Shown here: piece after piece, positions 1 through 64,000 of the stretch
Position numbering within the stretch: position 1 is the first letter of the stretch
Layout of the letters: each line of letters opens with the position of its first letter
Source of the DNA: Geodermatophilus sp. YIM 151500
GTDB lineage: Bacteria; Actinomycetota; Actinomycetes; Mycobacteriales; Geodermatophilaceae
Assembly (NCBI RefSeq): GCF_025716945.1
Contig: NZ_JAOVZT010000006.1
Span: 236,276 to 300,275, forward strand
DNA: 64,000 nt
Direction: 5' to 3'
Notes under the pieces: generated by a model
Databases searched by the model: none
What the model saw: the letters and a program-made list of their open reading frames with translations, nothing else
What the model was told of the DNA's origin: nothing
Program-made: the position numbers and the translations under genes

Positions 1-55
1 CCCCGGGTGCGGCGGAAGGGCTCGACGCTCCCGGGGGACGGCACGTGGCCGCGGT

Positions 56-72
56 GCGATCCGGAGGATCGC
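56..72 (-). terminator. Small hairpin behind malate synthase
   Basis: A 7-bp perfect stem (GCGATCC / GGATCGC) with a 3-nt loop starts 5 bases past the malate synthase stop on the minus strand. There is no T-run, as is usual in GC-rich actinobacteria. The role as a terminator is inferred from position only. Confidence 0.4.
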
Positions 73-76
73 CGTG

Positions 77-1681
77 TTACGGCATGCGCGCGTAGGCGGG
101 CAGCGTGAGGAAGTCGGGGTACTCGTCGGCCAGCGACGTCTCCACGAACAGGTCCCGTGCCTCGTCCCAGCGGCCCTGAGCGAAGGCGTCGCCGCGCGAC
201 TTCTCGATTCCCGCCATCTCCTCGGAGACGATCCGCTCGACCAGCTCTCGGGTGACCTGCTGCCCGTCGGCCAGCTTCACGCCGTTGTGCAGCCACTGCC
301 ACACCTGCGACCGGGAGATCTCGGCGGTGGCGGCGTCCTCCATGAGGTTGTTGATGCCGACGGCCCCGTTGCCGCGCAGCCAGGCCTCCAAGTACTGGAC
401 GCCGACGCTGATGTTGCTGCGCAGCCCGGCCTCGGTGACCTCACCCGGGGTCGACTTCACGTCGAGCAGCATCTCGGCCGTGACGTGCACGTCCTCGCGC
501 TTCTTGTCGATCTGGTTCGGCCGGTCGCCGAGGACGGCGGTGAAGACCTCCTTGCAGAGCTCCACCATGCCCGGGTGGGCCACCCAGGAGCCGTCGAAAC
601 CGTCGTTGGCCTCGCGCTCCTTGTCGGCCCGCACCTTGGCGAAGGCCTGCTCGTTGATCTGCGGGTCCTTGGACGGGATGAAGGCGGCCATGCCGCCGAT
701 CGCGTGCGCGCCCCGCTTGTGGCAGGTGCGGACCAGCAGCTCGGTGTAGGCCCGCATGAACGGCACCGTCATCGTCACCGAGTTGCGGTCGGGCAGCAGG
801 AAGTCGTCGCCGCGCGTCCGGAAGGTCTTGATGACGCTGAACATGTAGTCCCAGCGGCCGGCGTTCAGGCCCGCCGAGTGGTTCCGGAGCTCGTAGAGGA
901 TCTCCTCCATCTCGAACGCCGCCGGGTATGTCTCGATCAGCACGGTCGCCCGGATGGTGCCCTGCGGGATGCCGAGGTGGTCCTGCGCCAGGACGAACGC
1001 GTCGTTCCAGAGCCGCGCCTCGAGGTGGCTCTCCATCTTCGGCAGGTAGAAGTACGGGCCCTTGCCCTTGCCGAGCTGCTTCTGCGCGCAGTTGACCATG
1101 TAGAGGCCGAAGTCGACCAGGCTGCCCGAGCACTCCTCGCCGTCCACGGTGATGTGCTTCTCCGGCAGGTGCCAGCCGCGGGGGCGGACGACGATCGTCG
1201 TCAGCTCCTCGTCGGGGCGCAGCTCGTACTTCCTGCCGTCGGGATTGGTGAAGGTGAGGGTGCGGTCCAGCGCGTCCTTGAGGTTGAGCTGGCCGTTGAC
1301 CACGTTCTCCCACGCCGGGGTGTTGGCGTCCTCGAGGTCGGCCAGCCACACCTTGGCCCCGGAGTTGAGCGCGTTGATGGTCATCTTGCGCTCGGTGGGG
1401 CCGGTCATCTCGACCCGGCGGTCCTCCAGACCGGGGGCCGGCGGAGCGACCTGCCACGAGTCGTCCTCGCGGATCGAGCGGGTCTCCTCGAGGAAGTCCA
1501 GCGTGCCCCCGTCGGCCAGCGCGCGCAGCCGCTCCTGCCGTCGGGTCAGCAGCTCCCTCCGGCGGGCGCCGAGCTCGCGGTGCAGCGTGGCGACCAGCTC
1601 GAGCGCCTCCGGGGTCAGCACCTCGTCCGCGCGGTCGACCGCTGCGCCGGTGACCTCGACGCCGTCCACACCCGTAGCCAT
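77..1681 (-). CDS. aceB: Malate synthase A
   Basis: Cytoplasmic enzyme that condenses glyoxylate with acetyl-CoA to give malate, the second step of the glyoxylate shunt and an outlet for glyoxylate from other routes. The product has 534 residues, normal for the A isoform (the G isoform is about 720). The family signature [16 protein letters not shown] lies at residues 266-281, preceded by the conserved RATVLIET segment at 244-251. The ATG start has a GAGGAGAG ribosome site just upstream. The gene is divergent from an IclR regulator, and isocitrate lyase is absent from the window. The neighbours (serine-glyoxylate aminotransferase, 2-hydroxyacid dehydrogenase) suggest it serves glyoxylate made from glycolate or similar acids. 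Function is secure from the signature and length; the pathway context is inference. Confidence 0.96.
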
Positions 1682-1790
1682 GACTCTCCTCGCACAAAGA
1701 TCTGCGCGGCCGTCGCCGCCGCACTGGTGGTCTACCGCACACCCGGCCGGCTCGCGCGTCGAGCAGCGAAGGCGCCGCCGGACGCTGACT

Positions 1791-1805
1791 TTCCGGATGA
1801 TGGAA
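1791..1805. promoter_or_regulatory. Putative IclR operator in the aceB/iclR divergent promoter
   Basis: Imperfect palindrome TTCCG-GATGA-TGGAA between the divergent malate synthase and IclR genes. It matches two sites between matC and the aminotransferase gene (6400-6414 and 6519-6533). The TTCCG-N5-CGGAA form is typical of operators of IclR-family proteins. Binding by the neighbouring IclR protein is inferred. Confidence 0.55.
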
Positions 1806-1904
1806 GGTAGTGTTCGCTCTACGGCAAGAACCTAGTCCGGCGCCCGAGACGGGTCAAACCCGCGGGATCGGGCCTGCGGTGACGCGGAGAGAGGAGCGGC
1901 GGCC

Positions 1905-2687
1905 ATGCGTGCAGGCGCCGACGGCGTGCAGTCCCTGGAGCGGGCCTTCCTTCTCCTGGAGCTCATGGCCGAGGACGGCGGGGAGGTCGCGCTGTCGCGA
2001 TTGGCCGCCGACAGCGGCCTCCCGCTGTCCACCATCCACCGGCTGGTGCGCACGCTGGTGGCCCGCGGCTACGTGCGGCAGCTGCCCTCGCGCCGGTACG
2101 TGCTGGGTCCCCGGCTGATCCACCTCGGCGAGAGCAGCTCGCGCACCCTGGGCACCTGGGCCCGCCCGCACCTGGTCTCGCTGGTCGACACCACGGGGGA
2201 GACGGCGAACCTGGCCATGCTCGACGGCGACCGCGTGGTCTACGTCGCGCAGGTGCCCTCGCGGCACTCGATGCGCATGTTCACCGAGGTCGGTCGCCGG
2301 GTCCACCTGCACTGCACCGGCGTGGGCAAGGCGCTGCTCTCCCAGGTGCCGCCGGGCACGGCCCGGGAGCTCGTGGTGCGCGGGGGCATGCCGCGACGCA
2401 CACCGCGCACGATCACCGACCCCGACGAGCTGCTCGCCGAGCTCGGGGTGATCGCCGACCGGGGGTACGCGCTCGACGACGGCGAGCAGGAGACCGGCGT
2501 CCGCTGCATCGCGGTCCCGGTGCCCGGCGGGCCGGCGCAGACGGCCCTGTCGGTGTCCGGGCCCGAGAGCCGTCTCCCGCTGGAGAGCGTGCCGGAGATC
2601 GCCGCCGTCCTGCAGGCCACCGCGGCGGACCTCGCCGCCGAGCTGCACGACGACCGCGGCGGGGTGCTCAGCGGCCGGTCCAGCTGA
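1905..2687 (+). CDS. IclR-family transcriptional regulator
   Basis: DNA-binding regulator of 260 residues with an N-terminal winged helix-turn-helix (about residues 8-65, including LSRLAADSGLPLSTIHRLVRTL) and a C-terminal IclR effector domain (about 80-250) of the kind that senses small organic acids. The ATG start lies 8 bases after a GAGAGGAG ribosome site. It is transcribed away from malate synthase, and its 3' end overlaps the convergent crotonase gene by 20 bp. Matching palindromes at its own promoter and at the matC/aminotransferase promoters make it the likely controller of this glyoxylate module. The effector could be glyoxylate, glycolate or a dicarboxylate; the sequence does not say which. 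Confidence 0.92.
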   Translation: MRAGADGVQSLERAFLLLELMAEDGGEVALSRLAADSGLPLSTIHRLVRTLVARGYVRQLPSRRYVLGPRLIHLGESSSRTLGTWARPHLVSLVDTTGETANLAMLDGDRVVYVAQVPSRHSMRMFTEVGRRVHLHCTGVGKALLSQVPPGTARELVVRGGMPRRTPRTITDPDELLAELGVIADRGYALDDGEQETGVRCIAVPVPGGPAQTALSVSGPESRLPLESVPEIAAVLQATAADLAAELHDDRGGVLSGRSS

Positions 2688-3441
2688 CCTTCTCCCGGGC
2701 GACGAAGGCCCGGACGCCGGCCCGGAAGTCCTCGCTGCCGAAGACCTCGCGGACCAGATCGTCGCCATCTGGCAGCGCGGCCCGGCGCAGCCGGGCCACC
2801 GCCTGCCCGGCCGCCTTCATGCTCAGCGGCGCGTGCGAGAGCAGGACGTCGACCAGCGCCCCGAGCGCCTCGTCGAGCCCGCCGTCGTCGACCACCTCGC
2901 TCACGAAGCCGGCGCCGTGCGCGTCCTCGGCGGTGAGCAGCCGGGCCCGCAGCAGCATGTCGAGCGTCCGGGCGGGGCCCAGGTGGTGCACCAGCAGCGA
3001 GTAGGTGTTCATCGACAGGCAGTTGCCGAGCGTCCGGGCGATGGGCACCCCGAACCGCGACGCGCGCGTGGCGATCCGCAGGTGGCAGGCCGCGGCGATC
3101 GCCAACCCGCCGCCGACGCAGGCGCCCTCGACAGCGGCGACGGTCGGCACGGTGACGTCCTCCAGCCGGTCGACCACGCGCTGGATGCGGGCCTCGTAGG
3201 TGATGCCGTCGTCCCCGGAGGTGAAGCCCTGGAACTGGGCGATGTCGGTGCCGGCGACGAACGCCCGCCCACCCGCCCCGCGGAGCACCAGCACCCGCAC
3301 CGAGTCGTCGGCGTCGGCCTGCTCGCAGGCCTCGAACAACCCCTCGTACATGGCGAACGTCATCGCGTTGCGCTGCTCGGGCCGGTCGAACACGACGGTC
3401 AGCACCGCACCGTCCTGCGTGACCGCCAGGTCGTCGGTCAC
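2668..3441 (-). CDS. Crotonase-superfamily protein (enoyl-CoA hydratase/isomerase-like)
   Basis: A 257-residue acyl-CoA enzyme of the crotonase fold. The oxyanion-hole segments are visible: AFVAGTDIAQF near residues 62-72 and CVGGGLAIAAACHLRIA near 108-124. The two glutamates that do the hydration chemistry in classical enoyl-CoA hydratases are not evident; the equivalent region reads FGVPIARTLGN and RTLDMLLRAR. It may therefore be an isomerase, hydrolase or lyase-type member rather than a true hydratase. The GTG start overlaps the stop of the upstream CoA-transferase gene (GTGA), so the two are probably translated together and act on the same CoA ester. Confidence 0.85.
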   Translation of the reverse strand: MTDDLAVTQDGAVLTVVFDRPEQRNAMTFAMYEGLFEACEQADADDSVRVLVLRGAGGRAFVAGTDIAQFQGFTSGDDGITYEARIQRVVDRLEDVTVPTVAAVEGACVGGGLAIAAACHLRIATRASRFGVPIARTLGNCLSMNTYSLLVHHLGPARTLDMLLRARLLTAEDAHGAGFVSEVVDDGGLDEALGALVDVLLSHAPLSMKAAGQAVARLRRAALPDGDDLVREVFGSEDFRAGVRAFVAREKVSWTGR

Positions 3442-4691
3442 GCGCCCTCCCCGGGGGCCACGGGCGCCGGCTCCGGCAGCCGCACGGGGCCGGCCACGGC
3501 GTCCACGACGTCGTCGGGCACGCCGGCCCGGGTCAGCACCGCCCGGGTGTCGCCACCCAGCGGTGGCCCGGCATGGCTGCGGACGGCGGGGGTGGCGGAG
3601 AACCGCATGGGCGAGCCGATCTGCCGCTGCGGCGGCAGCGACGGGTGCGGGGCGTCCCAGAAGAAGTCGCGGACGCCCAGGTGCTCGTCGGTGAACACCT
3701 GGCCGTAATCGTTGATCGGCGCGCAGGGCACGCCGGCCTCGCCGAGCGCGGCGAGCAGGTCGGCGGTGCTTCGCGCGCTCGTGCGCGACTCGACGATGCC
3801 CTGCAGCTCCTCGCGGCGGGCGTGCCGCCTGGTCGCGTCGGAGTACCGCTCGTCGTCGAGCTCGGCCGCCATGCCGAGCGTGCGGCACAGGCCGGCCCAG
3901 GTGTTGGGCGTGTTGGCGCCGAGGGTGATCCACCCGTCGGCGGTGCGGAAGGCCTGGTAGGGCGCCTGGCTCTGGTGCGCCGAGCCGAGCGGTCCGCCGA
4001 CCTCGCCGGTCGCGAAGTACTTGCCGGCCTCCCAGACCGCCAGGCTCACGCCGGCCTCGAACAGCGAGACGTCGATCGACTGACCGGCGCCGGTGCGGTC
4101 GCGCTCGCGCAGCGCCGCGGTGACCGCCAGGGCCAGGTACAGGCCGCACACCAGGTCGCACACCGGGACCCCGACCTTCGCCGGCTCGCCGCCGGGCGGG
4201 CCGGTGATGCTCATCAGCCCGCTGCGGGCCTGGGCCATGATGTCCAGCCCAGCCAGCGGGGCGAGCGGGCCGTCCTGCCCCCAGCCCGACCCGGAGGCGT
4301 AGACCAGCCGCGGGTTGACCGCCCGCACGTCGTCGGGGCCCAGGCCGAGCCGCCGCATGGCGCCGGGCCGCAGGTTCTCGACCAGCACGTCGGCGCCCTC
4401 GACGAGGGCCAGGAAGGCGCGCCGTCCGGCATCGGACTTGAGGTCGAGCGCGACGGACTCCTTGTTCCGGTTCAACCGCAGGTAGGGGGAGCTCTCGCCG
4501 TCCACGAAGGGTCCGCTGGCGCGGACCGGGTCGCCGGCGCGCGGGTCCTCGATCTTGACCACCTCGGCGCCGAGGTCGGCTAGCTGCATGGCCGCGTACG
4601 GCGCTGCCATGAAGACGCCGACCTCGAGCACCCGCACCCCGGTCAGCGGAGGCCGCGCGCCGGCCCCGTTCGTCGCATCGGTCCCAGTCAC
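3438..4691 (-). CDS. CaiB/BaiF family (class III) CoA-transferase
   Basis: A 417-residue class III CoA-transferase, which moves CoA between carboxylic acids through an aspartyl intermediate. The catalytic aspartate is probably Asp150 in the segment LAGLDIMAQARSGLM. The N-terminal VLEVGVFMAAPYAA and VVKIEDP motifs and the AGQSIDVSLFEA segment are standard for the family. It is first in a two-gene unit with the crotonase and lies downstream of the MatC-type permease, separated from it by a strong hairpin. The group suggests that an imported di- or hydroxy-carboxylic acid is activated to its CoA ester. The substrate is unknown: formyl-CoA:oxalate, succinyl-CoA:citramalate/malate and similar members share the fold. 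Confidence 0.9.
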   Translation of the reverse strand: MTGTDATNGAGARPPLTGVRVLEVGVFMAAPYAAMQLADLGAEVVKIEDPRAGDPVRASGPFVDGESSPYLRLNRNKESVALDLKSDAGRRAFLALVEGADVLVENLRPGAMRRLGLGPDDVRAVNPRLVYASGSGWGQDGPLAPLAGLDIMAQARSGLMSITGPPGGEPAKVGVPVCDLVCGLYLALAVTAALRERDRTGAGQSIDVSLFEAGVSLAVWEAGKYFATGEVGGPLGSAHQSQAPYQAFRTADGWITLGANTPNTWAGLCRTLGMAAELDDERYSDATRRHARREELQGIVESRTSARSTADLLAALGEAGVPCAPINDYGQVFTDEHLGVRDFFWDAPHPSLPPQRQIGSPMRFSATPAVRSHAGPPLGGDTRAVLTRAGVPDDVVDAVAGPVRLPEPAPVAPGEGA

Positions 4692-4740
4692 GTGTCCTGT
4701 CCTCCTGCCAGTGCCGGTCGGGCAGATCCTGCCCCGGACG

Positions 4741-4781
4741 CGACTGCGCCCCGGAGGCGGGGAGCCTCCGGGGCGCAGTCG
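4741..4781 (-). terminator. Strong hairpin between matC-like gene and CoA-transferase gene
   Basis: Perfect 18-bp inverted repeat with a 5-nt loop (left arm begins CGACTGCGCCCCGG). It starts 15 bases past the permease stop and ends 50 bases before the CoA-transferase start, so it should end or reduce read-through from the permease transcript. Confidence 0.85.
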
Positions 4782-4796
4782 GTCAACGGGGTCCGG

Positions 4797-6350
4797 TCAG
4801 AGCCAGCCGGGCACCACCAGGATCAGCCAGGTGACCAGCGGGATGGCCGCGACCATCGAGAAGCCCCAGACCATCAGGTTGCGGAAGGTCCGGTCGCGCT
4901 CGGCCTCGGTGGCGTTGGCGACCACCAGGGCGCCACTGGTCGAGAACGGGCTGGAGTCCACGATGGAGGACGACAGCGCCAGTGCGGTGATCAGGCCGAT
5001 CGCACCCACCGCGTCGTCCCCCTGGAGGAACGGCACGGCCAGCGGGATGAGCGCACCCAGGATGCCGGTGGTGGAGGCGAAGGCGGAGACGACGCCGCCG
5101 ATGTAGCAAATGAGCAGCGCGGCCACGAGCGGCAGGCCGAGCGAGGCCACGTTGTCACCGAGCCACTCCGGCACGCCCTGGTCCTGCATCAGGCCGACGT
5201 AGGTGACGATGCCGCAGATCAGGAGCACGGTCGGCCAGGCGATCTGGCCGACGGCCCCCTTGGCGCCGCGCGGGGCGACGATCGACAGGAGCACGCCGAC
5301 GGAGACGGCCAGCAGGCCGATGTCGAGGTCGAAGACCAGGGCGCCGACCACGAGCAGCACCAGGCCGCCCAGGGTGAGGCTGCGGTCGCGGTCCAGGGTG
5401 GTGACCGCACCGTCCTGCGGCTCCTCCTTCAGCGCGACCGTCTGCACGGCCTTGGTCTCGGCGCGCTCGTCGTCCTCGTCGTGCACGTGCGCGTAGCCGT
5501 GCTCGCCGGTGTGGTGGCCGTGGCCGTGTCCGTGGCCTTCGCGGCCGTCGGCCGGCTCGGTCACCCGGCCGCCGGGGACCGCAGCACCGCCGGTGCCGGT
5601 GCTGCCGACGGCAGTCCGGCGGGCCGGACCGCCCGGGATGTCCGCGCCGGTGTCCTCGGTCGCGTCACCGGCAACCGTCGCCGCGACGAAGTCGTCGTCG
5701 GCCGGGGAGGTGGTGTCGACCCGGTTGCCGCCCAGCAGCTTGCGGCCGCCGAAGAGGAAGAAGACCAGGACCGACAGGGCGATGTTGATGACGATCGAGG
5801 CGAACCAGAGGAACAGCGGGCTGCCGGGCAGGTCGTTGTCGGCGACGACGCCGTTGGTGATGGCCCCGAAGACCGACAGCGGCGAGAAGCCGCCGGCGGT
5901 CGCGCCGTTGATGATGAACAGACCCATCAGCACCGGGTTGATCTGGTAGCGCCGGGCGAAGGACATGCCGACCGGGGCGATGATGGCGACCACGGCGGGC
6001 ACGACGCCGCCGATGGCGGTCAGCGCGCCGGTGACGGCGAACATCGCCCACGGGATGGCGGCCAGGCGCCCGCCGGAGGCCTGGACGGCGAGGTGCACCA
6101 GGTAGTCGACCGTGCCGTTGTTCTTCGCGATGGCGAAGAGGTAGGTCACGCCGACCAGGACGACGAACAGGGACCCGGGGAAGAACCCGAAGACCGCGTC
6201 GTCGTACGGGAGCTCCTCGTCGAGGCCGTAGATGAAGTAGCCGGCTACGAAGGCGGCGACCAGCGCGAGGGCCCCCATGTGCACCGGCAGCACCGTGGCG
6301 ACCAGGAAGACCACCAGGAGTATCAGGATCAGGACGAGCTGTACGGACAC
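4797..6350 (-). CDS. MatC-type dicarboxylate permease (SLC13-like)
   Basis: Inner-membrane carrier of 517 residues in two hydrophobic halves. The N-terminal half (about residues 1-220) resembles the MatC N-terminal domain of dicarboxylate carriers, with segments such as GVTYLFAIAKNNGTVDYLV and INGATAGGFSPLSVFG. The C-terminal half has the ASTTGILGALIPLAVP re-entrant-type segment. A long hydrophilic loop in the middle carries a histidine-rich stretch (GHGHGHGHH and following His/Asp/Glu), which is unusual. The GTG start was chosen for the GGGGAA ribosome site and because the protein then begins directly with the first membrane helix. The likely cargo is a C3-C4 dicarboxylate such as malate or malonate, given the neighbours; this is not proven. 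Confidence 0.85.
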   Translation of the reverse strand: MSVQLVLILILLVVFLVATVLPVHMGALALVAAFVAGYFIYGLDEELPYDDAVFGFFPGSLFVVLVGVTYLFAIAKNNGTVDYLVHLAVQASGGRLAAIPWAMFAVTGALTAIGGVVPAVVAIIAPVGMSFARRYQINPVLMGLFIINGATAGGFSPLSVFGAITNGVVADNDLPGSPLFLWFASIVINIALSVLVFFLFGGRKLLGGNRVDTTSPADDDFVAATVAGDATEDTGADIPGGPARRTAVGSTGTGGAAVPGGRVTEPADGREGHGHGHGHHTGEHGYAHVHDEDDERAETKAVQTVALKEEPQDGAVTTLDRDRSLTLGGLVLLVVGALVFDLDIGLLAVSVGVLLSIVAPRGAKGAVGQIAWPTVLLICGIVTYVGLMQDQGVPEWLGDNVASLGLPLVAALLICYIGGVVSAFASTTGILGALIPLAVPFLQGDDAVGAIGLITALALSSSIVDSSPFSTSGALVVANATEAERDRTFRNLMVWGFSMVAAIPLVTWLILVVPGWL

Positions 6351-6399
6351 GTTGTTCCCCGAGTCGGATGGACGGGATGGGTACCGCGACGGAACTGTC

Positions 6400-6414
6400 T
6401 TCCGGCATGCGGAA
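6400..6414. promoter_or_regulatory. Putative IclR operator (perfect palindrome) at the matC promoter
   Basis: Perfect palindrome TTCCG-GCATG-CGGAA, located about 15-29 bases downstream of the predicted matC transcription start. It matches sites at 1791-1805 and 6519-6533. A repressor bound here could block matC transcription. Confidence 0.6.
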
Positions 6415-6435
6415 CGAGCTTCTCGCTGACCGGGG

Positions 6436-6464
6436 ATTAGATCCGTTGGACCCTCTGGTGTCAA
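6436..6464 (-). promoter_or_regulatory. Promoter of the matC-like gene
   Basis: On the minus strand TTGACA (6464-6459) is followed after 17 bases by TCTAAT (6441-6436), a near-consensus housekeeping sigma promoter. The predicted leader before the GTG at 6350 is about 80 bases and contains the palindromic operator. Confidence 0.65.
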
Positions 6465-6491
6465 GGATCACAACCTGGTATCGGGCCGCCG

Positions 6492-6520
6492 TTGGTCCTC
6501 CGCCTGGCGGTAGGTATCTT
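6492..6520 (+). promoter_or_regulatory. Putative promoter of the aminotransferase-dehydrogenase operon
   Basis: TTGGTC (6492-6497), a 17-base spacer and TATCTT (6515-6520) resemble a sigma-70 type promoter. The last two bases of the -10 overlap the palindromic site at 6519-6533, consistent with repression by occlusion. Confidence 0.45.
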
Positions 6521-6533
6521 CCGCAGAGCGGAC
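6519..6533. promoter_or_regulatory. Second putative IclR operator upstream of the aminotransferase gene
   Basis: TTCCG-CAGAG-CGGAC differs at one position from the perfect palindrome at 6400-6414. It overlaps the predicted -10 and start point of the aminotransferase operon. Confidence 0.5.
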
Positions 6534-6572
6534 GGAGCACGGCAGCTCGACGCGCTGACGAGAGGCGAGGCA

Positions 6573-7748
6573 ATGCCACTGGCGGGTAGCAGCACAGGTG
6601 GACGTCACTTCCTGCAGATTCCGGGGCCGACGAACGTCCCCGACCGGGTGCTGCGCGCGATGGACTTCCCGACGATCGACCACCGTGGCCCGGAGTTCGC
6701 CGCGTTGGGCAAGGAGGTCCTCGAGGCCGTCAAGGCGCCGTTCGCGACGACCGGCCCGGTGATCATCTACCCGGCGTCCGGCACCGGCGCGTGGGAGGCG
6801 GCGCTCACCAACACGCTGTCGCCCGGCGACAAGGTGCTGTGCTTCGAGACCGGCCACTTCGCCACGCTGTGGCAGGAGATGGCCGGCAAGCTGGGCCTGG
6901 TCGTCGACTTCGTGCCCGGCGACTGGCGGCACGGCGTCCCGCCGGAGGTCGTCGAGGAGAAGCTGACCGCCGACACCGGCCACGAGATCAAGGCCGTCAT
7001 GGCCGTGCACAACGAGACCTCGACCGGCGTGGCCAGCCGCATCGGCGAGATCCGTGACGCCATCGACCGCGCCGGCCACCCGGCGCTGTACCTGGTCGAC
7101 ACCATCTCCTCGCTCGGCAGCATCGACTACCGGCACGACGACTGGAAGGTCGACGTCACGATCTCCGGGTCGCAGAAGGGGCTCATGCTCCCGCCGGGGC
7201 TGTCGTTCAACGCGCTCAGCGAGAAGGCCATCGAGGCCTCCCGGACGGCGAAGCTGCCCCGCTCCTACTGGGACTGGCAGCCGATCCTGGCGGCCAACGC
7301 CAACGGCTTCTGGCCCTACACGCCCGGCACCAACCTGCTGTACGGCCTGCGCGAGGCACTGAAGATGCTGCACGAGGAGGGCCTGCAGAACGTCTACGCG
7401 CGGCACGCGCGGCACGCCGAGGCCACCCGCGCCGCCGTCCGGGGCTGGGGCCTGGAGGTGCTCGCCCTCGACGAGCGCGAGTACTCCGGCTCGCTCACCG
7501 CGGTGCTGGTGCCCGAGGAGCACGATGCCGACGCGATCCGCAAGCTCGTCCTCGAGAACTACGACATGTCGCTCGGCTCGGGCCTGGGCAAGCTGGCCGG
7601 CAAAATCTTCCGGATCGGCCACCTCGGCCACTTCAACGACCTGACGTTGGCCGGCACGCTCGCCGGCGTCCAGATGGGCCTCGTCCGCAGCGGCGTGAAG
7701 ATCGACACCGACGGCCTGCAGGCCGCGCTGGAGGTCCTGCAGTCGTGA
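6573..7748 (+). CDS. Serine-glyoxylate aminotransferase (class V)
   Basis: A 391-residue PLP-dependent class V aminotransferase that most likely converts serine plus glyoxylate to hydroxypyruvate plus glycine. The PLP lysine is Lys202 in SGSQKGLMLPPGLSF, and Asp176 in LVDTISS contacts the cofactor. The N-terminal QIPGPTNVPDRVL and VMAVHNETSTGV segments are typical of the AGT/SGAT group. The ATG was chosen because GAGAGGCGAGG lies just upstream. The stop overlaps the GTG of the dehydrogenase by GTGA, so the two are translationally coupled: the downstream enzyme would make glyoxylate and this one removes it. Alanine-glyoxylate activity cannot be excluded. Confidence 0.92.
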   Translation: MPLAGSSTGGRHFLQIPGPTNVPDRVLRAMDFPTIDHRGPEFAALGKEVLEAVKAPFATTGPVIIYPASGTGAWEAALTNTLSPGDKVLCFETGHFATLWQEMAGKLGLVVDFVPGDWRHGVPPEVVEEKLTADTGHEIKAVMAVHNETSTGVASRIGEIRDAIDRAGHPALYLVDTISSLGSIDYRHDDWKVDVTISGSQKGLMLPPGLSFNALSEKAIEASRTAKLPRSYWDWQPILAANANGFWPYTPGTNLLYGLREALKMLHEEGLQNVYARHARHAEATRAAVRGWGLEVLALDEREYSGSLTAVLVPEEHDADAIRKLVLENYDMSLGSGLGKLAGKIFRIGHLGHFNDLTLAGTLAGVQMGLVRSGVKIDTDGLQAALEVLQS

Positions 7749-10663
7749 CCGCGGCACCACCCCGGCCGACGGCGGCCGGCGCCTCCTCCGATCTCGCCGC
7801 GGAGCTGACCCGCGCGCTGGACGGCGAGGTCGCCTTCGACGACTACAGCAGGCACCTGTTCAGCCAGGACGCGAGCATGTACGCGATGACGCCGGTCGGG
7901 GTGGTCTACCCGCGGCACGCCGGCGACGTGATCGCGACCGTGCGCCTGGGAGGGGAGGCCGAGCTGCCGGTCCTCGCCCGCGGTGCGGGCACGAGCCTGG
8001 TGGGACAGACGATCACGCCGGGCATCGTCATGGACCTGTCCCGGCACATGTACGGGATCACCGAGCTCGATCCCGAGGCGCGCACCGCCCGCGTCGAGCC
8101 GGGTGTGGTGCAGGACGACCTCAACCGGGCCGCGGCGAAGCACGGCCTGATGTTCGGCCCGGACACCTCGACGTCGAACCGCGCCACGATCGGCGGGATG
8201 ATCGGCAACAACTCGGCCGGCAGCGGCTCGCTGCGGTTCGGGATGACGATCGACCACGTCCTCGAGCAGGACCTGGTGCTCGCCGACGCCTCCACCACCC
8301 GCTGGGGCGTGCTCGACGAGGCCGAGATGCTGCGCCGCGCCCAGGGCGACTCGCTGGAGGCGCGCATCCTGCGCGGCCTGCCCGGCATCCTGCGCGACAA
8401 CGCCGAGGCCGTCGCCACGGGCTTCCCGGAGTACTGGCGGCGGGCCGGCGGCTACCGGCTCGACCGGCTGGCCGGGGCGCCGCCCTACGACCTGGCCAAG
8501 TTCCTGGTCGGCTCCGAGGGCACGCTCGCCGTCGCCACGTCGGCCCTGGTCGGGCTGGTGCCCAAGCCGGCCAAGCAGGTCTTCGCCGTCGGCCACTTCC
8601 GATCGGTCGTCGAGGCCACCGCGGCCACCGAGGACGCGCTGTCCATGGACCCGGCCGGCGTCGAGATGATCGACAAGACCATCCTCGACCTGTCCCGGCG
8701 GAAGATCGAGTACGCCGGCCTCGGCCGGATCCTCGAGGGCGATCCCGCGGCGCTGGTGTTCGTCTCGTTCACCGGCGACGACGAGGCGGCCCTGGTCGAC
8801 TCGGTCGACCGGCTCGCCGCGTTGTGGGAGAAGAACGGGCACGGGTACGCCACGATCCGCGCGATCACGCCGGTGCAGCAGGCCGACCTGCTCAAGGTGC
8901 GCAAGTCGGCGCTCGGCCTGCTCATGGCCGCCTCCGAGGGCGTCCGGCGGCCGCTGGCCTTCGTCGAGGACACGGCGGTCCCGCCGCAGCACCTGGCGGA
9001 GTACACGGCGCGGTTCCGCGACGTGCTCGACCGGCACGGGTTGGAGGCCGGCTTCTACGGTCACTGCTCGGTGGGCTGCCTGCACATCCGCCCGTTCGTC
9101 GACCTGTCCCGGCCCGGCCAGGTCGAGACGATGCGGGCCGTCGCCGAGGAGATCAAGGACCTCGTCAAGGAGTACGGCGGCGCCAACTCCAGCGAGCACG
9201 GCGACGGCCTGGCCCGCAGCGAGTTCAACCGCGAGCTCTTCGGCGACGAGCTGTACGAGGCGATGCGCCAGGTCAAGCAGCTGTTCGACCCGTCGGGCGT
9301 GCTGAACCCGGGCAAGATCGTCGACTCGCCGAAGATGACCGAGCACCTGCGCGACGCGAACCCGCCGCAGCCCGGGCCGCTGCGCACCCGGCTGACGTTC
9401 GACGTCGTCGGCGGCATGTTCGGTGCCGCCGACCGGTGCATGAACATCGGCCTCTGCCGGAAGTCGACCACCGGCACGATGTGCCCGTCCTACATCGCCA
9501 CGCGCATGGAGGAGCACTCCACCCGCGGCCGGGCCGGCGCGCTGGTCAAGGCGCTGTCGGAAGGGAACCCGCACGCCGCGCTCTCCGACGAGCGGCTGCA
9601 CGAGGCGCTCGACCTGTGCCTGTCGTGCAAGGCGTGCAAGGCCGAGTGCCCGCTCGGGGTCGACATGGCCGCGCTGAAGGCGGAGGCGCTGGCGGCCAAG
9701 TACGACACGACCGGCGTCCCGCTGCGCAGCCGGGTCTTCGGGTCGATCCGCACGCTCAACAAGCTCGGCTCGGCGACCGCGCCGCTGTCGAACGTCCCGG
9801 GCCGGATCCGGCCGCTGCGGGCGCTCATGGAGAAGCGGCTCGGCGTCGCCCGGCAGCGACCGCTGCCCCGCTTCGAGCGCGACAACCTGCCCCGCTGGTT
9901 CCGCCGGCGTCGCAGCGCGGTCGTCCCCACCGAGGGGCGGGTCACCGTGCTGGCCGACTCGTTCACCAGCTACAGCGAGCCGGGCATCGGCAAGGCCGTC
10001 GTGCAGCTGCTCGAGCGGGCCGGGTACGACGTCCGGCTGGAGAGCAAGGGCTGCTGCGGGCGGCCCAGCATCTCCAAGGGCCTGTTGGACGACGCGAGGA
10101 GGAAGGCCAAGGGGCTGGCCGACTCGCTGTGCGCGAGCGGGGCCGTCGCCGGGCCCATCGTCGGCTGCGAGCCGTCCTGCATCCTCACGCTGCGCGCCGA
10201 GCACGTGCAGCTGCTGCCCGACGACCCGAACGTGCGCGCCGTCGCCGAGCGGGTCAGGCTGCCCGAGGAGCTGCTGGTCGAGGCCATCGACGCCGGTCGT
10301 CTGCGGCTGCGCGAGGACAGCCGGCTGGCCGGCCGCACGATCGTCTTCCACGGTCACTGCCACCAGAAGGCCGAGGCCGGAACGGCGGCCACCGTGGCGC
10401 TGCTGAAGCGCATCCCCGGGGCCACGGTGCAGGAGCTCGACGCCGGCTGCTGCGGCATGGCCGGGTCGTTCGGGTACGAGGCGGAGCACTACGACATCTC
10501 GCTGCGGGTGGGGGAGGACCGGCTGTTCCCGGCCGTGCGCGCGGCGGCGCCGGACGCCGTGATCGCGGCGACCGGGACCTCCTGCCGGGAGCAGATCCAC
10601 CACGGCACGCGGCGCGAGGCCCAGCACCCGGTGGAGCTGGTGCTGCAGGCACTGGCCGACTGA
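7745..10663 (+). CDS. FAD and Fe-S 2-hydroxyacid dehydrogenase (glycolate/D-lactate/D-2-hydroxyglutarate type)
   Basis: A 972-residue single-chain flavin/iron-sulfur oxidoreductase. Residues about 20-540 form the FAD-linked oxidase part (PCMH FAD fold with GGMIGNNSAGS, then the C-terminal substrate domain). A ferredoxin-like part has the cysteine groups CMNIGLCRKSTTGTMCP (from Cys565) and CLSCKACKAECP (from Cys625). Two CCG motifs (Cys770-771 and Cys902-903) match heterodisulfide-reductase-type quinone-linked domains. The architecture equals that of YdiJ-like and D-lactate dehydrogenases. Next to serine-glyoxylate aminotransferase and malate synthase, glycolate to glyoxylate is an attractive reaction, but D-lactate or D-2-hydroxyglutarate are equally allowed. 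Electrons probably go to the respiratory chain. Confidence 0.88.
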   Translation: MTAAPPRPTAAGASSDLAAELTRALDGEVAFDDYSRHLFSQDASMYAMTPVGVVYPRHAGDVIATVRLGGEAELPVLARGAGTSLVGQTITPGIVMDLSRHMYGITELDPEARTARVEPGVVQDDLNRAAAKHGLMFGPDTSTSNRATIGGMIGNNSAGSGSLRFGMTIDHVLEQDLVLADASTTRWGVLDEAEMLRRAQGDSLEARILRGLPGILRDNAEAVATGFPEYWRRAGGYRLDRLAGAPPYDLAKFLVGSEGTLAVATSALVGLVPKPAKQVFAVGHFRSVVEATAATEDALSMDPAGVEMIDKTILDLSRRKIEYAGLGRILEGDPAALVFVSFTGDDEAALVDSVDRLAALWEKNGHGYATIRAITPVQQADLLKVRKSALGLLMAASEGVRRPLAFVEDTAVPPQHLAEYTARFRDVLDRHGLEAGFYGHCSVGCLHIRPFVDLSRPGQVETMRAVAEEIKDLVKEYGGANSSEHGDGLARSEFNRELFGDELYEAMRQVKQLFDPSGVLNPGKIVDSPKMTEHLRDANPPQPGPLRTRLTFDVVGGMFGAADRCMNIGLCRKSTTGTMCPSYIATRMEEHSTRGRAGALVKALSEGNPHAALSDERLHEALDLCLSCKACKAECPLGVDMAALKAEALAAKYDTTGVPLRSRVFGSIRTLNKLGSATAPLSNVPGRIRPLRALMEKRLGVARQRPLPRFERDNLPRWFRRRRSAVVPTEGRVTVLADSFTSYSEPGIGKAVVQLLERAGYDVRLESKGCCGRPSISKGLLDDARRKAKGLADSLCASGAVAGPIVGCEPSCILTLRAEHVQLLPDDPNVRAVAERVRLPEELLVEAIDAGRLRLREDSRLAGRTIVFHGHCHQKAEAGTAATVALLKRIPGATVQELDAGCCGMAGSFGYEAEHYDISLRVGEDRLFPAVRAAAPDAVIAATGTSCREQIHHGTRREAQHPVELVLQALAD

Positions 10664-10755
10664 TCCGGGCGGGCCCCGCGCACCCCCTAGGCTCCGGGCT
10701 CCGGATGCGGACGGGTGCGCGGGCCCGCCGTCGCCGGGCGGACGGGAGGAGCGCG

Positions 10756-11676
10756 GTGGCGCAGCGGCTGCTCGTGGTGGTGAATGCCGCGGCCGGGACG
10801 GCGGACGACGACGCCGTCGCAGCGGCGCTCGCCGCGTTGCGCGCGGAGGCGGACGTCGAGGTGGTCGCCACCGGGTCGCCGGAGGAGCTCGACGACCTGT
10901 TCGCCGTGGACGACGACCGTCGCGTGGTGGTCGTCGGCGGCGACGGGTCGCTGCACGCGGTCGCCCGCGCGCTCTCGCGGGCGGGCCGACTGCGGCCGGA
11001 CGACCCGGTCGGCCTGATCGGCCGCGGCACCGGGAACGACCTGGCCCGGGCGGTCGGCCTGCCGCTCGAGCCGGTGGCCGCGGCGCGCGCGGTGCTCGCC
11101 GGGGTGCCCCGCCCGCTCGACCTGCTCCGCGACGAGGAGGGCGGCGTGGTCGTCAACGCGGTGCACGCGGGAGTCGGTGCCTCGGCCGGGCGGCGGGCGC
11201 ACGGGCTCAAGGACGCGATCGGGCCCGCCGCCTACCCCGTCGGCGCGGCGATCGCCGGGCTCACCGACGCGGGCTGGGAACTCGACGTGCGGGTCGACGG
11301 CGTGCCCGTCGTCCCACCCGGGACCGAGGGTCCGGCGCGGCTGCTCATGGTCGGCATCTGCAACGGGCCGACGATCGGCGGTGGGACGCCGCTCGCGCCG
11401 GGCGCCGTCCCCGACGACGGGCTGGCCGACGTGGTGGTCTGCGCGGCCACCGGCCCGGGTGCGCGGGTGGCCTTCGGCGCGGCCCTGCGAGCCGGCACGC
11501 ACGTCGAGCGCGACGACGTCCGGCTGGTGCGCGGCCGGGAGATCACGGTGAGCGGGGAGCCGGTGGAGCTCGACGCCGACGGGGAGGTGCGCGAGGGCCG
11601 CGGCTCGCACGCCTGGCGGGTCGAGCACCACGCCTGGTCGCTGCTCGTGCCGAGCGGAGTGGATCCGTCCGCGTGA
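10756..11676 (+). CDS. Diacylglycerol kinase family lipid kinase
   Basis: A 306-residue soluble lipid kinase of the DAGK catalytic fold (YegS/DgkB-like). It has the nucleotide-binding VVGGDGSLHAVARAL at about residues 56-70 and LIGRGTGNDLARAVGLP at about 88-104. Its substrate may be diacylglycerol or another lipid alcohol in membrane lipid turnover. The GTG was chosen because GGGAGGA lies five bases upstream; a TAGGCT -10-like element at 10688-10693 could serve as its promoter. It stands alone, facing the convergent OsmC gene across a perfect hairpin that covers its stop codon. Confidence 0.85.
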   Translation: MAQRLLVVVNAAAGTADDDAVAAALAALRAEADVEVVATGSPEELDDLFAVDDDRRVVVVGGDGSLHAVARALSRAGRLRPDDPVGLIGRGTGNDLARAVGLPLEPVAAARAVLAGVPRPLDLLRDEEGGVVVNAVHAGVGASAGRRAHGLKDAIGPAAYPVGAAIAGLTDAGWELDVRVDGVPVVPPGTEGPARLLMVGICNGPTIGGGTPLAPGAVPDDGLADVVVCAATGPGARVAFGAALRAGTHVERDDVRLVRGREITVSGEPVELDADGEVREGRGSHAWRVEHHAWSLLVPSGVDPSA

Positions 11677-11698
11677 CGCCGACGGATCCACTCCGCTC
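11652..11698. terminator. Bidirectional hairpin between lipid kinase and OsmC genes
   Basis: Perfect 18-bp inverted repeat (11652-11669 and 11681-11698, arm beginning GAGCGGAGTGGATCC) with an 11-nt loop that contains the lipid kinase stop codon. It sits exactly between two convergent genes, so it probably ends transcription from both sides. Confidence 0.85.
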
Positions 11699-11700
11699 TG

Positions 11701-12144
11701 TCACGTGAGCGCGGCGTCCAGGGTGATCGTCTCGACCGCGGCCAGCGCCTTGCTGATCGGGCAGCCGACCTTGGCGGCCTCGGCGGCCTTGCGGAAGCCG
11801 TCCTCGTCGAGCCCGTCGACCCGGCCGCGGACGGTCAGCGCGATCCCGGTGACCTTGAACCCGCCGCGCTCCTTGTCCGGGCCCAGGCTGACGTCGGCGC
11901 TGACGTCGAGCGACTGCGGGGTGCCGCCGGCCTCCGCGACGTTGGCCGACAGCTGCATGGCGAAGCAGGAGGAGTGGGCGGCGGCGACCAGCTCCTCCGG
12001 GCTGGTGGTGCCCCCGGCGTCGTCTGCTGCCCGCTTGGGGAAGGACACCTCGTAGGTGCCGACGCCCGAGCTGGCGAGCTCGACCCGGCCGGAGCCCTCC
12101 TGCAAGCTGCCGGTCCAGGCGGTGCGTGCGGTGCGTGTGGGCAT
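11701..12144 (-). CDS. OsmC-family peroxiredoxin
   Basis: A 147-residue OsmC/Ohr family thiol peroxidase that reduces organic hydroperoxides. Both redox cysteines are present: Cys60 in AAHSSCFAM and Cys128 in KVGCPISKAL. The sequence order is closer to OsmC than to Ohr. The ATG has GGGAGGGACC directly upstream; longer in-frame starts exist but lack such a site. It lies 157 bases downstream of an OhrR-like repressor on the same strand, which suggests control by peroxide-sensing derepression. Confidence 0.92.
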   Translation of the reverse strand: MPTRTARTAWTGSLQEGSGRVELASSGVGTYEVSFPKRAADDAGGTTSPEELVAAAHSSCFAMQLSANVAEAGGTPQSLDVSADVSLGPDKERGGFKVTGIALTVRGRVDGLDEDGFRKAAEAAKVGCPISKALAAVETITLDAALT

Positions 12145-12301
12145 GGTCCCTCCCAGGTCCTCGGTCCGGTCTCGACGGTCCACCCGGCCCTGGGGGCCGA
12201 CCGGACTCCGCGAGCGACTACCCGGTCCGGTTGCGCCCAACCGACCCGATCGACCGGCTCCCCGGGCGGCCGGTCCCCGGCCGATCCGCCCGGTCGGGCC
12301 G

Positions 12302-12754
12302 TCAGTGGACGACGGGGGCGCTGACCCGCTCGGTCAGATGGCGCAGCCGCTGCTGCAGATCGCGGAACTCGTCGCGGTCGAGGTCGAGGGTGCCGATCAT
12401 CTCCTCGTTGATCCGCAGCGCCCGCTCCTGCAGCGCCCGGCCGGCGTCGGTCAGGGCGATGGACACCGACCGCTCGTCCTCCACCCGGCGGTGGCGCGTG
12501 ACCAGCCCGGCCGCCGTGAGCCGCTTGAGCAGCGGCGAGAGCGTGCCGCTGTCGAGGGCGAGCCGGGAGCCGAGCTGGCCGACGGTCTGCTGGTCGCGCT
12601 CCCAGAGCAGCATCATGACCAGGTACTGCGGATAGGTGAGCCCGATCTCCTCCAGCATCGGCCGGTAACGCGCCGTCATCGCGCGCGACGCGGCGTAGAG
12701 CGCGAAGCAGAGCTGGTCGTCGAGTGCCACGCTCGGCGACGGGAGAGCAGTCAT
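12302..12754 (-). CDS. ohrR: MarR-family, OhrR-like organic peroxide sensor
   Basis: A 150-residue winged-helix repressor. The N-terminal LDDQLCFALYAASRAM carries the reactive Cys16 typical of OhrR, and the tyrosines of GLTYPQYLVMMLLW that hydrogen-bond the sensing cysteine are present. Oxidation of Cys16 would release DNA and switch on the downstream OsmC gene. No ribosome site is seen: on the minus strand a TAGACT element (12766-12761) lies only six bases from the ATG, so the mRNA is probably leaderless. The operator was not identified. The symbol is by similarity of the sensing motif. Confidence 0.85.
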   Translation of the reverse strand: MTALPSPSVALDDQLCFALYAASRAMTARYRPMLEEIGLTYPQYLVMMLLWERDQQTVGQLGSRLALDSGTLSPLLKRLTAAGLVTRHRRVEDERSVSIALTDAGRALQERALRINEEMIGTLDLDRDEFRDLQQRLRHLTERVSAPVVH

Positions 12755-12848
12755 CCCGCAAGTCTAGGGCCAACCCGATCGTGCGCTATGCAGTGATCTG
12801 CGTCCCTTCGCCACCGCGAACGGCGTCCCGGGCGGGCCCTCCGGCAAG

Positions 12849-12869
12849 GTTGAGCGGAACAGGCTCAAC
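12849..12869. promoter_or_regulatory. HAIR element (HspR operator) upstream of clpB
   Basis: GTTGAGC, a 7-base spacer and GCTCAAC match the HAIR consensus (CTTGAGT-N7-ACTCAAG) in spacing and in the TTGAG/CTCAA core. In Streptomyces and mycobacteria HspR binds such sites to repress dnaK and clpB. It lies 90 bases before the clpB start. Confidence 0.8.
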
Positions 12870-12958
12870 TCCTCCGTCGTTGGACATCGCGACGCACCCA
12901 CCCGGTGGCGGTGGTTCCGCCGCCGGCCCGTCTGCACGAGAGGACGACGCTCCAGGCC

Positions 12959-15550
12959 ATGCAGAGCAAGCTCACCACCCGTTCGCAGGAGGCCTTCGCC
13001 GCGGCCCAGCGACTGGCCGTCGAGCGCGGTCAGGCCGCGCTGGAACCCCTGCACCTGCTCGTCGCGTTGCTCGGGCAGTCCGACGGGATCGCCGGCCCGC
13101 TGCTGACCGCGGTGGGCGCCGACCCGGCGGACGTCCGCTCCAAGGCCGAGGCCGCGCTGCGCCGGATGCCCAGCGTCAGCGGGGCGACGGTGCCGGCCCC
13201 CTCGCCCTCCCGCGAGCTCCTGCGGGTGATCAACGCCGCCGGCGAGCAGGCGAGCGCCCTGGGCGACGAGTACGTCTCGACCGAGCACCTGCTGGTCGGG
13301 CTGGCCGGCTCGGACGGCGAGGCGGGCGCCGTGCTGACCAGCGCGGGCGCCACCCGCGACGCGCTGCTGGCCGCCTTCCGCACCGTCCGCGGCAACCGCA
13401 GGGTCACCACGCCCGACCCCGAGGGCACGTTCCAGGCGCTCGAGAAGTACGCCGTCGACCTCACCGCCCGTGCCCGCGAGGGCAGGATCGACCCGGTCAT
13501 CGGCCGCGACACCGAGATCCGCCGCGTCGTGCAGGTGCTGTCCCGGCGGACGAAGAACAACCCGGTGCTCATCGGCGAGCCCGGCGTCGGCAAGACCGCC
13601 ATCGTCGAGGGCCTGGCCCAGCGCATCGTCGCCGGCGACGTCCCGGAGAGCCTCAAGGGGAAGCGCCTCATGGCGCTGGACCTGGCCAGCATGGTCGCCG
13701 GCGCCAAGTACCGCGGGGAGTTCGAGGAGCGGCTCAAGGCCGTCCTGCAGGAGATCACCGACGCCGAGGGCGAGATCGTCACCTTCATCGACGAACTGCA
13801 CACGATCGTCGGTGCCGGCGCCTCCGGCGAGGGCGCCATGGACGCCGGCAACATGATCAAGCCGATGCTGGCCCGCGGTGAGCTGCGCATGGTCGGCGCC
13901 ACCACGCTCGACGAGTACCGCGAGCACATCGAGAAGGACGCCGCCCTCGAGCGGCGGTTCCAGCAGGTGTTCGTGGGCGAGCCGAGCGTCGAGGACACCA
14001 TCGGCATCCTCCGGGGCCTCAAGGAGCGCTACGAGGTCCACCACGGCGTGCGGATCACCGACTCCGCGATCGTCGCCGCCGCCACCCTGTCCGACCGCTA
14101 CGTCACCGCCCGCTTCCTGCCGGACAAGGCGATCGACCTGGTCGACGAGGCGGCCAGCCGGCTGCGCATGGAGATCGACAGCCGGCCGGTCGAGATCGAC
14201 GAGGTCGAGCGCGCCGTCCGTCGCATGGAGATCGAGGAGATGGCGCTGGCCAAGGAGGACGACCCGTCGTCCCTCGAGCGCCTGGCGTCGCTGCGCGCCG
14301 ACCTCGCCGACCGCCGGCAGGAGCTGGCCGAGCTGACCGCCCGCTGGCAGCAGGACAAGGGTGCCATCGAGCGGATCCAGCGGATCAAGGAGGAGCTGGA
14401 GCGGCTGCGCCAGGAGGCCGAGCGGGCCGAGCGGGACGGCGAGCTGGCCCGCGTCGCCGAGCTGCGCTACGGGCGGCTGCCGGAGCTCGAGCGCTCCCTG
14501 GCCGAGGCCGAGGCGTCGGTGCAGACCGGTGAGTCCATGCTCAAGGAGGAGGTCGGCGCCGACGACATCGCGGAGGTCGTGCAGGCCTGGACCGGCATTC
14601 CCGCCGGCCGGCTGCTCGAGGGGGAGACCGCCAAGTTGCTGCGGATGGAGGCGGAACTCGGCCGGCGCGTGGTCGGCCAGCCCGACGCGGTGCGGGCCGT
14701 CTCCGACGCCGTCCGCCGGGCCCGCTCCGGCGTCGCCGACCCGAACCGGCCCACCGGCTCGTTCCTGTTCCTGGGCCCGACCGGTGTCGGCAAGACCGAG
14801 CTGGCCAAGGCGCTGGCGGAGTTCCTGTTCGACGACGAGCGGGCGATGGTCCGCATCGACATGAGCGAGTACTCCGAGAAGCACTCGGTGGCCCGGCTGG
14901 TCGGCGCACCCCCCGGCTACGTGGGCTACGAGGCCGGCGGCCAGCTGACCGAGGCGGTCCGGCGGCGGCCGTACACCGTGGTCCTGTTCGACGAGGTGGA
15001 GAAGGCCCACCAGGACGTCTTCGACGTGCTGCTGCAGGTGCTGGACGACGGTCGGCTCACCGACGGCCAGGGCCGGACGGTGGACTTCCGCAACACGATC
15101 CTGATCCTGACCTCGAACCTCGGCTCGCTGCTGATCGCCGACCAGTCGGTCTCCGAGGAGCGGCGCCGCGACGCGGTCATGGAGGTCGTCCGGACCCACT
15201 TCAAGCCGGAGTTCCTCAACCGGCTGGACGACGTCGTCGTGTTCCGCGCGCTGGGCACCGAGGAGCTCACCGGGATCGTCGACATCCAGGTCGGCGTGCT
15301 CGCCCGCCGGCTGGCCGCCCGGCGGTTGACCCTGCAGGTCACCGACGCCGCCAAGGAGTGGTTGGCGATCAACGGGTTCGACCCGGTGTACGGCGCCCGA
15401 CCGCTGCGCCGCCTGGTGCAGTCGGCGATCGGCGACCAGCTGGCCAGGGCCCTGCTCGCCGGTGACATCCGCGACGGGGACGAGGTCGTCGTCGACTGGC
15501 CGGCCGACGTCGCCGAGGGCGATGCGGGGCTGTCGGTCCTCCGCGGCTAA
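12959..15550 (+). CDS. clpB: ATP-dependent chaperone ClpB
   Basis: An 863-residue hexameric AAA+ disaggregase that works with DnaK/DnaJ/GrpE to rescue aggregated proteins. Domain order: Clp N-domain repeats (1-150), AAA1 with GEPGVGKT and the [12 protein letters not shown] Walker B, a coiled-coil M-domain (about 400-520, [15 protein letters not shown] onward), AAA2 with GPTGVGKT, and the [13 protein letters not shown] pore loop. The ATG follows a GAGAGGA sequence, and the protein then begins in the canonical [12 protein letters not shown] form. The HAIR element upstream predicts heat-shock control by HspR. A strong terminator follows. hspR and dnaK are not in the window. Confidence 0.97.
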
Positions 15551-15564
15551 CCGGGGAACCCGTC

Positions 15565-15599
15565 CTCCGGATCCGCCCGCCCGGCGGGCGGATCCGGAG
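15565..15599 (+). terminator. clpB terminator
   Basis: Perfect 16-bp stem (CTCCGGATCCGCCCGC and its complement) with a 3-nt loop, 14 bases past the clpB stop. Confidence 0.88.
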
Positions 15600-15723
15600 A
15601 GCTCCGGTGACGGCCGGGACGTCATTCCTCCGGGTGGAGCCGCGCCGACACGCCTCCGACGTGGTGGCCCGGGCCCGGGGGACCCGCGATGATCGACACG
15701 ACGGACGACGAGTGGAGGCCGGT

Positions 15724-16575
15724 ATGACCTCAGGGCAGGGCGGGGACCGCGAGAACGGGACGCCGCAGGGCGGGGAGCAGCCGGGTCCCGGCACGTCCGG
15801 CCGGCCCGGGCAGCACCCCCCGCCGGGCCAGTACCCACCGCCGGGCCAGTACCCGCCGCCGGGCCAGCAGCCGGGTCAGTACCCGCCGCCCGGACAGCAG
15901 CCCGGTCACGGCCAGCCGGGTGCCCAGCCCGGCGCCGGCCAGCAGCCCGGCTACGGCCAGCCACCGGCCCAGTACCCCGGTTACGGCCAGCCGGGTGCCC
16001 AGCCCGGCTACGGCGAGCCGCAGCCGGGGCAGTACCCGGCGTACGGGCAGCAGGGCGGGTACGGCTACGCGCCGGCCCCGTCGTCCCCGCAGGGGTTCGG
16101 GGCGCCGGCGCCGGTGGAACGCCCCGTGACGGTCCGCGTCGGCATCGGGGCCTTCGTCGCCAGCCTCGTCCTCGGCCTCGTCGCCTCGTTCGTGACGTTC
16201 TCGGACATCGACGCGCTCGTGGCGCAGACGGTGGCCGGGTCCGGTGACCAGCTGACCGAGGAGCTGGCCCAGGGTGCCGTCCTCTTCGGGGCCGTGCTCG
16301 GGCTGGTCCTCGTGGCGCTCAACGCGCTGTTCCTGTGGTTCGCGTGGCAGGGCCGCAACTGGGCGCGCATCGTGCTCGTCGTCCTGGGTGGCCTCAGCGT
16401 CCTCTTCGGGTTGGGCGGACTGGGCGCCGGAACCGGCGCCAGCGGTTTCGTCAGCGCGGTCGGCGTCTTCCAGCTGCTGCTGACCGCGGTCGGCGTCGTC
16501 GCGCTGCTGCTCAAGCCCAGCAACGACTGGTACCGCTACGAGAAGTGGCGGCGCGCCAGCGGCGTCCCCCGCTGA
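15724..16575 (+). CDS. Proline/glycine/glutamine-rich four-helix membrane protein
   Basis: A 283-residue protein of unknown function. Residues 1-135 are a low-complexity tail made of repeats such as QYPPPGQ and GYGQPGAQPG, likely cytoplasmic and disordered. Four hydrophobic helices follow (starting about residues 140, 180, 215 and 245) with a short WYRYEKWRRA C-terminus. Such Pro/Gly-rich tail plus four-helix proteins are common and poorly characterised in actinobacteria. The ATG has GTGGAGGCC upstream; a longer in-frame start at 15607 has no ribosome site. It is convergent with the small membrane protein at 16588-17067. Confidence 0.8.
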   Translation: MTSGQGGDRENGTPQGGEQPGPGTSGRPGQHPPPGQYPPPGQYPPPGQQPGQYPPPGQQPGHGQPGAQPGAGQQPGYGQPPAQYPGYGQPGAQPGYGEPQPGQYPAYGQQGGYGYAPAPSSPQGFGAPAPVERPVTVRVGIGAFVASLVLGLVASFVTFSDIDALVAQTVAGSGDQLTEELAQGAVLFGAVLGLVLVALNALFLWFAWQGRNWARIVLVVLGGLSVLFGLGGLGAGTGASGFVSAVGVFQLLLTAVGVVALLLKPSNDWYRYEKWRRASGVPR

Positions 16576-16587
16576 CCCGGCGGGCGG

Positions 16588-17067
16588 TCATCCGCCGCGC
16601 AGCGGCGGCACCCACTGCCCCGTCGTCCGTGCCAGCAGGCTGGTGACCGCGCCCACCGAGAGCACTAGCACCAGCAGCGAGAGCGCCGTCGCGCCTCCGG
16701 CGGTCGCCATCGACACGACCGTGAGCAGGGCCAGCCCGACAGCGCCCGCCACGCCGGCCCAGCGTGCCCACGGCCGGCGGCGGGGGAGCCCGACCGCAGC
16801 CGCGGCCGCCGCCAAGCCGATCACCACGTAGGGCAGCTGCGTTCCGACGACGAGCCGCTCGGCTTCCTCCCGCGTCACGTCCGGCTGCACCTCGGCGATC
16901 CGGTCGGCGATGGCCTCCCGGCCGAACCAGCTCAGCCCCGCGTTCACCAGGAGCAGCACGGCCAGCAGCGCCAGCAGCACCACCGCCACGCGGACCGACG
17001 CCGGCATCGGCGCGGCCACGCCGCCGCCGCCGCCGTCGTCGCCGGGCGCCGGGGGAGGGGCGGTCAC
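16588..17067 (-). CDS. Small four-helix membrane protein, unknown function
   Basis: A 159-residue protein with a Pro/Gly-rich N-terminus (VTAPPPAPGDDGGGGG) and four predicted membrane helices. One loop, WFGREAIADRIAEVQPDVTREEAERLV, follows the first helix. The GTG at 17067 is eight bases after GAGGG; a GTG two codons upstream is possible. No function can be assigned. It is convergent with another four-helix protein and divergent from the molybdopterin oxidoreductase gene. Confidence 0.75.
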   Translation of the reverse strand: MTAPPPAPGDDGGGGGVAAPMPASVRVAVVLLALLAVLLLVNAGLSWFGREAIADRIAEVQPDVTREEAERLVVGTQLPYVVIGLAAAAAAVGLPRRRPWARWAGVAGAVGLALLTVVSMATAGGATALSLLVLVLSVGAVTSLLARTTGQWVPPLRGG

Positions 17068-17205
17068 GTCCACCACCCTCGCACGGGCTTCCGCCCGGAC
17101 CGCGACGCGTCGCCGCTCCTGGCTGGTCGGCGCCCGGACGGGTGACGGGACGGACAGGCGGGGCACCCGTGAATCCGCGGCGGTCGTCGGTGCCGAATCC
17201 TGGGT

Positions 17206-18912
17206 GTGACGACGACGGGACACCGCCCGGTGGCGGACGGCGCCGGGGCGCGGGCGGAGCGGCGCGGGCGCCGGCGGCTGGCCGCCCTGGCCGGCCTGGC
17301 TGCCGCCGCGGTGGCTCTCGGTGTGGCCGAACTGGTGGCCGGGCTGACCGGTCCGTGGACCTCGCCGGTGGTCGCGGTCGGCGACGCGGTCATCACGCTG
17401 ACCCCCGAGCCGGTCAAGCAGTTCGCCATCGACACCTTCGGCGAGGCCGACAAGGTGGCCCTCGTCGTCGGCACGCTGGTCGTCGTCGCGCTGTACGCGC
17501 TGGCGGTCGGGGTGCTGTCCCTGCGCGACCGCCGGCTCGGTACGGTGGGAATCGCGCTCTTCGGCCTGGTCGGGGTGGTTGCCGCGATCACCCGCCCGGC
17601 CGGGGGTCTCCTCGACGCGCTGCCGTCCCTGGTGGGTGCGGTGGCCGGAGGCCTCGCGCTGCCGGCGCTGCTCGCCCCGCTGACCGCGCCGTCGTCGGGC
17701 GGTCCGCACCCGCGCTCGACGGGGGAGGCGTCGCCGGGGCACCCGTCCCCGGCCGGGGAGTCGAGCGAGGCGTCGTCCGCGGACGCCCGCGTCGTGGACC
17801 GGCTGCGCGAGGTGCTGGCCGGCGGCGACCGGAAGGGTGCCGGGCTCGACCGTCGCCGCTTCGTCGTCGGCAGCGGCGTGGCCCTCGGCGTCGCGGCAGT
17901 GACCGGGGGTGGTGGGCGCCTGCTGCAGCGCCGCTTCGACGTCGCCGACGCCCGGGCCGGCCTCCGCCTGCCCGCACCTTCGGACGCTGCCGCTCCGCTC
18001 CCGCCCGGCGCCGACCTCGCGCCGGAGGTCGACGGCCTGACGCCGCTGTTCACGTCGAATCGCGACTTCTACCGGGTCGACACGGCCATCACGGTGCCCC
18101 GCATCGACCCCGCCGGCTACCGGCTCGCGCTCACCGGCATGTTCGACGCCCCGCGCAGCTACACGCTGGCCGACCTGCTGGAACGGGACGACCTGGTCGA
18201 GCGCGACATCACGCTCACCTGCGTGTCGAACGAGGTGGGCGGCGGCCTGGCCGGCACCGCCCGCTGGCTCGGCGTCCCGCTGGGCGCCGTCCTCCGCGAG
18301 AACGGCGTCCGGGACGGCAGCACCCAGCTGCTCTGCCGCTCCTCCGACGGCATGACCATCGGCGCCCCGACGCGCTCCGCGCTCGAGGTGCCCGACGCGA
18401 TGCTCGCCGTCGGGATGAACGGCGAGCCGCTCCCGATCGAGCACGGCTTCCCCGTCCGGATGCTCATCCCGGGGCTGTACGGCTACGTCTCCGCCTGCAA
18501 GTGGCTGGTCGGCATCGAGGCCACCACCTACGAGGCCGTCGACGCCTATTGGACCCGCCGCGGCTGGGCCGCCCGGCAGGAGATCCGCGTCGCCTCGCGT
18601 ATCGACGTCCCGCTGCGCCCCTTCCCGGCCGGACGCCGGCCGATCGCCGGGGTCGCCTGGGCGCAGACCCGCGGCATCACCGCCGTGGAGGTCCGGGTCG
18701 ACGAGGGGGAGTGGCGGGAGGCCCAGCTCTCCCCGCAGGTCGACGCCGATCTGTGGCGCCAGTGGGTGCTGCCCTACGACTTCGCGCCCGGGCGGCACCA
18801 GATCACCGTGCGGGCCACCAGCGCGGAGGGCGAGCTGCAGACGCAGGAGCGCCGGCCCCCGTTTCCGTCCGGCTCGACCGGATGGCACACGATCCAGGTG
18901 GTCACAACTTGA
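17206..18912 (+). CDS. Membrane-anchored molybdopterin oxidoreductase (sulfite oxidase/YedY fold)
   Basis: A 568-residue protein. Residues about 25-160 contain several membrane helices. A linker follows, with a Tat-like DRRRFVVGSGVALGVAAV (215-232), then the oxidoreductase molybdopterin-binding domain (about 280-460) and a C-terminal Mo-co dimerisation/immunoglobulin-like domain. Cys339 in LTCVSNEVGG is the expected molybdenum ligand. The catalytic part is probably outside the membrane. The electron partner is not obvious, and the natural substrate of this subgroup is generally unknown; methionine-sulfoxide or sulfite-type chemistry is possible. Two fasciclin lipoproteins follow, suggesting a shared cell-surface role. 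The start is GTG without a clear ribosome site. Confidence 0.87.
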   Translation: MTTTGHRPVADGAGARAERRGRRRLAALAGLAAAAVALGVAELVAGLTGPWTSPVVAVGDAVITLTPEPVKQFAIDTFGEADKVALVVGTLVVVALYALAVGVLSLRDRRLGTVGIALFGLVGVVAAITRPAGGLLDALPSLVGAVAGGLALPALLAPLTAPSSGGPHPRSTGEASPGHPSPAGESSEASSADARVVDRLREVLAGGDRKGAGLDRRRFVVGSGVALGVAAVTGGGGRLLQRRFDVADARAGLRLPAPSDAAAPLPPGADLAPEVDGLTPLFTSNRDFYRVDTAITVPRIDPAGYRLALTGMFDAPRSYTLADLLERDDLVERDITLTCVSNEVGGGLAGTARWLGVPLGAVLRENGVRDGSTQLLCRSSDGMTIGAPTRSALEVPDAMLAVGMNGEPLPIEHGFPVRMLIPGLYGYVSACKWLVGIEATTYEAVDAYWTRRGWAARQEIRVASRIDVPLRPFPAGRRPIAGVAWAQTRGITAVEVRVDEGEWREAQLSPQVDADLWRQWVLPYDFAPGRHQITVRATSAEGELQTQERRPPFPSGSTGWHTIQVVTT

Positions 18913-18986
18913 TGACGCACGGTTTGCCCGGCACCCGGATCGGACAGATCCCCTCGAGTTCGTCGCGGTCGCCCGGCCGACGACGT

Positions 18987-19012
18987 CCTCGGTCCGCGCC
19001 CGCGGACCGAGG
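18987..19012 (+). terminator. Hairpin between molybdopterin oxidoreductase and first fasciclin gene
   Basis: Near-continuous palindrome, 12-bp arms (CCTCGGTCCGCG) around two bases, 74 bases past the oxidoreductase stop and 46 bases before the next start. It could terminate or attenuate transcription. Confidence 0.65.
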
Positions 19013-19058
19013 TGACCGGCACGGCCGCCCGGCCGCCCGACCCGACAGGAGCTCCTCC

Positions 19059-19736
19059 GTGATCCTGCCCCGCCTCACTCGCGGCGCCGTCGTCGCCGCA
19101 GCTTCGATGCTCGCGCTGACCCTCTCCGCCTGCGGTTCCTCCGAGGAGCCCGCCGCCGACGCGGGCGCCGGCACGACCGAGGCCGCCCCCACGACCGAGG
19201 CCACCGAGTCGGCCGCGCCGACGACCGAGCCGACCTCGGACGAGCCCTTCGGCGAAGGCTGCGCCGCCGTGCCCACCGATGCCACGAACGAGGGCAGCTT
19301 CCAGGGCATGACCGACGATCCGGTCGCCACCGCGGCGAGCAACAACCCGGTGCTGTCGACCCTGGTCGAGGCGGTGTCGGCCGCGAACCTCGTCGACACC
19401 CTCAACGGCCAGGAGGGCATCACCGTGCTGGCCCCGGCCAACCCGGCCTTCGAGGCGGTCCCGCCGGACGCGCTCAACGCGCTGCTCGCCGATCAGGCGC
19501 AGCTGACCGCGGTGCTCACCCATCACGTCATCGGCGAACGGCTCACGCCCGAGCAGCTGGCCGGAGAGCAGACCACGCTCAACGGCGACACCGTGACCAT
19601 CGAGGGCTCCGGCGAGGACTTCACCGTCGCCAGCACGGTGACCGGTCAGCCGGCCACCGTCATCTGCGGCAACGTGCAGACAGCCAACGCCACCGTCTAC
19701 ATCCTCGACCAGGTGCTGGCCCCGCCGGCCGCCTGA
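19059..19736 (+). CDS. Fasciclin-domain lipoprotein 1
   Basis: A 225-residue secreted lipoprotein. The signal peptide ends in the lipobox LSAC, so Cys25 is the lipidated residue. A Thr/Glu/Pro-rich linker (26-65) is followed by one FAS1 domain (about 75-225) with the characteristic ITVLAPANPAFEAVP and TAVLTHHVIGERLT segments. FAS1 lipoproteins such as mycobacterial MPT83 sit on the outer face of the membrane and are linked to adhesion. The GTG follows an AGGAG sequence. It is a tandem duplicate of the next gene. Confidence 0.9.
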   Translation: MILPRLTRGAVVAAASMLALTLSACGSSEEPAADAGAGTTEAAPTTEATESAAPTTEPTSDEPFGEGCAAVPTDATNEGSFQGMTDDPVATAASNNPVLSTLVEAVSAANLVDTLNGQEGITVLAPANPAFEAVPPDALNALLADQAQLTAVLTHHVIGERLTPEQLAGEQTTLNGDTVTIEGSGEDFTVASTVTGQPATVICGNVQTANATVYILDQVLAPPAA

Positions 19737-19815
19737 TCGGCTTGCGATTCGGTCACGCCCGGTTTCCCGGGTGGCCGCACCGAGCAGGGGAGCACCGTCC
19801 CACGTCCGCGGTCGT

Positions 19816-19837
19816 CCGGCCCGCATCCGCGGGCCGG
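19816..19837 (+). terminator. Hairpin between the two fasciclin genes
   Basis: A 9-bp perfect stem (CCGGCCCGC) with a 4-nt loop lies between the two fasciclin genes in the same relative place as the hairpin upstream of the first, so it may have been duplicated along with the gene. Confidence 0.55.
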
Positions 19838-19875
19838 GCCGGCCCGGGCACCCCGGGACGGAAGGAGCCGGACCC

Positions 19876-20559
19876 GTGACCCCCTCCCGTGCCGCGCGCG
19901 CCGCGCTCGTCCCCCTCGGCCTGACCCTCGCACTGGCCCTCGCCGGTTGCGGGGGAGAGACCGAGCCGGGCGCCGCGCCCGACCCGACCGTCGAGGCTCC
20001 GCCGACCAGCGAGGCGGAGGAGCCCACCGACGCACCCGCCACCGGTGAGCCGGAGCCCGGCGTGCCCTTCGGCGAGGGGTGCGCCGGACTCCCCACCGGC
20101 GGCCCGGACAGCCTGTCCTCGCTGGTCGAGCAGCCGGTCAGCGGAGCGCTCGCCGACTACCCCGAGCTGACCGCCCTGCACCAGGCCCTCCAGGCGACCG
20201 GCCTGGGCGACACGCTCGACGCGCAACAGGCGGTGACCGTGCTCGCGCCGTCCGACGGCGCCTTCGCCGGGATCCCGCCGGAGCAGCTGCAGACGCTGCT
20301 CGCCGACCCGGCCGGGCTCGGCGCCGTCCTCGGCTTCCACGTGCTTCAGGGGCGGCTCGGCCCGGACGAGCTGGCCGGCGAGCAACCCACCCTCGGCGGC
20401 GCGACCCTCGTCGTCGAGGGCTCCGGGGAGGAGTTCAGCATCCCCGCCGAGTACACCCTCGGCGGGCGGGCGCCGGCCACCGTCGTCTGCGGGGGCATCC
20501 AGGCGGCCAACGCGACGATCCACGTGATCGACCAGGTCCTGCAGCCGCCCGCCGGCTGA
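19876..20559 (+). CDS. Fasciclin-domain lipoprotein 2
   Basis: A 227-residue paralogue of the preceding protein: signal peptide with lipobox LAGC (Cys25), acidic Thr/Pro linker, and a single FAS1 domain containing VTVLAPSDGAFAGIP and AVLGFHVLQGRLGPDEL. Both copies share the FGEGCA motif between linker and domain and end in a DQVL...PPA tail. The GTG start follows GGAAGGAG. An extracytoplasmic, membrane-anchored location is expected. The ligand is unknown. Confidence 0.9.
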   Translation: MTPSRAARAALVPLGLTLALALAGCGGETEPGAAPDPTVEAPPTSEAEEPTDAPATGEPEPGVPFGEGCAGLPTGGPDSLSSLVEQPVSGALADYPELTALHQALQATGLGDTLDAQQAVTVLAPSDGAFAGIPPEQLQTLLADPAGLGAVLGFHVLQGRLGPDELAGEQPTLGGATLVVEGSGEEFSIPAEYTLGGRAPATVVCGGIQAANATIHVIDQVLQPPAG

Positions 20560-20585
20560 CCCGACCCGGCTCCTAGGGTCGGCGC

Positions 20586-21140
20586 ATGACGGCTGCCGCT
20601 GCCCTGCCCGACCGCGACCGGCTCCGCGAGCTGATCGTCGACCTCGCCGTGGTGCGCGGCCGGGTGACGCTGTCGTCCGGCCGGGAGGCCGACTGGTACA
20701 TCGACATGCGCCGGCTGACCCTCCACCACGAGGGGGCGCCGCTGGTGGGCCGGGTGATGCGGCAGCTGACCGGCGACCTGCGGTACGACGTCGTCGGCGG
20801 TCTGACGCTCGGCGCCGACCCGGTGGCCGCGGCGATGCTGCACGCGGCGGCCGCAGGGGAGGGCTTCCTCGACGCGTGCATCGTCCGCAAGGAGGGGAAG
20901 GCGCACGGCCTGCAGCGCCGGATCGAGGGCCCCGACGTCGCCGGCCGCTCGGTGCTGGTGGTGGAGGACGTCTCCACCACCGGCGGCAGCCCGCTGACCG
21001 CGGCGCAGGCATTGCAGGAGGCGGGCGCGGAGGTCATCGGGGTGGCCGTCGTCGTCGACCGCGGCGGCCGGGACGCCGTCGAGCGGGCCGGTCTCGAGTA
21101 CCGCGCGGCCTTCGACCTCGTCGACCTGGGCCTCGTCTGA
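20586..21140 (+). CDS. pyrE: Orotate phosphoribosyltransferase
   Basis: Pyrimidine synthesis enzyme that joins orotate to PRPP to form OMP. The 184 residues match the actinobacterial short form. The PRPP-binding motif VLVVEDVSTTGGSPL is at about 120-134, and the flexible loop contains RKEGKAHGLQRRIEG. No ribosome site precedes the ATG; a TAGGGT element six bases upstream suggests a leaderless mRNA starting at the ATG. It stands apart from other pyr genes and is followed by fba. Confidence 0.95.
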   Translation: MTAAAALPDRDRLRELIVDLAVVRGRVTLSSGREADWYIDMRRLTLHHEGAPLVGRVMRQLTGDLRYDVVGGLTLGADPVAAAMLHAAAAGEGFLDACIVRKEGKAHGLQRRIEGPDVAGRSVLVVEDVSTTGGSPLTAAQALQEAGAEVIGVAVVVDRGGRDAVERAGLEYRAAFDLVDLGLV

Positions 21141-21294
21141 CTGCGCGCGGCGTTACGAGGGTGGGGGTGCCGGGCCGGAAAGTGCGCACCTGGCACTCCA
21201 CGGGCCGGGCGCGGGCGCGATACTGGCGCCCGACATCCCGACCGACGCCGACGTCCCCGACCGACGCACGACCGCGACGACAGGAGTGCCCCGG

Positions 21295-22329
21295 ATGCCC
21301 ATCGCGACCCCCGAGGTCTACGCCGACATGATCAACCGGGCCAAGGAGGGCGGTTTCGCCTACCCGGCGATCAACTGCACGTCGTCCGAGACGGTCAACG
21401 CGGCGCTGCGCGGCTTCGCCGACGCCGGCAGCGACGGCATCATCCAGTTCTCGACCGGCGGGGCCGAGTTCGCGTCCGGCACGAGGGTCAAGGACATGGT
21501 GACCGGCGCGGTCGCCCTCGCCGAGTTCGCGCACGTGGTCGCGGAGAAGTACCCGGTCAACATCGCGCTGCACACCGACCACTGCCAGAAGGAGAAGCTC
21601 GACTCCTACGTCCGCCCGCTGATCGCGCTCTCGAAGGACCGCGTCGACGCCGGGCAGGAGCCGCTGTTCCAGTCGCACATGTGGGACGGGTCGGCCATCG
21701 ACCTCGACGAGAACCTCTCGATCGCCGAGGAGCTGGTCGAGAAGGCCGCCGCGGCCAAGATCGTGCTCGAGCTCGAGATCGGCGTCGTCGGCGGGGAGGA
21801 GGACGGCGTCGTCGCCGAGATCAACGAGAAGCTCTACACCGCGGACGGCGACTTCCTGAAGACGGCGCAGGCGCTGGGCCTCGGCGAGAAGGGCGTGTAC
21901 CTGCTGGCCGCCACGTTCGGCAACGTGCACGGCGTCTACAAGCCGGGCAACGTCAAGCTGCGCCCCGACGTGCTGGAGCGCGGGCAGGCCGTCGTGGCCA
22001 AGGAGTTCGGCCTCGGCGACGGCGCCAAGCCGTTCAACCTGGTGTTCCACGGCGGGTCGGGCTCGCTGCTCGAGGAGATCCGCGAGGCGCTGTCCTACGG
22101 CGTCGTGAAGATGAACGTCGACACCGACACCCAGTACGCCTTCACCCGACCGATCGTCGGGCACATGTTCTCCAACTACGACGGCGTGCTGAAGATCGAC
22201 GGCGAGGTCGGCAACAAGAAGGCCTACGACCCGCGCAGCTACATGAAGGCCGCGGAGACGGGCATGGCGGAGCGCGTCGTCCGCGCCTGCGAAGACCTGC
22301 TCTCGGCCGGCCAGTCGCAGAGCGGCTGA
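21295..22329 (+). CDS. fba: Class II fructose-bisphosphate aldolase
   Basis: A 344-residue zinc-dependent aldolase that interconverts fructose 1,6-bisphosphate with dihydroxyacetone phosphate and glyceraldehyde 3-phosphate. Zinc and catalytic motifs: ALHTDHCQKEKLDSYV, LELEIGVVGGEEDGV, TFGNVHGVYKPG and LVFHGGSGS. The ATG at 21295 is eight bases after CAGGAG; an upstream in-frame GTG sits inside that ribosome site. The DUF3151 gene starts three bases after its stop, a conserved actinobacterial pairing. Confidence 0.96.
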   Translation: MPIATPEVYADMINRAKEGGFAYPAINCTSSETVNAALRGFADAGSDGIIQFSTGGAEFASGTRVKDMVTGAVALAEFAHVVAEKYPVNIALHTDHCQKEKLDSYVRPLIALSKDRVDAGQEPLFQSHMWDGSAIDLDENLSIAEELVEKAAAAKIVLELEIGVVGGEEDGVVAEINEKLYTADGDFLKTAQALGLGEKGVYLLAATFGNVHGVYKPGNVKLRPDVLERGQAVVAKEFGLGDGAKPFNLVFHGGSGSLLEEIREALSYGVVKMNVDTDTQYAFTRPIVGHMFSNYDGVLKIDGEVGNKKAYDPRSYMKAAETGMAERVVRACEDLLSAGQSQSG

Positions 22330-22332
22330 GGC

Positions 22333-22749
22333 GTGTCGCGCCCCAACCTGCTGGGTGAGCCGCCGCCGACGTTGCTGCCGGGCGACCCGGTCGCCGATGC
22401 CGCGCTCGCCGAGGGCACCCCGGCCGCCGAGGTCGCCGCCCACCACCCGACGGTGAGCGCGGCCTGGGCGGCGCTCGCCGAGGAGGCGCTGGGCCGGGCC
22501 GAGCGCCGGCTGCGCGACACCGTCGAGGCCTACGCCTACGCCCGGACCGGCTACCACCGCGGCCTGGACGCGCTGCGCCGCAACGGTTGGCGGGGCCACG
22601 GGCCGGTGCCGTGGTCGCACGAGCCCAACCGAGGGTTCCTGCGCTGCGTCACGATGCTCGCGCGGGCGGCGGAGGCGATCGGCGAGACCGACGAGCAGGA
22701 GCGCTGCACCCAGCTGTTGCGCGACTGCGACCCGGACCTGGCGCCGTGA
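22333..22749 (+). CDS. DUF3151 family protein
   Basis: A 138-residue soluble protein of a family restricted to actinobacteria and usually adjacent to fba, as here (3-bp gap, so the same operon). The conserved segment ARTGYHRGLDALRRNGWRGHGPVPWSHEPNRGFLRC occupies the middle of the protein. The function is unknown; the pairing hints at a link to central carbon metabolism. Confidence 0.88.
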   Translation: MSRPNLLGEPPPTLLPGDPVADAALAEGTPAAEVAAHHPTVSAAWAALAEEALGRAERRLRDTVEAYAYARTGYHRGLDALRRNGWRGHGPVPWSHEPNRGFLRCVTMLARAAEAIGETDEQERCTQLLRDCDPDLAP

Positions 22750-22873
22750 CACTCTCGCCCTCCGGGCCGCGCTCGTCGGCGACGACCGCGGCGAGGCAGC
22801 GGTCGGGTCACGATCACCCGTCGGGGCGACCGTTCGGCCGGTGCGGAGGTTCCGGCGCCGCTACCGTCTGAGC

Positions 22874-22923
22874 AGGGCGTCCGACCCGGACGTCCAGCTC
22901 AGGGCGTCCGACCCGGACGTCCA
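22874..22923. repeat. Two 23-bp direct repeats upstream of small GPGG protein
   Basis: The 23-base unit beginning AGGGCGTCCGACCCGG occurs at 22874-22896 and 22901-22923 (period 27). Each contains the self-complementary GGACGTCC. They end 20 bases before the GTG of the small membrane protein, so they may be regulatory or a recent local duplication. Confidence 0.8.
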
Positions 22924-22942
22924 CGGGAGATGGAGGTCAACC

Positions 22943-23086
22943 GTGGCCACCCTGTTGTGGATCCTCGCCGTCGTACTCGTGATCGCGGGCATCGTGGCGA
23001 TCGTCCGCAAGCAGTTGCTGTGGGGGATCGTGCTCATCGTCGTCGGGCTGCTCGTCGGCCCCGGTGGGGTCAGCGTCTTCGCTTGA
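22943..23086 (+). CDS. Small GPGG-motif membrane protein
   Basis: A 47-residue protein with two hydrophobic helices (TLLWILAVVLVIAGIVAIV and LLWGIVLIVVGLLV) and the terminal GPGGVSVFA. The GPGG end is characteristic of a family of tiny actinobacterial membrane proteins of unknown role. The GTG was chosen for the GGAGG five bases upstream; a longer in-frame start at 22841 would translate the direct repeats and is unlikely. Confidence 0.8.
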   Translation: MATLLWILAVVLVIAGIVAIVRKQLLWGIVLIVVGLLVGPGGVSVFA

Positions 23087-23104
23087 CGTCCGCGCACCGC
23101 CTCC

Positions 23105-23137
23105 GGCCCCGTCGCCGCTCCCGCGGTCGACGGGGCC
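23105..23137. terminator. Hairpin between small membrane protein and ABC ATPase gene
   Basis: 10-bp perfect stem (GGCCCCGTCG) with a 13-nt loop between convergent genes, 18 bases past the small protein stop. Confidence 0.65.
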
Positions 23138-23191
23138 GTGTCGGGGCAGGGTGAGGTCGACGGGCGGCACGCGTGTGCCGGGGGCTCGCCG

Positions 23192-27207
<4,016 letters not shown>

Positions 27208-27224
27208 CACCGCGGTCCTCCGGA

Positions 27225-27459
27225 CCGCACCGCGGCCCGGTGCCGTCCCCCGGTTGAGCGGGAGCCCTGCGCCCGGTCGTTCCTCGGGGGACCCTGCGGG
27301 CCCCCGCTCGATCACGACGCCGCACCGCGGCCCGGTGCCGTCCCCCGGTTGAGCGGGAGCCCTGCGCCCGGTCGTTCCTCGGGGGACCCTGCGGGCCCCC
27401 GCTCGATCACGACGCCGCACCGCGGCCCGGTGCCGTCCCCCGGTTGAGCGGAGCCCTGC
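27225..27459. repeat. 95-bp tandem repeat, about 2.5 copies, hairpin-forming
   Basis: The stretch from purA (ends 27207) to the next gene (27530) holds no gene. Two identical 95-base units begin at 27225 and 27320; a third begins at 27415 and breaks off near 27459 with one base missing. Each unit can fold: TTGAGCGGGAGCCC pairs with GGGCCCCCGCTCGA, and GTCCCCCG pairs with CGGGGGAC inside it. It may act as a series of terminators or be a recent duplication. Confidence 0.88.
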
Positions 27460-27464
27460 CACCA

Positions 27465-27508
27465 CGTCCTCGCGCCGGGAGGCCTCCGGCCCCCGCGACG
27501 CGAGGACG
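27465..27508. terminator. Hairpin between purA repeat and glycerophosphodiesterase gene
   Basis: 10-bp arms CGTCCTCGCG and CGCGAGGACG with a 24-nt loop that itself contains GGAGGCCTCC. It lies 21 bases past the minus-strand gene stop and after the purA repeats. Confidence 0.6.
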
Positions 27509-27529
27509 AGCCCCGGCGGGCTCAGCGGG

Positions 27530-28558
27530 TCAGAGCCCGGCGGGGAGGCGCTCCAGCTCGGCGCGCACCCGGACGGCGACGTCGGGGCAGTCGGTGATCA
27601 GCCCGTCGACGCCCAGGCCGATGAGCAGCCGGGCTTCGCCGGCGGCGTCGCCGCGCGCGGCCGGGTGCTCGCCGCGGCGCAGGTGCGCGGGCAGGAAGCA
27701 GTTCTCCGGGCGCACCGTCCACGGGACGACGAGCAGGCCGGCGTCGTGCGCCCGGTGCACCAGGTCGGAGATGCCGACCAGCGCGTGCCCGCCGCCGCGC
27801 AGCAGGATGCGGTGCCGGCTGGGCGCGATGCCCTGGGCGTAGGTCGACACCTCGCGCAGGCCGGCGGGGGTCACCAGCGGGTCGTCGACGGGGTCGTCGT
27901 CCACCAACTGCAGGAGGCGCGGCCCGTGGTCGCCGAGGTCGGTGCGCAGCTCCCGCAGCACCACGGGGTCGAACGACTGCACGACCACGCTGCCGTCGGG
28001 CCCGGTGGCGCCGAGGCGGCGCAGCTCGGCCGCCACCAGGGCGGCCAGCCGCCGGCCGGCCGCGGCCGGCCCCGGCTGCTTGAGCTCGGCCAGCACGCGC
28101 ACCGGGCGGCCGGGGGTGGAGCGCCGGCGGGCGAGGTCGACCACCTCGGCCAGGGTGAGGACGCCGAACCGGCCGTCGTAGGTGGTGTTGAGCGGGCGCA
28201 GGTCCGGCATCCGCTCGATGGCCCGGAGGGTGCGCAGCTCGGCCAGCGTGAAGTCGTCGACGAACCAGCCGGTGCACGGGCGGCCGTGCACCTCGCGGGT
28301 GCGCCGTCGGGCGGCGAACTCCGGGCGCGCGGCCACGTCGGTGGTGCGGGAGAGCTCCGCCTCGTGCCGGACGACGAGGGCGCCGTCGCCGCTCACGACG
28401 ACGTCGGGCTCGATCAGGTCGGCACCGAGGTCGATGGCCAGCTCGAAGGAGGCCAGGGTGTGCTCGGGGCGGTAGGCGGGTGCGCCGCGGTGCCCGACGA
28501 CGGCGGGCAGCGCCGGGCGCGTCGCGGTGAGGAGGGCCGGCGACTCGGTCGCGCGCAT
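27530..28558 (-). CDS. Glycerophosphodiester phosphodiesterase
   Basis: A 342-residue GDPD-family enzyme that releases sn-glycerol 3-phosphate from deacylated phospholipids. It has the expected metal and catalytic motifs: VVGHRGAPAYRPEHTLASFE (catalytic His and Glu), GADLIEPDVVVSGDG, VVRHE, and a C-terminal VVPWTVRPE and GVDGLITDCPD. It has no clear signal peptide, so it is probably cytoplasmic. The ATG at 28558 is used; an upstream ATG at 28618 is possible. It is divergent from rsgA. Confidence 0.9.
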   Translation of the reverse strand: MRATESPALLTATRPALPAVVGHRGAPAYRPEHTLASFELAIDLGADLIEPDVVVSGDGALVVRHEAELSRTTDVAARPEFAARRRTREVHGRPCTGWFVDDFTLAELRTLRAIERMPDLRPLNTTYDGRFGVLTLAEVVDLARRRSTPGRPVRVLAELKQPGPAAAGRRLAALVAAELRRLGATGPDGSVVVQSFDPVVLRELRTDLGDHGPRLLQLVDDDPVDDPLVTPAGLREVSTYAQGIAPSRHRILLRGGGHALVGISDLVHRAHDAGLLVVPWTVRPENCFLPAHLRRGEHPAARGDAAGEARLLIGLGVDGLITDCPDVAVRVRAELERLPAGL

Positions 28559-28653
28559 GCCTTCAGGGGACCCCGGCCAGGTGACGGGACGGCGAACGTC
28601 GCCCGGCGCGTTGCGCACAATTCGGGAGACGGGCGCCTGACCTGGGCGCCACC

Positions 28654-29772
28654 ATGGCCGGTGTGACGCATCTCGCAGCGCTGGGCTGGACCCCCGACCG
28701 GGCCGCCGAGCTGCCTCCGGACAGCCGCCCGGCCCGGGTGGTACGGGTGGACCGCGGTTGGCTGCGCGTGGTCTCCGACGACGGTGAGCGGTCGGTGCCC
28801 GCGGTGGCCGCCCTGCACGAGACCGCGCCGGGCGCGGTCGCCCGGACCACCGTCGCCCGGACCACCGCCGCCCGCAGCGGCGCCGTCCTGGACCGACCCG
28901 GTCCGCCGGGTGGGCCGGCGGTCGGCGACTGGGTGGCGCTGCGCGCCGGGTGGGCCGTCGCGGTGCTGCCCCGGCGGAGCGCGTTCGTCCGCACCGTCGC
29001 CGGCCGCACCTCGGCGGCCCAGGTGGTGGCCGCCAACCTCGACGCGGTGCTCGTCGTCGACGCGCTCGCCGGTCCGGCGCGGCCGCGGCGGGTCGAGCGC
29101 TACCTCGCGGTGGCGTGGAGCAGCGGGGCGACCCCGGTCGTCGTGCTCACCAAGGCCGACCTGTGCGACGACGTCCCCGCCGCCGTGGCGCAGGTCGCCG
29201 AGGTCGCGCTGGGCGTCGAGGTGCTGCCGGTCAGCTCGGTGACGGGGGAGGGTCTGGCGGCCGTCGCCGCGGCCGTCGGCCCCGGCCGGACCGCCGCCAT
29301 GGTGGGTCCTTCCGGGGTGGGCAAGTCCAGCCTGGCGAACGCGCTGGCCGGCGTCCCCGTCGCCCCGACCCGGGAGATCCGCGCCGACGGGCGCGGCCGG
29401 CACACCACCACGGCGCGCGAGCTGCACGTGCTGCCCGGCGGCGTGCTGCTCGTCGACACCCCCGGCATGCGCGAGCTGGCGCTGCACGACGACGCCGACG
29501 GGGTGGCGGCCGCCTACGCCGACGTGGCCGAGCTGGCCGCGGCCTGCCGCTTCCGCGACTGCGCGCACCGGACCGAGCCCGGCTGCGCGGTGGCGGCCGC
29601 CATCGACGCCGGCACCCTCGACCCCGCCCGGTACGTCGCCTGGCGCAAGCTCGAGGCGGAGGCGCACCGGCAGGCGCTGCGGTCCGACGCGCGGGCCCGG
29701 GCCACCGAGCGGGCCCGGGTGCGGGCCTTCACCCGAGCGCTGCGCGCCCAGCCGAACCGCCCGCGCTCGTGA
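28654..29772 (+). CDS. rsgA: Ribosome small-subunit-dependent GTPase A
   Basis: A 372-residue circularly permuted GTPase that helps late maturation of the 30S subunit. The permuted motif order is visible: G4 TKAD (about 166), then G1 GPSGVGKSS (about 217), then G3 DTPG (about 268). A C-terminal zinc knuckle follows (CRFRDCAHRTEPGC), then an Arg/Ala-rich helix. An N-terminal OB-like region occupies residues 1-110. The ATG has no strong ribosome site. The gene stands alone between the phosphodiesterase and purD. Confidence 0.94.
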   Translation: MAGVTHLAALGWTPDRAAELPPDSRPARVVRVDRGWLRVVSDDGERSVPAVAALHETAPGAVARTTVARTTAARSGAVLDRPGPPGGPAVGDWVALRAGWAVAVLPRRSAFVRTVAGRTSAAQVVAANLDAVLVVDALAGPARPRRVERYLAVAWSSGATPVVVLTKADLCDDVPAAVAQVAEVALGVEVLPVSSVTGEGLAAVAAAVGPGRTAAMVGPSGVGKSSLANALAGVPVAPTREIRADGRGRHTTTARELHVLPGGVLLVDTPGMRELALHDDADGVAAAYADVAELAAACRFRDCAHRTEPGCAVAAAIDAGTLDPARYVAWRKLEAEAHRQALRSDARARATERARVRAFTRALRAQPNRPRS

Positions 29773-29848
29773 AACGACATCGATGGACCACTCCGGCTCG
29801 GAGGGTGGCCGGACCCAGCACGGGGCGGGCTGAGTAGCGTCGCCGTCC

Positions 29849-31126
29849 GTGCGCGTGCTGGTGATCGGCTCCGGTGCCCGGGAGCACGCCCTGTGCGTCG
29901 CTCTGTCCGCCGACCCCGCGGTGCTGGCGCTGGCCTGCGCGCCCGGCAACGCCGGCACCCGGTCGCTCGCCGAACCGTTCCCGCTCGACGTCACCGACCC
30001 GGTCGCGGTGGCCGGGCTGGCCCGCGAGTGGCGAGCCGACCTCGTGGTGATCGGGCCCGAGGTGCCCCTGGTCGCCGGCGCGGCCGACGCGGTGCGGGAC
30101 GCCGGCATCGCCTGCTTCGGCCCGTCGGCGCAGGCGGCCCGGCTGGAGGGCAGCAAGTCCTTCGCCAAGGGCGTGATGGCCGCCGCCGGCGTGCCCACGG
30201 CCCGGTCGTGGCCGGTGGGCGGGCGGGCCGAGCTGGAGACCGCCCTCGACGAGGCCGCGCAGCACACCGGCGGAGCGCCCTGGGTGGTCAAGGACGACGG
30301 CCTGGCCGCCGGCAAGGGCGTGCTGGTCACCGACGACCGCGCCGCGGCGGTCGCGCACGGGCGGGCGGTGCTGGACGCCGGTGGCGCGGTGCTGGTCGAG
30401 GAGTACCTCGACGGCCCGGAGGTGTCGCTGTTCGCGGTGACCGACGGGCGGACGGTGCTGCCGCTGCTGCCCGCCCAGGACGCCAAGCGGCGCGACGACG
30501 GTGACGCCGGCCCCAACACCGGGGGGATGGGCGCCTACGCGCCGCTGCCCTGGGCACCGGCGGAACTGGTCGACGAGGTGCTCGCCACGGTGCTGCAGCC
30601 GACGGTCGACGAGATGGCCCGGCGCGACGAGGCGTTCGCCGGGCTGCTCTACGCCGGGTTGGCGCTGACCTCGCGCGGCGTCCGGGTGGTGGAGTTCAAC
30701 GCCCGCTTCGGCGATCCGGAGACCCAGGTGGTGCTGCCGCTGCTGGAGACGCCGCTGGCCGGTCTGCTGCAGGCGGCGGCGACCGGGGTGCTCGCCGCCC
30801 ACCCGCCGCTGCGGTGGCGCGACGGCGCGGCGGTCACCGTGGTCGTCGCGGCCGCCGGCTACCCGGGTGCGCCGCGCACCGGCGACCCGGTGACCGGCGC
30901 CGACGGCGAGGGCGTCCTGCACGCCGGCACCGCGCTGGCCCCGGACGGGACGGTCGTGTCGGCCGGCGGCCGGGTGCTGGCCGTCACCGCGACCGGGTCC
31001 GACCTGGCCGCCGCCCGGCGGGCGGCCTACGAGCGGGTGGCCGGCGTCCGGCTCGCCGGCGCGCACTGGCGCACCGACATCGCGCTGGCCGCGGTCGAGA
31101 GGCGGATCGCCGTCCCGGCGCTCTAG
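29849..31126 (+). CDS. purD: Phosphoribosylamine-glycine ligase (GAR synthetase)
   Basis: An ATP-grasp enzyme that joins phosphoribosylamine and glycine in the second step of purine synthesis. The 425 residues fit the family. Features are the N-terminal [14 protein letters not shown], the ATP-grasp segment [16 protein letters not shown], the conserved [19 protein letters not shown], and [18 protein letters not shown]. The GTG lacks a ribosome site; TAGCGT eight bases upstream suggests a leaderless or nearly leaderless mRNA. It is convergent with the permease at 31152. Confidence 0.96.
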
Positions 31127-31151
31127 CGCACCACCCGCGGCCGGGCCGCGC

Positions 31152-32660
31152 TCAGCTCGCGGTGACCGGTGAGGCGGCGCGCTCCCGCCGGGGTTCCGGC
31201 GGCCGCGGGCCGAGGTGCCGACGGCTGAGGTAGGTGCCGGCGACGTTGGCGCAGGCGACCGTGGGCACGGCGATCAGCGCCCCGAAGATGCCGGCCACGA
31301 GCAGCCCGGCCGCGATGGCCAGGACGACGGCCAGCGGGTGCACCCGCACCGCCCGGCCGAGCAGCAGCGGCTGCAGCACGTGGCCCTCCAGCTGCATGAC
31401 GGCGGTGATGATGCCCAGCGCGACGAGAGCCGCGATGGGTCCGTCGGAGACCAGCGCGACCAGCACCGCGACCGTGCCGGCCAGGAACGAGCCGATGATC
31501 GGGATGAACGCGCCGAGGAACACCAGCGCGGCCAGCGGGACCACCAGCGGCACGCCCAGCACCGCCAGCCCGATGCCGATGACGACCGCGTCGAACAGGG
31601 CCACGACCGCGGTCGCGCGCACGTAGGAGATCAGCGTGCGCCACGAGCGCCGCGCGGCCTCGTCGACGTACGCGCGGGAGTCGTGGGGGAACAGCCCGAC
31701 CAGCCACAGCCAGATCCCGCGGCCGTCCTTGAGGAAGAAGAACAGGGTGAACAGGGCCAGGACGGTGCCGGTGACGACCTCGCCCACCGTGGTCGCGGTG
31801 GTGAGCGCGCCCGAGGCGAGGTCCTCCTGGTTGGCCACCAGCGTGTCCTGCAGCTGGGTGACGGCCGCCTCGAGCTGGCCCTGGGTGATCGGGAAGGTGC
31901 GGACGACGAAGTCCTGGACCTGCTCGATGCCCTGGCTGACCTGCTGGGCGAGGTCGCCGAAGCCGTCCATGATCCGCTCGACGACCAGCGTGATGATGCC
32001 GGCGACGACGCCCAGCCCCACGACGAGCATGGCCAGCGCCGCCAGGGACGGCGGCCAGCCGTGCCGGATGAGCCAGGCCGCGCCCGGCTGCAGCAGCGCC
32101 GCCAGCAGCAGCGCGACGATCACCGGCACCAGGACGACGTCGACGCGGGCGGCCGCCCACAGCAAGACGTAGAGCCCGGCCACCACCACGATCAGCCGCC
32201 ACGACCAGGACGCCGCCGTCCGCAGCCCCGGTGGCACGGCGGCCTCGCTGCTGGGGTGCACGGCCATGGCCGGCGGACGGCGGACGCCCGGGCGGCGACT
32301 GCGGCCGGCCTCGGGCGGTCCGCTGATGCCGCCGGGCGCGAGCGGGCCGTCGAGGTCGGGCGCGCCGGGTTCGGGGCTGCCCAGCGGCGGGCGCGACGAG
32401 CCCTCCGACCGATGGGCGCCGCCGTCCGCGGGCTCGCCGTCCGCGGGCTCGTCGTCCGCGGGCTCGTCGTCCGCGACGTCGTCGAGGAGGTCGTCGTCGA
32501 GGGGGTCGTCGTCGGCGACGCGGTCGCCGCCGGCGTGGCCCTGCGCCGTCCGCAGGAGCAGCCGGCCCCCGGCGTCGGGCCAGTCGTGCGGGTCGTGGGT
32601 CCGCGCTGCGTGGATGCGTGCCCGCGCGCGTGCCAGCAGGGTGCCCGCCCGGCGCAGCAT
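31152..32660 (-). CDS. AI-2E family (PerM-like) permease with acidic repeat tail
   Basis: A 502-residue membrane protein of the AI-2E transporter superfamily. The first 150 residues form a hydrophilic region with acidic pentapeptide repeats (EPADD/EPADG). About eight hydrophobic helices follow, with the family region LFTLFFFLKDGRGIW, FLGAFIPIIGSFLAGTVAV and VMQLEGHVLQPLLLGRAVRVHPL near the C-terminus. The substrate is unknown; relatives export AI-2 or exchange sodium and protons. The ATG was chosen for the GGGAGGTG seven bases upstream. It is divergent from purB. Confidence 0.88.
   Translation of the reverse strand: MLRRAGTLLARARARIHAARTHDPHDWPDAGGRLLLRTAQGHAGGDRVADDDPLDDDLLDDVADDEPADDEPADGEPADGGAHRSEGSSRPPLGSPEPGAPDLDGPLAPGGISGPPEAGRSRRPGVRRPPAMAVHPSSEAAVPPGLRTAASWSWRLIVVVAGLYVLLWAAARVDVVLVPVIVALLLAALLQPGAAWLIRHGWPPSLAALAMLVVGLGVVAGIITLVVERIMDGFGDLAQQVSQGIEQVQDFVVRTFPITQGQLEAAVTQLQDTLVANQEDLASGALTTATTVGEVVTGTVLALFTLFFFLKDGRGIWLWLVGLFPHDSRAYVDEAARRSWRTLISYVRATAVVALFDAVVIGIGLAVLGVPLVVPLAALVFLGAFIPIIGSFLAGTVAVLVALVSDGPIAALVALGIITAVMQLEGHVLQPLLLGRAVRVHPLAVVLAIAAGLLVAGIFGALIAVPTVACANVAGTYLSRRHLGPRPPEPRRERAASPVTAS
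32421..32480. repeat. Four in-frame 15-bp tandem repeats inside the AI-2E permease gene
   Basis: Four 15-base units (type GCCGTCCGCGGGCTC, two exact and two variant copies) encode the EPAD(D/G) pentapeptide on the minus strand. The number of units could vary between strains without a frameshift. Confidence 0.85.
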
Positions 32661-32762
32661 GGCCCACCTCCCGCGCGTGTAGGGGTCGTCGATGATCACG
32701 GTAGCCCTGCGGGAGGATGTTCCCGTGGTGCGACGAGCGGACCGGCGGCGGGCGAGGCACGC

Positions 32763-34066
<1,304 letters not shown>

Positions 34067-34070
<4 letters not shown>

Positions 34071-34933
34071 CCGCCCCCGACCTGCCCCTCGTCGCGCGCG
34101 GCAAGGTGCGCGAGGTCTACGACGCCGGCGACGACCGGCTGCTGATGGTCGCCTCCGACCGCATCTCGGCCTACGACGCCGTGCTGCCCACACCCATCCC
34201 CGACAAGGGCCGGGTGCTGACCGCGTTGTCGGCCTGGTGGTTCGAGCAGCTCACCCCGGAGCTTGAGCGGTTCGGCGCGTCGCACCACCTGCTCTCGACG
34301 ACCGACGTCCCGCCGTCCGTGGCCGGCCGGGGGATGCTCGTGCGGCGGCTGGAGATGCTGCCGGTCGAGTGCGTGGCCCGCGGCTACCTCGCCGGGTCGG
34401 GGACGGCGGAGTACCGGCGCACCGGGCGCATCGTCGACGTCCCGCTGCCGGCCGGGCTGGTGGAGGGCTCGCGGCTGCCGACGCCGGTGTTCACCCCGTC
34501 GACGAAGGCGGACGTCGGCGAGCACGACGAGCCGATCGGCTTCGAGCGCGTGGTGGAGATGGTCGGCGCCGCCCGCGCCGACGCGCTGCGCGCGCTCACC
34601 CTGGAGCTGTACCGGGAGGCGGCCGAGCTCGCCGAGGCGGCCGGCATCGTCCTCGCCGACACCAAGTTCGAGTTCGGCGTGGACGCCTCGGGCGGGCTGG
34701 TGCTGGCCGACGAGGTGCTCACCCCGGACTCGTCGCGCTTCTGGCCGGCCGACACGTGGTCGCCCGGCGGTCCGCAGCCCTCCTACGACAAGCAGTTCGT
34801 GCGCGACTGGCTGACGTCGTCCGGGTGGGACAGGGTCTCGCCCCCGCCCGAGCTCCCCGACGACGTCGTCGCCGCCACCCGGGAGCGCTACGTCACCGCC
34901 TACGAGACGCTGACCGGCCGCGCCTTCACCTGA
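34067..34933 (+). CDS. purC: SAICAR synthetase
   Basis: Phosphoribosylaminoimidazole-succinocarboxamide synthase, 288 residues. It ligates aspartate to CAIR using ATP. Motifs are the N-terminal [42 protein letters not shown], and the C-terminal [11 protein letters not shown] with [15 protein letters not shown]. It is translationally coupled to purB. The 101-base gap to purS contains a separate promoter-like TACCCT. Confidence 0.97.
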
Positions 34934-35034
34934 GGGGTCGCCCGCGCTCGGAGCGGCGGCCCGCCGGCGGGGAGGGCGTCCCGGGACGAGGTGGCACGCG
35001 GGGTGCCGGTGGAGCGGCTTGTACCCTCGTGCGC

Positions 35035-35274
35035 GTGCCGCGGGTGGTCGTCGACGTCGTCCTCAAGCCGGAGATCTCCGACCCCCAGGGCCAGGCGGTG
35101 CTCGGTGCGCTCGGCCGGCTCGGCCACGGCTCGGTGCGCAGCGTCCGCCAGGGCAAGCACTTCGTGCTCGAGGTCGACGGCACCCCCGACCGGGACGAGC
35201 TGCAGCAGATCGCCGAGACGCTGCTGGCCAACCCGGTGATCGAGGACGTCGAGCTGCACCTGCCGGGGGCCTGA
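35035..35274 (+). CDS. purS: FGAM synthase subunit PurS
   Basis: A 79-residue subunit that bridges PurQ and PurL in the three-part formylglycinamidine synthase. The family pattern [18 protein letters not shown] and a C-terminal [11 protein letters not shown] are clear. The GTG at 35035 gives the canonical start; TACCCT at 35022-35027, seven bases upstream, suggests a leaderless mRNA for the purSQL operon. A GTG two codons earlier is possible. purQ begins three bases after the stop. Confidence 0.93.
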
Positions 35275-35277
35275 GCC

Positions 35278-35945
35278 GTGCGGATCGGGGTGATCACCTT
35301 CCCGGGCAGCCTGGACGACGTCGACGCCGCGCGCGCGGTCCGCCTCGCCGGCGGGGAGCCGGTGAGCCTGTGGCACGCCGACGACCACCTCGAGGACGTC
35401 GACGCCGTCGTCCTGCCCGGCGGCTTCTCCTACGGCGACTACCTGCGGGCCGGGGCCATCGCCGCCCGCGCACCGCTGATGCACTCCGTGGTCGCGAAGG
35501 CGAGGAGCGGACTGCCCGTGCTGGGCATCTGCAACGGTTTCCAGGTGCTCTGCGAGGCCGGCCTGCTGCCCGGCGCGCTCACCCGCAACGGCCACCTGCA
35601 CTTCCGCAACCGCGACCAGGCGCTGCGCGTCGAGCGTGCCGACACCGCGTGGACCGGCAGTTACACCGCGGGCCAGCGCATCGTCGTCCCGGTCAAGAAC
35701 GGCGAGGGCCGCTACGTCGCCGCCCCGGCCGACCTCGACCGGCTGGAGGAGGAGGGCCGGGTCGTCGTCCGGTACGTCGAGGGCAACCCCAACGGCAGCT
35801 TGCGCGACATCGCCGGGGTGACCAGCGCGGACGGCCGGATCGTCGGGCTCATGCCGCACCCCGAGCACGCCGTCGAGGACCTCACCGGCCCGTCCACCGA
35901 CGGCCTCGGCTTCTTCACCAGCGTGCTCACGGCCGTGGTGGCCGC

Positions 35946-35949
<4 letters not shown>
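35278..35949 (+). CDS. purQ: FGAM synthase glutaminase subunit PurQ
   Basis: A 223-residue class I glutamine amidotransferase supplying ammonia to PurL. The nucleophile cysteine is in [19 protein letters not shown], and the His-Glu of the triad are in [11 protein letters not shown] near the C-terminus. The GTG start lies three bases after the purS stop, and the stop overlaps purL by GTGA. Confidence 0.96.
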
Positions 35950-38258
<2,309 letters not shown>

Positions 38259-38274
38259 CGGCGGGTCTGCGGGC

Positions 38275-38658
38275 ATGGGCCCAGCGGCGCCGATCCCGGC
38301 CGCCGAGCTGCGCGCCGCGGTCGACCCGGTCCGGCCGTGGCTGGCGGGGGAGGCCGAGCCGCCGCCGCGGCCGGTGCTGGCAGCCGCGGTCAAGACGTCC
38401 GCCAGGTGGCTGGCCCAGCAGGCGCCCGGCCGTTCGGTCGAGCTGCGGGTTCCCCCGCACGTCGCCGTCCAGCTGGTGCCCGGGCCGCGGCACACCCGCG
38501 GCACGCCACCCAACGTGGTCGAGACCGACCCGGCCACCTGGCTACGCCTCGTCACCGGCGCGCTGACCTGGGACGAGGCGCTCGCGCGGGGTGCGCTCAC
38601 CGCCAGCGGCAACCGCGCCGACCTCTCCCCGTACCTGCCCTTGGCCCCACTCAGGTGA
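38275..38658 (+). CDS. Sterol-carrier-like family protein
   Basis: A 127-residue protein of a bacterial SCP-like family commonly found directly after purL in actinobacteria. It contains [27 protein letters not shown] and [43 protein letters not shown], the latter typical of the SCP2 fold ending. The bound ligand and role are unknown. The start ATG lies 17 bases past purL. Confidence 0.85.
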
Positions 38659-38684
38659 CCCGCATGGTCGTGCCGAGTGGGCCC
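38643..38684. terminator. Hairpin after the purSQL operon
   Basis: 10-base arms with one mismatch (GGCCCCACTC and GAGTGGGCCC) separated by 22 bases, overlapping the sterol-carrier-like stop codon. A second tight repeat (CCCCCGGAGGGGG) follows. It is placed between convergent genes. Confidence 0.5.
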
Positions 38685-38780
38685 CCGGAGGGGGTCCGCG
38701 CAGGCGCGACGCAGCGGCTCAGCGCGGCCGGCGGACGGCTCCTGGCCGCGGTGTCGTCCGGAGGACGACGGCGTCATTGC

Positions 38781-38933
38781 TCAGCCGGTGAACAGCGTGA
38801 TCGCCGTCTGCACGGTGCGGAACAGCCCGTAGAGCAACGGGATGCCGACCAGCGCCCAGGCGAAGACGATCAGTGCGACCGGGGTGTGCGTGGGCTGCTG
38901 CTGCCGGTCCGACGTGGACAGGGACGAACTCAT
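38781..38933 (-). CDS. Small subunit of the MFS transporter
   Basis: A 50-residue membrane peptide: a hydrophilic N-terminus (MSSSLSTSDRQQQPTHTP) and one or two helices (VALIVFAWALVGIPLLYGLF, TVQTAITLFTG). Its ATG overlaps the stop of the MFS gene by ATGA, so the two are co-translated. Tiny partners of this kind accompany OFA-type MFS genes in many actinobacteria and are annotated as MFS small subunits; their function is not established. Confidence 0.8.
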   Translation of the reverse strand: MSSSLSTSDRQQQPTHTPVALIVFAWALVGIPLLYGLFRTVQTAITLFTG

Positions 38934-40345
38934 CGCGCGGCGCTCCTCTCCGGGGTGCGGGCGGTGGAGGCGGCCTCGGCCTTCTTCGGCTCGTGCCACC
39001 GGTCGTCGACCGGCTTGACCATCAGGTTGGCGAGGAACCCGACGGCGAGCAGGCCGACCATGATGAACAGGGCCGGGCGGTAGTCCCCGGCGACCAGCTG
39101 GCCGGGGGTGCCCTGGGTGTCGAGGACGCCGTTGACGATCAGCGGGCCGGCGACACCGGCGGCCGACCAGGCGGTCAGCAGCCGGCCGTGGATCGCGCCC
39201 ACCTGGTAGGTGCCGAACAGGTCGCGCAGGTAGGCCGGGATGGTGGCGAAGCCGCCGCCGTAGAACGACAGGATGATGGCCGCGAGGACGACGAACAGCC
39301 AGGTCGCGCTGCTGCCCAGCGTCGCCAGCGCCACGTAGAGCAGCAGGCCGACGCCCAGGTAGACCATGTAGATGTTCTTGCGGCCGATGTAGTCCGAGGT
39401 CGACGACCAGACGAACCGGCCGGCCATGTTGAACAGCGAGAGCACGCCCACGAAACCGGCCGCCGCGGACGCCGCGATCGCCGAGGTCTCCCCGGTGCGG
39501 AAGAAGTCCTGGATCATCGGCGCGGCCTGCTCGAGGATGCCGATGCCCGCCGTCACGTTGCAGAACAGCACCGTCCACAGCAGCCAGAACTGCGGGGTCT
39601 TGACGGCGTTGCGCGCCGACACGTTCTCCGTGGTGACCAGGGCCTTCTGCTTCACGGTCGACGGGTCCCAGCCCTCGGGCCGCCAGCCCTCCGCCGGCAC
39701 CCGCACGATGGCCGAGCCGAACACCATGAAGCAGAAGTAGACGATGCCGAGGGTGAGGAAGAGGCCCGCGACGGCGCCGCCGTCCGGCGTCGTGCCCGCG
39801 GTCCCGTCGTAGCTCGGGTCGTACAGGCTCATCAGCTGCCGGGAGATCGGGGAGGCGATCAGCGCGCCGCCGCCGAAGCCCATGATGGCCATGCCGGTGG
39901 CCAGGCCCGGCCGGTCGGGGAACCACTTGATCAGCGTCGACACCGGCGAGATGTAGCCGATGCCCAGGCCGATGCCGCCGAGGAAGCCGTAGCCGAAGTA
40001 GAGCAGCCACAGCTGCTCGGTCGCGATGCCGAGCGAGCCGACCAGGAAGCCGGCGGCCCAGAAGCAGGCGGCGGTGAACATGGCCGCCCGGGGGCCGTTC
40101 TTGTCGACCCAGGTGCCGAAGACGGCCGCGGAGAGGCCGAGCATGACGATCGCGATCGAGAAGATGACGCCGATCGCGGTCAGGCTGGTGTCGAAGTGGG
40201 CCACCAGCGCGGACTTGTACACGCTGGTCGCGTACGCCTGCCCGATGCACAGGTGCACCGCCAGCGCGGCCGGTGGGATGAGCCACCGGTTGAAGCCCGG
40301 TCGCGCGACGATGCGCTCCCGGGACAGGATGCTCGGCACTGCCAA
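38930..40345 (-). CDS. OFA-family MFS transporter (oxalate/formate antiporter-like)
   Basis: A 471-residue twelve-helix major facilitator. The N-terminal RWLIPPAALAVHLCIGQAYATSVYK, the GFLGGIGLGIGYISPVSTLIKWFPDRPGLATGMAIMGFGGGALI segment and FYGGGFATIPAYLRDLFGTYQVGAIHGR are characteristic of the oxalate:formate antiporter family. The cargo is probably a monocarboxylate, but oxalate, formate, lactate and others are all seen in the family. The TTG at 40345 was chosen because GGAGG lies seven bases upstream; a GTG two codons later is too far from it. The small-subunit gene follows in overlap. Confidence 0.85.
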   Translation of the reverse strand: MAVPSILSRERIVARPGFNRWLIPPAALAVHLCIGQAYATSVYKSALVAHFDTSLTAIGVIFSIAIVMLGLSAAVFGTWVDKNGPRAAMFTAACFWAAGFLVGSLGIATEQLWLLYFGYGFLGGIGLGIGYISPVSTLIKWFPDRPGLATGMAIMGFGGGALIASPISRQLMSLYDPSYDGTAGTTPDGGAVAGLFLTLGIVYFCFMVFGSAIVRVPAEGWRPEGWDPSTVKQKALVTTENVSARNAVKTPQFWLLWTVLFCNVTAGIGILEQAAPMIQDFFRTGETSAIAASAAAGFVGVLSLFNMAGRFVWSSTSDYIGRKNIYMVYLGVGLLLYVALATLGSSATWLFVVLAAIILSFYGGGFATIPAYLRDLFGTYQVGAIHGRLLTAWSAAGVAGPLIVNGVLDTQGTPGQLVAGDYRPALFIMVGLLAVGFLANLMVKPVDDRWHEPKKAEAASTARTPERSAAR

Positions 40346-40627
40346 GGTCGGACCTCCGGTCGTCCGGACCGGGAGCGGGGCGCAACCCGGTCGCCTGCTG
40401 GTTCCCGCACGGCCTCGGCACCCTAAGCGAGGCAAGGGCAGCCCGCTCGTCGATCGTGATCTGATCGTTGTGCACGACTCCATGGTGTGCTGCACAACAC
40501 AGTGAACCCTCAACCACCGCATCCGGCCAGTCGGGACGCCGGACGAGGAGCAGGCACCCCGGGACGCGGCGGGTGCAGACCCGGGCGCCGGTCGGAGGGG
40601 AGCGCCGATCGCCGGTACCCTCGACAG
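40346..40627. promoter_or_regulatory. Divergent MFS/purF control region with a spaced palindrome
   Basis: This 282-base gap separates the MFS gene (minus) and purF (plus). An ACCCTA at 40420-40425 is TAGGGT on the minus strand and may be the MFS -10. An 8-bp inverted repeat GTTGTGCA (40467-40474) / TGCACAAC (40491-40498) lies upstream of it and looks like a regulator site. TACCCT at 40616-40621 is six bases before the purF GTG and is the likely purF -10. Confidence 0.45.
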
Positions 40628-42193
40628 GTGCCCCGAGGTGATGGACGGCTGACGCACGACCTCGACCCCGGCTCCCCCGGCCCCCAGGACGCCTGCGGCG
40701 TCTTCGGCGTGTGGGCGCCCGGCGAGGAGGTCGCGAAGCTCGCGTACTTCGGGCTCTACGCCCTGCAGCACCGGGGGCAGGAGGCCGCGGGCATCGCCGT
40801 CTCCGACGGCTCCTCGGTGGTGGTCTACAAGGACCTCGGGCTGGTCAGCCAGGTCTTCGACGAGCCGACCCTGGGCAGCCTGCGCGGCCACCTCGCCGTC
40901 GGCCACACCCGCTACTCCACCACGGGCGCCTCGACCTGGGAGAACGCCCAGCCGACCTTCCGCACCACCGAGGATGGCACCGGCCTGGCGCTCTGCCACA
41001 ACGGCAACCTGGTCAACACCGCCGAGCTGGCGGCGAAGGCCGCGGACGACGGCGTCCCGGGCGCCTTCGCGGCCACCACCGACTCCGACCTGGTCACCGC
41101 TCTCATCGCCGCCCGCCCCGACCTCCCCGTCGAGGACGCCGCCATGCAGGTGCTGCCCCAGCTGCGCGGCGCGTTCAGCTTCACCTTCATGGACGAGAAC
41201 ACCCTGTACGCCGCCCGCGACCCGCAGGGCGTGCGCCCGCTGGTGCTCGGTCGTCTGGAGCGCGGCTGGGTGGTGGCCAGCGAGACCGCCGCCCTCGACA
41301 TCGTCGGCGCCTCGGTGGTGCGCGAGATCGAGCCCGGTGAGCTGCTCGCCATCGACGAGAACGGGCTGCGCAGCCAGCACTTCGCGCACAGCGAGCCGAA
41401 GGGCTGCGTCTTCGAGTACGTCTACCTGGCCCGCCCCGACACGACGATCGGCGGCCGCAGCGTGCACGCCGCCCGCGTCGAGATCGGTCGCCGGCTGGCC
41501 AGGGAGCACCCGGCCGACGCCGACCTGGTCATCCCCGTGCCCGAGTCGGGCACCCCGGCGGCCGTCGGCTACGCCGAGGCGAGCGGCATCCCGTACGGGC
41601 TGGGGCTGGTCAAGAACTCCTACGTCGGCCGCACGTTCATCCAGCCGTCGCAGACCATCCGCCAGCTCGGCATCCGGCTCAAGCTCAACCCGCTGCGCGA
41701 CGTCATCCGCGGCAAGCGGCTCGTCGTCGTCGACGACTCGATCGTGCGGGGCAACACCCAGCGGGCGCTGATCCGCATGCTGCGCGAGGCCGGCGCCGTC
41801 GAGGTGCACGTGCGCATCTCCTCGCCGCCGGTCAAGTGGCCCTGCTTCTACGGGATCGACTTCGCCAGCCGGGCCGAGCTCATCGCCAACGGCCTGGACA
41901 TCGACGGGGTCCGGGCGTCGATCAACGCCGACTCGCTGGGCTACGTGTCCGAGCAGGGCCTCATCGCGGCCACCGAGCAGCCGGCCACCCGGCTGTGCAC
42001 GGCGTGCTTCACCGGCCAGTACCCGATCCCGCTGGGCGAGGCCGGCCTGCTCGGCAAGCACGTCCTCGAGGCCTCCGGGCGCACCCCGATGCCGCGCGTC
42101 GACGAGACGCGGGCGGTCAGCGGCTGGACCGGCCAGCAGGCCGGCAGCGCCACGCTGCCCGGCGGCGCCGAGGACGCGCTGTCGCGTCCGTGA
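40628..42193 (+). CDS. purF: Amidophosphoribosyltransferase
   Basis: First committed purine enzyme: makes phosphoribosylamine from PRPP and glutamine. The product has 521 residues. A 22-residue propeptide precedes the N-terminal nucleophile Cys23 (DACGVFGVWAPG), which self-cleavage must expose. The glutaminase domain is followed by the PRTase domain with RLVVVDDSIVRGNTQ. Cysteines near residue 275 and in LCTACFTGQYP could ligate an Fe-S cluster as in the Bacillus-type enzyme. The GTG start lacks a ribosome site; the TACCCT six bases upstream indicates a leaderless mRNA. It is coupled to purM by GTGA. Confidence 0.96.
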   Translation: MPRGDGRLTHDLDPGSPGPQDACGVFGVWAPGEEVAKLAYFGLYALQHRGQEAAGIAVSDGSSVVVYKDLGLVSQVFDEPTLGSLRGHLAVGHTRYSTTGASTWENAQPTFRTTEDGTGLALCHNGNLVNTAELAAKAADDGVPGAFAATTDSDLVTALIAARPDLPVEDAAMQVLPQLRGAFSFTFMDENTLYAARDPQGVRPLVLGRLERGWVVASETAALDIVGASVVREIEPGELLAIDENGLRSQHFAHSEPKGCVFEYVYLARPDTTIGGRSVHAARVEIGRRLAREHPADADLVIPVPESGTPAAVGYAEASGIPYGLGLVKNSYVGRTFIQPSQTIRQLGIRLKLNPLRDVIRGKRLVVVDDSIVRGNTQRALIRMLREAGAVEVHVRISSPPVKWPCFYGIDFASRAELIANGLDIDGVRASINADSLGYVSEQGLIAATEQPATRLCTACFTGQYPIPLGEAGLLGKHVLEASGRTPMPRVDETRAVSGWTGQQAGSATLPGGAEDALSRP

Positions 42194-43251
42194 CGGCCGG
42201 GGACGGCTTCACCTACGCCGCGTCCGGCGTCGACATCGACGCCGGTGAGCGGGCCGTCGAACTCATGCGGACGGCGGTGCAGCGCACCAGCCGGCCGGAG
42301 GTGGTCGGCGGCCTCGGCGGCTTCGCCGGGCTGTTCGCGCTGGACACCGCGAAGTACCGGCGCCCGCTGCTCGCCTCGTCCACCGACGGGGTGGGTACCA
42401 AGATCGCGCTGGCGCGGCGGCTCGACCGGCACGACACGGTCGGCATCGACCTGGTGGCGATGGTGGTCGACGACCTGGTGGCCTGCGGAGCCGAGCCGCT
42501 GTTCCTGCAGGACTACGTGGCCTGCGGGCGGGTGGTGCCCGAGCGGATCGCGGCCGTCGTCACCGGCATCGCCGCCGGCTGCATGCGGGCGGGCGCCGCC
42601 CTGGTCGGCGGCGAGACCGCCGAGCACGGTGACCTCATGGCCCCGGACGACTACGACCTGGCGGCGACCGCGGTCGGCGTAGTCGAGGCCGACGCGGTGC
42701 TCGGCCCCGAGCGGGTCCGGGACGGCGACGCGATGGTCGCGATGGCGTCGTCCGGGCTGCACTCCAACGGCTACTCCCTGGTGCGCCGCGTGGTCGCCGC
42801 GGCCGGGCTCGACCTGCACGGCACCCCGAGCGGGCTCGACCGGCCGCTCGGCGAGGAGCTGCTCGAGCCCACCCGCATCTACGCGCCGGACTGCCTCGCG
42901 CTGGTGCGCGACTTCGGCGTCGACGCCGTGCACGCCTTCGCCCACATCACCGGGGGAGGGCTGGCCGGCAACACCGCCCGCGTCGTGCCGGAGGACCTGC
43001 AGGCGACCCTGGACCGCGGCACGTGGGCGCTCCCGCCGGTCGTGGCGCTGCTCGAGCAGCACGGCGTGCCGCGTGCGGAGTCCGAGCGCGCCTTCAACTG
43101 CGGCGTCGGCATGGTCGCCGCCGTCGCGCCGGGCGTCGCCGACGCGGTCGTCACGGCGCTGGCCGGACGGGGTGTGCCGGCCTGGGTGGCCGGCACGGTC
43201 GGGCCGCGGGCGGGCGCCGAGGCGGCCCGGCTGGTGGGCGCCTACCGCTGA
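42190..43251 (+). CDS. purM: AIR synthetase
   Basis: Phosphoribosylformylglycinamidine cyclo-ligase, 353 residues, which closes the imidazole ring to form AIR. Family segments are FTYAASGVDIDAGE at the N-terminus, LLASSTDGVGTKIALA, LVGGETAEHGDLM and HITGGGLAGNTARVVPEDL. It is translationally coupled to purF. A perfect terminator hairpin lies between it and the convergent DUF3073 gene. Confidence 0.97.
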   Translation: MTAGDGFTYAASGVDIDAGERAVELMRTAVQRTSRPEVVGGLGGFAGLFALDTAKYRRPLLASSTDGVGTKIALARRLDRHDTVGIDLVAMVVDDLVACGAEPLFLQDYVACGRVVPERIAAVVTGIAAGCMRAGAALVGGETAEHGDLMAPDDYDLAATAVGVVEADAVLGPERVRDGDAMVAMASSGLHSNGYSLVRRVVAAAGLDLHGTPSGLDRPLGEELLEPTRIYAPDCLALVRDFGVDAVHAFAHITGGGLAGNTARVVPEDLQATLDRGTWALPPVVALLEQHGVPRAESERAFNCGVGMVAAVAPGVADAVVTALAGRGVPAWVAGTVGPRAGAEAARLVGAYR

Positions 43252-43308
43252 GCGGCCGCGCCGGCCGCGCCGGCCTGGTCCCCCGGGCACGACGGCGCCC
43301 CCGGCTGA

Positions 43309-43335
43309 CGGCCACCGACCAGAGGTCGGTGGCCG
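43309..43335. terminator. Bidirectional terminator between purM and DUF3073 gene
   Basis: Perfect 12-bp stem (CGGCCACCGACC and complement) with a 3-nt loop, 57 bases past the purM stop and 39 bases past the end of the convergent gene. Confidence 0.85.
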
Positions 43336-43374
43336 CTACCGGGAGCTGTCGTGGCCTGCGGATGCGACCGGGGC

Positions 43375-43593
43375 TCAGCGGGAGCTGGTCGCCCAGTCGT
43401 CGTCCGCGTCGTCGTCCGCCCAGCGGTCGGTGTACTCGTCGTCCTCGTCGTCGTCCGTCGCGTGGTGCGACGGGAAGGACGACGGCTGACCGGCGAGCTC
43501 GCGCTGCAGCGCGGAGAGATCGGTGTTCGGTGAGCTGTACTTGAGCTCACGGGCCACGCGCGTCTGCTTGGCCTTCGCACGGCCGCGCCCCAT
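43375..43593 (-). CDS. DUF3073 family protein
   Basis: A 72-residue actinobacterial protein with a basic N-terminus (MGRGRAKAKQTRVARELKYSS, Arg/Lys-rich) and a strongly acidic C-terminus (DDDEDDEYTDRWADDDADDDW). The family is conserved beside purM in many actinomycetes. The split charge suggests nucleic-acid or ribosome contact, but the role is unknown. The ATG is eight bases after GAGGGGG. Confidence 0.88.
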   Translation of the reverse strand: MGRGRAKAKQTRVARELKYSSPNTDLSALQRELAGQPSSFPSHHATDDDEDDEYTDRWADDDADDDWATSSR

Positions 43594-43751
43594 CGGCTCG
43601 ACCCCCTCGTTACGGCGTCCGGGAGCCCAGCTCCGGGCTGGACGGCCCGCGTGGTGACCCCGACTGAGTGACTGTGTCTGGAGCGAGCTTACGACACGGA
43701 TCGGCCACGGGCACGCGTCCACCCTCCGGGGGACGGAGCCCTCCGTCGCCG

Positions 43752-44816
43752 TCAGCGGGGGAGCCGGATGGTGGCCAGCCGGCCCACGGAGGCGATCCGT
43801 TCCTCGGCCAGCCGGTCGGCGGCGATCGCCGGCGGCACGCCTTCTTTGGTCGCCGTCTCGAAGACCCGCAGGGCGACGTCGAAGATCCCGCTCGCCTTGG
43901 CCTGCGCGCGCTGGAAGGAGAAGCCGTGCCGCTCGTCCTCGACCTGGATCACCCCGCCCGCGTTCACCAGGTAGTCGGGGGCGTACAGGATGCCGCGGTC
44001 GACCAGCTGCTGGGCGACGTCGGCGGTGGCGAGTTGGTTGTTCGCGCCGCCGCAGACGATGGCCGCGGGGAGCACGGCGACGGTCGCCTCGTCGAGGGCC
44101 CGCCCGAGCGCGCAGGGCGCGTAGACGTCGTGCGGGGTGCGCACGAGCGTCGCGGTGTCCGGGACCGCGCGCACCGACGGGTGGCTCGCGCGCACCCGCG
44201 CGACCGCGGCCGGGTCGACGTCGCTGACCACCACGTCGGCGCCGTCCTCGACCAGGTGACCGACCAGCCAGGTGCCCACCTTGCCCACACCGGCGACCGC
44301 GACGGTCCGGCCGGCCAGCGTCGGCTCGCCCCAGGTGTGCTGCGCGGCGGCCCGCATGCCCTGGAAGACGCCGTACGCCGTGAGCACCGACGAGTCGCCG
44401 CAGCCGCCGTAGGCCTCCGACCGGCCGTGCGCGTACCGGGTCTCCCGCGCGACGACGTCGAGGTCGGCATTCGTCGTGCCGACGTCGCAGGCGGTCAGGT
44501 ACCGACCGCCCAGCGACTCGACGAAGCGGCCGTAGGCGCGCAGCAGCGCCTCGGTCTTGTCGGTGCGCGGTTCGCCGATGATGACGGCCTTGCCGCCGCC
44601 GAGGTCGAGCCCGGCCAGGCTGTTCTTGTAGGCCATCGCCCGCGACAGCGCGAGCACGTCGGTGACGGCGTCGTCCTCGCTCGCGTAGGGGTAGAAGCGG
44701 GTGCCGCCGAGGGCGGGTCCCAGGGCGGTCGACCAGATCGCGATCACCGCGCGCAGCCCGCTCTCGCGGTCGGAGCAGAAGACGACCTGTTCGTGCCCCT
44801 CGCGCAGTACGTCCAC
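43752..44816 (-). CDS. Leucine/valine dehydrogenase (Glu/Leu/Phe/Val dehydrogenase family)
   Basis: A 354-residue NAD-dependent branched-chain amino acid dehydrogenase that interconverts leucine, valine or isoleucine with their 2-oxo acids. Lys64 ([10 protein letters not shown]) and Lys76 ([12 protein letters not shown]) are the substrate-binding and catalytic lysines; the NAD fold begins at [10 protein letters not shown] (about 169). The GTG has no ribosome site, but TAGGCT on the minus strand (44828-44823) is six bases upstream, so it is probably leaderless. The precise amino acid preference cannot be told from sequence alone. Confidence 0.92.
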
Positions 44817-44891
44817 GTCAGGAGCCTAGTTCGCGCCGGAGCCGCGGGAGCCGCGCGCACGACGCCCGGTGCGCGGCCGGGTGCACCGCGC

Positions 44892-45158
44892 TCACTCGAA
44901 GGGGTTCTCGCCGGCCTCGATCTGCTCGGCGAACTCGGCCAGGGCCGCCATGTCGGGGTCGCCCCCGGCCGCGCGCACCACCGACTCGAGCGCCGCGCAC
45001 ACCTCCCCGGCCGGGCGGCCGGCGTGGCTGTGCCCGATCGCGGCGAGCCGGGGCCGCACCCGCTCGCTCAGCTGCTCCTCGAGACGGGCGGACGGCGGAC
45101 GGAGGAACTCGAGCAGCCCGCGCTGCAGCTCCGCGCCGATCCTCGACCTGCGTGCCAT
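44892..45158 (-). CDS. Hypothetical protein
   Basis: An 88-residue, probably helical soluble protein (GAELQRGLLEFLRPPSARLEEQLSERVRPRL, then MAALAEFAEQIEAGENPFE at the C-terminus). I do not recognise the family. The ATG follows GGGAGG at proper spacing, which supports it as a real gene. It lies upstream of the leucine dehydrogenase on the same strand and is divergent from the dehydrogenase at 45268. Confidence 0.65.
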   Translation of the reverse strand: MARRSRIGAELQRGLLEFLRPPSARLEEQLSERVRPRLAAIGHSHAGRPAGEVCAALESVVRAAGGDPDMAALAEFAEQIEAGENPFE

Positions 45159-45267
45159 GCCCGACCTCCCGCGGCCGCCGGGTCGCGGCCCGCACCCACC
45201 ATGCACCGCCGGGGGTGGCAGCACCAGACCGGAGACACCCGACCGGCGCGCGGCTACGCTGCCGCGC

Positions 45268-46434
45268 GTGGCGGGCGCGCGGGACGTCGGGGTGGCGGTC
45301 ATCGGCTTCGGCTGGATGGGCCGGGTGCACGCCCAGGCCTACGCGCGGGTGCGGCACCACTTCCCGGACCTGCCGGCGTTGCCCCGGCTCGTCGCGGTCG
45401 CCGACGAGGTGCCGGGCCGGGCGGAGCAGGCCGCCGAGCAGTTCGGCTTCCTCCGGGCGACCCGCGCCTGGCAGGACGTGCTGGCCGATCCGGACGTCGA
45501 GGCGGTCAGCGTCACCGCGCCCAACTTCCTGCACCGCGAGATCGGCGCCGCGGTCGCCGAGGCCGGCCGGCACCTGTGGATCGAGAAGCCGGTGGGGCTG
45601 ACGGCCGACGACGCGCAGGCGGTGGCCGCGGCGGCCGACCGGGCGGGCGTGCGGAGCGCGGTCGGGTTCAACTACCGCAACGCCCCCGCCGTCGCCGCGG
45701 CGCGCAACCTCATCGCCTCGGGCGGCATCGGCACGGTCACGCACGCCCGGTTCCGCTTCTTCAGCGACTACGCCGCGCACCCCGAGGGGGCGCTCACCTG
45801 GCGGTACGAGCGCGCCCGGGGCGGGAGCGGCGTCCTGGGCGACCTCGCGTCGCACGGCATCGACCTGGTCCGCCACCTCCTCGGCGAGGTGAGCTCCCTG
45901 GTCGCCGACACGGCGGTCTTCGTCGCCGAGCGGGCCCGCCCCGGCGCGGCGACGGCCGGTCACGCCCGGGCGACCGGCGGGGAGCCCGGCCCGGTCGAGA
46001 ACGACGACTACGTGTCGGCACTGCTGCGCTGCGCCTCCGGGGCCCGGGTCGTGCTGGAGGCGAGCCGGATCGCCGTCGGGGAGCAGAACGCCTACGGCTT
46101 CGAGGTGCACGGCACGACCGGCGCGCTCTTCTGGGACTTCCGCCGGATGGGCGAACTCGGCGTCAGCCAGGGCTCGGCGTACCAGGACCAGCCGGTCAGC
46201 ACGCTCTTCGTCGGCCCCGGAGCCGGCGACTACGCCGCCTTCCAGCCCGGTGCGGGGATCGCCATGGGATACGACGACCTCAAGGTGGTCGAGGCCTGCA
46301 CCTTCCTGCGCTCGATCGCCGACGGGCGCGCCCACGGCCCCTCGCTGGACGACGCCGTCGCGGCGGCCGTGGCACTGGACGCGATGGCGGAGTCCGCGGA
46401 GCGCGGCGGCTGGGTGGACGTCGTACCCCGCTGA
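45268..46434 (+). CDS. Gfo/Idh/MocA family oxidoreductase A
   Basis: A 388-residue NAD(P)-dependent dehydrogenase. The Rossmann motif VIGFGWMGRVHAQAY is at the N-terminus; WIEKPVGLTADDAQA carries the conserved EKP lysine, GFNYRNAPAV follows, and GVLGDLASHGIDLVRHLLG supplies the catalytic-region Asp/His. The family oxidises sugars, cyclitols and related polyols. The GTG start has no ribosome site; TACGCT seven bases upstream suggests a leaderless mRNA. It is the first of six such genes in the catabolic island and lies just upstream of the ABC importer. Confidence 0.9.
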   Translation: MAGARDVGVAVIGFGWMGRVHAQAYARVRHHFPDLPALPRLVAVADEVPGRAEQAAEQFGFLRATRAWQDVLADPDVEAVSVTAPNFLHREIGAAVAEAGRHLWIEKPVGLTADDAQAVAAAADRAGVRSAVGFNYRNAPAVAAARNLIASGGIGTVTHARFRFFSDYAAHPEGALTWRYERARGGSGVLGDLASHGIDLVRHLLGEVSSLVADTAVFVAERARPGAATAGHARATGGEPGPVENDDYVSALLRCASGARVVLEASRIAVGEQNAYGFEVHGTTGALFWDFRRMGELGVSQGSAYQDQPVSTLFVGPGAGDYAAFQPGAGIAMGYDDLKVVEACTFLRSIADGRAHGPSLDDAVAAAVALDAMAESAERGGWVDVVPR

Positions 46435-46783
46435 GCCCGACCGCGTCGGACCCCGCGCCCGGCGCGCCGCGGACGACCACTCCCAACTCGTTACGAGACC
46501 GTGACCCGGCGTGGTCGCAGCCGGATCGTCGCGCAATCGACTGCGGACAGCGTCTTGACGACCGTTGTTACCGCTGTCACATTGAGCCATGTCAGTTTGT
46601 CAGGACATAGGAACCACCGCGTTGCGGTGCTCCGGTCCTGACTCCGGCTCCGACGCCCTACCGGTGGAGGCGCCGGAGCAGCACTATCTCCGCAGCCGCA
46701 TGCCGATCGCTTCCCCGCGGGAGGTCCCGCACCGGCCGGCGGCCCGCCCTCCCGGTGGATCGCAGACAGGAAGGAATGGCTCG
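46435..46783 (+). promoter_or_regulatory. Control region of the ABC importer operon
   Basis: No convincing gene is seen in this 349-base gap. TTGACG (46555-46560) followed after 17 bases by CACATT (46578-46583) is a plausible promoter. Downstream, TGTCA occurs three times within about 35 bases (near 46575-46610), which may be a regulator site. A small palindrome CTCG-TTA-CGAG is at 46488-46498. The ribosome site GGAAGGA precedes the ATG at 46784. Confidence 0.45.
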
Positions 46784-47767
46784 ATGAGAAGTATCGGGAC
46801 GCCGATGAAGGCCGCGGTCGGGTTCGCCGCCGTCGGTCTGGCGCTCGCCGCCTGCAGCAGCGAGGGCGGTGCGCGCAACCAACCCGGCGCCGCCGGCGCG
46901 GCAGGCGGCGAGGAGTACACCATCGCGATGGTCACCCACGAGGCCCCGGGCGACACGTTCTGGGACAAGATCCGCGCCGGTGCCGAGGCGGCCGCCGCCA
47001 ACCACGGCATCACGTTGAACTACTCGAACAACCAGGACGCCGGCGAGCAGGCGACGCTGGTCCAGAACGCGATCGACAGCGGCGTGGACGGGTTGGCCAC
47101 CACGCTGCCCACCCCGGACGCGATCGGTCCGACGGTGCAGGACGCGGTCGACGCGGGGATCCCGACGGTCGCCTTCAACGCCGGCATCAACGACTACCAG
47201 AACTACGGCGTCACCATGTACTTCGGCTCCGACGAGGACCTCGCCGGGCAGACCGTGGGCACGAAGATCTCCGAGGAGAACGCCGGCCACACCGTCTGCG
47301 TGATCCAGGAGCAGGGGCAGGTGCAGCTCGAAGCGCGCTGCGCCGGCGTGCAGAAGACCTTCCCCGACACCGAGATCCTCTACGTCAGCGGCCGCGACCT
47401 GCCGGCGGTGCAGCAGACCATCGGGGCCAAGCTGCAGCAGGACCCGTCGATCGCCAACGTCGTGGCGCTGGGTGCCGACATCGCCCTGGCCGCGAACCAG
47501 GCGAAGGCCGACTCCGGCAGCCAGGCGCAGGTCGTCACCTTCGACCTCAACGCCGACGTCGCCCAGGCGATCGAGTCGGGCGAGATCCTGTTCTCCGTCG
47601 ACCAGCAGCCCTACGTGCAGGGCTACATGGCGGTCACGTCGCTGTGGTTGAACCTCACCAACGGCAACGACATCGGCGGTGGCGGCCCGGTGCTCACCGG
47701 TCCGTCCGTCGTCGACCAGACGAACATCGGCCCGATCGTCGAGTACGCGCAGAACAACACCCGGTAG
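46784..47767 (+). CDS. Sugar ABC transporter substrate-binding lipoprotein
   Basis: A 327-residue periplasmic-binding-protein-like lipoprotein. The signal peptide ends in a lipobox LAAC at about Cys23. The body has the type I fold of ribose/inositol/AI-2 binding proteins: YTIAMVTHEAPGDTFWDKIRAGAEAAAANHGI, GVDGLATTLPTPDAI and FSVDQQPYVQGYMAV near the C-terminus. The ATG follows AGGAAGGA. It is first in an importer operon with a permease and one ATPase. The ligand is unknown; sugars or cyclitols are likely from the neighbours. Confidence 0.92.
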   Translation: MRSIGTPMKAAVGFAAVGLALAACSSEGGARNQPGAAGAAGGEEYTIAMVTHEAPGDTFWDKIRAGAEAAAANHGITLNYSNNQDAGEQATLVQNAIDSGVDGLATTLPTPDAIGPTVQDAVDAGIPTVAFNAGINDYQNYGVTMYFGSDEDLAGQTVGTKISEENAGHTVCVIQEQGQVQLEARCAGVQKTFPDTEILYVSGRDLPAVQQTIGAKLQQDPSIANVVALGADIALAANQAKADSGSQAQVVTFDLNADVAQAIESGEILFSVDQQPYVQGYMAVTSLWLNLTNGNDIGGGGPVLTGPSVVDQTNIGPIVEYAQNNTR

Positions 47768-47836
47768 TCGCACGGGGGGAGCCGGGTCCGGCCGGCTCCC
47801 CCCACCCCGTCCCGCCCCCCAGCCCTGGAGCCCTCC

Positions 47837-48901
47837 ATGAGCTCGTCCGTCGCCACCAAACCGGCCGCGCCGCCGCCGGCCGCACCACCCCCCGGCCGCG
47901 CCCAGCGCTCGCTCTTCTCCCGCGTGCTCGGCCGTCCCGAGGTCGGCGCGCTGGCCGCGGCCATCGTGATCTTCGCCTTCTTCTACGCCGTCGCCCCGCC
48001 GTTCCGCACCCTGCCGGCGCTGGCGACCGTCCTCTACGCCTCCTCGACCATCGGGATCGTCGCCGTCGGCGTCGCGCTGCTGATGATCGGCGGGGAGTTC
48101 GACCTGTCCGCCGGTGTCGCGGTGACGACGTCCGCGCTGGCCGCCGGCATGATCACGTTCCAGTTCAGCCTGAACATGTGGGTCGGCGTGGTGGTCAGCC
48201 TGCTCATCGCGCTGACCATCGGCTTCGTCAACGGCTGGCTGGTGATGCGCACCGGCATACCCAGCTTCCTGATCACGCTGAGCACCTTCTTCATCCTCCA
48301 GGGTGTGAACCTGGGTGTGACCAAGCTGGTCACGGGCACCGTAGCCACGCCCAACACCAGCGCGCTCGACGGGTTCGCCTCCGCCAAGGCGGTCTTCGCC
48401 TCGGACATCCCGCTGGGCTTCATGACCGTGAAGGTCACCGTGCTGTGGTGGCTGCTGTTCGTCGCCGTCGGGACGTGGCTGCTGCTGCGCACGCGGACCG
48501 GCAACTGGGTGACCGCCTCCGGCGGCAACCAGGCCAGCGCGCGGGCGGTCGGCGTCCCGGTGCCCAAGGTCAAGATCGGCCTGTTCATGGGCGTCGCGTT
48601 CCTGGCCTGGTTCCTCGGGATGCACCTGCTCTTCAACTTCAGCACGGTGCAGGCCGGCCTGGGCATCGGCAACGAGTTCATCTACATCATCGCCTCGGTG
48701 GTCGGCGGCGCGCTGCTCACCGGGGGCTACGGCTCGGCGGTCGGCTCGGCGCTGGGCGCCTTCATCTTCGGCATGACCACGCAGGGCATCGTCTACGCCG
48801 GGTGGGACCCCAACTGGTTCCGCACGTTCCTCGGCGTCATGCTGCTCCTCGCGGTCATGGTCAACCTGTACATCAAGAACTACGCGGCCCAGAGGAGATG
48901 A
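47837..48901 (+). CDS. Sugar ABC transporter permease
   Basis: A 354-residue inner-membrane permease of the ribose/inositol branch, with a Pro/Ala-rich N-terminus and about ten helices. [41 protein letters not shown] and [21 protein letters not shown] are the family landmarks, matching the orphan permease at 24013-25074. The ATG is preceded by a GGAG sequence. It is followed two bases later by the ATPase gene. Confidence 0.92.
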
Positions 48902-48902
48902 C

Positions 48903-49718
48903 GTGACCGACACACTGGCCGAGCACGCCGCACCGGACCTGAAGGTCGGGACGCCGCTCGTCGAGATGGAGGGCGTCGGCAAGAGCTACGGCGCCATCCG
49001 CGCCCTGGAGGGCATCGACCTGCGGGTGAACGCCGGAGAGGTCGCCTGCGTCCTGGGTGACAACGGTGCGGGTAAGTCCACCCTCATCAAAATCATCTCG
49101 GGTCTGCACCCGCACACCGAGGGCACCGTCAAGGTCGACGGCAAGCCGGTGCACTTCTCCTCGCCGCGGGAGTCCCTCGACCACGGGATCGCCACCGTCT
49201 ACCAGGACCTCGCGGTGGTCGGCCTCATGGAGGTCTGGCGCAACTTCTTCCTCGGCTCGGAGATCCGCAAGGGCAAGTACCCCATGGCCCCGCTCGACAT
49301 CGCGGCCATGCGGGAGATCGCCGACACCGAGCTGCAGAAGATGGGCATCGTCGTCAAGGACATCAACCAGCCCATCGGCACGCTGTCCGGTGGTCAGCGG
49401 CAGTGCGTGGCCATCGCCCGTGCCGTGTACTTCGGCGCGCGGGTGCTGATCCTCGACGAGCCCACCGCCGCCCTCGGCGTGAAGCAGTCCGGCGTCGTGC
49501 TGAAGTACACCGCCGCCGCCCGCGACGCGGGTCTCGGCGTCGTCTTCATCACCCACAACCCGCACCACGCCTACCTGGTGGGCGACCACTTCATCATCCT
49601 CAAGCTGGGCCGGCGGGTGCTCGACAAGAAGCGCTCGGAGGTCTCCCTCGAGGAGCTCACCACGGAGATGGCCGGCGGCCAGGAGCTCGCGGAACTCTCG
49701 CACGAGCTCAAGCGCTAG
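48903..49718 (+). CDS. Sugar ABC transporter ATP-binding protein
   Basis: A 271-residue ATPase with a single nucleotide-binding domain (RbsA/XylG relatives have two). All motifs are intact: Walker [10 protein letters not shown], signature [14 protein letters not shown], Walker [12 protein letters not shown], and switch His in [15 protein letters not shown]. Its GTG begins one base after the permease stop. It completes the importer for the catabolic island. A nested hairpin terminates the operon. Confidence 0.94.
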
Positions 49719-49730
49719 CCGCACAGCCGG

Positions 49731-49785
49731 CAGAGTGCGCGGATGGGCAGTTCCCGGCCGGGGAATCGCCCGTCCGCGCACTCTG
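49731..49785. terminator. Nested bidirectional hairpin after the ABC operon
   Basis: 18-base arms with one G-T pair (CAGAGTGCGCGGATGGGC at 49731-49748, complement at 49768-49785) enclose a second hairpin TTCCC-GGCC-GGGAA. It lies between the convergent ATPase and TIM-barrel genes. Confidence 0.82.
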
Positions 49786-49858
49786 TCGGCGCCGGCGCGG
49801 GGTCAGGCGCCCGCGTGGCACTCCTCGTGCAGGGCGCGCCCCACCGGCTCGCCGCCGG

Positions 49859-50734
49859 TCACCGGACGCGGGCGGCCGCCACGACCTCGCGGGCGGTGGC
49901 GGCGGCGCGTGCCGCGGCTTCCCGGACGGCGAGCCGGCGGTGCGCGGTGGAGAGGATCTCGACACCCCACGGACCGGACCAGCCGGCGGCGCGCAGCGCG
50001 GTGATGATGCCGGCCAGGTCGAAGGAGCCCTCGCCGCAGTAGCGGCGCCGGTCGACGGTGTCCTCGAACAGCGTGCCGACGACCTCGCCGTCGGCGTCGT
50101 CCAGCTCAACACCGACGATCCGCCGCAGCGGGAGCGCCGCGAGCTCGTCCGGCGGGGTGCCGGCACGCTCGACGTGCCAGACGTCGACGACGAGCCCGCC
50201 GGCGGGGTGACCGGCCTCCTCGACCAACCGCAGCGCGTCGTGGACCGTCCGGATGTTGGACCAGGGCAGGAACTCGATGCCGAGGCGGGCCCCGGCGTCG
50301 GCTGCCTGGCCGGCGAGGAGGGTGAACTCGTCCGCCCAGCGTCCCGGCTCCCACCGCGCCCCGCTGGTGTCGGGGGTGACCTTGACGTGACGGGCGCCGA
50401 GCGCCTCGGCGGCGGTCAGCAGGAACCGGCGCAGCTCGTCCGATCGCGCCCGCGCGGGGCCGCTGCTCCACCAGTCGGGCAGCCCTTCCAGCTCCACGTG
50501 GACGATGCCGTTGTCCGCCAGCATCGCGCGGACGCCCGACAGACCGTGCTCGCGCTCGGCGGTGGCCAGGTCGACGGCGAGGACTCCGAAGCCGGTGAAC
50601 CCTGCGGCGGCCGCGGCCTCGATCCGCTCCCGCAGCGGGACCGGGCTGCGCCAGTCCGCCCGTGTCGGTGCGGCGTCGCCGGCCGTCGTCCAGCACGTGG
50701 CGAGCAGCTCGTCGGCGGCTGCCATGTCCTCCAT
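49859..50734 (-). CDS. Xylose-isomerase-like TIM-barrel protein 1 (sugar phosphate isomerase/epimerase family)
   Basis: A 291-residue AP-endonuclease-2-fold barrel. Putative metal ligands are in LGIEFLPWSN, VVDVWHVERAG, VGVELDDADG and WGVEILST. The family contains isomerases, epimerases and dehydratases such as IolE and 3-dehydroshikimate dehydratase. It is clearly paralogous to the protein at 54342-55241 (shared ELLATCWT-AGDAAP start and VELDDAD). The ATG at 50734 follows GGGAG. It lies downstream of the PhyH-type oxygenase gene, from which a repeat hairpin separates it. Confidence 0.88.
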   Translation of the reverse strand: MEDMAAADELLATCWTTAGDAAPTRADWRSPVPLRERIEAAAAAGFTGFGVLAVDLATAEREHGLSGVRAMLADNGIVHVELEGLPDWWSSGPARARSDELRRFLLTAAEALGARHVKVTPDTSGARWEPGRWADEFTLLAGQAADAGARLGIEFLPWSNIRTVHDALRLVEEAGHPAGGLVVDVWHVERAGTPPDELAALPLRRIVGVELDDADGEVVGTLFEDTVDRRRYCGEGSFDLAGIITALRAAGWSGPWGVEILSTAHRRLAVREAAARAAATAREVVAAARVR

Positions 50735-50751
50735 CCCCGCTCCCGGCTGCC

Positions 50752-50812
50752 GGAAGGGCCCTCCTGCCGCCGCCCCGAGCGTCGGCGAGGGGTGGAGGCA
50801 GGAGGGCCCTTC
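50752..50812. repeat. Palindromic repeat element (family copy 1)
   Basis: 16-bp perfect arms GAAGGGCCCTCCTGCC (50753-50768 and complement 50797-50812) around 28 bases. Read on the minus strand, its core contains CACCCCTCGC followed by GCTCGGGGCG, which also occur in the element at 60078-60134. It sits one base past the PhyH-like gene stop and may also act as its terminator. Confidence 0.78.
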
Positions 50813-50813
50813 T

Positions 50814-52001
50814 TCAGAATGCGTTGGCGTGCCGCTCGGCCTGGGCGGTCAGCTCGGCGTCCAGCGCCTCGGACGTCCACTGCTCCTGCAGGGCGCGCCA
50901 GACCAGCTCGGCCTGGGTCTCGGGGGCGAGGCCGCCGATCGGCTGGTCGCGGTCGAGGTTCGTGGGGAAGGCGTAGCCCTCGGCGGAGGCGGCGACCACG
51001 TTGCGCAGGGTGCGCTCGTCGACACCGGCGGCCCGCTGCGCCAGCAGGACCGGGTGGAGCGCCCGGCTCATGGCCGCGCGGTCGACGGTCTCCATGGCGC
51101 GGCCGAAGGCGGAGGACACCTGCAGCAGGTTGGCCATGCGGCGGACGTCGGTCGAGCGGTTGGTACCCGCGCCGTGGAACAGGGCCGGGTTGAAGAAGGC
51201 GGCGTCGCCCTTCCGCAGCGGCAGCTGCACGAAGTGCTCGTCGAAGTAGGCGGTGAACTCCGGCTGGTGGAAGGCGACGTAGCCGGGGGCGTACTTCTGC
51301 GAGTGCGGCAGGTACATCGTCGGCCCGGTGACCACCGGCATGTCGCAGTGCGCCACCGCGCCCTGCAAGGTCATGACGGGGGAGAGGCGGTGCACGTGGG
51401 CCGGGTAGGCGAGGGCCTGCTCCTCGGACATGAACCCGAGGTGGTAGTCGCGGTGGGCGACCTGGGCCTTGCCGCCGGGGTTCACCACGTTGACCTGGCT
51501 GGTGACCTGGTACCCGCGGCCCAGCCAGGCCTCCGAGACGAGGGCGAGCACGTCGTTGCCGTAGTACTCGGCGAACAGCTGCGGCTCGCGGACGGCGAAC
51601 TTGTCGAGCGCCCCCCAGATGCGGTCGTTGGCGCCGGGCGTGGCGAAGTGGTCGCCGCCGACGACCCCGGCGGCCTTCTGCTCGGCGATCACCGCTTCGA
51701 AGACGGCGGTGGCCCGGTCGACGACGCCCGCGTCGGGGAAGGCGTCGGCGAAGACCACGATGCCGGGACCCTCGGCCAGCGCCCGGGCCAGCTCGGCCTG
51801 CACGTCCCGGCGGCCCTCCGGCGTGGTGACGTGGTTGCGCAGCCGGGATCCGTAGACGAGGACGTTCTCCCGGACCTCGTCGGCGTAGGGGTGGTCGGCG
51901 AGGTCGGTGGTCGTCTCGACGATCGCGCGGAAGTCCGCCAGCCGGCAGTCGTCCGCGGTGAACCAGCCGCGGGTGGTCGGGGGAGAGGCCAGGGTGTGCA
52001 C
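50814..52001 (-). CDS. Phytanoyl-CoA dioxygenase (PhyH) family oxygenase
   Basis: A 395-residue Fe(II)/2-oxoglutarate-type oxygenase. The metal triad is visible: His183-x-Asp185 in VAHRDYHLGF and His276 in FFNPALFHGAGTNRS, with Arg282 nearby to hold 2-oxoglutarate. Members hydroxylate or demethylate small molecules. The GTG at 52001 follows GGAAGGA at seven bases; longer starts lack a site. It is divergent from a LacI regulator and upstream of TIM-barrel protein 1, so it probably acts on the imported carbohydrate or an ether or methyl derivative of it. Confidence 0.87.
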   Translation of the reverse strand: MHTLASPPTTRGWFTADDCRLADFRAIVETTTDLADHPYADEVRENVLVYGSRLRNHVTTPEGRRDVQAELARALAEGPGIVVFADAFPDAGVVDRATAVFEAVIAEQKAAGVVGGDHFATPGANDRIWGALDKFAVREPQLFAEYYGNDVLALVSEAWLGRGYQVTSQVNVVNPGGKAQVAHRDYHLGFMSEEQALAYPAHVHRLSPVMTLQGAVAHCDMPVVTGPTMYLPHSQKYAPGYVAFHQPEFTAYFDEHFVQLPLRKGDAAFFNPALFHGAGTNRSTDVRRMANLLQVSSAFGRAMETVDRAAMSRALHPVLLAQRAAGVDERTLRNVVAASAEGYAFPTNLDRDQPIGGLAPETQAELVWRALQEQWTSEALDAELTAQAERHANAF

Positions 52002-52087
52002 GGCGACGTCCTTCCGGAGCGGGATGAGATGTCGTCGAGCCTGACGGGTGAGGGCGGGGATCACAAGGGTGCCGAACCATCGCAGAT

Positions 52088-52104
52088 CCATCATTTGTCC
52101 CTCA
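52088..52104. promoter_or_regulatory. Possible regulator site in the PhyH/LacI divergent region
   Basis: CCATCA-TTTGT-CCCTCA: on the minus strand this reads as two TGAKGG hexamers spaced 11 bases apart. A related arrangement is at 53162-53178 on the other side of the LacI gene. It overlaps the LacI gene's likely -10. The evidence is pattern only. Confidence 0.3.
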
Positions 52105-52114
52105 GACTGGACGC

Positions 52115-53155
52115 ATGCCGCACCCGTACCCCGTCCGCGAGATCGCTCGTCAGGCGGGGCTCTCCGAGGCGACCGTGGACCGCGTCCTCAACCGGCGCGG
52201 GGGTGTGCGGCAGAGCACGGTGGACCAGGTGCACCGCGCGATCGCCGATCTGCACCGCCAGCGCTCGCAGGTGCGGCTGACCGGGCGGACCTTCTTCCTC
52301 GACGTGGTGGTCGACGCGCCCGCCCGCTTCTCCTCGGCGGTGCGGGCGGCACTGGAGTCGCAGCTGCCGCTGGTCCGACCGGCGACGTTCCGGGCGCGGT
52401 TCCACCTCGCGGAGGCGCCCCCGGTCGCCGAGCTGGTGGCCACGCTCGACGACATCGCGCGGCGCGGGTCGCAGGGCGTCGTCCTCAAGGCCCCGGACCA
52501 CCCCCAGGTCCTGACCGCGGTCGAACGGCTGGCAGAGGCCGGCGTCCCCGTCGTCACGCTCGTCACCGACCTGCCGACCAGCCGACGGGTCGCCTACGTC
52601 GGCCTGGACAACCGGGCCGCCGGGGCGACCGCGGCCTACCTGCTCGACCAGTGGCTGCCCGACGACGCCGCCGTCCTCGTCACCCGGGGCACCGGCTCCT
52701 TCCGGGGCGAGGACGACCGCGAGATGGGCTTCCGCGCGACCACCCGCGCCCTTCGTCCCGGCCGGCGCCAGGTCGACCTGGTCGACGCGACGGGCGACGA
52801 CGACGCGCTGCGCGGCTCGGTCCGCGACGCCCTCGCCGCCGATCCGGGCATCGCCGGCGTGTACTCGCTGTACGCCACCGGCGGCAACGCCGCGACGCTC
52901 GCCGCCTTCGCCGACGCCGGGCGCAGCTGTCGCGCGTTCGTCGCCCACGACCTGGACGCCGAGAACCTCGCACTGCTGCAGGACCGGCGCCTGTCGGTGG
53001 TGCTGCACCACGACCTCGCCCTCGACCTGCGCCGCGCCTGCCACGTGGTCATGCAGGCCCACGGTGCGCTGCCCGGCGCGCCGCGGTCCTGGCACTCGGG
53101 CATCCAGGTGGTCACGCCGTACAGCATCCCTGCCGAAGCGCTCGTCACGTCCTGA
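52115..53155 (+). CDS. LacI-family transcriptional regulator 1
   Basis: A 346-residue regulator. An N-terminal helix-turn-helix (PVREIARQAGLSEATVDRVLNRRGGV, about 6-31) and hinge precede a periplasmic-binding-protein-like sensor domain (SQGVVLKAPDH, GVYSLYATGGNAATLAAF). The variant TVDRVLN recognition helix resembles LacI regulators that pair with inositol or sugar systems. It probably governs the divergent PhyH gene and the following dehydrogenase operon. No ribosome site is seen; a CAGACT element six bases upstream suggests a leaderless mRNA. Confidence 0.9.
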   Translation: MPHPYPVREIARQAGLSEATVDRVLNRRGGVRQSTVDQVHRAIADLHRQRSQVRLTGRTFFLDVVVDAPARFSSAVRAALESQLPLVRPATFRARFHLAEAPPVAELVATLDDIARRGSQGVVLKAPDHPQVLTAVERLAEAGVPVVTLVTDLPTSRRVAYVGLDNRAAGATAAYLLDQWLPDDAAVLVTRGTGSFRGEDDREMGFRATTRALRPGRRQVDLVDATGDDDALRGSVRDALAADPGIAGVYSLYATGGNAATLAAFADAGRSCRAFVAHDLDAENLALLQDRRLSVVLHHDLALDLRRACHVVMQAHGALPGAPRSWHSGIQVVTPYSIPAEALVTS

Positions 53156-53161
53156 CCGGGC

Positions 53162-53178
53162 TGATGGTTTATTGAGGG
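53162..53178. promoter_or_regulatory. Possible regulator site upstream of the catabolic operon
   Basis: TGATGG-TTTAT-TGAGGG, an 11-base-spaced pair of TGAKGG hexamers about 95 bases before the dehydrogenase start, resembling 52088-52104 with the same TTTRT centre. Confidence 0.3.
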
Positions 53179-53272
53179 ATCGATGACGTTGACGCCGCTG
53201 TGGCGGCGGCCACAGCCTTGACCCCGACGCGGCCGGTACCCGCCGGCCGGACCGGGAGTCGAGGAGGGCGTC

Positions 53273-54295
53273 GTGACGCTGGACGTCGGGGTCATCGGGG
53301 TCGGCATGATCGGCCAGGAGCACATCCGCCGCCTGGACGGCGGCGCCGGCGGCAGCCGCGTGGTGGCCGTCGCCGACGCGGACGCCGGACGCGCCACGAC
53401 CGTGGCCGATGGCCTGCCGGCGGCCAAGGTGCTCCCCTCCGGTGAGGAGCTGGTCGCGTCGGACGCGGTCGACGCCGTGGTGGTGACCTCCTGGGGGCCG
53501 ACGCACGAGCCGTACGTGCTCGCGTGCATCGCCGCGGGCAAGCCGGTGTTCTGCGAGAAGCCGCTGGCCACCACCGAGGAGGCCTGCCGGAACATCGTGG
53601 ACGCCGAGGCCGCCGCGGGCCGGCGGCTGGTGCAGGTCGGCTTCAACCGGCGCTACGACCCGGCGCACCGGGCGCTCAAGCAGGCGGTGGACGGCGGCGC
53701 CATCGGTGCTCCGCTGCTCGTGCACTGCGCGCACCGCAACGCCTCGGTGCCGGCGCACTACACCCGGGACATGTCGATCGCCGACACGGCGATCCACGAG
53801 ATCGACGAACTGCGCTGGCTGCTCGGTCAGGAGATCGCCGCCGTGCAGGTGCTCGCCCCGCGCAGGAGCAGTCGCGGCGGTGAGCTGCAGGACCCGCTGC
53901 TGGTGCTGTTCGAGATGGCTGACGGCGTGCTCGTCGACGTCGAGGTGTCGGTCAACGTGCACTACGGCTACGAGATCCGCTGCGAGATCTCCGGTGAGAC
54001 CGGCACCGTGGAACTGGCCGATCCCGCCCCGGTGACCATCCGCCGCGAGGGGACCGTCGCGGGCCTCGTCCCGGGTGACTGGCGGGAGCGCTTCGCGCTC
54101 TCCTACGACATCGAGCTGCGTGAGTGGGTCGACACCGTCGCCGCCGGGCGGCCGCCGCAGGGGCCCAGCGCGTGGGACGGCCTCGTGGCGCAGGTGGTCG
54201 CCGACGCGGCGCTGCAGTCGCTCCACTCCGGTGGCCGGGTCGCGATCGAGCTACCGCCCCGGCCGGGCCTCTACGCCCCGGCCACGGCGCCGTGA
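53273..54295 (+). CDS. Gfo/Idh/MocA family oxidoreductase B (inositol 2-dehydrogenase-like)
   Basis: A 340-residue NAD-dependent dehydrogenase closest by eye to IolG-type inositol dehydrogenases: GVIGVGMIGQEHIRRL Rossmann motif, VFCEKPLATTEEAC, QVGFNRRYDPAHRALKQ, and DTAIHEIDELRWLLGQE with the catalytic Asp/His. The GTG follows GAGGAGGG. It is the first enzyme gene of the seven-gene run to 60651 and is followed by TIM-barrel protein 2 after 46 bases. The probable reaction is oxidation of a cyclitol or sugar to its keto form. Confidence 0.9.
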   Translation: MTLDVGVIGVGMIGQEHIRRLDGGAGGSRVVAVADADAGRATTVADGLPAAKVLPSGEELVASDAVDAVVVTSWGPTHEPYVLACIAAGKPVFCEKPLATTEEACRNIVDAEAAAGRRLVQVGFNRRYDPAHRALKQAVDGGAIGAPLLVHCAHRNASVPAHYTRDMSIADTAIHEIDELRWLLGQEIAAVQVLAPRRSSRGGELQDPLLVLFEMADGVLVDVEVSVNVHYGYEIRCEISGETGTVELADPAPVTIRREGTVAGLVPGDWRERFALSYDIELREWVDTVAAGRPPQGPSAWDGLVAQVVADAALQSLHSGGRVAIELPPRPGLYAPATAP

Positions 54296-54341
54296 CGCCG
54301 CTGCCCGCGTCCATCCCCGCGCACGCACCCACGGAGTCGCC

Positions 54342-55241
54342 ATGACACCCCGCCCGACCATCGGCAACCGCGAGCTGCTGGCCACGTGCTGGACCTCGGC
54401 GGGGGACGCGGCGCCCGACCGCGGCGACGAGGTCAGCCCCGTCGACCTGCGGACCCGGATCGAGACCGCGGCGGAGATCGGCTGGGAGGGCTTCGGCCTG
54501 CTGCACGCCGACCTGGCGATGGCCGAGCGCACCCTCGGTCTGCGGGAGCTGCGCCGGATCTTCGACGGTGCAGGGATCGAGCACGTGGAGCTGGAGGTCC
54601 TCCCCTGGTGGTGGACCACCGACGAGCGGCGTCGGATCTCCGACCAGCGGCGCACCCTGCTGCTCGAGGCGGCCGAGGTCCTCGGCGCCCGGACCATCAA
54701 GGTCGCCGCCGAGGGCGGTGGCCTCCCGGTCGACCCGGCGCGCTTCCACGACGACTTCGACCGCCTGGCCACGCAGGCCGGCAACGCCGGCACACGTGTG
54801 GCCCTGGAACCCATGCCGATGACCAACCTGCCGACCATCCAGGCCGGCGTCGACTTCGTGACCGAGGTGGGCAACCGGTACGGCGGGCTGACCGTCGACA
54901 TCTGGCACGTCCACCGCGGCGGGACCGGCTACGCCCAGCTGGAGCGGATCCTGCCGGTGGAGTACCTGTTCATCGTCGAGCTCGACGACGCGGACGAGCA
55001 GGTCGTCGGCACCCTCTGGGAGGACACCGTCAACGGTCGCCGCCTCCCCGGTGAGGGCGCCTTCGACGTGCCCGCCTTCATCGCCGCCGTCCACCGCGCG
55101 GGCTACCGCGGCCACTGGGGGGTGGAGATCATCTCCGAGCAGCACCGGCAGCTGCCCGTCCGCGAGGGGCTCGCCCGCGCCCGCGCCGCCACGTTGCAGG
55201 CACTCGCGGCCGCGGAGGACCTCGTGGCCTCGGCCGGCTGA
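54342..55241 (+). CDS. Xylose-isomerase-like TIM-barrel protein 2
   Basis: A 299-residue paralogue of the protein at 49859-50734, with the same ELLATCWTSAGDAAPDRG opening and putative metal ligands in VALEPMPMTN, TVDIWHVHRGG, VELDDADEQ and WGVEIISEQ. By position (after an inositol-dehydrogenase-like gene and before a ring-cleaving dioxygenase) it could be a dehydratase acting on a keto-cyclitol, as IolE does in the myo-inositol pathway. Isomerase or epimerase activity cannot be excluded. The ATG follows CACGGAG. Confidence 0.88.
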   Translation: MTPRPTIGNRELLATCWTSAGDAAPDRGDEVSPVDLRTRIETAAEIGWEGFGLLHADLAMAERTLGLRELRRIFDGAGIEHVELEVLPWWWTTDERRRISDQRRTLLLEAAEVLGARTIKVAAEGGGLPVDPARFHDDFDRLATQAGNAGTRVALEPMPMTNLPTIQAGVDFVTEVGNRYGGLTVDIWHVHRGGTGYAQLERILPVEYLFIVELDDADEQVVGTLWEDTVNGRRLPGEGAFDVPAFIAAVHRAGYRGHWGVEIISEQHRQLPVREGLARARAATLQALAAAEDLVASAG

Positions 55242-55275
55242 CCCGACCACCCCGACTCCACCACGGAGGCCCGTC

Positions 55276-56277
55276 ATGCCCGATGCGCGCAGCGACACCG
55301 CGTTCTCCGCCCGGCCGGCACCCGTCCGGGCAGGCGGTGAACTCTTCACCGAGGAGCGCTCGGCCGAGGTGGTCGCCGCCAGCTTCACCGGCACCCCCGA
55401 TCCGCGGCTGCGGCAGGTGCTGGGCTCACTGGTCCACCACCTGCACGCGTTCGTGAAGGACGTCGAACTGACCGAGGACGAATGGGGCGTCGCGATCGAC
55501 TTCCTCACCCGCACCGGGCAGATGTGCAGTGACGTGCGGCAGGAGTTCATCCTGCTGTCGGACGTCCTCGGCGTCTCGATGCTGGTGGAGACGATCAACC
55601 ACCGCACCGGCGGCACCTCGACCGAGTCCACGGTGCTGGGGCCCTTCCACATGGTGGAGTCCCCGCGGCGGGAGCTGGGCGACGACATCGCCCTCGACGG
55701 CAAGGGCACGCCGTGCCTGGTGTCGGGACAGGTGACCGGTCCGGACGGCGAGCCGCTGGCCGGGGCGGTGGTGGACGTGTGGCAGACCAACGAGGACGGC
55801 TTCTACGACGTCCAGCAGCCCGGGATCCAACCGGCGGGCAACCTGCGCGGGTTGTTCACCGCCGACGGCGACGGCCGGTTCTGGTTCCGCTCGGTCGTGC
55901 CGCGGTACTACCCGATCCCCGACGACGGGCCGGTCGGGCAGCTGCTGGCGGCCACCGGGCGCCACCCCAACCGGCCGGCGCACCTGCACTTCATCGCTTC
56001 CGCGGCCGGCTACCGGCCGGTGACCACGCACGTGTTCGTCGCCGACAGCCCCTACCTGGACTCCGATGCGGTCTTCGGGGTCAAGGAGAGCCTCGTCCGC
56101 GACGTCCCCGAGGTCGACGACCCGGACCGGTCGGCCGACGTGGGCCTGCCCAACCCGTTCCGGACGCTGACCTTCGACCTCGCCCTGCTGCCCGAGGACA
56201 GCCCTGAGGTCTCAGCACGGCCGGCGGCCCAGCCCGCGGACGGGCAGCCGACCGTGGTGCGGGGAGCGCCGTCGTGA
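55276..56277 (+). CDS. Intradiol ring-cleavage dioxygenase (hydroxyquinol 1,2-dioxygenase-like)
   Basis: A 333-residue Fe(III) intradiol dioxygenase. Iron ligands are visible as Tyr177 (DGFYDVQ), Tyr212 (RYYPIPDDGPVG), His236 and His238 (RPAHLHFI); the Tyr-to-His spacing fits hydroxyquinol dioxygenases. An N-terminal helical dimerisation domain occupies about 1-125. The expected reaction is 1,2,4-trihydroxybenzene to maleylacetate, supported by the overlapping maleylacetate reductase gene (GTGA). Catechol cannot be excluded as a substrate. The ATG follows ACGGAGG. No hydroxylase that would make hydroxyquinol is in the window. Confidence 0.92.
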   Translation: MPDARSDTAFSARPAPVRAGGELFTEERSAEVVAASFTGTPDPRLRQVLGSLVHHLHAFVKDVELTEDEWGVAIDFLTRTGQMCSDVRQEFILLSDVLGVSMLVETINHRTGGTSTESTVLGPFHMVESPRRELGDDIALDGKGTPCLVSGQVTGPDGEPLAGAVVDVWQTNEDGFYDVQQPGIQPAGNLRGLFTADGDGRFWFRSVVPRYYPIPDDGPVGQLLAATGRHPNRPAHLHFIASAAGYRPVTTHVFVADSPYLDSDAVFGVKESLVRDVPEVDDPDRSADVGLPNPFRTLTFDLALLPEDSPEVSARPAAQPADGQPTVVRGAPS

Positions 56278-57392
56278 TCCGCCCGTTCACCTACCAGGCG
56301 TTGCCGATGCGGGTGGTGTTCGGCGCGGGCTCCCTGGCGAGGCTGCCCGACGAGGTGGCGGCTCTCGGCCTGACCCGTGTCCTGGTGCTCTGCTCTCCGG
56401 AGCAGGAGGCCATCGGCCAGCAGGTCGCCGCCGCCCTGGAGGCCGCGGCGGCCGGTGTGCTCCCGGAGGCCCGGATGCACGTGCCGGTCGAGATCGCCGC
56501 TCGCGCTCGGGAGCTGGCCGCCGACCTGGGCGCCGACGGCTGCGTGGCCGTGGGCGGCGGCTCCGCGGTCGGCCTGGGCAAGGCGATCGCGCTCGAGCAC
56601 GGTCTTCCGGTGATCGCGGTGCCGACGACCTACGCGGGCTCGGAGATGACCCCGGTGTGGGGGCTGACCGAGGGCGGGCAGAAGCGCACCGGCCGCGACG
56701 TCCGGGTGCTGCCGCGGAGCGTGCTCTACGACCCGGAGATGACCCTGACCCTTCCCGCGCTGATGTCGGCCACCAGCGGGATGAACGCCATCGCCCACGC
56801 CGTGGAGGGGCTGTACGCCCCCGATGCGACGCCGATCGTCTCGCTGATGGCAGAGGAGGGCGTCCGCGCCCTGGCCGCTGCCCTGCCCCGGGTGGTGGCC
56901 GACGGATCCGACCTCGACGCCCGCGGCGAGGCCCAGTACGGGGCCTGGCTGTGCGGCGCGGTGCTGGCCGCGACGACGATGTCGCTGCACCACAAGCTCT
57001 GCCACACGCTGGGCGGCACGCTCGACCTGCCGCACGCGCAGACGCACACCGTGGTCCTGCCGCACGCGCTGGCCTACAACCAGCCCGCCGCACCGGACGC
57101 GGTCGCCGCGCTGTCCCGTGCGCTCGGCGGCGGGCCGGACCCGGCCCGGGAACTGTGGGAGCTCGCCGGCCGGCTCGGCGCCCCCCGCTCTCTGCGCGAG
57201 CTCGGCATGACGGAGGAGGACATCCCGCGGATCGCCGGGTTCGCCGTCGCGAATCCGTACGCCAACCCCGGGCCGGTGACCCGCGACGGCGTCCAGGCGC
57301 TGCTCCGCGCCGCCTGGGCCGGCGAGCCGCCGCGGGCCGGAACAGCTACGGCCGTCCCGACCCGCCCCACCGAGCGAAGGAGCAGGACATGA
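56274..57392 (+). CDS. Maleylacetate reductase
   Basis: A 372-residue iron-containing alcohol dehydrogenase-fold enzyme that reduces maleylacetate to 3-oxoadipate with NAD(P)H. FGAGSLARLPDEV and VGGGSAVGLGKAIAL form the nucleotide site. LHHKLCHTLGGTLDLPHAQTHTVVLPHALAYN (about 240-271) is the hallmark of maleylacetate reductases. It is coupled on both sides by 4-bp overlaps, to the dioxygenase and to the next dehydrogenase, which argues that ring cleavage and sugar-type oxidation belong to one pathway. Confidence 0.93.
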   Translation: MIRPFTYQALPMRVVFGAGSLARLPDEVAALGLTRVLVLCSPEQEAIGQQVAAALEAAAAGVLPEARMHVPVEIAARARELAADLGADGCVAVGGGSAVGLGKAIALEHGLPVIAVPTTYAGSEMTPVWGLTEGGQKRTGRDVRVLPRSVLYDPEMTLTLPALMSATSGMNAIAHAVEGLYAPDATPIVSLMAEEGVRALAAALPRVVADGSDLDARGEAQYGAWLCGAVLAATTMSLHHKLCHTLGGTLDLPHAQTHTVVLPHALAYNQPAAPDAVAALSRALGGGPDPARELWELAGRLGAPRSLRELGMTEEDIPRIAGFAVANPYANPGPVTRDGVQALLRAAWAGEPPRAGTATAVPTRPTERRSRT

Positions 57393-58471
57393 CCGAGCCC
57401 GTCGTCGTAGGACTCCTGGGCATCACCCACCCGCACGCCTCCGCGCGGGTCCGCGCACTGCGCGAGATCGACGGGGTGCAGGTCGTGGCCGCCGCCGACG
57501 ACGACCCCCGGCTGAAGTACTTCACGGACAAGTACGACCTCGCGCCGGTCGGCACCGACGAGCTGCTCGCCGACGAGCGCATCACCGCGGTGATGGTGCA
57601 CTCCAAGAGCAAGGACATGGTCCCGCTGGCCCTTCGCGTGCTCGACACCGGTAAGGCCGTGCTCGTCGAGAAGCCCGGCGGTGCCGCGCTCGCCGACATC
57701 CGGCAGCTGGCCGAGGCCGCCCAGGCACCCGGCGCGATCGCGCAGGTGGGCTACAACGTCCGCTTCGCCGAATCGGTGACCCGCGCCCGGCAGCTGCTCG
57801 ACCAGGGGCTCGTCGGCGACGTCGTGTCGGTCAGCGCCCGCGGCGCCCCGCTCGTCGGCGAGCACCTCACCCAGCACCTCAACCAGCCGGCCGACATGGG
57901 CGGGGCGCTGTGGATCATCGGCTGCCACATGCTCGACGTCCTGCTGTCGATCTACGGCCGCCCCGAGAGCGTCAACGCGCGGGTGCGCAAGTACGCCCGG
58001 CTCTCCGACGCCGCCACCCGCGAGGACGCCGCTGCCGTGATCCTCACCTACCCCGAGCGGCAGGTCGTGTTCGACTTCGACGCCCACGACCCCCTGGAGT
58101 GGTTCGAGAGCTCCCGCGTCACCTTCCACGGCACCGGCGGCCTGCTGGAGGTCGGCATCCTCCCGCAGTCGGTCCGCGTCCAGCTCCCCGAGGGCCGCGA
58201 CGGCTGGAGCGCGGGCCGGACCACCTGGGAGGCCAGCCGCTTCACCACCCCGTTCGCGCGCACCGAGGAGAACAAGTTCTCCGAGCTGCCGGAACTGGAC
58301 AACATCGACAACTTCCGCCCCGAGATGCGCAGGTTCGTCGACAGCATCCGCACCGGTGCGCCGGTCGCCGTCCCGGTCTCCGACGCCCTGGACGTCGCCC
58401 TGGTGGTGGACGCCTGCTACCGCTCCGAGCAGGCCCGCGGCGCCGACACGCCCCTGGCAGACCCCAGCTGA
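57389..58471 (+). CDS. Gfo/Idh/MocA family oxidoreductase C
   Basis: A 360-residue member with a variant N-terminus (VVGLLGITHPHASARVRAL) in place of the usual GxGxxG loop, then VLVEKPGGAALAD and QVGYNVRFAESVTRAR. The catalytic region reads MGGALWIIGCHMLDVLLSIYG. Some such divergent members bind NAD(P) in a closed form or act on other substrates. The ATG overlaps the stop of the maleylacetate reductase gene (ATGA). Its role in the pathway is unknown; oxidation of a different hydroxyl than enzymes B and D is plausible. Confidence 0.87.
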   Translation: MTEPVVVGLLGITHPHASARVRALREIDGVQVVAAADDDPRLKYFTDKYDLAPVGTDELLADERITAVMVHSKSKDMVPLALRVLDTGKAVLVEKPGGAALADIRQLAEAAQAPGAIAQVGYNVRFAESVTRARQLLDQGLVGDVVSVSARGAPLVGEHLTQHLNQPADMGGALWIIGCHMLDVLLSIYGRPESVNARVRKYARLSDAATREDAAAVILTYPERQVVFDFDAHDPLEWFESSRVTFHGTGGLLEVGILPQSVRVQLPEGRDGWSAGRTTWEASRFTTPFARTEENKFSELPELDNIDNFRPEMRRFVDSIRTGAPVAVPVSDALDVALVVDACYRSEQARGADTPLADPS

Positions 58472-58512
58472 CCGACGGGCCGACAGCCCACCCCACTCGA
58501 GAGAGGCCCAGC

Positions 58513-59526
58513 ATGCGGATCGGACTCATCGGGCTCGGCAGGATCGGGGCCTTCCACGCCGGCACGCTGGTCGGCATCCCGGCGATCGAGTCGCTCGTGG
58601 TCACCGACATCGTGCCCGAGAAGACGAAGCAGATCGTCGACCGCCACCACGCGGAGGGGGTGGAGGGCGTCGACTCCCTGGAGGCGCTGGTCGCCTCCGG
58701 CGTCGACGGGGTGATCATCGCGGCCGGAACCGATGCGCATCCCGAGCTCGTCCTCGCCTGCGTCGACGCCGGGCTGCCGACGCTGTGCGAGAAGCCGGTG
58801 GCGCAGACCGGAGCGGCGGGAGCCGAGCTGCTCCGCCGGCTCGAGGGCTCCACCGTGCCCGTCCAGATCGGGTTCCAGCGCCGTTACGACGCCGCCATCG
58901 CCGCCGCCCGGGCCGCGGTCGTCAGCGGCGAACTCGGCTGGATCAACACGATCCGGTCCACCACGCTCGACCCCGAACCGCCGCCCCCGGAGTACGTCGC
59001 GGTCTCCGGAGGGATGTTCCGCGACTGCGGCGTGCACGACTTCGACGTCATCCGCTGGGTCACCGGACAGGAAGTGGTGGAGGTCTACGCCACCGGGAGC
59101 AACCGGGGCGCGGACTTCTTCCGTCGGTACGACGACGTGGACACCTCCGCGGCCATCCTCACCTTCGCCGACGGCGCGCTCGGGATCGTGTCGAACACCC
59201 GTTACAACGCGCGCGGCTACGACGTGCGGCTGGAGGTCCACGGCTCGCGGGACAGCGTCGCCGCCGGCGTCGACGACGGGTGGCCCATCCGCGCCACCGA
59301 ACCAGGGGTGGCCTTCCCGGCCGGCCCGCCGCACCGGTTCTTCATGGACCGGTTCCTGCCGGCGTTCCGGGCGGAGTTCGAGACCTTCCTGGAGGTCGTC
59401 GCCGGGAACCGGCCCTCGCCGTGCACGGTCGCCGACGGGCTGGAGGCGGACTGGATCGCCGAGGCCTGCGCCCGATCGGTGACGGAGCACCGGCCGGTAC
59501 GGATCGCGGAGGTGCGCATCGCATGA
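58513..59526 (+). CDS. Gfo/Idh/MocA family oxidoreductase D (inositol dehydrogenase-like)
   Basis: A 337-residue dehydrogenase with a standard Rossmann loop (IGLIGLGRIGAFHAGTL), TLCEKPVAQTGAAGAE, QIGFQRRYDAAIAAAR and DCGVHDFDVIRWVTGQE as the catalytic region. It is similar in layout to enzyme B. The ATG follows a GAGAGG sequence. Its stop overlaps the next (broken) dehydrogenase gene by ATGA. A myo-/scyllo-inositol type substrate is likely but unproven. Confidence 0.9.
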   Translation: MRIGLIGLGRIGAFHAGTLVGIPAIESLVVTDIVPEKTKQIVDRHHAEGVEGVDSLEALVASGVDGVIIAAGTDAHPELVLACVDAGLPTLCEKPVAQTGAAGAELLRRLEGSTVPVQIGFQRRYDAAIAAARAAVVSGELGWINTIRSTTLDPEPPPPEYVAVSGGMFRDCGVHDFDVIRWVTGQEVVEVYATGSNRGADFFRRYDDVDTSAAILTFADGALGIVSNTRYNARGYDVRLEVHGSRDSVAAGVDDGWPIRATEPGVAFPAGPPHRFFMDRFLPAFRAEFETFLEVVAGNRPSPCTVADGLEADWIAEACARSVTEHRPVRIAEVRIA

Positions 59527-60651
59527 CCGACGCCACCACTGCTCCGGACACTGCGCACGGGAGTGCCGAGCCGTCGGGACCGCCCGAACCGCTGCGGCTC
59601 GGCGTGCTGGGGGCGGCGCGCATCGCCGAACTCGCGATCGTCGAGCCGGCGCGGGCGACCGGGCACCGCCTCGTGGCGATCGCCGCCCGCGACCAGGCGC
59701 GAGCCTCGGCATTCGCGGCGGAGCACGGGGTGGAACGGGCGCTCGCGTCCTACGACGACGTCGTCGCCGCACCTGATGTCGAGGCCGTCTACAACCCGCT
59801 CCCCAACGCGCTGCACGGCACGTGGAACCTGGCCGCGATCGAGGCCGGCAAGCACGTGCTGTCGGAGAAGCCGTTCGCCGCGAACGCGGAGGAGGCAGCA
59901 GACGTCGCCGCTGCGGCCCACCGCAGCGGTGTGACCGTGGTCGAGGGCTTCCACTACCGATTCCACCCGGTGACGCGGCGGCTGCTCGAGCTCCTGGCCT
60001 CCGGGGAGCTGGGTGAGCTGGTGCACGTCGAGACGACGCTGGAGATCCAGGACCCGGGTGCGGGCGACCCGCGCTGTGGAAGGACCCCGTCCTTCTCACC
60101 CCTCGCGAGCTCGGGGCGAGCCTCGGGACGGGGCCGCCGGCGGGGCCACGATGGACCTCGGCTGCTACAGCCTGCACGCCCAGCGGGTGCTCGCGCGCTG
60201 GGGCGGTGGGGAGCCGGAGCTGGTCTCCGCCCGGGCCGGCGAGCGGCCGGGCGAGCCGGGCGTGGACGAGTGGCTGGACGCGCGGCTGCGGTTCCCCTCG
60301 GGAGCGACCGGGGTGGCCCGCTGCCACATGGCCAGCGACCGCCGGCAGATGACCTACCGGGTCGTCGGCAGCCGGGGCGAGGCGCTCGTCGCGAACTTCG
60401 TCGAGCCCCACCGGGACGACCGGGTGGTCATCCGGACCCCGGCCGGTGAGCACGTGGAACGCCACGGCACGCGGTCGTCCTACACCTACCAGCTCGAGGC
60501 GTTCGGCCGCGCGGTCCGCGAGGGCGCCCCGCTGCCGGTCGGCGTCGACGACGCCGTCGCCAACATGCGGTTGATCGACGCCTGCTACGCGGCCGCCGGA
60601 CTGCGCCCCCGGCCCCGGGCGACGATCGCGCCGCACGGGGCCGGGGCGTGA
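59523..60651 (+). pseudogene. Broken Gfo/Idh/MocA oxidoreductase E
   Basis: The gene starts normally (RLGVLGAARIAELAIVEPAR, VLSEKPFAANAEEAA, VEGFHYRFHPVTRRL) and is in frame to about 60075. It is then interrupted by a palindromic repeat (60078-60134), and the rest (TMDLGCYSLHAQRVLARWG onward to the stop at 60649-60651) continues in the +1 frame. The first part reads on out of frame to a stop at 60449, giving about 308 residues of which only the first 184 are native. The missing active-site loop makes a working enzyme unlikely. Confidence 0.82.
60078..60134. repeat. Palindromic repeat element (family copy 2) inserted in a gene
   Basis: About 57 bases beginning GGAAGGACCCCGTCC. Outer pairing is CCCCGTCC (60085-60092) with GGACGGGG (60126-60133), and an inner AAGGAC-CCC-GTCCTT is present. 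It shares GAAGG, CACCCCTCGC and GCTCGGGGCG in the same order with the minus-strand reading of 50752-50812. It interrupts oxidoreductase E. Confidence 0.75.
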
Positions 60652-60658
60652 CCGGGCG

Positions 60659-61657
60659 CTACAGCTTCGCGGCCGCGGCGCGCAGGTTCTCCGCGGCGAG
60701 CGCCAGGCCCTCGAGGCGGTCGTAGGCGGCGTCCTCGTGCTCGATGTTGACCGCCATGTCCGGGTCGACCTCGGCCAACGCGCGCAGGAAGTCGGTCCAG
60801 TAGCCGACGTCGTGGCCGACCCCGACGGCGACGAACCGCCAGCCCGGGTTCTCCGGCCAGGCGTTGCACCAGAAGCCGTACCCGGTGGGCACCTTGCCGG
60901 GCGCGTCGGCCGGCACGCGGGCGAACGAGGTGTCGAGCACGCCGCGGATGTCGACGCCCGGGGTGATCATCGCGTCCTTGGCCGCGGCGTGGAACACCAG
61001 CGGGCCCAGGTCGCGGATGCAGGCGACGACGTCCATGCCCTGCCACATCAGGTGGGAGGGGTCCATCTCGGCGCCGACGTTCGTCGCGCCGACCAGGTCC
61101 ACGAGCTTGCGCAGCGTGACGGGGGAGAACACCAGGTTGTGCGGGTGCATCTCGATGGCGACCCGGACGTCGTTGGCGCGGGCGAGGGCGTCGATCTCCG
61201 ACCAGAACGCGGCAGCGACGTCCCACTGGTAGTCCAGGACGTCCATGTAGACGCCGTCCCACGGGTTGACCACCCACGAGGGGTACCGGGCGCCGGGGTC
61301 CGAGCCGGGCGTGCCCGACATCGTCACGACGTTCTTCACGCCGAGCAGCCCGGCGAGCTCGATGGTGCGCCGGAGGTCGTCGGCGTGCTTGGGACCCACC
61401 TGGGGGAGCGGGTTCAGCGGGTTGCCGTTGCAGTTCAGCCCGGTGAGCTCCATCCCCCGGGAGGCGAACACGTCGAGGTAGTCGCGCCGGGCCTTCTCCG
61501 AGGAGAGCAGCAGGTCGACGTGGCAGTGCGGGGAGGGGATGAAGCCGCCGGTGTTGACCTCCACGGAGGTCAGGCCGTCGGACTGGAGGACGTCGAGGGC
61601 GTCCGCCAGCGGGCGGTCGTGGAGGCAGGCGGTGTAGGCGCCGAGCTTGAGGGCCAT
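60659..61657 (-). CDS. Xylose-isomerase-like TIM-barrel protein 3
   Basis: A 332-residue barrel of the sugar phosphate isomerase/epimerase family, distinct from the two paralogues upstream. Segments are LKLGAYTACLHDRPL, GLNCNGNPLNP, VRVAIEMHPHNLVFS (metal Glu), GAEMDPSHLMWQGMD and AVNIEHEDAAYD at the end. It lies 38 bases downstream of Gfo/Idh/MocA oxidoreductase F on the same strand, so the two form an operon. A pairing of dehydrogenase plus barrel is typical for uptake and epimerisation of uncommon sugars or cyclitols. Confidence 0.88.
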   Translation of the reverse strand: MALKLGAYTACLHDRPLADALDVLQSDGLTSVEVNTGGFIPSPHCHVDLLLSSEKARRDYLDVFASRGMELTGLNCNGNPLNPLPQVGPKHADDLRRTIELAGLLGVKNVVTMSGTPGSDPGARYPSWVVNPWDGVYMDVLDYQWDVAAAFWSEIDALARANDVRVAIEMHPHNLVFSPVTLRKLVDLVGATNVGAEMDPSHLMWQGMDVVACIRDLGPLVFHAAAKDAMITPGVDIRGVLDTSFARVPADAPGKVPTGYGFWCNAWPENPGWRFVAVGVGHDVGYWTDFLRALAEVDPDMAVNIEHEDAAYDRLEGLALAAENLRAAAAKL

Positions 61658-61695
61658 GGGAGTGCTCGCCTTCTGGTGGTCGGGGTCCGGAGGGG

Positions 61696-62937
61696 TCAGG
61701 CGGGAGGTGCGGGGACGGCGGGGGCGTCGGCGGCAGTCGGCGCGGTGGCGGCCGCGGAGCCGACCTCGACGGGTGCACCGTCGGACGAGGACGACCGGAC
61801 GACGGCCTGGATGATCTGCATGGTGTGGAGCGCGTCGGCGAAGGAGGCGTTGGCGGGCAGCGGATCGGGCGTGCCGGCGATCTGGTCGAGGAAGGCCCGG
61901 CACTGGTAGGTGAAGGCCTCCTGGTTGCCGATGCCGACGCCGGGGGCCTCCATGGGGTAGCCGCCGCGGAAGTAGGGCATCTGCGGGCCGACGATCACCT
62001 GGCGGACGCCGCGGGTACGGGCGTCGGGCTGGGTGTCGTCGAACAGGTACTCCGCGGGCCGGTGGAAGTCGAACGCGACGCGGCCGGCCAGTCCGGAGAC
62101 GTCGAAGCCGAGGCCGTTCGGCATCCCGAACGCGGTGCGGGACACGGAGAACGACCCCGTCAGGCCGGAGTCGAACCGCGCGGTGAACATCGCGGTGTCC
62201 TCGTTCTCGACCTCGCCGACCTCGTCGCTGACCGGAGCGGTGCCGTGCCCGACGACCGCGCCGAGGGGCAGCGGGCGCTCGGGGATCTGGGTCGACAGCG
62301 CCCCGCCGGAGACCGCGACGATCGGCCCGCAGATGTACTCCGCGGCGTCGATCACGTGCGCGCCGATGTCGCCCAGCGCACCGGAGCCCGGGCCTCCCCG
62401 GAACCGCCAGGTCAGCGGGCTGCGCGGATCGCAGGCGTAGTCGCACCAGTACCGGCCGGAGAACAGGGACAGCTCCCCGAGCTCCCCGTGGCGCACGTGG
62501 TCGCGGATCGCCGCGATCGCCGGCGACCGGCGGTAGGTGTAGCCGACCGCGGTGACGACGTCGGCACCCTCCTCGAGGGCGACCATGGCCAGCCCGTCCT
62601 CCACCGAACCGGCCAGCGGCTTCTCGCACAGCACGTGCTTGCCGGCGGCGACCGCCGCCTCGGCGATCGGCCGGTGCAGCGCGTTGCCGACGACGATGCT
62701 GATCGCGTCGATCGAGGGGTCCTCGACCACCTCCTCCCAGCTGAGCACCGCCTTCTCGAAGCCGTAGCGCCGGGCCCCGTCGCGGGCGAGCGCCTCGTTG
62801 GCGTCGGCGATGGCGGCCAGCCGGACCGGCGGCAACCCCTCGCCGAAGACCGTGCCGACCTGGCGGTAGCCGGCGGCGTGGCTGCGCCCGGCCATGCCGG
62901 CTCCGATCACCGCCACCGACAGTGTTCGCTCGGTCAT
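61696..62937 (-). CDS. Gfo/Idh/MocA family oxidoreductase F
   Basis: A 413-residue dehydrogenase with an Ala/Pro-rich C-terminal tail. VIGAGMAGRSHAAGYRQ is the NAD(P) loop; HVLCEKPLAGSVEDG, AVGYTYRRSPAIAAI and GALGDIGAHVIDAAEYICG give the active site. It is transcribed with TIM-barrel protein 3. Its promoter region shares a perfect LacI-type palindrome with the divergent LacI regulator 2, which probably represses it in the absence of substrate. Confidence 0.9.
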   Translation of the reverse strand: MTERTLSVAVIGAGMAGRSHAAGYRQVGTVFGEGLPPVRLAAIADANEALARDGARRYGFEKAVLSWEEVVEDPSIDAISIVVGNALHRPIAEAAVAAGKHVLCEKPLAGSVEDGLAMVALEEGADVVTAVGYTYRRSPAIAAIRDHVRHGELGELSLFSGRYWCDYACDPRSPLTWRFRGGPGSGALGDIGAHVIDAAEYICGPIVAVSGGALSTQIPERPLPLGAVVGHGTAPVSDEVGEVENEDTAMFTARFDSGLTGSFSVSRTAFGMPNGLGFDVSGLAGRVAFDFHRPAEYLFDDTQPDARTRGVRQVIVGPQMPYFRGGYPMEAPGVGIGNQEAFTYQCRAFLDQIAGTPDPLPANASFADALHTMQIIQAVVRSSSSDGAPVEVGSAAATAPTAADAPAVPAPPA

Positions 62938-63032
62938 CGCTGTTCCTCTCGTGTGGTGGTCGCGCCGGGAGCGGCTCGTCGGTGTCCGGCCGACCGGGTG
63001 ATGGATCCTCCGGTGCTCTTGGCCGCAATCCG

Positions 63033-63046
63033 TTAAAGCGCTTTAA
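63033..63046. promoter_or_regulatory. LacI-type operator
   Basis: Perfect 14-bp palindrome TTAAAGCGCTTTAA with the central CG step typical of LacI/GalR operators, in the 167-base gap between oxidoreductase F (minus) and LacI regulator 2 (plus). It is strikingly AT-rich for this genome. Confidence 0.8.
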
Positions 63047-63104
63047 TCGTGGTGCAGATCGCAGCAGACGAGGTGCGGCGGTGTCAAGGGAGAGGGTGGC
63101 TCTC

Positions 63105-64000
63105 GTGAGCGTGGAGGAGCCGGTGCGTCGCCCGCGCCTGCAGGACGTCGCCCACGAGGCCGGGGTGTCGACGGCCACGGCGTCCCTGGTCCTGCGCGGT
63201 GCGCCCGGACCCGGCGGTGCCACGCGGGAACGGGTCCTCGCCGCGGCGGGCCGCCTGGGGTACCGGCCCGACCGCGCCGCCAGCCTGCTGGCCCGCCGCC
63301 GCAGCCGGCTGATCGGCGTGGTCATGGACGTCCGCAGCACGTTCCACGCGCAGCTCGTCGAGGAGGTGCACGAGGCGGCCGAGCGGCACGGGTACGACCT
63401 GGTGCTCAGCGCGGTCACCCGGAACCGCGACGAGGCGCGGGCGGTGGAGACGCTGCTGGACTCGCGCTGCGAGGCGCTGGTCCTCCTGGGGTCGGAGGCC
63501 CCGACCGCCCGCTTGGCCGCCCTCGACCGGCAGCTGCCGGTGGTCGCCGTCGGCCGCCCCGTGCCGTCCGCCGGGGTCGACGTCGTCCGCGCCGCCGACG
63601 ACGAGGGCGTCGCGATGGCCGTCGACCACCTGGCCGGGCTGGGGCACCGCCGCATCGCCTACGTCGACGGCGGACGCGGGCCCATCGCCGCCGGTCGGCG
63701 CCGCGGATACCAGCGGGGGATGCGCCGGCACCGGCTCGGCGGGCACCTGCAGGTCGTGGCCGGTGACCCGGGGGAGGAGTCGGGGGCGCGTGCGGCGCGG
63801 ACCCTGTTCCGGGAGGGGCGGGGCCCGACGGCGGTCGTCGCCTACAACGACCACTGCGCGGTCGGCCTGCTCGACGCGCTGCTGCGCGACGACGTCGACG
63901 TCCCCGGTGCGGTCTCCGTCGTGGGCTACGACGACAGCCCGCTCGCCCGCCTGGCGCACGTCGACCTGACCACGGTCAGCCAGGAGTCGGAGCTGCTGGT
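63105..64000 (+). CDS. LacI-family transcriptional regulator 2 (cut by the window end)
   Basis: The reading frame from GTG 63105 stays open to the window edge (298 codons visible; family length is about 330-350). The N-terminal helix-turn-helix is RLQDVAHEAGVSTATASLVLRG; the sensor domain includes LIGVVMDVRSTFHAQLVEEV, GHRRIAYVDGG and VVGYDDSPLARLAHVDLTTV, the classical LacI ending. A GGGAGAGG ribosome site precedes the GTG; an in-frame GTG at 63081 is less likely. It should bind the TTAAAGCGCTTTAA site and control the divergent dehydrogenase/barrel pair. Confidence 0.9.
   Translation, partial: MSVEEPVRRPRLQDVAHEAGVSTATASLVLRGAPGPGGATRERVLAAAGRLGYRPDRAASLLARRRSRLIGVVMDVRSTFHAQLVEEVHEAAERHGYDLVLSAVTRNRDEARAVETLLDSRCEALVLLGSEAPTARLAALDRQLPVVAVGRPVPSAGVDVVRAADDEGVAMAVDHLAGLGHRRIAYVDGGRGPIAAGRRRGYQRGMRRHRLGGHLQVVAGDPGEESGARAARTLFREGRGPTAVVAYNDHCAVGLLDALLRDDVDVPGAVSVVGYDDSPLARLAHVDLTTVSQESELL

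Follow-up and report, generated by a model that had tools for sequence, protein, structure and literature searches.

The analysed stretch of Geodermatophilus sp. YIM 151500, referred to here as the window, is 64,000 nucleotides long and carries two overlapping dehydrogenase genes on its forward strand. The first (58513..59526) is an intact open frame of the Gfo/Idh/MocA type, the family being named from the sequence without a profile hit. Its stop codon, TGA at 59524-59526, is overlapped by the ATG at 59523 of the second gene, giving the ATGA coupling that the initial annotation had pointed out. This second gene (59523-60651) is broken. Its N-terminal half (59523..60074), delimited by alignment to orthologues, consists of 184 native codons ending in CGC at 60072-60074 and encodes a Rossmann domain (PF01408, E 5.3e-21). 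It is followed by a left junction, TGTG (60075..60078), defined by comparison with L033/L035 and other copies of the repeat, and by a 57-nt palindromic element on the same strand (60079..60135), recognised by its fold and by BLAST, nhmmer and covariance-model matches. Native coding resumes with GCC at 60136 in a C-terminal half (60136..60651) that runs in a shifted frame to its own stop at 60649-60651 and is identified by PF22725 (E 7e-13), PF02894 (E 6e-10) and orthologue identity. Both the Rossmann domain and the Gfo/Idh/MocA C-terminal domain are found by Pfam, but not in one frame, in agreement with the two displaced halves first described.

Between 60075 and the ATG at 60151 there are 76 nt, which puts the frame off by one, as had been calculated initially. 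The frameshift caused by the element means that the native start yields a 308-residue product composed of the Rossmann half and a nonsense tail; in the list of open reading frames this frame (59523..60449, forward strand) contains 184 native and 124 out-of-frame residues and stops at 60447-60449. Neither half of the gene contains a further frameshift or stop, and no close paralogue able to replace the gene is present in its own genome.

Relatives of the broken gene occur in 13 other genomes of the same family, and the junction was read in 11 of them. In all 11, the Arg codon is followed, after exactly 15 nt (W-S-L/F-x-L), by the (A/G/S)GGA(T/L)MDLG codons, and none contains an insert of this kind. 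The same interval in the window, from the last Arg codon to the GCC of AGGATMDLG, measures 61 nt. The net gain of 46 nt is the balance of about 59 nt acquired and about 13 native nt removed after a shared TG, and 57 of the 59 gained nucleotides (60079-60135) match the repeat family. The relatives intact at the site include G033 and G061, which are 90% and 83% identical in amino acids over the C-terminal half. The expectation of an uninterrupted gene in close relatives is thus borne out, though with a difference of 46 nt instead of the predicted 40 or so. Likewise, a palindromic element was indeed gained, but as a replacement rather than a clean insertion, because about 13 native nt are gone, a loss that the initial annotation had not noticed.

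The proposal that the break is recent also stands, since the gene carries no other lesion and the codon changes on the window branch (30 synonymous and 23 nonsynonymous) are not clearly looser than those of intact relatives (30 and 12 for G033, 23 and 21 for G061). The break, which may be fixed or strain-specific, was seen in the one genome of its genus that the analysis covered. From its sequence, the broken gene itself is best described as an ordinary recent pseudogene. A separate observation concerns an orthologue, 88-89% identical, in the Modestobacter RYN_176 MAG (L062, the same locus as L034; contig JAOPWO010000052.1). Here the contig ends at CG|ATGGACC, position 1, about 14 nt from the place of the 3' edge of the element in the window, possibly at the same or another repeat. 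The N-terminal half of the orthologue is absent from this MAG, which is 67% complete.

The element at the join belongs to a family with genome-wide matches at E values far below chance, so the 57-base palindrome noticed at first sight is a genuine repeat, whose kinship with other stop-adjacent copies had then been missed. At least about 50 copies are found in the own genome with a 101-nt probe, and about 49 distinct copies score at least 28 bits with nhmmer among the loci fetched. Geodermatophilaceae are bacteria of soils and deserts, and a consensus DNA probe matches 96 of 108 of their genomes. Among 200 genomes sampled from the order, a covariance model is positive in 27 of 28 Geodermatophilaceae and in 3 of 172 genomes of other families, none with more than two copies, and the repeat family is thus essentially confined to Geodermatophilaceae within this sample. 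The three outside matches (G164, G173 and G248) have good covariance scores and could reflect transfer, contamination or binning error. No match to phage or plasmid carriage of the repeat was found, and no Rfam covariance model matches above its gathering score.

A search of the window for the loop region gave no further near-exact copy, and only the covariance model brought up a divergent member (50756..50812, reverse strand; 36.7 bits, E 1e-5; fold -48.3 kcal/mol, z -5.9). This copy is normally placed, directly after the TGA of the reverse-strand ORF 50814-52094, whose sequence suggests a phytanoyl-CoA dioxygenase-like protein. At another locus, about four element units repeat in tandem every 50 nt downstream of a gene (L048 1530-1776; G000:C2, about 33530-33775), an array that looks like a composite of the BIME kind. 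A companion sequence (GGACCCCCCTGCCCCCCACCGTGGAAGGACC and GGGACCCTGCAGGGGGG) recurs around elements at L012, L016, L004 and L046; since it surrounds several elements, composite repeats exist.

Members of the family are 57-60 nt long and consist of two nested stems. The outer stem has about 10 bp, the inner stem has 7 bp with a usual A.C mismatch, and the loop is TCGCNNGCTC; a constant 5' box, RRGGACC / GAAGGACC, and a 3' end GGGGCC complete the element. In the copy at the join, the outer stem is GG(A)CCCCGTCC/GGACGGGGCC, the inner stem is CTC(A)CCCC/GGGG(C)GAG, and the 10-nt loop is TCGCGAGCTC. The minimum-energy structure of this copy as RNA, folded as a 58-nt element, is the family fold (-31.8 kcal/mol), moderately exceptional at z -2.1, while the fold of the 86-nt region with DNA parameters, at z -0.5, is not exceptional.

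Subfamilies read from elements that were chosen by 5' box and loop only have different outer stems that nevertheless stay complementary (CCCCGTCC/GGACGGGG, CCCCGCTG/CAGCGGGG, CCACCCTC/GAGGGTGG, CCTCCCTC/GAGGGAGG and others), whereas the loop TCGCNNGCTC and the 5' box are constant across them. The same complementarity is seen in a set of 31 model-aligned copies taken from two regions of close relatives and from other loci, although the figures obtained from it lean towards structure, the alignment being fitted to the model and the shuffles ignoring relatedness. In these copies, 95% of cells are paired, compared with 80% after shuffling and 40-56% after sliding. Double-change cells number 70 against 22 expected, and changes on both sides occur in 11 of 17 pairs. 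The covariation score of 0.368, against 0.124, is attained by none of 500 shuffles and exceeds all slid controls. Compensatory change thus preserves the stems even as subfamilies diverge in sequence, a pattern that would lend indirect support to transcription of the repeat.

The usual place of a copy is on the coding strand, 0-3 nt past a stop codon. In the own genome, 24 of the 35 copies with a same-strand upstream gene end start within 6 nt after the stop, where 5.3 are expected from uniform placement in the same gaps (maximum 14 in 20,000 placements). In other genomes (40 regions of the family and two 200-kb regions) the same is true of 40 of 52 such copies, gene ends in both counts being those of a home-made gene caller. 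Typical joins are CTGA-N-GAAGGACC, TAGAAGGACC and T-GAAGGACC, in which the element helps to form the stop. Of all copies with flanks that were read, only that at 60079-60135 clearly sits in mid-gene. Among copies read in other genomes, L222 (G013:C4) alone overlaps a gene; it reaches into the 3' end of a gene called on the opposite strand, where two genes probably converge.

Occupancy of these positions differs between species. The gene ends that carry six of the copies in the own genome were compared with their orthologues in G033, G061, G025 and G108. Most of these orthologous ends are empty; a few carry another subfamily (L002 and L005 sites), and one, at the L008 site in G025, carries a similar element. 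Turnover is therefore fast, since orthologous gene ends are often empty or occupied by another subfamily. Genomes G048 and G051, which align over 178 kb at 93.5% identity, share the element at some gene ends, while others are filled in one genome only, as in CGCCTGA|AGAAGGACCCC... versus CGCCTGA|CGGCC. At still other ends the elements of the two genomes differ in subfamily or orientation; the flanks are mostly 94-99% identical. Of the features of a MITE, inverted ends are present, and no target-site duplication is seen at the window site or at the clean filled/empty site in G048/G051, clean pairs being few. These presence/absence differences between species suggest that the element moves.

Several known repeat systems resemble the family in part. 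The definition of REP sequences and their stop-proximal subset has been set out for enterobacteria (PMC12306157). Like REPs, the Geodermatophilaceae repeat is short, palindromic, multi-copy and extragenic, has a shared consensus, lies at gene 3' ends and seldom overlaps coding sequence, the copy at the join being the exception. The REPs of Escherichia coli measure 14-40 nt, and about 11% of them are no farther than 15 nt from a stop by the count in that study (PMC12306157). The present repeat is 57-60 nt long with two nested stems, mostly lies 0-3 nt past the stop and is essentially confined to Geodermatophilaceae. The GTAG REPs often supply the stop codon TAG from their termini and have intragenic copies in some species (PMC3733652), so both the stop-supplying and the intragenic habit have precedents. 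GTAG REPs and the CGTC-tagged families, which lack a transposase, share with the present repeat the formation of subfamilies with alternative complementary stems, but the latter has no conserved GTAG or CGTC end; Actinobacteria are absent from the phyla listed for these two types (PMC3733652; PMC2817692). The PF01797 profile of RAYT-type Y1 transposases has no match in any of the 108 family genomes, and a control search finds it in E. coli. Membership in a RAYT-mobilised GTAG family is ruled out by the missing tag and by the absence of PF01797 from the 108 genomes. RAYT is, to our knowledge, the only REP transposase. The idea of an autonomous partner between inverted copies was rejected, since the two genes found in such a place read as a 6-phosphogluconate dehydrogenase and a 2'-5' RNA ligase-like protein (both named from sequence without a profile).

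The nearest actinobacterial analogue in habit is the mycobacterial interspersed repetitive unit (MIRU). Like the present repeat, MIRUs are short, apparently mobile and located at stop/start junctions in gene orientation, but they include a short gene-coupled ORF, whereas the repeat described here is a hairpin unit in which no ORF is seen (PMC12548453). Palindromic repeats also occur inside protein-coding genes in Rickettsia. Those elements lie in frame within genes that stay open, in contrast to the window copy, which is out of frame and breaks its gene. They are among the repeats mentioned in PMC3733652.

Taken together, the locus is very probably the product of a recent inactivation by a REP-like, stop-proximal hairpin repeat of Geodermatophilaceae, with a putative REP-like function for the repeat. 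At codon 185, one copy took the place of about 13 native bases, adding 46 nt net and shifting the frame. The 5' box RRGGACC normally abuts, or partly supplies, the stop of the same-strand upstream gene, and between species about 93% identical a site may be filled, emptied or taken over by another subfamily. In enterobacteria, ribosome stalling or reduced translation is reported for REPs no more than 15 nt from a stop, and REPs are reported to protect mRNA 3' ends (PMC12306157). By analogy, the repeat would work like these stop-proximal REPs, at the RNA level, its hairpin acting where the coding region ends, on mRNA 3'-end stability, transcription termination or ribosome release. The family would spread by some copy mechanism, no mobilising enzyme having been found, and mid-gene copies would normally be purged by selection, the window copy being a tolerated or not-yet-purged exception.

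The route by which the element arrived is a separate matter, and microhomology-mediated copying instead of transposition, with the same element still breaking the gene, has a chance somewhat short of even. A nascent strand would have switched from the gene (CGCTG) to a donor copy (CGCTGA plus element) and returned at GGGGCC/GCC. The left junction is suggestive in this respect, as CGCTG is common to typical copies, the TG of TGTG is common to the native TGG, and the in-frame TGT occupies the place of the stop TGA in canonical copies, with CTG retained as in CTGA. Such copying would account for the roughly 13 lost nucleotides and for the missing duplication, no target-site duplication being visible at the window site; these two features suit it at least as well as transposition, and the PF01797 enzyme is absent from the family. 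The L003 copy is even preceded by GGCGACCTGCGCTG, 13/14 identical to the target. However, this match was noticed only after the fact, and the window element is nearest to L002 (2 differences) and not to L003 (5); a donor cannot be named.

With respect to function, the repeats may be transcription terminators without a U-tract at gene ends, the window copy then ending transcription in mid-gene, a reading that seems possible but rather unlikely. Strong coding-strand hairpins directly past stop codons would suit this role, but a U-run is lacking, and a terminator scan is negative at the element, where no T-run follows the GC-rich hairpin. The position is also not conserved as in a needed terminator, because the element is missing from orthologous gene ends or is replaced there by another subfamily. 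A broader and rather improbable proposal is that the family constitutes an undescribed class of stop-codon-seeking, two-stem RNA/DNA hairpins that non-RAYT machinery copies to gene ends across Geodermatophilaceae and whose stems diversify by compensatory change. The window copy would then show this machinery acting at a non-stop site, on TG-G in place of TG-A.

An assembly or base-calling error, which would make the palindrome or the frameshift unreal, is very improbable. The element is a high-copy repeat, and the MAG contig of a relative ends within about 15 nt of the same site; yet the unique flanks both lie in the same gene about 60 bp apart, under read length, and replacement of 13 nt by 59 nt from a bona fide family member is unlike a homopolymer slip. 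It is hardly credible that the gene still functions by programmed -1 frameshifting across a short insert, for although both frames are open across the element, no standard slippery heptamer is seen at the junction, and the insert would separate the conserved Arg-Trp from AGGATMDLG, with no relative carrying such an insert.

The lasting interest of the locus is the repeat family rather than the pseudogene. No earlier description of this family, or of any REP-type family in Geodermatophilaceae, was found in the open-access literature searched. The repeats represent lineage-wide, rapidly exchanging structured 3'-end elements in an actinobacterial family and offer a case of REP-like spread without RAYTs. 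The many natural pairs of orthologous genes with and without an element would allow the effects of a stop-touching hairpin on translation termination and mRNA decay to be tested.
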